The position numbers were made by a program, and so were the translations under genes. From Chloroflexota bacterium (lineage in GTDB: Bacteria; Chloroflexota; Anaerolineae; JAAEKA01), in the NCBI GenBank assembly GCA_034717495.1, contig JAYELL010000064.1, forward strand, positions 2,473-35,681: DNA of 33,209 nucleotides, written 5' to 3'. Shown here piece by piece: positions 1 through 33,209 of this stretch; the first letter of the stretch is position 1; each line of letters opens with the position of its first letter. The notes under the pieces were generated by a model. It did no database searches and was not told where the DNA came from. It saw only the letters and a program-made list of their open reading frames with translations.

Positions 1-1028
1 TCCGTACCCGCCAGATGGTCGAAATGAGGCAGTTGCCAGGCGAAATAGTTGGCGTAGAGAGTCTTGATCGTTGCTATCAGGTGCATTCCCATGGTAACAG
101 GGCGAAAGATGTCGCGATCCAAGACGTGAACCTGTACGCCGCCGCAGGGTTGATCAGCCCATTTGCTTGCTGTTGGCTCGAAGAAGGCGGGTCGGAAGCG
201 CACGCCGGCAAGCCCCAAATCGTTCAGGGAATCCGCCAGGGCCCAGGGATCCACCCAGGGCGCGCCGAGGACCTCCAGCGGCAGCGCGGTGCCCCGTCCC
301 TCGCTTACGCTGGTACCCTCGATAAAGCAGGTGCCAGGATACACCGCCGCCGTTTCCAGCTTGGGGATGCCGGGCGAAGGGGGAACCCAGGGTAGCCCGG
401 TCTCGTCGAACCACATGTCCCGCCGCCAGCCAGCGCAGGGAACGACCGCCAGATCGCAGCCAACGCCCCAGTCTGTGTTGAAGAGCTGCGCCAGTTCACC
501 AATGGTCAAGCCATGGCGCACCGGCAGCGGGCCACAGCCCACGAAACTTTCAAAACCGGGCTTCAGTATCGGTCCTTCCACCACCTCACCACCGATGGGG
601 TTCGGGCGATCACAGACGATCACCGGTAAGCCGTGCGCTGCTGCCGCCTGCATAGCGTAGAGGAGGGTCGTCATGTAGGTGTAGAAACGCACCCCTACTT
701 CCGGGATGTCGAATACCAGGATGTCGATGCCCGCCAACATCCGGGCGGTAGGCTTGAGCTGTTCGCCATACAGGCTGTGGATGGGCAGGCCGGTGCGTGC
801 ATCGGTAGATGAATCTACCGGTATCGCGTCATGAGCCCCACCTGAAAAGCCGTGCTCGGGACCGAATAGCGCGGCAAGCTCGACCTCCGGTTGCCGAAGC
901 AACGCATCGACAGTGCCGGTCAGGTCGCCGGTGACCGCCATAGCGTTGCTGATCAGTCCCACGCGCGATCCTGTGATGAGATCCAGGCGTTCCTTCAATA
1001 ACAGGTCGATTCCAAATTGTACTGCCAT
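1..1028 (-). CDS. namZ: NamZ-like exo-beta-N-acetylmuramidase (DUF1343), 3' end beyond window
   Basis: This partial gene starts at ATG 1028 and runs off the left edge with 342 codons visible, close to the usual family length of about 370-400. Hallmarks of DUF1343 are plain: FGPEHGF near residue 55 with the conserved Glu, DIPEVGVRFYTY near 107, DRPNPIGG near 140, a GWRRDMWFDETGLPW stretch near 200, and YPGTCFIEGTSVSEGRGT near 230. Characterised NamZ enzymes (Bacillus subtilis YbbC and relatives) release MurNAc from the non-reducing end of peptidoglycan fragments. No signal peptide is visible, so this copy is probably cytoplasmic and would act on imported material, unlike the secreted Bacillus enzyme. 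It begins 6 nt after the upstream permease stop, with AAGGACC just before the ATG, so it is translated from the same transcript as the importer. The family call is firm; the exact substrate is inferred. Confidence 0.9.
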   Translation of the reverse strand, partial: MAVQFGIDLLLKERLDLITGSRVGLISNAMAVTGDLTGTVDALLRQPEVELAALFGPEHGFSGGAHDAIPVDSSTDARTGLPIHSLYGEQLKPTARMLAGIDILVFDIPEVGVRFYTYMTTLLYAMQAAAAHGLPVIVCDRPNPIGGEVVEGPILKPGFESFVGCGPLPVRHGLTIGELAQLFNTDWGVGCDLAVVPCAGWRRDMWFDETGLPWVPPSPGIPKLETAAVYPGTCFIEGTSVSEGRGTALPLEVLGAPWVDPWALADSLNDLGLAGVRFRPAFFEPTASKWADQPCGGVQVHVLDRDIFRPVTMGMHLIATIKTLYANYFAWQLPHFDHLAGT

Positions 1029-1034
1029 AGGTCC

Positions 1035-1904
1035 TTAGCCTTTCAACCCGGAGACCATCATGCCCTCGACGAAATAGCGCTGAAAGAAGATGAACAGCAG
1101 GGCTACCGGGATGGTCGCCATGGTAGACACTGCCATGGCCACAGCCCATTTCGGCTCGCCTGTCTGCGGTTGTGTGAAGAAGGTCAAGCCCACGGGCAAG
1201 GTCAACAGTTTCTGATCCTGGACAACCACCAGGGGCCAGATGAAGTTGTTCCAACTGAAAAGAAAGGTGATGATGGCCAGGCTGGCCGATGCGGGGCCCA
1301 GCATCGGCAGGACGATGCTATTGAAGATCCTGAACTCGCTGGCGCCGTCGATGCGCGCGGCGTCCAATAGCTCGTCGGGGATGTTGTAGGCGAATTGCCG
1401 CATCATAAAAACACCGAACGCTGTGACCAATCCCGGCGCGATCAGGCCCATATAAGAGTCCTGCCAGCCAAAGTTGCGGATCAGAACAAACAGGGGGATG
1501 AGCAAAACCTGGAAGGGTACGGTCAGGATGCTCAGGATGAAGATGAAGAAGAGGTTGCGGCCCGGAAAGCTGAACTTGGCGAAGCCGTAGCCGGCCAGGG
1601 CGCTGAAGAATATGGTGGTCACGGTCTGGACGCCGGAAACCAGAAAACTATTGAAGAACCACCAGTGGAGCGGCGTCAATTCGAACGCGTACGCGTAGCG
1701 CCCTAAACCTTGGAAATCCTGGGGAATCCAGTGGACGGGAGTGGCGAAGATCTCCGATTCCGCCTTGAAGCTGGAACTCACCATGAAGAATATGGGGAAG
1801 AAGAAGAGCAGAGCAATGATGCCGGCGACGAGAGTCATAAGGCCCGATCGCATTCTTGAGCGCGTACTCTTTCGGGATTTGATCACAAGAGCGTTGCTGT
1901 CCAT
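1035..1904 (-). CDS. Carbohydrate ABC transporter permease, MalG-type
   Basis: A 289-aa inner-membrane permease with six predicted membrane segments. The first spans roughly residues 20-42 and is followed by the MalG-type periplasmic stretch FKAESEIFATPVHWIPQ. The EAA loop that docks the ATPase is IPDELLDAARIDGASEFRIF, close to the family consensus, and the protein ends in the usual VSGLKG. It pairs with the MalF-type permease 18 nt upstream, and a GGAGAG ribosome site lies 7 nt before the ATG. With the binding protein further upstream it forms a sugar importer; the ATPase is not encoded here. NamZ follows within 6 nt, which suggests an amino-sugar or muropeptide substrate. The substrate cannot be read from the sequence. 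Confidence 0.93.
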   Translation of the reverse strand: MDSNALVIKSRKSTRSRMRSGLMTLVAGIIALLFFFPIFFMVSSSFKAESEIFATPVHWIPQDFQGLGRYAYAFELTPLHWWFFNSFLVSGVQTVTTIFFSALAGYGFAKFSFPGRNLFFIFILSILTVPFQVLLIPLFVLIRNFGWQDSYMGLIAPGLVTAFGVFMMRQFAYNIPDELLDAARIDGASEFRIFNSIVLPMLGPASASLAIITFLFSWNNFIWPLVVVQDQKLLTLPVGLTFFTQPQTGEPKWAVAMAVSTMATIPVALLFIFFQRYFVEGMMVSGLKG

Positions 1905-1922
1905 GACAGTCTCTCCGGAAAC

Positions 1923-2840
1923 TCACTTGAGCGAGAAGTCTTCGCTGCGACCTACGGTCATCTGCAAGGCCGTGAAGATGATGATAATGGCAAACAATAT
2001 CATCGACACCGCGGCCGCATCGCCCATGCGGAAGAACTGGAAGCCATATTTCCAGATAACGACGCCCAGGGTAGTGTTGACGTCTACCGGACCGCCCTGA
2101 TTGGGACTCATGACGAACTGGATGGAAAACCCCTGAAAGGCGCGAATGGTCGAGATGGCGGCGACGAACACGGCGGTCGGGCGTAGGAGCGGTAGTTCCA
2201 CGTGCCACAGTACCTGCAAACGATTGGCGCCATCGATGATTGCGGCCTCGCGCAGTTCCACAGGCACCGCCATCAGTCCCGCCAACCAAATGAGCATGTA
2301 GAATGGGATGATGTGCCAATCGTGGACCATGATCGACATGAGGGGGGACAGCGTGAGGTCGTAGAGCCACGGAATCTGGGACTGCCCGACCAGTGGCCCG
2401 ATAATCGCGGTAATCACACCGCTGGGGTTGAGCAACACCCTCCAAACGACAGAGATCACGACGATGGAAGGCAGCAGCGGCGTGAAGAAGAGAGCCTTGA
2501 AGAACTCGCGCCCGCGGAAGACCTGTGCGAAGAGGAGGGCAGCGCCCAGTGATAAAATCCAAACGGGAATGGTGCTACCCAACACAAAGCCTATCGTCAC
2601 GGCCAGCGATTTCTTGAAGAGGCGATCGCGCGTGAAAAGATCCAGGTAGTTCTCCAGCCCTACCCACTGCGGCGGCCGCAGCAACGTGAAATCGGTCATG
2701 CTGTAGTAGATGCCGGTAACGATCGGATAAAGAAAGAATATGGCGAAGAAGAGAACCGCCGGCAACACGAAAATCAAGCCCCAGATTTGCCGCCGAGCGA
2801 CCACTGATCGTTGCTTTCCCCCGGGTCGGAATGCTTGCAT
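1923..2840 (-). CDS. Carbohydrate ABC transporter permease, MalF-type
   Basis: A permease of about 305 aa with the MalF architecture: a first membrane helix near residues 20-42 (LIFVLPAVLFFAIFFLYPIV), an FTLLRPPQWVGLENY periplasmic start, and the EAA loop VPVELREAAIIDGANRLQVL. I chose ATG 2840 because AGGTG sits 7 nt upstream. An in-frame GTG at 2849 would add three residues and cannot be excluded. It forms the heterodimeric membrane channel with the MalG-type partner 18 nt downstream. The 234-nt gap to the upstream binding-protein gene holds no gene; it is typical of importers whose binding protein is made in excess. Confidence 0.92.
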   Translation of the reverse strand: MQAFRPGGKQRSVVARRQIWGLIFVLPAVLFFAIFFLYPIVTGIYYSMTDFTLLRPPQWVGLENYLDLFTRDRLFKKSLAVTIGFVLGSTIPVWILSLGAALLFAQVFRGREFFKALFFTPLLPSIVVISVVWRVLLNPSGVITAIIGPLVGQSQIPWLYDLTLSPLMSIMVHDWHIIPFYMLIWLAGLMAVPVELREAAIIDGANRLQVLWHVELPLLRPTAVFVAAISTIRAFQGFSIQFVMSPNQGGPVDVNTTLGVVIWKYGFQFFRMGDAAAVSMILFAIIIIFTALQMTVGRSEDFSLK

Positions 2841-3074
2841 GAGACACACCTGCCTGGGTTGGCTCCCGGCACCTCTGAAGGCAATACGCTCCGCATTCGC
2901 AGAGGTCGCCTCCAGAAGTGCCGGTGAGTTCGGCTTTCCAAAGTCCTATTTGATCCTGGTTTTTCCTGTCCCTCTTCCTTTTGTTCGTTTTGGCCGCCGA
3001 GCAAGAGGACGAGTACGAATATGAGGGACGAGATCTTGGTAGGACCGGTAGGCCTCCTGAAAGATCGAGCCAAG
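2841..3074 (-). other. Intercistronic gap between binding protein and permease
   Basis: This 234-nt spacer has no credible coding sequence. Short imperfect inverted repeats occur near 3040-3060, but none is as strong as the structures in the equivalent gap of the second importer at 18652-19062. It is probably transcribed, because the genes on both sides face the same way and no promoter motif stands out. Confidence 0.4.
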
Positions 3075-4469
3075 CTACTGCCCGGTCGCATCTTCCTTGG
3101 CACGGGCCAGGATTTCGCTGATCTCTTCTTCCGTTTCCGCCAGGACGGTGTCGATATCCTCACCGCCGATGACGACGCGATCTCGCATCCGCCCCATGGA
3201 GTCGATGGTCTCGTTGAAGCCCACGAAACGCGGATGGAAGAAGCTCTTGTTGATTTCGTCCACGAATACAGGCATGATCTCGTTGGCTGCAAAATCATCC
3301 GACGCCACGTAGGATGCCACTGGCTGGAACAGGCCGGCCTCGTTCAGATAGCGATCCGGAGCCCCGGTCAGGTGGGCGATTAGCTTCCAGCCCGCAGCCT
3401 GCTTGGCGGGGTCGGCGCGGGAATTGACCATCAGGTAGAAGGCGAAGTTAGCGAACCCGCTGTCGTTCACGCCATCCGCCCAACGCAATTGGGGATGGAT
3501 GCTGTAGTTGATGCCGGCATCCTCGATAAGAGGTGCGCCCCAGTTGCCGAAGGAGCACTCGGTCGCCAGCTCACCTGCCTGGAACGCATCGCGCGAGGCA
3601 GTGTACTGGGGACCACCCAGGTTGTATTCGTTGGCCCAGTCGTTCCAGTAGCTCAAGACTTTCTTGACTTCCGGCGTATTGATATTTGCCGCGTAGTTCT
3701 GGTCGTCGATCATGTTGCCGCCCAACTGCTGAACCATGGGGTTGAAGTGCAGCATCATGTACATAGCAGCGGTCCAGTTGAAGTCGAAACCGCGTTGGAT
3801 GGGGTTGCCGTCCTCATCACGTACCGTAAGCTGTTCGGCAACATCGACCATCTCCTCCCAGGTCGTGGGGAAGTCGGTCGCCGGATCGAGTCCTGCTTCT
3901 TTCCAGAGATCGTCGTTGGTAAAACATGCGTAAGCGCTGAGCTCGGTAGGTACGCCGTATAACCCACCATCGTAGGTAGCGCCGGCCAGTAGGTTGTCGG
4001 CGATTTCGCCTTCTCCATACAGGGCCTTGACTTCGTCAACGGATTCGAAGCCCCAGCCAGCGGGGTCAACAGCTGCCAGAATGCCCTCAAGATAGTACTG
4101 GGCGTTGAACGGCGTGAACTGATTGAACACGTCAGGCCCTTCTCCCGATGCCAGCGCGGTGTTGAGCGCGGTGAAGAAATCGGGAACGAGTTCATACTCG
4201 ACCGTGATGTCGGGATTTTCTTCCATGAACTGGGCGATGCGCTCCTCGTCGATGGGCACGCGGGGCGCATGGTCATGCATCCACAGGCGGATGGTGACCG
4301 GCTCGGCCGCCGGTTCCGCTTCTTCCGCAGGCGCAGGCTGTTCAGCCTCCTGGGCCGGCGCTTGCTGGGCGGGCGGCGCAGCCGGCGCTACGCAGGCTGC
4401 CGCAACCAGGGATAGCACGGCCACTAGGACCAGCAGCCGGGCCATTAAGCTATGATGCTTGAGATTCAT
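3075..4469 (-). CDS. Sugar-binding lipoprotein of ABC importer (SBP_bac_1 type)
   Basis: A 464-aa extracytoplasmic solute-binding protein. The start is fixed at ATG 4469 by a strong AAGGAGGA site 6 nt upstream; a longer frame to 4535 would add 22 residues with no ribosome site. Residues 1-25 are a lipoprotein signal with lipobox VAAAC (lipidated Cys26), then a flexible Ala/Pro/Gln/Glu linker to about residue 60, as is usual in Chloroflexota. The mature part has the cluster-1 features of maltose-type binding proteins: TIRLWMHDH at the start, GEGPDVFNQF, and YGVPTELSAYACFTNDDLW with aromatic residues likely to stack on sugar. It follows the GNAT gene by 72 nt and precedes the permeases. It captures a carbohydrate outside the membrane; identity is unknown, although NamZ downstream suggests an amino sugar. 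Confidence 0.93.
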   Translation of the reverse strand: MNLKHHSLMARLLVLVAVLSLVAAACVAPAAPPAQQAPAQEAEQPAPAEEAEPAAEPVTIRLWMHDHAPRVPIDEERIAQFMEENPDITVEYELVPDFFTALNTALASGEGPDVFNQFTPFNAQYYLEGILAAVDPAGWGFESVDEVKALYGEGEIADNLLAGATYDGGLYGVPTELSAYACFTNDDLWKEAGLDPATDFPTTWEEMVDVAEQLTVRDEDGNPIQRGFDFNWTAAMYMMLHFNPMVQQLGGNMIDDQNYAANINTPEVKKVLSYWNDWANEYNLGGPQYTASRDAFQAGELATECSFGNWGAPLIEDAGINYSIHPQLRWADGVNDSGFANFAFYLMVNSRADPAKQAAGWKLIAHLTGAPDRYLNEAGLFQPVASYVASDDFAANEIMPVFVDEINKSFFHPRFVGFNETIDSMGRMRDRVVIGGEDIDTVLAETEEEISEILARAKEDATGQ

Positions 4470-4541
4470 TAGGGTCCTCCTTCTAGGACTGGTAAAGGGT
4501 TCTTCGATGGCGCAGAATCCGACGAACTCGGTCAAGCGCCG

Positions 4542-5498
4542 TTACGACAGGACTTTCTCGAAAATCGTGAACTCCCGCAGCGGCTCGAAGCCAACTCGGG
4601 CATAAAGGCGTGCCGCGCCGGTTGGCGCCCACAGGAAGTAAGAAAAAAAGACACCTTGCCTGCGCATTTGATTCAGGCAACGAACTAGCAGCAGACGGCC
4701 AATGCCGCGCTGGCGGTAGGCCGGATGAACACCGAAGGGGCCGAAACGTTCTCCTCGTTGTTGGCAAAAGCCTACCACCTGGCCACGGTGCTTTGCTACC
4801 AGCCAGCAGATGCGCTCCTGGTCGACTCTGTCGAAATAGGCCAGTAAATGATCTCTGGCATGGCGATACCAATCCCAGCCAAACTGCTCGGCGATGAAAG
4901 GCAGAACGTCCGGTAGATCGCGGGCAGTAAGGGACTTGATCGTGATACCTTCCTCTTGCTTCAGCTGTTGTTCCAGGGCGCCAACCTCGTCCGGAATCAC
5001 AAAACCAGTCAGTTTGATCCCCATGCTGGAGGCAACTTCCATCACTGAAAAGCCCAGCGAATCTCCCAGGAAGGCGTATGCAGCAGGATAGGCCTGTCTG
5101 TCAACTCCGGGCACGATGTAATTTGGAACGTACGGTGCAATGCTGATTCGCTCGCGCCTTTGGGCCGCGAAATTGCCCAGCAATTGATCGAATAGCTGGC
5201 GCCCGACTCTCTGGCGTTGGTATCTCGGGTCGACGCCAAAGGCCGTGATCCAGGCCTGATCGGGCTCCAGCCCTACGCTGAAGAAAGGGACCTGGCGGGT
5301 GATTCCCACGATGAATCCGACAATCTGTCCATTCTGCTCTGCCACCGGAAGGTTTGCCGCCAGAAAATTGGGATCGAGTAACACCTGGCGGCAAAAAAAG
5401 GCCTCGGTCACCGGGTCGAAGCGGAGGGCTTTGTTCCAGACCGTCAGGAGTTGTGCCAGGTCAGAGGCCTCGAAGGAACGGATACGCAATTGACTCAC
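4542..5498 (-). CDS. Tandem GNAT-family N-acetyltransferase
   Basis: A 318-aa protein with two GNAT folds in series. The first (about residues 5-165) has an acetyl-CoA loop in FGVDPRYQRQRVGRQLF near 88-103. The second (about 185-318) has FGVHPAYRQRGIGRLLL near 255-271, a canonical R/Q-x-x-G-x-G/A pyrophosphate loop. Both loops look intact. Tandem GNAT proteins include mycothiol synthase and peptide or amino-sugar acetylases; nothing here fixes the acceptor. It sits between the GntR regulator (42 nt upstream) and the sugar-binding protein, so an amino sugar or wall-derived peptide is a reasonable guess. The GTG at 5498 directly abuts AGAAGG, too close for a normal ribosome site, so translation may begin at TTG 5489, three codons later. 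Confidence 0.85.
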   Translation of the reverse strand: MSQLRIRSFEASDLAQLLTVWNKALRFDPVTEAFFCRQVLLDPNFLAANLPVAEQNGQIVGFIVGITRQVPFFSVGLEPDQAWITAFGVDPRYQRQRVGRQLFDQLLGNFAAQRRERISIAPYVPNYIVPGVDRQAYPAAYAFLGDSLGFSVMEVASSMGIKLTGFVIPDEVGALEQQLKQEEGITIKSLTARDLPDVLPFIAEQFGWDWYRHARDHLLAYFDRVDQERICWLVAKHRGQVVGFCQQRGERFGPFGVHPAYRQRGIGRLLLVRCLNQMRRQGVFFSYFLWAPTGAARLYARVGFEPLREFTIFEKVLS

Positions 5499-5540
5499 CT
5501 TCTGAAAAGAGGACGATTGCCAAGGCTTATTCTGATAGCG

Positions 5541-6257
5541 TCACGTGGCCACTACTGTTTCCCGACTAACAGGTTTGTTTTGAATGCGTCTCATCAACTC
5601 AGAGACGGAGTCTTCACCGTGTTGTCGCAGCAAAGATTCGACCTGCTGGCCGTCATGTCTGCGCAGGGCTGCCAGCATGGCTCTGTGCTCTTTCATGGCA
5701 TTGGCGAATCGCCTGGGCGAAGAGGGGTATTGCTGCCTGAGGCGTTGCGTATAATTCCAAAGCTGGTGCAGGATCTCCTGGGCTTTTTCGTTTTGATACC
5801 AACTGCTTATCTCGGAATGAAATCTGTAATTGCAGTCGTAATAGACACCGTACTCTTGTCTGTCCAGGGCTTCTTGCATCTCTGTCAGAATGTTCTCCAG
5901 GTCTTCTAAATCTTGATCGTCAATAGTTTCAGCCGCTTTGCGACCTGCCAGCCCTTCAATAACGGACAACAATTCATAAGCCCCGAGCACACCTTCAACA
6001 GACATTGGAGCCACAATTGCGCCCCGGTACGGCTGTGTTACAACCAGCCCCTCGTCCTCAAGCCGGAACAGTGCCTCCCTTACAGGCGTCCTGCTGACGC
6101 CCATTTCCTCGGCAAGATCAGTTGTCTTGAGCTGCTCATTGGGTACCAACGTGCCATCGATGATCGCGTCTCGTAGCTTATTCAACACCAATTCAGAGGT
6201 GCGAGGTTGGGTTCCCAGAGAACCGATTTTTTTTGAATTAATTTTCTTCGTGATCAT
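5541..6257 (-). CDS. GntR-family transcriptional regulator, FadR/FCD subfamily
   Basis: A 238-aa repressor-type regulator. The N-terminal winged helix-turn-helix covers about residues 18-85, with the recognition region TTDLAEEMGVSRTPVREALF. The C-terminal all-helical FCD ligand domain (about 90-225) keeps the expected metal-binding set, Asp141, His147, His191 and His213, so it probably senses a carboxylate or sugar acid through a bound metal. The gene overlaps the SDR stop by 4 nt (ATGA) and is therefore translationally coupled. A perfect 6+5+6 palindrome overlaps the -10 of the promoter in front of the SDR gene (7040-7056), so autorepression with release by an operon substrate is the likely circuit. 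Ligand unknown. Confidence 0.92.
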   Translation of the reverse strand: MITKKINSKKIGSLGTQPRTSELVLNKLRDAIIDGTLVPNEQLKTTDLAEEMGVSRTPVREALFRLEDEGLVVTQPYRGAIVAPMSVEGVLGAYELLSVIEGLAGRKAAETIDDQDLEDLENILTEMQEALDRQEYGVYYDCNYRFHSEISSWYQNEKAQEILHQLWNYTQRLRQQYPSSPRRFANAMKEHRAMLAALRRHDGQQVESLLRQHGEDSVSELMRRIQNKPVSRETVVAT

Positions 6258-7006
6258 CGCAAATACGCGCCACCGTTTACATCGATGGTGGCACCCGTGA
6301 CGAACCGGGCCTCATCGCTGGCCAGATACACGGCAGCGTAGCCAATATCTTCCACCGTCCCCAGCCCCAGCGGTATCGCTGCCGATAGTTCTCGGATCTC
6401 TTCTGAACCATGAGTCTGGAGCAACAGTTCCGTGTTTATCAAACCTGGGGCGATGGCATTAACTGTAACTCCGTAGGGTGCTGCAGTCCGGGCCACGGTT
6501 TTGGTCAAGCCAAGTTGACCGCTCTTGGTTGCCGCATAATGGGCATGGCCAAACAAAGCGCCTCGCTGGCCGACAATCGAACTGATATTGATAATGCGGC
6601 CCGATTCCTGGAACCTCATAATTTCCATCGCGTACTTCGAACACAGAAAAGTACTGGTTAGGTTCGTATCGATAATCTGATGCCAGTGTTTCAGCGAAAT
6701 CTCAAAAATGTCCTCTGGTAGTGTGGTCCCGGCGTTGTTGACTAGAATGTCAAGCCTGCCGAATTCCTTCTGTAATTCCATAAAAAGGTGGTGGACATCG
6801 CTCTCCTGGCTTACGTCGGCCTGGACCGCCAGAGCGCGTCTTCCCAACGCCTGGATTTGATCCACGACCTCCCCCGCTCGATCAGAAGAACTTCGATAAT
6901 TGACCACAACATCTGCCCCTGCCTGGGCAAGTGCGCGGGCAATCCCGGCACCCAGGCCGCGCGATGCGCCGGTAACAAGAGCCACTTTCTGTGTGAGAGA
7001 AAACAT
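6254..7006 (-). CDS. SDR-family oxidoreductase (FabG-like)
   Basis: A 250-aa classical short-chain dehydrogenase of standard length. It shows the NAD(P)-binding TGASRGLG at 12-19, NNAG at 90-93, the active-site Asn115, and the catalytic triad Ser143, Tyr157 and Lys161 (YAATK). Arg38 after the second beta strand (VVVNYRSS) suggests NADPH preference. It is the first gene of the operon, 42 nt from the inferred transcription start, and overlaps the GntR gene by 4 nt. FabG-like sequence does not mean fatty acid synthesis: in a sugar-import operon with a GntR repressor, oxidation of a sugar, sugar acid or polyol is more likely. The ribosome site is weak (CCAGAAG). Confidence 0.92.
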   Translation of the reverse strand: MFSLTQKVALVTGASRGLGAGIARALAQAGADVVVNYRSSSDRAGEVVDQIQALGRRALAVQADVSQESDVHHLFMELQKEFGRLDILVNNAGTTLPEDIFEISLKHWHQIIDTNLTSTFLCSKYAMEIMRFQESGRIINISSIVGQRGALFGHAHYAATKSGQLGLTKTVARTAAPYGVTVNAIAPGLINTELLLQTHGSEEIRELSAAIPLGLGTVEDIGYAAVYLASDEARFVTGATIDVNGGAYLR

Positions 7007-7039
7007 GGTATAGCTTCTGGAAACCCTTCGTTGTGGATA

Positions 7040-7083
7040 TTGGATACTGAATCCAAGATATCACGAAAGCCGGGCTTTGTCAA
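7040..7083 (-). promoter_or_regulatory. Promoter of operon A with overlapping palindromic operator
   Basis: On the minus strand there is a perfect -35 TTGACA (7078-7083), a 17-nt spacer and a -10 TATCTT (7055-7060). A perfect inverted repeat, TTGGAT-actga-ATCCAA on the plus strand (7040-7056), overlaps the -10 and the expected start near 7048. A bound dimer would block polymerase. The co-transcribed GntR/FCD regulator is the natural candidate. The SDR start codon lies about 42 nt downstream. Confidence 0.7.
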
Positions 7084-7260
7084 GGGTTTTTTGTCCAGCA
7101 ATTCCAGCTATGATCGTTCTACATTTGTAGCGAACTCGACTACACAAGCGCCAAGCGGAGCGAGTTGGACGTTGATTGTCTTATCCGACAGCTTCCAAAC
7201 GCCAGGATTCTTTCGTCCGTTCTCATCCAAACAATACTAATTTTCAATGCCATCGTCTCA

Positions 7261-8493
7261 TTAGTCCTCTCCTTTGATGATGGCAGTCACTTTTTGGTGC
7301 CAGGCTACATCTTCCCACATCCCCAGGAATTGAGGGTGGCAGAAATTCGAGGAGCAATTGAAACTGTATCCATACTTTCTTCCCAGCCTGGCTCCAATCA
7401 GCCCAGCTTCTTTGATGATATCCCATTTCAGCAGCGGGTGGTCGCGCCAGTTGATCAGGCCCCACCCCTCGGTGTTTCCGAGCGGGATTCCGAATTGATC
7501 AGACAGGTTTTTGGCCTCTTTGACCCGGGCTTCGAGCCAATTTTCATAGGCCGGTTTATGAGTTTGCCAGCGCTCCCACAAGGCGGCGTAAATTTCGTCG
7601 AACCGATAGTCCTGCGGGATGTACCGGGCCGCACCGGGAATATAGGAGGGTTCTCTGTTCTTTTCGATCCGATAAAGTTTTTCAGGAATTCCAAAGGGAT
7701 GAATCTCCTCAACATAGCCGGTGCCCTCCACAAATTCATCGTATTGGGCGATCCACAGGTGTATATCCAGCAGATCAAAACTGGCGTAATCGCGCTCCAG
7801 ATCGTATTTCCAATAATCGTAAGTCTGGCTGGTGAAGATATCCAGATCATTCCATTTTGCTTTCAGACCGAAAATTACCTCATTGATGAAGTCCCAGTAG
7901 AATTCGACTTGCTTACTGTTGAATATCCTTCCTGCTTCCACCGGCTGCGACATGGTACCCAAGGTTTGTGACAGCCAGTAAAAACAATTGCAGATTGGAT
8001 ACTCGTTTAGGATATCAACGTAGATTACGTTTTCGAGACATTTATTCTCATCCAGGAAAGCGATGGTCTCATCCCAAACCCTGATGAGTTCCTGTGCCCC
8101 CTGAATCTGATCGTTCCGCTGGTCATCGGTGGGTTTGAACCAGGTTGAAAGACCGACAAATATGTCTCGTTCCTGACACTTTCGGATGAACTCCACCACG
8201 GATTTGCGGGGGTTGATATAGACTGTATATTCATTCCCCCATGCCGCGATCCCGAGGAAATGTGGGAAGGTTCCGGGTGGATCTTTGAAGACCTCGACCA
8301 GTGCTCCATCCGGAGCCTTGGCGATCAGGTGCGGGAAAACGTCGATCCGCACGGCATTGTAGCCCCGTTCTACCAACTCATCGAGGGCCTTATCCCAATC
8401 TTCGAACCCGCCTCCTTTATAACGGCGGCGTATCCATGATGAGTCCCACATGGTAATGGCGAGGGGTTTTTGAAAATCTCTTATGCTTGGCAT
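7261..8493 (-). CDS. GH5-like glycoside hydrolase (cellulase-like family)
   Basis: A 410-aa protein with the look of the cellulase-like clan GH-A family (Pfam Cellulase-like). The first strand carries DSSWIRRRYKGGGFEDWD, followed by GYNAVRIDVFPHL. The likely acid/base Glu164 is in VDILNEYP (the NE pair after strand 4), and the likely nucleophile Glu342 is in GNTEGWG (strand 7). No signal peptide is visible, so it should act in the cytoplasm on imported oligosaccharide. ATG 8493 is preferred because GAGGAGAAG lies 4 nt upstream; the frame stays open to 8571 but without a ribosome site. It faces the same way as operon A, whose promoter lies 178 nt beyond its stop, so it is probably a separate unit. 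Substrate unknown. Confidence 0.85.
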   Translation of the reverse strand: MPSIRDFQKPLAITMWDSSWIRRRYKGGGFEDWDKALDELVERGYNAVRIDVFPHLIAKAPDGALVEVFKDPPGTFPHFLGIAAWGNEYTVYINPRKSVVEFIRKCQERDIFVGLSTWFKPTDDQRNDQIQGAQELIRVWDETIAFLDENKCLENVIYVDILNEYPICNCFYWLSQTLGTMSQPVEAGRIFNSKQVEFYWDFINEVIFGLKAKWNDLDIFTSQTYDYWKYDLERDYASFDLLDIHLWIAQYDEFVEGTGYVEEIHPFGIPEKLYRIEKNREPSYIPGAARYIPQDYRFDEIYAALWERWQTHKPAYENWLEARVKEAKNLSDQFGIPLGNTEGWGLINWRDHPLLKWDIIKEAGLIGARLGRKYGYSFNCSSNFCHPQFLGMWEDVAWHQKVTAIIKGED

Positions 8494-8602
8494 GGTTCTT
8501 CTCCTCGCATATTCAGTGAGGGGTGTGAATAACTCGAAAACTTGACACAGTCGGCCAGGTGGGCATCTCAAATGGTGACGAAACCATACAAGGAGGCCCC
8601 CA

Positions 8603-9012
8603 ATGGACTTCGGAAGGCCTGACTTGGCCGATTATGCGCAGCTCAGGTATACCCTGTTCGACCAGTTTGAGCAAGCGGAGCAGCAGACACAAATCGATTT
8701 GCTGCTCGTTGGCGTGACGGAGAACACCCATGAACTTCTCGTGCAGGCAGGGTGGATTTGGCGGACTGGTTCGGGTTTGAGGCCACTCGCACAACCGGGG
8801 AAAGCAGTCGTGTCAAGGACCTTGTGGATATCTTGCTGATCGTCGAGTCGGAGTCGATATCGGCAGAGACGTTGTGGAGAGCCCTGGAGGCAACTTTTGG
8901 GGCGCGAAAGACGCACGGGCTGCCGGAAGGAGTCCAGCCCCATCAATGTTGGTTCGCCGCCCTACCGGGCGATGGCGGCTTGCGATGCGGTGTGTTTATC
9001 CTTGCTCTCTAA
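8603..9012 (+). pseudogene. Decayed AbiEii/AbiGii-type nucleotidyltransferase toxin remnant
   Basis: Two overlapping plus-strand frames remain. The first (8603-8839, 78 codons) has an excellent ribosome site (AAGGAGG before ATG) but no recognisable domain. The second (8752-9012) contains SRVKDLVDILLI, then ISAETLWRALEATFGARKTHGLPEG split by no stop, which matches the C-terminal end of AbiEii-type nucleotidyltransferases (the conserved K-D-L-x-D and the T-F-x-x-R-x-T-H-x-L-P tail). The N-terminal catalytic GS-x-D part is missing. No AbiEi antitoxin gene is present. I read it as a toxin-antitoxin remnant; the first frame may belong to a different broken gene. Confidence 0.5.
8956..8979 (-). terminator. 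GC-rich hairpin downstream of the TIM-barrel gene
   Basis: GCCGCC and GGCGGC (8956-8961 and 8974-8979) can pair, and an alternative inner stem CGCCC/GGGCG (8958-8962 and 8967-8971) competes with it. It starts 17 nt past the stop of the isomerase-like gene on the minus strand. There is no T-run, so it would be an atypical terminator or a 3'-end stabiliser. Confidence 0.35.
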
Positions 9013-9802
9013 CTGACAGCAAAAACTCCAGGCTGCTGCGGGTTCCCTGCAGGAAGTCGCCTGCCCCCTCGAATTCGCTGCAAACCGCTCCCCGGTAGCC
9101 GGCCTCAACCAATGTATCCAGCCACAGAGTCAAAGGCAATTCACCTTGACCAGCCGGTACGAACTCAAAATTGCCGTCTTGCCAGATGCCATCTTTGATA
9201 TGCACATTGACGACGTGAGGCAGCATCGCCTCGAAGTCTGCCTGTGCCTGTACCAGGCTGTGACCTGCCCAGCAGAAATTACCCGTATCCAGAGTCAGGC
9301 CCACGTTGTCTGCGCCAATGTCATTGACCAACCGAGCCAGCAGCGGACCATCGTAGAGCAATCGGCCGTGGTTCTCGATGGCCAGGCTAACACCCAACGG
9401 CTCGGCCAGGCGGGCAGCTTGCTGGAAGCCGGCTATTTGCGTGGACCAGGATGCCGCTAGCGTCAGGCCCGGTTTGAGATCGCCAGGAAAAGCCCGTACA
9501 ATGTTCACACCCAGGTTCGAAGCCAGGCGACAGGCTTCCAGTAGCCGCTCTACCTCGTGCGGTAGTGCGGTCAGGTTTTCCTGGGCGAAGTCGTTGTATC
9601 CACTGATCCCGCTGATCCACACGCCGGCTGCCTCAGCCCAAGCACGCATTTTAGCGGCAGACCGCTCGTCCCATGCCAGGTCGTGATGTTGCTCCGTCCG
9701 GTAGTTGATTTCCAGGCACTCGCCGCCCATGGCTCGTACCTGGTCGAACACCTGGGGTAGTGGTGTGCCACTCCAGCCCAGACTCACAGCACCTATTCTC
9801 AT
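8996..9802 (-). CDS. Sugar phosphate isomerase/epimerase-like TIM-barrel protein (AP_endonuc_2)
   Basis: A 268-aa protein of the xylose-isomerase-like TIM-barrel superfamily. Start ATG 9802 is supported by AGAGGA just upstream; an in-frame extension to 9850 lacks one. Putative divalent-metal ligands are in the expected strands: Glu143 (LAIENHG), Asp172 (LTLDTGNF), His201 (VNVHIKDG) and Glu243 (CSEFEG). Related proteins include inosose dehydratase, hydroxypyruvate isomerase, ketose 3-epimerases and 3-keto-glycoside-processing enzymes. It is last of three minus-strand genes after a Gfo/Idh dehydrogenase and a DegT aminotransferase, a pairing that suggests work on keto-sugars or keto-cyclitols. 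The precise reaction cannot be assigned. Confidence 0.88.
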   Translation of the reverse strand: MRIGAVSLGWSGTPLPQVFDQVRAMGGECLEINYRTEQHHDLAWDERSAAKMRAWAEAAGVWISGISGYNDFAQENLTALPHEVERLLEACRLASNLGVNIVRAFPGDLKPGLTLAASWSTQIAGFQQAARLAEPLGVSLAIENHGRLLYDGPLLARLVNDIGADNVGLTLDTGNFCWAGHSLVQAQADFEAMLPHVVNVHIKDGIWQDGNFEFVPAGQGELPLTLWLDTLVEAGYRGAVCSEFEGAGDFLQGTRSSLEFLLSVREQG

Positions 9803-9946
9803 CTGGTCCTCTATTACAGCTTCCATGCGACTGGTTCTCCCATCAAGCATTGGCTCACAGATGCATACAGATTGGATTGATAGCGGTCAGTCTTTTCTAT
9901 AACAGTGCCAGCGACCTGTCTGCAACAGGCGGCCCACCTGTGGCGA

Positions 9947-11179
9947 CTAACCCCAAGCCTGTTGGATTTTGGTCATCGCCTCTACAATACTGTCCATGTC
10001 AGACCGGCTACCCAGCAAAGCGTACTGGAAAAGCCAGATCGTGTGCTGGGAAGCATACTCGGCATTTGGACAGGCCGGCAGTATGGGCAGTCCCGCATCA
10101 TCCACAGTCCAGGATGCATCGTCAGCGGGCCCTCTTTCTGCCAGGGCCCGGCGAATGGCAGGCGAGTGATTCAGCGGCACGTAGCCGGGGCTGCAAGGTT
10201 CGATGCCTTCAGCCCGCAGCGCTGCGATGAATTCATCCCGACCTCGCCCGCCGAAGGCTGCCGGGTCGTAGCACATGATGAACAGATGGCGAGCGTGCCG
10301 GGTGACTCGCGGATTGGCCGGCAGTGGCTCAATGCCTGGCACCTGGGACAACGACTGAGACAGGTAGTGAGCGCTGGTTTCACGCCGATCCGCCTGCTCA
10401 GGCAAGCGCTCGATTTGGGCTAGCAACACGGCTCCCTGCCACTCGGTCATACGCAGATTCCAGCCTAACCGCTCGTGCTGATACCAGAGACCACCTTTCA
10501 CCCGGCCCACGTTGTGCAGCGACCAGCATAGATCGGCCAGTTCCTCATCGTTGGTGATGACGATCCCTCCTTCGCCGGCTGTGATGTTCTTGCTGGATTG
10601 GAAGCTGAACGCGCCTAGATCGCCAATGGCGCCGACCCGTTGCCCGCGCCACTCAGCGCCCCAGGCTTGACAAGCGTCCTCAAGCACCTGTAACCCGTGG
10701 CGCCGGGCGATGACCAGTAGTGCATCCATGTCGGCCGGCTGCCCGCCTAGGTGTACCGGCAGAATGGCTTTGGTGCGCTCGCTAACGGCTTTCGCTACCT
10801 GAGCCGGGTCCAGATTATATGTGTCGAGATCGATGTCGACCAACACGGGCGTAGCGCCGGCCAGCAGCACAGCGCTGACCGTGGCAATGAAGGTGTAAGG
10901 TGTCGTGATAATCTCATCGCCGGGGCCAACGCCCAGAGCCCGCAACGCCATCTCCAGTCCCAAGGTGCCGTTGGGAACACAGACCCCAAAACGGGCACCC
11001 TGGAACTCGGCAAAACGTTGCTCGAACTCGTGAACCTTGTTGCCGGCCAGTACGCCCCACTGCCCGGACTGCAGTACATCTCGCAGGTGGCGCTCCTCGC
11101 GTTCGTCGAACACAGGCCAGGCCGGGAAGGGCTCGCCGCGCACGGGGTTGCCACCGTCGATAGCTAAGTGGTTTGACAT
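9947..11179 (-). CDS. DegT/DnrJ/EryC1/StrS-family PLP aminotransferase
   Basis: A 410-aa sugar or cyclitol aminotransferase of the secondary-metabolite DegT family. ATG 11179 is supported by AAGGAAA 7 nt upstream; a longer frame to 11284 reads through low-quality sequence. The PLP-binding Lys197 is intact in FSFQSSKNITAGEGG, with Asp168 (LEDACQAWGAEW) to pair with the pyridine nitrogen, and the TTPYTFIATVSAVLLAGATPV stretch splits around the cofactor phosphate site. Such enzymes convert a keto group on a sugar nucleotide, sugar phosphate or cyclitol to an amine, usually using Glu or Gln. The Gfo/Idh dehydrogenase 175 nt upstream could supply the keto substrate, as in kanosamine (NtdC/NtdA) or aminocyclitol routes. 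The reverse, catabolic direction is also possible. Confidence 0.92.
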   Translation of the reverse strand: MSNHLAIDGGNPVRGEPFPAWPVFDEREERHLRDVLQSGQWGVLAGNKVHEFEQRFAEFQGARFGVCVPNGTLGLEMALRALGVGPGDEIITTPYTFIATVSAVLLAGATPVLVDIDLDTYNLDPAQVAKAVSERTKAILPVHLGGQPADMDALLVIARRHGLQVLEDACQAWGAEWRGQRVGAIGDLGAFSFQSSKNITAGEGGIVITNDEELADLCWSLHNVGRVKGGLWYQHERLGWNLRMTEWQGAVLLAQIERLPEQADRRETSAHYLSQSLSQVPGIEPLPANPRVTRHARHLFIMCYDPAAFGGRGRDEFIAALRAEGIEPCSPGYVPLNHSPAIRRALAERGPADDASWTVDDAGLPILPACPNAEYASQHTIWLFQYALLGSRSDMDSIVEAMTKIQQAWG

Positions 11180-11354
11180 AAGTGTTTCCTTTTTGCGAAT
11201 CTCAGTAGATCCAAATTCTGAATCTTTCGTCTCTGCAGCAGGAAACCGGGCCACAGTCGCAAAGTCCGTGCGGGAGAGACTCATCCTGGTCTAGTGGTTC
11301 ATCAATTCCTGGTTTCCAGATCGGACGGTGAAAAACATGTTTGATCTACTGAAT

Positions 11355-12404
11355 CTACCGATCCACCAACTGAATTTCAAGGCCTGTCCTGGCCGACTCA
11401 TAGACGGCCAGAATGATTTCGATGGAGGCCCGGCCCTCAGCGCCGTCGATCATGGGAAGATGATCCTCTTGAATGGCCTGCACCATGTCGGCCAGTTGTC
11501 TGCGGTGCAGTTCAAAGCCAATACCGGTGGGATCGCCTGCTCCACTCCCCTGGCTGCCCTCCAGGTTCAGCATGGCTTCCTCTTCACCGGGAGCGGCATC
11601 GCTCAGTTTCCAGGTCACGATGCGACCTTCGTGCAGTACGATGGTACCGCGGTCGCCGTGCAGGGCTACCATGGCCGGCAGTCCCGGCCAACAACTGGTT
11701 GCTCCCTGGATGGTAGCCATCCCACCGCTGTCCAGCATCAGGACCGCGGCTCCTGTGTCCTCGGTTTCCATGCGATGCGCCAGCGTGTTGACGCGCCCGA
11801 AGACGGAGTTGACAGGACCGGCCAGCCACTGCATCAAGTCGATGGCGTGGATCGACTGGTTCATCAAGGCGCCGCCTCCATCCAGTTCCCAGGTACCGCG
11901 CCATCCGCCCATATCGTAATATTCCTGCGTGCGATACCACTTGACGCGGGCATCGGCCATGGTCAACCGGCCCAGGCGACCCGCCTCGACGGCCTTTTTG
12001 GCCTCCTGCGACCCGGCCATGCAGCGATAGGGAAAGATGCAGGTGGTCTTGACGCCGGCAGCACGGGCCGCAGCCAGAATCTGATCGACTCGTTCCAGCG
12101 TGACGTCCAGCGGTTTCTCGATGACCAGGTGCTTGCCGGCCTCAGCAGCAGCCACCGCCTGTTCAGCGTGGGCGCCGGTGGGCGTACAGATACACACTAC
12201 ATCGGCGTCGGGATGCACCGCCGCTTCCAGGTAGTCGGGTATCCAGAGGGCATCGTTGGCCGTGGCCAGAGCCTGGCCCCTGGCTGGGTTTGTGCTGCCT
12301 ACCACCGTAAGCCGCGCACCCGGGATGGCAGCGATAGCCTGGGCGTGGACGTGGCCGATGTTGCCGGCTCCTATGACTGCGAAACGCAGGTTTTCCTCTG
12401 CCAC
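11355..12404 (-). CDS. Gfo/Idh/MocA-family NAD(P)-dependent oxidoreductase
   Basis: A 349-aa dehydrogenase of typical length. It has a Rossmann GAGNIG at 12-17, the family-defining EKP at 96-98 (VIEKPLDVT), and the catalytic C-terminal motif GGGALMNQSIHAIDLMQWL with His186 and Asp189. The start is GTG 12404, with AAGGAGA 6 nt upstream. Members oxidise or reduce a hydroxyl on sugars or inositols. It is the first gene of the group with the DegT aminotransferase and TIM-barrel protein, behind a promoter at 12511-12538. The C-terminal half lacks the Lys/Asp pattern I would need to separate inositol dehydrogenase from glucose-fructose oxidoreductase types, so substrate is left open. Confidence 0.92.
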   Translation of the reverse strand: MAEENLRFAVIGAGNIGHVHAQAIAAIPGARLTVVGSTNPARGQALATANDALWIPDYLEAAVHPDADVVCICTPTGAHAEQAVAAAEAGKHLVIEKPLDVTLERVDQILAAARAAGVKTTCIFPYRCMAGSQEAKKAVEAGRLGRLTMADARVKWYRTQEYYDMGGWRGTWELDGGGALMNQSIHAIDLMQWLAGPVNSVFGRVNTLAHRMETEDTGAAVLMLDSGGMATIQGATSCWPGLPAMVALHGDRGTIVLHEGRIVTWKLSDAAPGEEEAMLNLEGSQGSGAGDPTGIGFELHRRQLADMVQAIQEDHLPMIDGAEGRASIEIILAVYESARTGLEIQLVDR

Positions 12405-12510
12405 TGTTATTCTCCTTGGTTGACGGCGAGTGCTGCGCCCAATATGCTGGTGGCACTTATTGCCACTTCAGGCTGCGTCGCCTGCTCATCATTCGATTCT
12501 TTCTTTGGAT

Positions 12511-12538
12511 ATCATATATTCAGTTAGCTAGCTGTCCA
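12511..12538 (-). promoter_or_regulatory. Sigma-70-type promoter for the Gfo/Idh-DegT-isomerase operon
   Basis: Minus strand: -35 TGGACA (12533-12538, 5 of 6), 16-nt spacer, -10 TATGAT (12511-12516, 5 of 6), giving a leader of about 100 nt to the GTG. The spacer contains the palindrome AGCTAGCT, a possible regulator contact. The plus-strand TTTGGATAT just downstream of the -10 resembles half of the operon A operator. Confidence 0.5.
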
Positions 12539-12680
12539 AATTCCGGGCTGCAGCACGGCAGGATATCTACCCGATAAGTTGGACTCGCTGGTAATGTGAG
12601 AACTTGACCTCCTCAGAGAGATGGTACATGATTAGAATGTGGAGCGCCCTTGCCCCGACTAAAGCCACCGAGGAGGCAAC

Positions 12681-13718
12681 ATGAACGAGATACGTATCGA
12701 CCATAACATCCTGGTCTCAGCCATCGCAGAGCGGCTGGCCCGTGTGAGCATGCCCGATCCGGTGCGAGCAATTGAGGCCAAGGTGATGACCGAAGCAGAC
12801 TTGCTGGGCGTTCCCTCTCATGGCGTGCGCATGTTGCCAGGGCTGGTCCAGGCTATTGAAAACGGCCATGTCAACCCGGAACCCCGGCTGGCCTTGGTTC
12901 GCGATCACGCTGCCATTTGCACCGTGGACGGCGACCGGGGCCCAGGTCGCTACATCTCGGTCCAGGCCATGAACCTGGCTGTCGAGCGAGCCAAACGCTT
13001 CGGCGTCGGCACTTGTGTGGCTGCCAATACCAGCCATTGGGGTCGGGCCCATGCCTACGCCTACCGGGCCGCCCAACAGGGTATGATCGGCATCTGTACG
13101 ACCAACGCCATATCCAGCATGTTGTCCTGGGACAGCGATCGCTCGCTCCTGGGCAACAACCCTCTGGCCATCGGCGTACCCAGAGGGGCAGACCGGCCGC
13201 CGGTGGTCCTGGATATCGCCATGAGCCAGGCAGCCATCGGCAAGATCGCCACCTACCGCCGGGAGGGCCGGCCGGTGCCCATGGGTTGGGGCCTGAATGC
13301 AACTGGCCAACCGACAAACAACCCGGCAGCCATCCTGGATGCCGGCAAGTTCCTGCCCTTTGGCGACCACAAGGGCGCCGGCTTATCCTTCATGCTGGAG
13401 TTGCTGACCGGCGCCCTGGCCGGAGGCTTGCTCTGCTTCGAGTTTGGAGGCGCCGCAACGGGCTATCTGGACGTCGGCTCCAGCAAGCTGTTCCTGGCCC
13501 TGGACCTGGCGGCTTTCATCGAACCAACCATCTTTTTCCAACGTGTCGAAGATATGATCGATTTCATCCACACAGCCGAACCGGAGCGGCATCATCTCTA
13601 TCCGGGTCAACGGGGCTGGCAAGCGCGGGCCGAGAACCTGGTCAAGGGTGTGCCCCTGCACCCCGATATCGTGGCCGAGTTGACCGCTGCCGGCGTGGTG
13701 TTACCAATCACACAATGA
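12681..13718 (+). CDS. Ldh-family (malate/L-lactate type) NAD(P)-dependent oxidoreductase
   Basis: A 345-aa member of the Ldh_2 family (malate/L-sulfolactate/2,3-diketogulonate-type dehydrogenases), unrelated to Rossmann lactate dehydrogenases. The catalytic His47 lies in VPSHGVRML, the cofactor region has ANTSHWGRAHAYAY, and the late GDHKGAGLSFMLELL loop is typical. A GAGGAGG ribosome site precedes the ATG by 5 nt. It is transcribed divergently from the Gfo/Idh gene across a 276-nt intergenic region. These enzymes reduce or oxidise 2-oxo/2-hydroxy acids such as 2,3-diketo-L-gulonate, ureidoglycolate or sulfolactate. With three sugar modules around it, a sugar-acid substrate is a fair guess. 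Only 33 nt separate it from the convergent UroD-like gene. Confidence 0.9.
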   Translation: MNEIRIDHNILVSAIAERLARVSMPDPVRAIEAKVMTEADLLGVPSHGVRMLPGLVQAIENGHVNPEPRLALVRDHAAICTVDGDRGPGRYISVQAMNLAVERAKRFGVGTCVAANTSHWGRAHAYAYRAAQQGMIGICTTNAISSMLSWDSDRSLLGNNPLAIGVPRGADRPPVVLDIAMSQAAIGKIATYRREGRPVPMGWGLNATGQPTNNPAAILDAGKFLPFGDHKGAGLSFMLELLTGALAGGLLCFEFGGAATGYLDVGSSKLFLALDLAAFIEPTIFFQRVEDMIDFIHTAEPERHHLYPGQRGWQARAENLVKGVPLHPDIVAELTAAGVVLPITQ

Positions 13719-13751
13719 GCAGTACGCAGCGCGCATGCTTCCTGGTCCACC

Positions 13752-14900
13752 CTAATATCGCCCATACCGTTCCGCCGCCTGGCACATGGCTTGCAGATTG
13801 GCGAAGGGCGTGCCCATGTTGATGCTGCCGGCCGTAGTCAGCACCAGGCCGCCCCCCTCGCCGATCAGCTCGATGCTTTGACGCGAGCCCTCCAGAACTT
13901 GCTCTGGCGTGCCGTCTTTCAGCAACAGAGGCGGCACGCAGCCGTAGATGATGGCCTCGGGCAGTTTGCAGCGGATCAGCAGCGGGTCGACCTCGGGGTC
14001 AGGGTTGATGCCGTTGATGCCCAGGTCCAGCAGGAAATTCAGCAGGTGCCCGACTCTGGCGTCGTTGTGATAGAAACGATCGTCCGTCGGGCTGGGCGCC
14101 AACTCGGTGTAGATCTTCTCATAAACCGGCAGGAAGAAGCGCTGAAAGTGTGCCGGGGAGACCAGGCCAGCGATGTCATCGAAAAGGCTGACGCCGGTGG
14201 CCGGCCCGCCGGTCAGGCGGCGTACCGTGCGCGAGTAGTCTACCGTCACCTGGCCGATCAGTTCCAGCAACGCCAGCATCAGGTCCGGCTCGTCGTACAA
14301 GTAGAGCATGAAATCGCCGACGCCGCACAGGAAGTTCAGGATGGTACCCGGTCCGTGTACGGCAGTAACGTCATGCAGGATGCGCCAGCGATAGGGCCGG
14401 TCCAGATCGCGGTAGCACTGGACAAACCAGGGCACCAGTCCGGCCTGGGCCAGGTCCAGCCCTTCCATACGCTCAATCAGGGGCGGGATATCCTCGGGAC
14501 ATCGAATAATGTGACCCAGCCAGGGCGTGGAATCCTGCGGATAGTGAATGGGGTTGCCATACACCGAGCCGTGCAGCAGGGAGGAAGAGTCCACCTTGGG
14601 TACAAGGCGGAAGCCGATCTCAGCCAGCAGGCGCTCAGCGCAGGCCTCCCGCACCTGTTGCTGGAAGGGGAAGTCCTGGATGTAGCGCTGGTAGGACACG
14701 CCCATGAAGTCGATGATCCAGTCCTCGCCCAGTTCGACCAGCACGGGCACCCGGGTGCGATCGCTGGTAAAGGCGGGAAAGACCGGCTGATCCTCCAGAT
14801 TGTCGCCCTGAACTGCTGCATCGCCGTACAGGCAGCGATCGTTCTCGGCCCAAAAGTCCTGCCACCAGCTCAAGGGTAGAAGCTTGCCGGCCTCAGTCAC
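13752..14900 (-). CDS. Uroporphyrinogen decarboxylase-fold protein, zinc cysteines absent
   Basis: A 382-aa URO-D superfamily protein. The frame continues upstream to 15152, but that part only overlaps the cupin gene in another frame; GTG 14900 overlaps the cupin stop (GTGACTGA) and is the coupled start I favour. The C-terminal half shows the URO-D/MtaA layout: FYHNDARVGHLLNFLLDLGINGINP near 277-300 and GGGLVLTTAGSINMGTPFANLQAM near 349-372. In corrinoid methyltransferases of this fold (MtaA, CmuA) zinc is held by His-x-Cys and a later Cys; here they read His278-Asn-Asp280 and Ala-Gly-Ser, so that zinc site is not conserved. Not haem synthesis by context: it ends an operon with a sugar importer, two amidohydrolases and a cupin. 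Function unknown. Confidence 0.85.
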   Translation of the reverse strand: MTEAGKLLPLSWWQDFWAENDRCLYGDAAVQGDNLEDQPVFPAFTSDRTRVPVLVELGEDWIIDFMGVSYQRYIQDFPFQQQVREACAERLLAEIGFRLVPKVDSSSLLHGSVYGNPIHYPQDSTPWLGHIIRCPEDIPPLIERMEGLDLAQAGLVPWFVQCYRDLDRPYRWRILHDVTAVHGPGTILNFLCGVGDFMLYLYDEPDLMLALLELIGQVTVDYSRTVRRLTGGPATGVSLFDDIAGLVSPAHFQRFFLPVYEKIYTELAPSPTDDRFYHNDARVGHLLNFLLDLGINGINPDPEVDPLLIRCKLPEAIIYGCVPPLLLKDGTPEQVLEGSRQSIELIGEGGGLVLTTAGSINMGTPFANLQAMCQAAERYGRY

Positions 14901-15270
14901 CTGACTCACTCCCCACCTGCGCTTCCTCGGGCAGCAAATACTTGTTGATGTAGACGTATTCGATGTGCTCGCCCGGCGCGACCAAAACATCGTGCTCGGT
15001 GTTGGGCGGGATGTGCAGGATGCAGGGGGCCTCGATGTGAATCCGTTCATCGCCCCGTAACAGGGTTCCCTGGCCCCGGACGACCACGAAGACCTGGTGC
15101 CACTCGCTGTGATTGCCCAGGCCGTTGCGACCCGGTCCCTCCACGATGTCATAGCCTACCAGCAAGGCGGGGACGATACCTTTGGGCAGGATATCGCGAC
15201 AGGTCTGGTTCTGTGAGCCAGGATCGCTGTAGGTTGGGATGTCGTCAAAGCTCTTGAGATAGGCTGTCAA
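14893..15270 (-). CDS. Small single-domain cupin protein
   Basis: A 125-aa cupin. The conserved barrel has the first motif around GNHSEWHQVFVVVRGQG (residues 52-68), with His54 and His58 as likely metal ligands, and the second motif around CILHIPPNTEHDVL (83-96), with His93. The usual motif-1 Glu appears as Gln59. The start is TTG 15270 with GAGGT just upstream, since no ATG fits. The stop overlaps the URO-D-like start by 8 nt, so the two are coupled. Stand-alone cupins of this size act as sugar isomerases, dioxygenase-like enzymes or ligand sensors; no substrate can be read. It lies 101 nt downstream of the amidohydrolase gene in the same direction. Confidence 0.85.
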   Translation of the reverse strand: MTAYLKSFDDIPTYSDPGSQNQTCRDILPKGIVPALLVGYDIVEGPGRNGLGNHSEWHQVFVVVRGQGTLLRGDERIHIEAPCILHIPPNTEHDVLVAPGEHIEYVYINKYLLPEEAQVGSESGD

Positions 15271-15371
15271 AGGACCTCAATTCATCAGGCAATTGGCATC
15301 ATGTTGAGGTGACAGATAATCGGTTCTCTCTTCAATACTGGACGTTTTCCAAGAGTTCACGCCCACGCGTA

Positions 15372-16115
15372 TTAGTCAAGTCTGAAGAGACGGCGGGCGT
15401 TCTCTCCCATGACCAGAGCGTACTCTTCACTCGACAGGCCGGCATCTTCAACAGTGCCCAGCATGTGAGCCGCCTCGAACAGGGTTGCATCGGTGCCGAA
15501 CAGCACCCGCTTCGGGCCCACAGCGTCGATGGCTGCTCTGATCTTCTCAGGGTCGGTCCAGGTGCTGCAGATCTCCAGGTAAAGGTTGGTCGATTCCTGG
15601 GCGACCCGTACACCTTCCCACCATGCATTGCCGCCCATGTGGGCCAGGATGATAGGTAGGTCCGGGTACGCTTGCGCGGCTGGCAACACGTTCCACGGTG
15701 ACTCCAGGGGCGACCCAAAAGTATGGATCAGCACCGGCAAGCCGTATTCGGCCATAGCGCCGGTAAGCGCCAGGCTCTGGGGCGTGTCGTAGCGATGCTG
15801 GGCCAGCAGCGGGTGTACCTTGATGCCCAAGAACTGCGGGTAGCCTTCTGCTCCCAGGTAGCGCCTCATTTCGGCAATCGACTCTTCCACATAGTTGGAG
15901 TTGACAACCACGTAGCCCAACAGCTGGGGGTAGGGCTCGATGGCCTCCGCCATCCTGCGGTTTCCCTCGCAGAAGTCGTAGGCGATGGCCAGACTGGAGG
16001 AGAGGATGGTAACGTCGATACCTTGTGCCTGCATGTAGGCCACAATGTCTTCAACCGACAACTGTGCGATGGGAAAGTACCAATTGCCCCAGTGGGCGTG
16101 GGCATCAACGATCAT
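15372..16115 (-). CDS. Amidohydrolase-fold metal-dependent hydrolase (Amidohydro_2)
   Basis: A 247-aa TIM-barrel amidohydrolase with an apparently complete metal site: HxH at His6/His8 (VDAHAHWG), LGIKVHP on the next strand, LIHTFG, ILAHMGG, and Asp in LFGTDAT. This set matches the ACMS-decarboxylase/lactonase type (Amidohydro_2), which act as hydrolases, lactonases or decarboxylases on small ring compounds, including sugar lactones. It overlaps the preceding gene by ATGA (4 nt). That neighbour is a degenerate version of the same fold, so the two may form a catalytic/non-catalytic pair. The position downstream of a sugar importer suggests an imported sugar-derived lactone, but this is inference. 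Confidence 0.9.
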   Translation of the reverse strand: MIVDAHAHWGNWYFPIAQLSVEDIVAYMQAQGIDVTILSSSLAIAYDFCEGNRRMAEAIEPYPQLLGYVVVNSNYVEESIAEMRRYLGAEGYPQFLGIKVHPLLAQHRYDTPQSLALTGAMAEYGLPVLIHTFGSPLESPWNVLPAAQAYPDLPIILAHMGGNAWWEGVRVAQESTNLYLEICSTWTDPEKIRAAIDAVGPKRVLFGTDATLFEAAHMLGTVEDAGLSSEEYALVMGENARRLFRLD

Positions 16116-16831
16116 GTCCGTCCTCCGTCCGCCAGTAGCCGTTGCAGGTTACCTCCCATGATGGCAGCCCGCTGTTCGTCGCTCAGTGCCGCGACCTCAA
16201 GACAGCGCAGCCCGCTGCCCATGGACGACAGTGGCGCGCCCGACCCGAAGATTAGCCGTTGGTGACCCATGGCCTCAACCAGCACCTTCACGGCGCCCGG
16301 GCCGTGAAGCAAGCGGGTGGACACGTACAGGTTGGTGCCCGTCTCCAACAAGGCCAAAAAGTCACTGGCCTGGTAGAAGTGCAGCCCCAGGATGGTGGTA
16401 ACCGTGGTTCCCTCAACCGCACGCGCCACGGCGCTGGGTTGTCCGCCAAGAAAGAGCACGGCGCCTACCGCTTCAAGGGCGTCCAGCACACGGCGCAGCA
16501 CAGCTTGATCCGGTGTCCACCCCTGATATTCGGGAAACAAGCGCCATAGCCGCACGCCGGCCTCGGTCAGGCGCTGGATCTCCTCCCGGTAGCCCTGGAA
16601 CCTGCGCAGATCGATGGTGCCGACCGGGATGAAGCGCGGCTGCTCCCGGCACCATGCCAGGGTCTCATCGTTGCCCTCGAAATGGTCGAACAGAGCGCCG
16701 CGAGCCGATACCACACAGGCTCGCCGGACGCCATGTTGGTCCATCATCTGCAGGAGACGGCCGGTGGAGATGTCCACCTGGCGCTGTGGCCAGAAGCCGG
16801 TCATCGTGTCCAGATCGATAATTTCGTTCAT
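16112..16831 (-). CDS. Amidohydrolase-like protein without metal ligands
   Basis: A 239-aa protein that lines up over its whole length with the Amidohydro_2 protein encoded next to it, including the end (LIFGSGAP then RAAIMGGNLQRLL against LFGTDAT then ENARRLF). Every expected ligand is replaced: HxH is DLDTMTG, KVHP is LWRLFPEY, IHTFG is LFLGG, AHMGG is GLHFY, and the FGTD Asp is Gly. It therefore probably does not bind the catalytic metal. The reading frame is intact and tightly packed (17 nt after the permease stop, ATGA overlap with the active paralogue; AGAAGG ribosome site), which argues for a maintained structural or regulatory role rather than decay. Confidence 0.82.
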   Translation of the reverse strand: MNEIIDLDTMTGFWPQRQVDISTGRLLQMMDQHGVRRACVVSARGALFDHFEGNDETLAWCREQPRFIPVGTIDLRRFQGYREEIQRLTEAGVRLWRLFPEYQGWTPDQAVLRRVLDALEAVGAVLFLGGQPSAVARAVEGTTVTTILGLHFYQASDFLALLETGTNLYVSTRLLHGPGAVKVLVEAMGHQRLIFGSGAPLSSMGSGLRCLEVAALSDEQRAAIMGGNLQRLLADGGRT

Positions 16832-16847
16832 GATACCTTCTTGTCAC

Positions 16848-17696
16848 TCATGCTTTTAGCCCCGTCAGTGCGATGCCGCGTACGATGTGGCGGCGTAGCA
16901 CGATGAAGACCAGGAGCACTGGTAGGATGGAAATCATGGAACCAGCGTTGATCAGCCCCAGGTCTACCGTAAAACGGTACTGGAACATACCCAGGCCCAG
17001 TTCCATGGTCCAAAGATCGCGGTTGCTGGTTATGATCAATGGCCAAATGAAGGCAGCCCAGGCCACCATGAAGGCGAAGATGGCCAGAGCCCCCATGGGG
17101 CCACGCAGAAGCGGCAACGCTACCTGCCAATAGATACGCCAATCCGATGCTCCGTCGATGCGAGCCGCGTCCATGAGTTCGTCAGGTAGCGATGCAATGA
17201 CGTTCTGGCGCATGAAAAAGACGCCGAAGCTCATGATCAGGTAGGGCGAGACCAGGCCAATGTAGGTGTTCACCTGCTTCAATTTCACCATAGTTAGATA
17301 GAGCGGGATCATGTAGGTCTCGAAAGGCACCATGGCCGTGGCCAGAATCAGAATGAACAGGAAGGTTTTGCCGGGAAAATTGTACTTGCCGAAGACGAAC
17401 CCCGCCAGCGTAGAGGTGAACAGAATGGCTATTGTAGAGGCCGTCGCCATGATCAAACTGTTGAGGAAGAAACGTCCGAAGGGTGCGGTTTCGAACACGC
17501 CGACGTAGTTTTCGAGGGTAAAAGTTTGCGGGATAAGTTGCGGTGGCCAGGATAGCACTTCGTCCGGTGGTTTCAAGGAAGTAGACAGCATCCAGACGAA
17601 GGGCAGCACCATGAGGATAGCCCCTGTCATTAGCAAGATCTGCTTGGCTATGCTAAGTGGCTCGAATCGCTCTCTGAGTGGTTTTTTTTGTGCCAT
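16848..17696 (-). CDS. Carbohydrate ABC transporter permease, MalG-type
   Basis: A 282-aa permease with six predicted membrane segments. It starts with a basic cytoplasmic tail (MAQKKPLRERFEPLS), has the SLKPPDEVLSWPPQLIPQ periplasmic entry and the EAA loop LPDELMDAARIDGASDWRIY, and ends in IALTGLKA. Its ATG lies 1 nt after the stop of the MalF-type gene, so the two are translationally coupled. It forms the channel of the second importer. No ATP-binding subunit is encoded in the window, so a shared ATPase must energise it. Confidence 0.93.
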   Translation of the reverse strand: MAQKKPLRERFEPLSIAKQILLMTGAILMVLPFVWMLSTSLKPPDEVLSWPPQLIPQTFTLENYVGVFETAPFGRFFLNSLIMATASTIAILFTSTLAGFVFGKYNFPGKTFLFILILATAMVPFETYMIPLYLTMVKLKQVNTYIGLVSPYLIMSFGVFFMRQNVIASLPDELMDAARIDGASDWRIYWQVALPLLRGPMGALAIFAFMVAWAAFIWPLIITSNRDLWTMELGLGMFQYRFTVDLGLINAGSMISILPVLLVFIVLRRHIVRGIALTGLKA

Positions 17697-17697
17697 C

Positions 17698-18651
17698 TCA
17701 ATCGCTCCTGATCACGCCGAACTGGATGACCGTCAGGACCAGAATAATCAGGAAGAGGACTACCGCCTCCGATGCCGCATAACCGGTTCTGAAGTAGCGA
17801 AATGCATTCTCGTAGATGTCGAATACGAGGGTTCGGACGGCATTTCCCGGCGCTCCTTGCGGACCCGCAGTCATGATGAAAACCTGGGTGAAGACGTTGT
17901 AGGCGTTGATGGTTGAAATGACGATCACGAACAGCAGGATGGGGCGCAGAAGCGGTAGCGTGATACGACGAAAGATGGCCGAATTGCTGGCGCCATCGAT
18001 CTCGGCCGCCTCGAAGTAGACCTCGGGAATGGCGCGGATGCCCACCAGGAAGATGACCATGTTGTAGCCAATCACTTTCCAGGTGCTCATGATGATGATG
18101 GCCCACATGGCCGTGTCTGGATAGACGAGCCAGCCTACCGGATCGACGCCGATCCAGGAGAGAGCGTAATTCAATAACCCGTAGGTTGGATCATAGATCC
18201 ACTTCCACACTACGGCCACCGGCACCATGGGTGTGATCACGGGAATGAAATAGATGGCCTCGTACCATCCGCCCAGCCGCACCTTACTGGCCAGTAACGC
18301 GGCCAACCCCAGGGCGATAGTCACGCTGAACAGGGTTAGAAAAATGGCAAAGAAGGTGGTATTACGCAGCGATATGAGGAAGAGGTGATCGTTGAAGAGA
18401 TCGATGAAGTTCTGGAAGCCGACAAAGTTCTCGCGGGGATTGACGACGGAAGAATCGTAGAAGCTGTAGATGAAGTTCTGGGCAATAGGGATGATGCGCA
18501 GAAGCAGGTAGATGGCCAGAATGGGAAGAAGCGCCAGGTAGGCGAACATCCGCTTATTCAACTCATTGCGGCTGATGTGGAAGAACCGGGCCAGCGCAAT
18601 GGTCACTCTGTCCGAGAACCTCTCTTGCTGCAGTCCGGCGGATGTACTCAT
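17698..18651 (-). CDS. Carbohydrate ABC transporter permease, MalF-type
   Basis: A 317-aa permease. An N-terminal cytoplasmic stretch of about 35 residues precedes the first membrane helix (YLALLPILAIYLLLRIIPIA). The MalF-type signature continues with FYDSSVVNPRENFVGFQNF, and the EAA loop is IPEVYFEAAEIDGASNSAIF, slightly divergent at its start. GAGGTGACATC before the ATG is a clear ribosome site. The gene is separated from the binding-protein gene by a structured 411-nt gap, and is fused tightly (1 nt) to the MalG-type partner. Confidence 0.93.
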   Translation of the reverse strand: MSTSAGLQQERFSDRVTIALARFFHISRNELNKRMFAYLALLPILAIYLLLRIIPIAQNFIYSFYDSSVVNPRENFVGFQNFIDLFNDHLFLISLRNTTFFAIFLTLFSVTIALGLAALLASKVRLGGWYEAIYFIPVITPMVPVAVVWKWIYDPTYGLLNYALSWIGVDPVGWLVYPDTAMWAIIIMSTWKVIGYNMVIFLVGIRAIPEVYFEAAEIDGASNSAIFRRITLPLLRPILLFVIVISTINAYNVFTQVFIMTAGPQGAPGNAVRTLVFDIYENAFRYFRTGYAASEAVVLFLIILVLTVIQFGVIRSD

Positions 18652-18784
18652 GATGTCACCTCATGACCGGCGTTGCTGGGGTCCTGGTCGAAGCTGCATG
18701 AGTCAGTCCCATGCAGCATAGCGTGATCAACTCTGACTGGGCGCGGACTGGTACACGAAGGTGTAACTATCGCGGTAGTTAGAG

Positions 18785-18815
18785 GCTCTAGCCGGATCAC
18801 GGATCCGACTAGAGC
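18785..18815 (-). other. 14-bp RNA hairpin between binding-protein and permease genes
   Basis: GCTCTAGCCGGATC and GATCCGACTAGAGC (18785-18798 and 18802-18815) form a 14-bp stem around a 3-nt loop. The single mismatch is C-A as plus-strand RNA but G-U in the minus-strand transcript, so the structure is made for the operon mRNA. No T-run follows, so attenuation by RNase stalling or mRNA stabilisation is more likely than full termination. A second small hairpin, TACAC-gaag-GTGTA, lies at 18752-18765. Confidence 0.6.
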
Positions 18816-18966
18816 AATCGTTTGCAGGGCACTTAATGACTGCGGATCACGGATTCACTTGGGCACAATGGCTGAAGGCCAACCCCGGTTTCACTTCCGC
18901 GGCGCTGTACCAACGCGGGTTACATGGGTAATCTGTGCAACCAATTTCGACCTGGACCAAAGGCCT

Positions 18967-19038
18967 GAGCGGGCAGCCCTACCGATGCACCCGCTCCCTG
19001 TACGGGGAACGGGCGACTCGTATTGGGGCTACCCGCTC
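18967..19038 (-). other. Nested long hairpin just past the binding-protein stop
   Basis: GAGCGGGCAGCCC (18967-18979) pairs with GGGCTACCCGCTC (19026-19038); the one mismatch is again a G-U pair in the minus-strand RNA. An inner imperfect stem (CCCGCTCCC against GGGGAACGGG, around 18990-19013) fits inside. The structure starts 24 nt after the binding-protein stop at 19063 and would protect that message from 3' decay and lower permease expression, like the malE-malF intercistronic palindromes of enterobacteria. Confidence 0.6.
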
Positions 19039-19062
19039 TGTGTCAATGGATCAGGGGATGGC

Positions 19063-20430
19063 TTACTCTCCGGCGTACATGTCCGAGCGTTCGAGAACGG
19101 CGTTGGTCTCGTTCGCCGCATCCTCGATGACTTGGGCGATTCCCTCGGGGTTGTCCACAAGGCTCTCGTCCAGGTAAGCAGACACCAGTCGCTCGGCTAC
19201 CTTGGTCAGAACCTCGTCAAAGGGTGCAATGACGAAGTAGCCGAACTCCCCGTAGTCGGGATCGGACATAGTGAAGGCCTCAAACTGCGGAACCTTGTCC
19301 GTGACCGGCGAGTAGTCTACGTCCTGGCGGGTAGGCAGCCAGCCCACGTTCTCCAACAGCCACAGCAGGTGCTCGGGCTGTTGCATGTACTGGGCGAAGT
19401 CCCAGGCCACATCCGCATTCTCAGCCGAACGGGTAACGTAGATGTTAACTGGATTGGTGATACGACCCCAGCGTTCACCGGCAGGCACGGGCGCCGTGCC
19501 ATAGTTCAGGTCCGGGTTCTTCTTGGCGATGTCGCCGATAACCCACGACTCGCGGAAGAACATGGCCGTCTGCTCCAACTCGAAGGCCTCGGCGTCGTGC
19601 TTGATAGCGTGATCGTCCCAATTGTCCTTATGGACGGCATCGATGTAGTACTGGAGCGCGGCTCGACCGGCGTCGTTGTTGTAGCCGGCTCGGTACTTTC
19701 CGTCGACCTCCTCCAGGATGCTGCCGCCAAGGGGATAGAGCACGAACCACCATTTTTCGCCCACTCCTGAGCCCTGGCCCGAGAGGCGCAAGCTGTGGCC
19801 GCTGCGGGTCAGGTTGCCGCTATCGTCGTATTGGGCCAGTTGTTTGGCATAGTCGTACATCTGCTCCATGGTCTCGGGCGGGCCGGGCAGACCAGCTTCC
19901 TCGAACATGTCCTTGTTCCAGAACAGGGCGGTGCGGCCCATGAACAGGGGCAGGCCGTACTCCTTGCCATCATAAGTATTGTTCTGGTGCATGAACTCGG
20001 AGTAGCGTCCCTCCGTATCTGTGAACTCCTGGACGTCGGCCGGTAGTTCAGGGATCAGGCCGGCCTCGATGAACTTCTGGTTGGAGTACATGGATATCTC
20101 GATCAGATCAGACGCCGTATCCGAGGGGATGGTGGCCGACAGCTTCTGCTCGAACTCGCGCAGCGGCTGGGTCGTGATCTCCACATCGACGTTGGGGTGA
20201 TCCTGCTTGTAGGCTTCGGCCACATGCTTGTAGAAGGGTTCCATTTCAGGAAAACCACCCCAAAGGGTCAGGGTGATGGGCTCATCGGCTACCGATTCGG
20301 CGGGTTGCGCTTCCGCCGGCTCGGCAGGAGCGGCGGGAGGAGCGGCGGGCACTGCACAGGCCGTGAGCACCATGCTGGCGATAAGTATCAGAACCAGTAG
20401 TCGCGGGAACGGCGCATTGAGATTTCTCAT
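19063..20430 (-). CDS. Sugar-binding lipoprotein of second ABC importer (SBP_bac_1 type)
   Basis: A 455-aa solute-binding lipoprotein. The signal peptide is residues 1-24, with lipobox VLTAC and Cys25, then an Ala/Pro/Glu linker to about residue 48. The mature domain starts ITLTLWGGFPEMEPFY and carries the family pieces DHPNVDVEIT, YGLPLFMGRTALFWNKDMF and the aromatic patch GEKWWFVLYPLGG that may face the sugar. GGGAGAGA before ATG 20430 is the ribosome site. It heads a minus-strand operon with two permeases, two amidohydrolase-fold proteins, a cupin and a URO-D-fold protein. The ligand is probably a sugar or sugar-acid oligomer that those enzymes then process; the sequence does not identify it. 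Confidence 0.93.
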   Translation of the reverse strand: MRNLNAPFPRLLVLILIASMVLTACAVPAAPPAAPAEPAEAQPAESVADEPITLTLWGGFPEMEPFYKHVAEAYKQDHPNVDVEITTQPLREFEQKLSATIPSDTASDLIEISMYSNQKFIEAGLIPELPADVQEFTDTEGRYSEFMHQNNTYDGKEYGLPLFMGRTALFWNKDMFEEAGLPGPPETMEQMYDYAKQLAQYDDSGNLTRSGHSLRLSGQGSGVGEKWWFVLYPLGGSILEEVDGKYRAGYNNDAGRAALQYYIDAVHKDNWDDHAIKHDAEAFELEQTAMFFRESWVIGDIAKKNPDLNYGTAPVPAGERWGRITNPVNIYVTRSAENADVAWDFAQYMQQPEHLLWLLENVGWLPTRQDVDYSPVTDKVPQFEAFTMSDPDYGEFGYFVIAPFDEVLTKVAERLVSAYLDESLVDNPEGIAQVIEDAANETNAVLERSDMYAGE

Positions 20431-20708
20431 CAGGTCTCTCCCTCTATGTGAACAGAAAAGGCAAACAGAAATTGGTTAGACAACGCAGGCGAGATCCTCG
20501 TATGTGTTTGGACACCTCCTTTAGCGAGCGCGCTTGATCTGTGGCCGGATGGATAGAACACGCAGACAGATAAGAAACGGGCATTATCCATAGCGTGCGC
20601 AGGCAGCGGGGTTCAAGCGGGGTTGATAGAGCTTGGGCTGAAGAAACATGGAAAATCAGTCGACATTGACCTTTCAGGAGAACGGATCGGAAACAACGCC
20701 GGAAGGGA
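20431..20708 (-). promoter_or_regulatory. Upstream region of second importer operon with paired direct repeats
   Basis: No coding sequence is visible. On the plus strand AGCGGGGTT occurs twice (20605-20613 and 20616-20624), with starts 11 nt apart, one helical turn, as expected for tandem regulator subunits. Close by on the minus strand, TTGAAC and TATGGA with an 18-nt spacer form only a weak promoter. An unused-looking AAAGGAGGTG lies near 20515-20524 without a start codon at the right distance. Confidence 0.35.
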
Positions 20709-21390
20709 CTAACACTTGAAGTATAACTGCCAATGAGCATTTGTCAAATCAAGGTGTCTTTTCATAATGGTCGAGTACCTCGCAAGCTCTTGCCATCCAA
20801 ATTGCCCCCGACCGGTGTGGCGGGGGGGGGGCGGAGTGGGCGAGGGGGAGATGACCAGCTCGTCCCGGGGGATCAGCCTGGCAGACACTGTCCGCGCGCC
20901 GGGCACGAAGACAACAGAGCGAGGGGTAGAGGAAGTAAAATCGATGCCGGGATACAGGTCCACATAGCGCACCCTGTCCCAAACCGGCACGTCAGGCTGC
21001 CACTGATCGGCGTCGTTGCCGATGAAATAGCTGACCACGGTATCCAGTGGGTCGAAGGTTTCGATGCGTACATCAGGATTGGATCCAGGGAAGGAGAGCT
21101 TGATGTTGACAGCGCGGGCGGAGGACGCGGCGACGCGGGGATGGGGCGAAAGTCCCCGTGTCGCTCCCTCGCCGTGTCCCCGTGTCTTCTGCCTCAAAAA
21201 GCGTGATCCAGATCGCGTCCTCGGCTAGCCACATGGTGCCGACCGGGCTGCTGTTGAAGTCGAGGTCGGACGATGCTTGTGGGCGCGGCGTTTCAGGCGT
21301 GGGATGCGCCGCTGTCGGCAGGCCCGCCGGGCCAAGCAAGACACCGACGAGGAATGTGACGATAAACAATGACCTGACAGAGTTTCTCAT
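20709..21390 (-). pseudogene. Frameshifted, truncated DUF7948/SBBP-type secreted protein
   Basis: The N-terminal part starts at ATG 21390 (AGGGAGGG upstream), with a signal peptide (SLFIVTFLVGVLLGPAGLP) and SPVGTMWLAEDAIWITLFE. Near 21180-21200 the frame shifts, and a second frame continues with VSYFIGNDADQW and VPVWDRVRYVDLYPGIDF. Both segments match, in order, the N-terminal domain of SBBP-repeat surface proteins common in Chloroflexota. The shift is next to two copies of GACACGGGGAC, suggesting slippage or insertion of low-complexity DNA. After PGIDF the similarity stops; the rest passes a G10/C10 tract (20822-20831) and a proline-rich stretch before a stop at 20709. The beta-propeller repeats are absent, so this is a dead fragment. 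Confidence 0.7.
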
Positions 21391-21488
21391 GAGCTTTCCC
21401 TCCCTGGGAGTAACGTGAGCCCCGCGGGGATCCCACCATCGGTAACAAGTGAATCCAACGCGATCAGACACTATCACCATATCGCATT

Positions 21489-21839
21489 ATGCTGGGGAAA
21501 AGTATGATTGGCGATGTGCTTGAGGCGGATCGCCTGATCCTGGCCGGTGCTGACGTTGATGCCGTCGACGCCGAGAATAGATCACCTCTCAGCTGGGCGG
21601 CGATACAAGACCAGGTTGCCTTGGGACGGCAGTTGATCGCCAACGGCGCGACCGTCAATCACCGGGACTTGGAGGGAAAGACGGCTGTGTATTGGTCGAC
21701 GGAGCGGAATCACATCGCTTGTTTGCGCATGTTGCTCGCTGCCGGCGCGAATCCAAGGATCCGCAACCATGCAGGCACAATGCCTGTGGCCCTGACCGAT
21801 GGTGATATGAAACTGGCGCTACTTATCGCCGGAGGGTAG
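21489..21839 (+). CDS. Small ankyrin-repeat protein
   Basis: A protein of 116 aa (or 111 from the inner ATG 21504, which has GGGGAAAAG upstream) made almost wholly of ankyrin repeats. Recognisable units contain LILAGADVDAVDAENRSPLSWAA, then LIANGATVNHRDLEGKTAVYW, then LLAAGANPRIRNHAGTMPVAL, each with the G-A-x-x-N/D and D/N-x-x-G-x-T/S-P-L pattern, split here across three repeats. There is no signal peptide, so it should be a cytoplasmic protein-binding module. It is the only plus-strand gene between 13719 and 33209 apart from transposase debris and lies between decayed genes, so it could be the rest of a longer ankyrin gene. Partner unknown. Confidence 0.65.
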   Translation: MLGKSMIGDVLEADRLILAGADVDAVDAENRSPLSWAAIQDQVALGRQLIANGATVNHRDLEGKTAVYWSTERNHIACLRMLLAAGANPRIRNHAGTMPVALTDGDMKLALLIAGG

Positions 21840-22268
21840 CGGTTGAGCGAAGTAGCGTACCGTTCAAGAGAACTACATCCGAACCAACGGAGCTCACGAT
21901 GAGACCGCCGGAGAATGATTTTGTAAAATACAGAGCCTCATTGACGCGACTCTACTACTCAGGTGCATCGTCCGGCGAGTGGCTTGTGCTTTGATCGGGA
22001 ATAAGCGCGGCGCCAGAATCGCTCTGACAATGGTTCGCGATCGAGTAAAATGGCGTTCAGATGCAATACGCTGAAACGGGAGCTTGCCCACCCGCGGCGC
22101 GGGCGACTACGCTGTCGATGCAACGGGGGGTGGTGAGCGCTGGGCTGGCTGGGAAGGTGGGGTGGCTCGGCCAGTAATCCCGCGAAACGTCTCAGATCAC
22201 GTAGCTGGCAGATCAAGTAGAAACTCGCTCGCAGGATTGGGAAGGATTCGGATGAACTTGAAAAGGCT
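21840..22268. other. 429-bp stretch with no recognised gene
   Basis: Frames here are short and show no family resemblance on either strand. A small GC palindrome (CCCGC-ggc-GCGGG) lies near 22091-22103, and a G-rich plus-strand patch spans about 22125-22170. The 3' end of the alcohol dehydrogenase gene borders it, with a weak TTGAA/TTCAA stem near 22258-22272 and no clear terminator. Confidence 0.4.
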
Positions 22269-23279
22269 TCAAACAAAATAGAACTGCACCTTCATTCGCT
22301 CGGGATCATTCTCCGCAATATCCAGCGCCTCGCTGAACAGGTCCAGGGGCAACCGGTGGGAGATCAGCGGCCCCACGTTTACCGCGTCGCTCTGAATCAA
22401 GGCGATCGCCTCGGGAAAGGTGCGATTGACCGCAAAACTACCGATGATGCTGAGATCCTTGCGAAAAACATCGAACGGCACGAAACAAGCCTGCGCCTGA
22501 GGCGGACAGACGCCGAAAACCCATATTTTTCCCCGCGGGCGCACGTAACCAAACCCTTCCTCGAGAACCGATGGCAGGCCTGTCACGTCGATCACCACAT
22601 CATAGCCCGCCGGCGCATACGCCTTCAAGCGCTCCCCGTGATCGCCATCCGCCAGCACAACTTCAGTCGCGCCCAACTGGGCCGCCAGATCCAATCTTGA
22701 TTGCAGTATATCGGTAGCAACGACCGTGGTTGCACCCGCACGGCTAACCGCCTGGGTAATAAGGCACCCCATTGGCCCCGTGCCCATGACGAGCACCGAA
22801 TCCCCCGGTTGAATCTGGACTCTTTTCAATCCCCAGACCACACAGGCAAGGGGTTCGATGAACGCTGCTTCGTCAAATGGTAACTCTCCAATCGCGAACA
22901 CATTGCTCTCGGGTACGGTTACATACTGAGCGAAACCGCCCGGGTGGGTAACCCCGATGGCCATGTGATTTTCACACTGGTTAGGTTCGTTTCGCTGGCA
23001 GAACTGGCAGCGATTGCAGGAGATGTTGGGATCGGCGGTGACCCGGTCGCCCGGTTTGAAGTAGCGCACCTCGTCTCCCACGGTCGCGACGACCCCGCTG
23101 AACTCGTGGCCGGGGGTGATTGGGTACACTGCCTGGTATTCACCATGGTAGATGTGTAGATCGGTGCCACAGATCCCAGCGGCGGCGACCTCGATCAATA
23201 CCTCGGAAGGGCCGGGCTTGGGCCGATCGGTCTCGACCACCTGAGCAGTCTTGGGGGATTGAATCACAGCAGCTTTCAT
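22269..23279 (-). CDS. Zinc-dependent medium-chain alcohol dehydrogenase (sorbitol/threonine dehydrogenase-like)
   Basis: A complete 336-aa MDR-family dehydrogenase. Catalytic zinc ligands are Cys37 (GICGTD), His58 and Glu59 (TPGHEF), with a further Glu in AFIEPLAC near 141. The structural zinc site is the four-cysteine lobe Cys88, Cys91, Cys94 and Cys102. The NAD-binding loop is VMGTGPMGCL. GGAGGTTCC directly before the ATG supports the start. The closest well-known relatives oxidise polyols (sorbitol, xylitol, butanediol) or threonine, and the FIEPLACVVWG segment favours the polyol branch. It lies next to a decayed aldo/keto reductase and may once have worked with it on the same alcohol/aldehyde pair. 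The gene itself looks functional. Confidence 0.9.
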   Translation of the reverse strand: MKAAVIQSPKTAQVVETDRPKPGPSEVLIEVAAAGICGTDLHIYHGEYQAVYPITPGHEFSGVVATVGDEVRYFKPGDRVTADPNISCNRCQFCQRNEPNQCENHMAIGVTHPGGFAQYVTVPESNVFAIGELPFDEAAFIEPLACVVWGLKRVQIQPGDSVLVMGTGPMGCLITQAVSRAGATTVVATDILQSRLDLAAQLGATEVVLADGDHGERLKAYAPAGYDVVIDVTGLPSVLEEGFGYVRPRGKIWVFGVCPPQAQACFVPFDVFRKDLSIIGSFAVNRTFPEAIALIQSDAVNVGPLISHRLPLDLFSEALDIAENDPERMKVQFYFV

Positions 23280-23424
23280 CGGAACCTCCAGGTTTCCAGA
23301 AGTCTGACTTTTTCGAAAAGTTGAGCTTCTTTCGGGCAGATGCCGCCTCCGGTTGAACTGAAGACATCGGCTTCAACAAGCTCGATAGGGAAATCCTCTT
23401 TGGACGGTAGGAAAAACGCGTTAG

Positions 23425-24094
23425 CTAAACTCGATACGAGTGTGGGCCAAAATCCGCCTCATAAAACGGCGACACCATGCGGCCGGGCGGCACAAGGGCA
23501 TCGATTAGTGAGCGATCCTCATCGGTGATCACAACATCCATGACACCCAGGTTATCCTCCAGTTGCGCCATGGTCCGTGGCCCGATGATCGCGCTGGAAA
23601 CAACCGGTTGTTGAACACACCAGGCCAACGAGAGTTGTGCGAGGGTACAGCTTTTCTCCGATGCAATTGGTTTCAAACCGTCGACGACATCGAAGAAATC
23701 GGTCTCGTAGCGCCGAACCATGTGGGGAAAATCCTTGAGCATAGTGGCAAAGCGGCTGTCAGGGGGCGGAGTTTGAGCGCGATCGTATTTTCCTGTCAAT
23801 AAACCCCCAGCCAAGGGACTCCAGGGAATAATGCCGAAGCCGTAGGTCTTGGCCACCGGCAGCAGCTCCCGCTCTATACGGCGATCGAGGATGCGATAGG
23901 GCCTCGCCGGTTACCTTCTCGCTGTGGCCGCGACTGTAGACATTGGCCGTGTCCAGAAAGTTGATGCCGGCGTCGATCGCCTTGTCGGTGATATCGTACG
24001 AATCGTCTGGTGAGGTTCGACCGCCGAACATCATGCAGCCAAGGCAGAGTTTGCTAACCTTCACGCCGGTCCTGCCGAGGGATATGTATTCCAT
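23425..24094 (-). pseudogene. Aldo/keto reductase with central deletion and frameshift
   Basis: The first 65 residues, from ATG 24094, are a normal AKR start: MEYISLGRTGVKVSKLCLG, then FLDTANVYSRGHSE with the catalytic Asp and Tyr. At about 23900 the sequence jumps in a different frame to PYRILDRRIERELLPVAKTYG, which in intact AKRs lies roughly 100 residues further on, and then continues through IIPWSPLAGGLLTGKY to the stop at 23425. The missing block contains the catalytic Lys and His. Reading straight through in the first frame gives a nonsense tail that ends near 23759. It is clearly inactive. The genes on both sides face the same direction. Confidence 0.85.
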
Positions 24095-24513
24095 AAATTT
24101 GCTCTTTGCCTTTTTCCTGGATGAACCTGGCGTCTGGTTCTCGAAGAACGCCGAAGCGTCTCTATTGGGTGGCCACGTTCCTGGGCCACCTGCCATGCCG
24201 TGTGCCAGACCTCTTCGCTGACACAGGGGTAGTTGTTCAGGGCGCGTGACGCGATAATAGTACCAGTTCCTTGCAGGATTTGCAATAGACTTCCTGAATC
24301 TTGCCAGAAACCCCGGAAATCGGCTTTCGTCTGGGCACCACGGCAGCGCTGCCGCCGTCCCTGATGCAGAAGGGCGGCGGGAAGGTACTGGGTGAAGAAT
24401 GACCCTTTTGCAGCGTCCTTGGCGTGTGGAGATGCTGCTGCGGGTTGCGACTGATACGTCCCGGTGGGGAGTGCTTCGCGACGAGCATCCCGCCGGAGGA
24501 AAAATCTGGCTCG
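24095..24513. other. Scrambled region without a recognised gene
   Basis: A frame stays open on the minus strand, but its protein changes character after about codon 43 from 24645 and matches nothing I know. A segment reading NNYPCVSEEVWHTAWQVAQE (around 24180-24240) has protein-like composition and may be a shred of another gene. I see no promoter, RNA gene or repeat. The stretch looks like degraded accessory DNA. Confidence 0.35.
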
Positions 24514-24684
24514 AAACACGAAAACGCGAGATAGCTTGGCCGCAGCTTCTAGATCGTTTCGGCGAAGAGCCTCTCGTACTGTGTCCAATTTCGACGCGTC
24601 TTCCAGCGACAAGTAGGGGGACCATCCGTTATCGGCGTAGGTCAACTCAACATCGACTTGCGCAGCATACCGTCCTTCGTGTAC
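24514..24684 (-). pseudogene. Fragment of a small hypothetical protein (possible antitoxin-like)
   Basis: Minus-strand sequence encodes LVHEGRYAAQVDVEL, then YADNGWSPYLSLEDASKLD, then VREALRRNDLEAAAKLSRVF in one frame. From memory this resembles small (about 60-70 aa) uncharacterised proteins of Chloroflexota and Cyanobacteria that are often found beside toxin-like genes; I could not check it. No ATG fits, an in-frame TAA lies close upstream, and after RVF the expected short C-terminal tail is replaced by Arg-rich nonsense. TTG 24645 is the only plausible start. I treat it as a remnant. Confidence 0.35.
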
Positions 24685-24717
24685 CAGTTTTGCGAGTTAT
24701 GGTGTCATTGCCACATC

Positions 24718-24749
24718 GCCCCAGCCGAGGATATCCCTCGACTGGGGGC
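24718..24749 (-). terminator. Strong hairpin downstream of the 725-aa gene
   Basis: On the minus strand GCCCCCAGTCGAGG and CCTCGGCTGGGGC pair over 13 bp around a GATAT loop, with one bulged C and one U-G pair. It begins 41 nt after the stop at 24790. No T-run follows on the minus strand, while the plus strand has ATTTCTT after it. The position suits a 3' end for the large gene. Confidence 0.5.
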
Positions 24750-24789
24750 ATTTCTTGTAGTTCAGCGTGTAGCATTCCCACGCAACCGG

Positions 24790-26967
24790 TCACGGACAGG
24801 GCGGACAGGGTGGGCACTTCTCGATGACGACGGCGTCGGTGTCAGATGCGCCGTGGATCCAGCGATAGCCGTCGCGGATGTGCGGCGCGGCCCACAGGCG
24901 GACCCAGAAGGCGCAGGTCGAGGTCAGTCCGGCCAGCATGGCATTGGCGTTAACGGTCTTGCTCACGGGGGCGAGGCTGCCGCCGTAGGAGCTGTCCCCG
25001 TCGAGATGGGTTGAGCCCGCGGTGGTGCCTTTGCCATAGCGCAGGTGCCAGGCTCGCAATCGATTGTTCTCGTGGGATGCTTCAACGTCGATATTGAGTG
25101 GTGGCACCAGACCCCACGGGATCACACCACACACCCCAGGATTGGGTGAAATCGTCATAGAGATTTCTGGTCGCTTGTTGTCCACTGTGACCTTCAGGTC
25201 GCACTGGTCGGTCATGGTTGGCAGCACGGCGGGCGGTGGCTGGGTGCCGTCCCGGTAGTCGATCAGGCTTGAGTCGAGCTTGGTGCCAGTGGAATCGAAG
25301 ATCTCCAGGCGCACGATGTAGGTGTCGGTGTCCGGTTCCACCGGCCGCGTGTTCCAGGCGCCGAGCCAGTCCGGGTTGTACCAGAAGTAGTCGGCGAAGT
25401 TGCGGACCCTGTACAGGGCCGGCTCGCTGCCAACGGGATGGGGACCCAGATTGAAGGTCTCACTGAAGAGGGTGGTCTTGGCCACCCGGGTGTCGGTCAG
25501 GTTGGCGGTGATAGGGGTAAAGTTGGTGCCGTCCTGGCTGTAGGACAGTTTGTAGAAGTAGGGTGGCGTGGCACCGGCCATGGCTGCCTCGCTGCTAAGG
25601 GTGTCGCCAAACTGGCCGAAGAACCGCAGCCAGTAGGCCTCTGGGGAGTAGTTTCCATAGGCCACGTTGCTCCACGGTGCTTTACCATAGAGCCCAGAGG
25701 CCTGGTCAATCCAGTACACCTCGTCGTTGCCGATGCGGGTGAAGAACACCTGAGTTCCCGGAGGCCGCGCCTGGGGGTGTCCAGGGCCGCAGACGATCTC
25801 TGGGTCATCCAGGGTCAGGTTGATTTCGGCGTCAGTCACATTCCAACGGGTGCTGGTGTAGGGGTCCATGTAGATCACCCGCTCCACACCGTCGACGACC
25901 TGAGTCACCCGGATGATGATGTCGGGTCGCCCGTCCCAGCGCAACCGGCCCCTGCGGATTTCCAGCGGCCACCAGTTGAAGCAGCAGCGATAGTTGCCGT
26001 TTTCGTCGGTGGTGGTCTCACAGATCAGTTGTTTGCTGAAGAAGCACCAGGGCCAGAAGTGCCAGGGCGCTATCTTGGAGGTCAACGTCAGGCCGGCCAG
26101 CCGCGAGGCGACCTGCGGATCGAGGTTGGCGATTTCGCCGGCCAGCGTTGGACCCGCTGCAAAGCGCGTGGCTGCCACGGGCAGGTCGGGCGGTTCGGGT
26201 TGGGGACTAAGCTTGGCAGCTGCCACCAACTTCCTCAACTCGATAGGCGGCTCGGGTTGCGGGTTGATTCCGATAGCTTCGCCTGGAGCCAGCCGTTCTC
26301 GAGCCGCGGGTGCCGGCTCAGCAAACGGGACGAAGGGATCCGGGACTGGATCAGGGATCGGGAAGCGCTCGCGCAGTTCAGGGGGCTCCTTCAGTAGTCT
26401 GGGGAGGTCGATCACCCGGTAATCCAGCAGGTGGGGCCACCAGCGAAGGATGTAGGGCCACCAGCAAGCTTCCCGATCCACATCAAAGATCTCCACCTTG
26501 ACGAAGGGAACGGGGCAGGTCTCTGTGACGCCATCATCCTCATATTGCTTTTCGATTTTCCCGTGGACGCAGATCCACTTGGGCCACCAGGGCCACCACA
26601 GGTGGCGCGGTAGGAATACCACCGGCTTGAGACGCAGCCCCTCTTCGAGCTCGAGCCAGTCCTTGGTTGAGAACTGTTGTCTATACGCGGGCGACTTGCG
26701 GATCGCCTGGGGATCAGCCTCTGGCGCGATGTACATCTCTACGGGAGCCCGTGACTTTATCCTGAGTAGCACACTGAACGTGCCCTCGGGATCCACCGGG
26801 GCCTGGCCAATCAGTTTGCCTCGCTTGTCGAAGGCATAGGCCATGAGCTTAACGTCGCTGGGTATGGCGTCCATGCTCTCCAATTGCACTCGTCCCTCGA
26901 TGCGGACATCGGCACCCTGTTTGTCAGCTCCACTCGTTGTGCCTTCAGCTTTCTTTTTGGCAGTCAT
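24790..26967 (-). CDS. Large Trp/Pro-rich protein of unknown function
   Basis: A 725-aa protein; ATG 26967 is chosen for GGAGGG upstream (frame open to 27006). No signal peptide or membrane helix is visible. Residues 15-120 are beta-rich (IEGRVQLESMD, VDPEGTFSVLLRI). Then come repeated Trp-Pro clusters: WWPWWPK near 124, CWWPYILRWWPH near 168, WHFWPWCFF near 302 and CCFNWWP near 328. Two segments look like transthyretin/CarboxypepD_reg-type beta-sandwiches: ICVHGKIEK with VPFVKVEIFDVD (130-165), and ICETTTDENGNYRCCFNWWP (315-334). Between them are two PQPEPP peptides (235-260) in a Pro-rich linker. Residues 400-710 look beta-sandwich-like with many aromatic positions, and the protein ends CPPCPPCP. 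It may be a structural or exported-by-other-means surface component; I do not recognise the family. Confidence 0.85.
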   Translation of the reverse strand: MTAKKKAEGTTSGADKQGADVRIEGRVQLESMDAIPSDVKLMAYAFDKRGKLIGQAPVDPEGTFSVLLRIKSRAPVEMYIAPEADPQAIRKSPAYRQQFSTKDWLELEEGLRLKPVVFLPRHLWWPWWPKWICVHGKIEKQYEDDGVTETCPVPFVKVEIFDVDREACWWPYILRWWPHLLDYRVIDLPRLLKEPPELRERFPIPDPVPDPFVPFAEPAPAARERLAPGEAIGINPQPEPPIELRKLVAAAKLSPQPEPPDLPVAATRFAAGPTLAGEIANLDPQVASRLAGLTLTSKIAPWHFWPWCFFSKQLICETTTDENGNYRCCFNWWPLEIRRGRLRWDGRPDIIIRVTQVVDGVERVIYMDPYTSTRWNVTDAEINLTLDDPEIVCGPGHPQARPPGTQVFFTRIGNDEVYWIDQASGLYGKAPWSNVAYGNYSPEAYWLRFFGQFGDTLSSEAAMAGATPPYFYKLSYSQDGTNFTPITANLTDTRVAKTTLFSETFNLGPHPVGSEPALYRVRNFADYFWYNPDWLGAWNTRPVEPDTDTYIVRLEIFDSTGTKLDSSLIDYRDGTQPPPAVLPTMTDQCDLKVTVDNKRPEISMTISPNPGVCGVIPWGLVPPLNIDVEASHENNRLRAWHLRYGKGTTAGSTHLDGDSSYGGSLAPVSKTVNANAMLAGLTSTCAFWVRLWAAPHIRDGYRWIHGASDTDAVVIEKCPPCPPCP

Positions 26968-26989
26968 TACTGTACCCTCCATCTCTTTT

Positions 26990-27100
26990 CTAATCGGTTT
27001 TCGCAAACGCTTTCACATCTGGAGTTTGGAGTCTTCCGTGCTGGGAGACCTGTCGGATGGTCCAAACCGCTACACCTGTCAGGTTGTTTCCCCCATTCAT
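26990..27100 (-). CDS. Possible 36-aa leader ORF with strong ribosome site
   Basis: In the gap upstream of the 725-aa gene the minus strand has AAGGAGG (27103-27109), the best ribosome site of the region. Two ATGs follow: one at 27100 opens a 36-codon frame (MNGGNNLTGVAVWTIRQ start, stop at 26990), and one at 27096, better spaced, opens only MGETT-stop. Either would be translated just before the large gene and could couple to it. No known family; a chance ORF is possible. Confidence 0.35.
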   Translation of the reverse strand: MNGGNNLTGVAVWTIRQVSQHGRLQTPDVKAFAKTD

Positions 27101-27169
27101 CACCTCCTTTTGTACTACCAAGTAAATGTCGCCTGATGGGATTGTGGATCACCAAACAACACCCGGTTT

Positions 27170-29764
27170 TCAGGGAATCTCCAGTGCGGTGATGAAGTCA
27201 CCTGCGCCGTCGCTGACGTACACCTTGCGATAGGTGGGGCTGAAGACGATGGCAAAGGGATTGCTGCCGATGCCGGCGCGCGAGCCGAAAGCAGTGATCT
27301 TCCGACCGAGATCCGGCTCGAAGACGCTCACCTGCCGGTCTGCACTCACCCACACGGTGTGATCCCAGCGAGAACCCACCTTTGGGAACACGCTGATGTA
27401 GCCCCCGTTTCGGCCCGCGTCACCGATGTCGACGGTACGCAACTCGAAGAGCTCCGGCATGGGAGTGTAAACGGTCAGCAGGTTGGGTTGGTTCACCGAT
27501 CCACCCGGCGCGCTATGCGTGAGGTAGAGGTAGAAATATTCGGCTGAACCCTCAAAGAAGGAGTTGAACGCGAGCACGTAGGGGCTGCCCGCTAGATCGC
27601 GTGCGGAATACTTGGGCAGCGTTCGTAGCTCAGGACGGATGGACAACGAGGTCACCTCGAAGGAATCGCGATTGGAGACGTAGGCCGCGCCCACGTTCTG
27701 CGCCACCGCTAACCCGTAGGCGCCGTAACCGGTCACGACCAGTTCACCCAGATTGCAGCGGACATTCGCAGGCGAGGTGGAATATGACGACCCGCAGTGC
27801 AACGTGACCAAGCCGCTGCCTTCCGTCATCTTGTGCAGCACGACATATACGAGGCCGTCCTTACTGGACATGAAGGTCGGCTCCCCACCGACGCTGGCCA
27901 GCCGCACTTCTGCGACCTCTTCAAGCAGGTTGGGGTCGATCACCGACACCGAATCCGAGCCGAAATTCGCCACGTAGACGAATCTGCCGTCATAGTGGAG
28001 GTTAAAGGGTTGCTGGCCCACCGGGATTTCAGCGATCACCCGCAACGTCTTCTCGTCGATTACATGCACGGCATTGCTATCACGGCCGGCGACGAACAGG
28101 CGGCCTCGCTCCGGGTCGAGCGCCAGGCCGCTGGGATGGATGCCCGGAAGGGAAATGATGTTTTCCGGCGTGGGGGTGACGAACCTGGTCGGCGTCGGCG
28201 TTGGCGTATGGGTGGCCGTTGGCGTGCGGGTCGGCGTTGGGGTTGGAGGTTCCAGAGTCGGTGGCAACTGGCGTATGTTTCGATTGCAGTTCACATAACG
28301 GTTACCAGCGCTCACCCAGCCACGCAGATTCCTGTCCGGCACGCTCACGTAGATCCAGCTTGCATCGGGATTTCGATAGAGTGGAATCAACTCAGTCTCT
28401 TGCCGCAGTGTCGTTATTGGCGGTGCGAAGACTTTACCGGGGCCTCGGCGCAGGTTTAGTCGCAGGGAAACCACCGTGCAAAATGGCGTTGGGGTGGGCG
28501 TATGCGTGGGCAAGGGAGCCGCGCCCACGGGGTCGACGCCGTCAAACTCGCGACCCACCCACAGTGCGGGAGCGCCGTCAGCCTGCAGCGCCTCGATCAA
28601 CCCGGGTGCGCTGTCGAGTGGCACGGCCTCGAATTCGGGCTGTAAGCCCGCGTCAGCGAGGGACCCGCTAATCCATTTGGCGACCTCGAAGAGTTCGCCA
28701 TCTTTCTCGTCAACCAGCACTGCGATGTCGAAGCCATCGGCAATACCGGCGCCTTCAAGCAGATCAGAGACGAAATCTGGATCGAACTCGAGTTGATCGG
28801 TGGTGACGTCTTCCTCGCGGAACTGCAACGTGACAAAAGGTGCGGCATCGGGGAACATCTCCTCCAGGATGCCATCCCAATCCACCGCGTGGGCGACCGC
28901 CTGTGCGACCTGAGGGTCTTCCAGGAGGCCGCCTGCGCCGCGAACCACGAACGCCTGCTCCCGTTCGATTTCATCCGGCTGTGGGAAAGGCACATTGTCC
29001 TGATCAGCCCGGCTCACAGTGCGGTCCAGCCATATCCCGAGGCCCAATTCCTCGACCAGGGGATAGACATCGACCAGGGGAAGGGGCACGCGCGGGGGAA
29101 GGCCAGAGATGTCCATGAGTTCATCGTCTGGCGCCGTGAACAGCAGCTCTTGATCGTGGACGGTGATGGGGCGGGGGGTGGTCTCGCGGGTGTCGAATTC
29201 TGTCACCGGCCATACGTCTGCTTCGCCCTCGGCCACGACAACCACCGTGAGTTTTTCATCGGGAAGGTAGGTTAGTACCACCCAGGTGCTCTCCAACACC
29301 ACGTCGGCGCTCGGTGTCTGCAAGACGACCTGGCTGCCGCAAGTGTTGTTGTAGACCCCTGTTCCGGCCAGGGAGCAGGTCACATTGCCTCCGGAATAGC
29401 TGGACTTGGGGCAAGCCGCCTTGACCAACTGGCTATCCTGGAACAGGTAGATTCGCAGGCAATCGTTGATATCCAGCCAGGCCTCGCCATCCTGATCCGT
29501 TGTAACCTTGCCGCCGGCAGCCAAGTCGTGCCAGTTGCTATCCCGCAGCCGCGGCAAGGGGCTGACATTGCCCGGACCCATCCATACGATGGGCAGTTCC
29601 CGGCGTATCTGGGAATCGGTCAGCACCTTAGCGGTGTCAATTGTTGGTGTTGGGGTTTGAATGCCCGGCGTCGTAGGCGTTGCAGGTCCCACACAGGCGA
29701 AGATGGTAATGAGCATAGGGACGAGGATAAGGAGTATGTGGCGTCTGTTAAGTGGTTTATCCAT
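27170..29764 (-). CDS. Mosaic lipoprotein: FecR-like, solute-binding-like, SH3 and beta-propeller
   Basis: An 864-aa lipoprotein. ATG 29764 is followed by a signal peptide with lipobox IFAC (Cys24) and a TPTP linker. Residues 75-190 resemble FecR-like domains (WHDLAAGGKVTTDQDGEAWL, LQTPSADVVLESTWVVL, VVAEGEADVWPV), with two cysteine pairs that could form disulfides. Residues 280-405 resemble the C-terminal part of family-5 peptide-binding proteins (PQVAQAVAHAVDWDGILEEM, then ISGSLADAGLQPEFEAV). Residues 428-493 are an SH3b domain (LRLNLRRGPG to GWVSAGNRYVNC). A PT-rich linker (502-535) leads to a YncE-like propeller from 538 to the end (GIHPSGLALDPERGRLFVAG, NAVHVIDEKTLRVIAEIPVG). It is anchored outside the cell and probably binds wall or ligand. 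The 203-nt gap to the next minus-strand gene contains no obvious promoter. Confidence 0.85.
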   Translation of the reverse strand: MDKPLNRRHILLILVPMLITIFACVGPATPTTPGIQTPTPTIDTAKVLTDSQIRRELPIVWMGPGNVSPLPRLRDSNWHDLAAGGKVTTDQDGEAWLDINDCLRIYLFQDSQLVKAACPKSSYSGGNVTCSLAGTGVYNNTCGSQVVLQTPSADVVLESTWVVLTYLPDEKLTVVVVAEGEADVWPVTEFDTRETTPRPITVHDQELLFTAPDDELMDISGLPPRVPLPLVDVYPLVEELGLGIWLDRTVSRADQDNVPFPQPDEIEREQAFVVRGAGGLLEDPQVAQAVAHAVDWDGILEEMFPDAAPFVTLQFREEDVTTDQLEFDPDFVSDLLEGAGIADGFDIAVLVDEKDGELFEVAKWISGSLADAGLQPEFEAVPLDSAPGLIEALQADGAPALWVGREFDGVDPVGAAPLPTHTPTPTPFCTVVSLRLNLRRGPGKVFAPPITTLRQETELIPLYRNPDASWIYVSVPDRNLRGWVSAGNRYVNCNRNIRQLPPTLEPPTPTPTRTPTATHTPTPTPTRFVTPTPENIISLPGIHPSGLALDPERGRLFVAGRDSNAVHVIDEKTLRVIAEIPVGQQPFNLHYDGRFVYVANFGSDSVSVIDPNLLEEVAEVRLASVGGEPTFMSSKDGLVYVVLHKMTEGSGLVTLHCGSSYSTSPANVRCNLGELVVTGYGAYGLAVAQNVGAAYVSNRDSFEVTSLSIRPELRTLPKYSARDLAGSPYVLAFNSFFEGSAEYFYLYLTHSAPGGSVNQPNLLTVYTPMPELFELRTVDIGDAGRNGGYISVFPKVGSRWDHTVWVSADRQVSVFEPDLGRKITAFGSRAGIGSNPFAIVFSPTYRKVYVSDGAGDFITALEIP

Positions 29765-30007
29765 GATTGGGTCGTCTCCCTTCTCGATTGCATCGACAGA
29801 AAGTGATATTTGGACATGCCAATATGGGCAGGAACACAAGTATCGATAATGATGCAAACAGGCCAGTTTCTATCAGGATAGCATATCGGTGTCCACAAAA
29901 TGCCTACAAAGCCAGGTTATGGTCAAGTGTAAGCCAGAAAAGCCAGATGCGTTTCTGCTTCCATGCCGCGCACTGTGCTCTCCGGCATAACCACAGTAGC
30001 TTCAGCG

Positions 30008-30238
30008 CTAATCTGTATTGACCTGTCCCCCGCCGCCGATCGTAGCTCCTATGATGTCGGCTGCAACGCTGTTGCCGCTATGGCCGCCAATGAGGTTAGG
30101 GCTGTCCACATCGGGTTCCAGGCGCAATACACGTTGGTTATTCACGCACAGTTCTAACGCCTGGTTGTCCGAAGTGCCCAGGAAATGGGTTCCGGACGTC
30201 GTGCCGGTGTTGCCGGTCAGCGACCAGGCGTTAACCAT
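30008..30238 (-). pseudogene. Fragment of a GG-repeat surface protein
   Basis: A 76-codon frame: WSLTGNTGTTSGTHFLGT, then DNQALELCVNNQRVLRLEP, then SPNLIGGHSGNSVAADIIGATIGGGG. This is the stalk-like start found in long extracellular proteins with repeated GGG motifs and in trimeric-autotransporter-like heads, which usually continue for several hundred residues. Here a stop follows GGGGQVNTD directly, and upstream the frame reaches a TGA without a signal peptide or start other than the internal ATG. Both ends are therefore missing. It lies beside the transposon remnant, which may explain the loss. Confidence 0.6.
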
Positions 30239-30411
30239 CAGATAGCTGTTATTTTCAAAGCAGCAGACAGAATGACTGCCTGCGCTACAGTTTCAAGGCT
30301 TTCACTGGTCTTTCTCCTGCTTCAAAACTGGGCGGCCACTTGGGTCTAAAGTGATTCCTGATAGAAACCAGGAGTTTGTAAGCAGTCATCCATGCTGCGC
30401 GAGTATCTCAT

Positions 30412-30573
30412 AACCCCTGGTTTCAAAGTGGCATTGCTCTCGTGTTGGCATCCGAACAGCCCCCCCCCGGCCCCCCAGAGGGGGGTGATGTGACCGGAGT
30501 TCCCCCCTTTGTTGGGTTAGGGGGGCCGAACAAGCCGTTCCCATCCAACCCTTGGTTTCAAAGTGACATCGCT
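30412..30573. repeat. 27-nt direct repeats enclosing C/G-tract hairpins
   Basis: Two copies of a 27-nt sequence (core GGTTTCAAAGTG; 30412-30438 and 30547-30573; three mismatches) flank 108 nt. The interior holds CCCCCC-aga-GGGGGG (30471-30485) and CCCCCC with GGGGGG 12 nt apart (30502-30525). The second copy stops 1 nt before the left inverted repeat of the transposon remnant. It may be a non-autonomous mobile repeat or a duplication made during insertion. No gene lies in 30239-30574. Confidence 0.6.
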
Positions 30574-30601
30574 TTAGTACTACAACGAGACTTTGCCATA
30601 G

Positions 30602-31524
30602 ATGATCAAATCTGCCTTGCCTCCTGTGGAGGCAAGGCAGAAACAGCAATGCGGCGTACCAGGGGACTTGGCGTTCAAGACCAAACCGCAATTGGGTTTG
30701 AAGATGATCAAACAAGTCCATGAGGCAGGCACATTACGTTTTCGCTGGTTAACGTGTGATGAAGCCTTCGGGCGGGACAGCAAGTTCCTTGACCGTGTGG
30801 GCGAAAGCGTCTACTACTTCGCCGAGGTGCCTCACGACACTCGGGAATGGCAAGTCCGACCGGAAACAACTGTTCCGAAATGGAAAGGGAAAGGTCGCAA
30901 ACCTACCAGAGAACGGGTGCAAGAGGGCGAACCCGATGCGCAAACCGTTGTCGACATCGCCAACGCCTTGCCAACGACTGCCTGGTCTCGCCACACGGTC
31001 AAGGAGGGATCCAAAGGCCCCATTGAGGCTGTGATTTCGCCCGTCTGCGCATCGTGGCTGTTCGCAACGGCCTGCCCGGCCCTGATCTCTGGCTGGTTTT
31101 CCGCCGCCAGATCGATACCGGCGAGTTGAAGTGCTTCTTGAGCAATGCGCCTATCGACACACCCTTGACCAGGATGGTCTGGTTGAGCGGCATACGTTGG
31201 CCCATTGAAACCTGTTTCGAAGAAGGCAAACAAGAAGTCGGCTTGGGTGACTACCAAGTGCGCAGTTGGATCGGTTGGCATCATCACATGACCCTCTGCA
31301 TCCTGGCCCATTTCTTCCTGGTCCGTTTGAAACGAAACCTTCATGAGGATGCACCCGCACTTACCTTACCTCAGACTATTCTGCTGTTAAGGACCATTCT
31401 ACGTAAACCGGAGTTCGACCCGCAGCTTGCCCTTGAAATTGTTGGCTATCGCCAGCGGCGTAATCACGCTGCACATCTCTCCCATCACAAGAAACGGCTC
31501 GCTCAATCCGAAGTCTCGTTGTAG
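30602..31524 (+). pseudogene. IS701-family DDE transposase, 5'-deleted and frameshifted
   Basis: The first frame (from 30602) encodes QCGVPGDLAFKTKPQLGLKM, then FRWLTCDEAFGRDSKFLD with the second catalytic Asp, and KGRKPTRERVQEGEPDAQTV. Near 31030 two extra bases (GAGGCTGTGATTTC where GAGGCTGATTTC is expected) shift the frame. The second frame continues with VAVRNGLPGPDLWLVFRRQ, then WLSGIRWPIETCFEEGKQE with the catalytic Glu, and SWIGWHHHMTLCILAHFFL to a stop at 31524. About 130-150 N-terminal residues with the first catalytic Asp are missing, although the left inverted repeat remains. It cannot be active; it could only be mobilised by a related element. Confidence 0.85.
30612..30640. other. 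Perfect 13-bp stem-loop inside the left end of the IS
   Basis: CTGCCTTGCCTCC (30612-30624) and GGAGGCAAGGCAG (30628-30640) are exact inverted repeats with a TGT loop. It sits at the place where the transposase 5' part is deleted. It may have driven the deletion, or block transcription that enters from outside. Confidence 0.7.
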
Positions 31525-31616
31525 TGCTAAGCTTGATTAACTTTGCAGTCATCAGGAATCGCGCATAGTCCGGATCATAACCCTCATTGATTAAGTCCAC
31601 TTGAAATGGAATACGC

Positions 31617-33053
31617 TCACTGCAGCAGCGGCATTCCCGGCACTTCCACATCCATCTTCAGCACACCTGGGTGGGCCTGGGAGAGGATGGCATAGTTGGT
31701 GAAGTAGAGGTCTTTCCGTTCCCCATTGCCGACGCCAAAGGCCAGACTGGCCGGCCCGTCAAGCCCATCGTCTGGTCCAGCCAGTTCCGTGACACTGCCG
31801 CTGGCAGGATCCACAGCCACAACCCGGTCTTGGCCCACCAGGGCGGCAAAAATGGTACCATGACTATCCAGAGCGATGCCGTCAATCATGACAAGTTCGG
31901 GTCCCTGCGCAACGATGCTCAGATCGCCTGGCGAACCGTCAGGCAGCACTGGGACATAAGCAACTATCCCCTTCTCTGTGCTGGCCACATAAAGACCATT
32001 GTGGCGGAAGGAGATGCCGTTAGCCCCCAAAGGGGGATAGCCGGGAATCTGGCCCACCCCGCCCAGGAATTCCCAGTCTTGCAGCCACAAATGGGCCTCG
32101 CCATCGCGAGGAATGCGCCAGATGGCTCCGGCTGGAGGTGTTGAGCCTGGTACATAGGTGTCGGTCACATAGAGATTGCCCCGTTTGTCAAATGCCAGGG
32201 CATTGGGCAAGAAGATGTTTTCCGTCCCCGGCAGATGCGTGGCTTCACCCGTGCGACTGATGCGCCACACCCCCTGGGTAGAGAGGTCGGTTCCTCCGGT
32301 AAACACACACACATAGAGGTTGCCGGGCGCGTCCACTGCCAGGCCGGTCACCTGGGCTTCAGGAGGAAACTGGTAGAAAAGCGCCTTGGCGCCGTCGGGG
32401 CTGATCTTGTGGATCTGGCCAAGGGGCGCAACGCTGACGAAAACATTGCCCTGCTTGTCTGTGGCAATGCCCTCGGGAAACTCAGAGGCAGTTGGATCAT
32501 AGGTCTGAATCCATGTGACCTGGTTGCTGCTCGCGGTTTGACCGGGCAATTCCGGTACAGAGAGTGTACCGTCGAATTCGAGGATGCCCTCACTGCCTTC
32601 GGCCGAACCGCTGTAGACGCCGGAGCCAGTCGCACCCTCAAACTCACCGGTGCCGCCGTCGATTTGGAAGGTGCCCTTGAAGGAGACGGGCCCATCCTCC
32701 AGCGGCGAACTTTCACCTGCGAAGGTGCCGAAGAGCTGATCGCCGTTGGCCGCAGTGAACGCCATTGTACCGGTTTGGAGGTTGGGAACTTGGGTGAGGT
32801 CGACCTGGCTGTCGGCATACCAGGTGCTCTTACCCAGAGGGTCGCCTTCCCCATCGGCAGATATTTTCAGCGTGAGAATGCCGTCCAGGGGGGGACCCAC
32901 TGGCTCGGGATAGGTTTGGTAGCGGGCCTTGAAAGGTACAGCTTCGTCAGAAGCTGCTGGTGCGGTGTCGTCGAGCGTTACAAACAGTGGAGCACAGCCG
33001 GCCACGACCAGAACCAGGACAATGACTAGCACCAGAAGGATTCTTGCTTTCAT
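31617..33053 (-). CDS. Lipoprotein with small beta-barrel domain and SMP-30/NHL-like beta-propeller
   Basis: A 478-aa lipoprotein; ATG 33053 is fixed by AAGGAGAG upstream (frame open to 33164 without a ribosome site). The signal peptide has lipobox VVAGC (Cys20). Residues 40-165 form a small beta-rich domain with FKGTFQIDGGTGEFEGATGSG, a motif seen in dirigent/allene-oxide-cyclase-like barrel proteins. Residues 175-478 are a beta-propeller of the SMP-30/NHL type (FPEGIATDKQGNVFVSVAP, VTGLAVDAPGNLYVCVF, PNALAFDKRGNLYVTDTY, IDGIALDSHGTIFAALV). Related propellers are lactonases or simple binding scaffolds; I cannot confirm the metal ligands. It is transcribed alone behind a leader with a 9-bp hairpin. 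Confidence 0.85.
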   Translation of the reverse strand: MKARILLVLVIVLVLVVAGCAPLFVTLDDTAPAASDEAVPFKARYQTYPEPVGPPLDGILTLKISADGEGDPLGKSTWYADSQVDLTQVPNLQTGTMAFTAANGDQLFGTFAGESSPLEDGPVSFKGTFQIDGGTGEFEGATGSGVYSGSAEGSEGILEFDGTLSVPELPGQTASSNQVTWIQTYDPTASEFPEGIATDKQGNVFVSVAPLGQIHKISPDGAKALFYQFPPEAQVTGLAVDAPGNLYVCVFTGGTDLSTQGVWRISRTGEATHLPGTENIFLPNALAFDKRGNLYVTDTYVPGSTPPAGAIWRIPRDGEAHLWLQDWEFLGGVGQIPGYPPLGANGISFRHNGLYVASTEKGIVAYVPVLPDGSPGDLSIVAQGPELVMIDGIALDSHGTIFAALVGQDRVVAVDPASGSVTELAGPDDGLDGPASLAFGVGNGERKDLYFTNYAILSQAHPGVLKMDVEVPGMPLLQ

Positions 33054-33084
33054 GATGGACTCTCCTTGCCTTAGTAGGCTGGTA

Positions 33085-33115
33085 GGACAGGCAAAGCTTC
33101 TGGCACTGCCTGTCC
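33085..33115 (-). promoter_or_regulatory. Leader hairpin upstream of the propeller lipoprotein
   Basis: GGACAGGCA (33085-33093) and TGCCTGTCC (33107-33115) are perfect 9-nt inverted repeats with a 13-nt loop, 32 nt before the start codon at 33053. It could be an mRNA leader stem or a palindromic operator. A TTGACA lies further upstream on the minus strand near 33160, but no -10 is at the right distance. Nothing is seen in the remaining bases to the window end. Confidence 0.5.
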
Positions 33116-33209
33116 TTGTGTTTGATTGTATCTCCTGGCACCCAGCATACCGTGAGCCTGTCAAAAAAGTATCAAAAACGGAAACATCCCGCTGAATTCG
33201 GGCAAGAAG

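Follow-up and report, generated by a model that had tools for sequence, protein, structure and literature searches.

A PF04909 amidohydrolase without metal ligands, encoded beside an intact paralogue, as a candidate non-catalytic subunit

Introduction

What keeps an amidohydrolase gene open when all the residues that would bind the metal have been replaced in its product? The question is raised by two adjoining genes (called A and B for simplicity) in a stretch of 33,209 nucleotides from a Chloroflexota bacterium (GCA_034717495.1, contig JAYELL010000064.1, positions 2,473 to 35,681; referred to as the window). Both encode members of PF04909, a family that one report puts at more than 100,000 proteins, mostly uncharacterised (PMC10811679). 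A preliminary description, made from the letters of the window, had called A a pseudoenzyme and proposed that it is maintained by selection, either for a heteromer with B or for a binding or regulatory role. Restored ligands or a different active site in orthologues, and relaxed selection on A, were named as findings that would speak against this proposal.

Results

The two proteins are 22% identical to each other and both score above the curated cut-off of the Pfam model Amidohydro_2 (PF04909, 26.4 bits; Table 1). The metal set of the family, i.e. the HxH motif, a beta-5 His, a beta-6 His and a beta-8 Asp, is complete in B (H6, H8, H131, H159 and D209, with Lys99 as the beta-4 Lys), as expected for the active-looking paralogue of the preliminary description. 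None of the five ligands is present in A, where the alignment places D8, M10, G129, G149 and G198 at these positions, in line with the earlier claim that all five had changed. Two residues past Gly149, A has a His (His151) that is shared by 11 of the 39 A representatives. The open frame of A and the ATGA junction described earlier were both recovered; the stop codon of A lies inside the start of B, an arrangement that suggests translational coupling of the two genes. Two trivial explanations were ruled out: a sequencing error or frame problem, since the frame is open and the ligand loss recurs in separate genomes, and a recent local duplication, by the low A/B identity together with a split that is older than the spread of the family.

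Table 1. Positions of the A/B couple, its ligand positions and its neighbours in the window.
Feature	Positions	Strand	Basis
Gene A, ligand-less PF04909 amidohydrolase (pseudoenzyme), 239 aa, ATG start	16112-16831	-	Amidohydro_2, 55.5 bits
Gene B, partner with all five metal ligands, 247 aa, ATG start	15372-16115	-	Amidohydro_2, 108.2 bits
ATGA overlap, stop of A inside start of B	16112-16115	-	sequence
GGAGG, likely ribosome site of B, within the 3' end of A	16122-16126	-	consensus, inferred
AAGAAGG, likely ribosome site of A	16836-16842	-	consensus, inferred
A Asp8, replaces first His of HxH (B His6)	16808-16810	-	alignment
A Met10, replaces second His of HxH (B His8)	16802-16804	-	alignment
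A Arg97, replaces beta-4 Lys (B Lys99)	16541-16543	-	alignment; strand 94-99 in model
A Gly129, replaces beta-5 His (B His131)	16445-16447	-	alignment
A Gly149, replaces beta-6 His (B His159)	16385-16387	-	alignment
A Gly198, replaces beta-8 Asp (B Asp209)	16238-16240	-	alignment
ABC importer permease, directly upstream of A	16848-17696	-	BPD_transp_1
ABC importer permease	17698-18651	-	BPD_transp_1
Solute-binding protein of the same ABC importer	19063-20430	-	SBP_bac_1 / SBP_bac_8
Cupin downstream of B, probably same transcript	14893-15270	-	Cupin_2
URO-D / MtaA-like protein downstream	13752-15152	-	URO-D; subfamily matches below cut-off

Structure predictions performed with AlphaFold2 on a four-sequence alignment gave eight barrel strands for A at middling confidence (mean pLDDT 72.4, pTM 0.77) and a model of B with a mean pLDDT of 87.5 and a pTM of 0.88. 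In comparisons of A with VIA-align, in which a family missing from the rows is not thereby excluded as a relative, the best match was 3cjp (Z 22.0, rmsd 2.7, 221 residues aligned), and matches were also obtained with 3irs (Z 20.8, rmsd 3.2, 233 aligned) and with the decarboxylase ACMSD (4ifk; Z 20.2, rmsd 2.7, 231 aligned). For B, Foldseek returned 3cjp as the best match and gamma-resorcylate decarboxylases next. Models and structure matches thus place both proteins in the PF04909 barrel fold and, since the nearest solved structures of A are barrels of this family, A is predicted to retain the fold without the metal site. Arg97 of A occupies the same place on strand 4 as Lys99 of B.

To see how widespread the couple is, genomes were searched with the A protein (E ≤1e-10; matches in 41 of 396 genomes of the class), with an A profile (E ≤1e-20; 57 of 400 genomes of the phylum, B-type matches counted too) and with a B profile (E ≤1e-30; 66 of 396 genomes of the class). 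Six records matched in a plasmid collection (Nonomuraea, Subdoligranulum and four haloarchaea), and in all four of those inspected an A-type domain adjoins or is fused to a B-type domain; the couple has thus spread to haloarchaea and Actinomycetota, among others. Viral contigs were searched with the A profile as well; a pattern match was obtained in 50 stretches, and a relative is encoded in none of them. No NCBIfam model matched the 21 A or 19 B members that were sampled.

Domains of at least 150 residues were typed with profiles built from seeds that had been sorted by similarity to A or B of the window, and a margin of at least 20 bits was required for typing, which set aside four A-type rows. 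The loci are ranked best matches, many of them near-copies from one genus, and the tree and conservation figures given below were therefore computed on representatives (at most 72% or 70% identity). None of the five ligands remains in 54 of the 71 clear A-type domains and a single one in the other 17, so that the restored ligands which would have spoken against the proposal were not encountered in this set. The beta-8 Asp is present in only a few A-type domains, e.g. in L013, L017 and L018. On the B side, 66 of 69 clear domains keep all five ligands and two keep four; the remaining one, a long lone protein (L109), scored three and is probably misaligned at its N-terminus. The second-tier loci gave the same picture, with no ligand in 15 and one ligand in 2 of 17 A-type domains and five ligands in all 20 B-type domains. 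In the B half of two fusions (L011 and L012), Met or Lys replaces the beta-5 His and Glu the beta-4 Lys, and the metal site of this half may for this reason be different.

The beta-8 Asp is catalytic in the LigI-type metal-free hydrolase. Its mutant D248N is named in the title of the LigI structure 4dia, and the LigI-type Asp is missing from A, which has Gly198 instead. We asked of the conservation data whether A has acquired a different active site. Among 39 A representatives, the catalytic face is conserved at 1.89 bits versus 1.76 bits overall (P 0.10), as compared with 2.07 versus 1.81 bits (P 0.014) among 36 B representatives. The most conserved residues of A are Gly, Pro, Asp6, Asn54, Arg97, Arg192 and Ser197; several of them are common to B and probably structural. 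An alternative metal set was sought in the conservation table and not found, and apart from the beta-4 Arg the table holds no conserved residue set of a catalytic type. The different active site considered in the preliminary description thus did not emerge, and the conservation pattern speaks against a metal-free chemistry common to A-type proteins, although single lineages may have one.

These data bear on the possibility that A has a catalytic activity of its own, based on metal-free chemistry, A and B catalysing successive steps. We consider this unlikely. It would agree with the existence of cofactor-less enzymes among the characterised members of PF04909, for which a passage of PMC10811679 cites LigI, and with a barrel pocket that is retained in A, purifying selection (see below) and an Arg97 equivalent that is nearly constant, being found in 68 of 71 clear full-length A-type domains. 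However, the pocket positions vary (D/N/H/S, G/N/E/D and so on), the catalytic face is no more conserved than the rest of the protein, and the position of the Asp that was crystallised as Asn in LigI is occupied by Gly. Moreover, in a distant branch the beta-4 residue is Trp (8 of 17 second-tier A-type domains), and Arg at this position is thus no hallmark of the entire A side.

The genes for A-type domains were then inspected for their neighbours. Among 71 loci chosen by A, 31 encode an A-B fusion, 30 separate genes in the order A-B and 6 separate genes in the order B-A, while 4 lack a partner; 67 of 71 clear A-type domains hence adjoin or are fused to a B-type domain. The four exceptions are L014 and L102, which lie on short contigs, and two domains in L103, one of them a fragment; no B accompanies the A-type domain of L103 within a stretch of 14 kb. 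Among loci chosen by B, A was found in all of the best 30, which are mostly repeats of the loci chosen by A. The fairer test of pairing is provided by 70 further loci (of 95 listed places), as A played no part in their selection. A neighbour that retains 0-1 ligands lies within 600 bp in 55 of these 70, while two have a partial neighbour with 2-3 ligands (L203, L204), one has an intact neighbour (L205), three have a partner too short to score and nine have no partner. These nine include targets that are themselves not intact (L174 and L209 with two of five ligands, L215 with four) and one that ends at a contig edge (L159). To judge from the lone B loci (9 of 70), a B-type enzyme can manage without A in places.

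The two genes overlap in 19 of the 30 distinct pairs that are encoded separately, with an overlap of exactly 4 nt in 10 cases, and gaps of 1-37 nt lie between them in the other 11. When mapped onto the tree, the fused state requires at least five changes over the A rows and at least three over the B rows, and the B-first order requires one change, in both cases across poorly supported forks. The distribution indicates that fusions arose repeatedly and in both orders.

Several loci deviate from these arrangements. Two haloarchaeal B-A fusions, L058 (6685-8370) and L059 (4158-5834), lie near a class III aminotransferase gene, and one of the two adjoins an A-B fusion; they matched the A profile in pieces (L058 by its second gene) and are outside the 71 domains counted above. 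In L037 (G000 C50, 2853-5800) a B-type gene overlaps by 4 nt with the gene that follows it, a 708-aa open frame in which an A-type domain is combined with a class III aminotransferase. L205 and L041 (6854-8369) carry tandem PF04909 genes in which both members have all five ligands; possibly these tandems are relics of the state that preceded the loss.

In the window, the couple is preceded by importer genes and followed by a cupin gene and a URO-D/MtaA-like frame (Table 1). The latter opens inside the cupin gene and, because of this overlap, its listed start is probably too early. Importer permease genes also precede the couple in L038 and L039, the two nearest relatives. Elsewhere, the commonest neighbour families were Gfo/Idh/MocA oxidoreductases (9), DegT aminotransferases (7) and importer permeases (7), in a tally of 80 operon neighbours from 33 regions that was based on longest-frame calls and of which the 25 commonest of 51 families were viewed. 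As the neighbours vary, the substrate probably differs between couples. From the sugar-type importer and dehydrogenases nearby, one may guess that the compound hydrolysed by B is small and imported, for instance a sugar lactone.

In a tree of 71 rows from which the ligand columns had been removed, the 36 A rows form one clade (support 100/98), and the split between A and B is the same as that obtained by typing except for one ambiguous row. This row (L002) was typed as A by a margin of 2 bits and groups with its own intact neighbour, i.e. it represents a separate half-degenerate case. A further case of this kind is found in L036/L111 (G000 C120), where a PF04909 protein (L111, 804-1526) has E, Y, H, H and N at the five ligand positions and groups with its intact neighbour, located some 1.7 kb downstream; the same pattern is seen in L209.

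The histories of the two sides were compared in 30 couples. A and B distances are correlated with r 0.82, a value matched in 0 of 9999 permutations (mirror-tree); the nearest neighbour is common to A and B in 17 of 30 couples, and 16 of 27 splits agree. Since linkage alone gives mirrored trees, these figures denote long joint inheritance and not contact. Taken together, adjacency, overlapping genes, fusion in either order and the mirroring of the trees argue for a heteromer rather than a free-standing regulator. The latter reading, in which A would act in the operon as an independent regulator or ligand-binding protein that forms no complex with B and in which adjacency merely reflects a shared pathway, could account for operons with importers and sugar-type enzymes and for the pocket retained in A, and yet we hold it to be quite improbable: repeated fusion in two orders, gene overlaps and a partner that is always of the same family exceed what a shared pathway needs, and A has no DNA-binding or membrane domain. 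Of the two roles offered in the preliminary description, a heteromer is hence the one that these data favour, and a free-standing binding or regulatory role is disfavoured.

Median dN/dS values (NG86) were 0.062 for A and 0.025 for B in a first close group (54 of 55 comparisons usable on each side), 0.106 and 0.073 in a second (15 of 15) and 0.135 and 0.053 in a third (36 of 36). In the window's own clade they were 0.183 and 0.202 (5 of 6 usable, with dS near saturation). A is under purifying selection, which in the three close groups is somewhat weaker than that on B, and the two sides have diverged at equal pace (median distance ratio 0.99). The earlier suggestion that A is kept by selection is thereby borne out, with dN/dS of about 0.06-0.14 in the close groups and well below 1 in every group, and relaxed selection was not seen. 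That A is a duplicate in decay, about to be lost, is hardly credible, for although all five ligands are gone, the frame is open in the collected relatives, dN/dS is low, the rate of A equals that of B, and A-type domains form one ancient clade that has spread to haloarchaea and Actinomycetota.

Discussion

The reading that we prefer, with a probability of roughly 0.7, is an ancient heteromer of enzyme and pseudoenzyme in which A is the non-catalytic subunit of B. B would be the metal-dependent catalytic barrel, and A and B would be two subunits of one enzyme. A would be a barrel that diverged long ago within the same family, lost its metal site and was retained because B needs it, pairing with B via the barrel-barrel contact common in PF04909 enzymes. 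It might stabilise the fold or the active-site loops of B and may add residues to the B pocket, and the 4-nt overlap, by coupling translation, would hold A:B near one to one. Physical contact between A and B, their stoichiometry, the need of B for A and the reaction itself are what we infer from the analysis of the genes. Both proteins are short and should lend themselves to co-expression, which makes the main claim directly testable.

A broader picture, to which we give rather less than even odds, is that obligate amidohydrolase heteromers of enzyme and pseudoenzyme form an ancient family of bacteria and haloarchaea. In this family the metal site would have been lost once, the pseudoenzyme would have become indispensable, the couple would have spread over many substrates, and fusion and re-splitting would have occurred repeatedly along with one change of order. 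If this is true, the couples, together with the half-degenerate cases and the tandems with two intact members, constitute a large natural series that leads from a homomer to an enzyme in which one subunit is dead and yet essential. If many PF04909 proteins belong to such dead/live couples, automatic annotation as two amidohydrolases would misname one member of each couple, B enzymes may appear inactive when assayed without A, and a dated series would be at hand for the passage of duplicated homomers into obligate heteromers. The kind of arrangement is already known, as set out below, and the A/B family itself appears undescribed: no account of the couple was found in the open-access literature searched, an absence that carries little weight as subscription papers were outside the scope of the search.

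The closest precedent is AibH1H2, the 2-aminoisobutyrate hydroxylase of Rhodococcus wratislaviensis (PMC7782822, PMC10401708, PMC12141560). As described in passages of PMC7782822, it consists of two PF04909 proteins of 28% identity which assemble into an alpha2-alpha'2 complex and each of which fails alone in the cell. The likeness lies in adjacent genes for PF04909 paralogues of low identity, one of which (AibH2) is catalytic and the other (AibH1) not. However, AibH1 retains a mononuclear metal site (Asp24, His26, His201, Glu255 and Asp328; PMC7782822), whereas A keeps none of the five ligand positions, and AibH2 has a dinuclear site with another set of residues, beginning with DxH (Asp25, His27; PMC12141560), and a Rieske partner, in contrast to the ordinary HxH/H/H/D of B. 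Membership of A/B in the AibH1H2 family was ruled out by these metal residues and by the sequence match, an AibH chain hitting the B profile at E 0.34. No Rieske ferredoxin was found among the window genes scanned. By analogy, A/B would resemble AibH1H2 in its architecture.

A further precedent is found in class A2 aspartate transcarbamoylase, where a pseudo-dihydroorotase, a subunit that belongs to the amidohydrolase superfamily and has no zinc ligands, is required for the activity of its partner (PMC7053772). It differs in that its partner is an unrelated transferase and in that the pseudoenzyme stems from another family of the superfamily; the partner of A is a PF04909 barrel and not an aspartate transcarbamoylase.

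Enzymes of the ACMSD and gamma-resorcylate decarboxylase type share the fold of A and differ from the A/B couple in being homodimers with both sites intact. ACMSD is active only as a dimer, the neighbouring subunit supplying an active-site Arg, as stated in a section of PMC9021598. A corresponding donation by A of an Arg located after beta 6 was considered and rejected, as the A alignment has no conserved Arg there; towards the end of beta 7 an Arg is common among A-type proteins and not constant. Among the residues of A, none was found that could reach the site of B as Arg239* does in ACMSD.

The best match of the A profile among solved structures is 3irs, an uncharacterised PF04909 protein (BB4693 of Bordetella bronchiseptica, E 9.5e-13). 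This protein is 18-20% identical to A and lacks the beta-8 Asp in the alignment (GTAYP), and it is possibly a solo relative of the A side.
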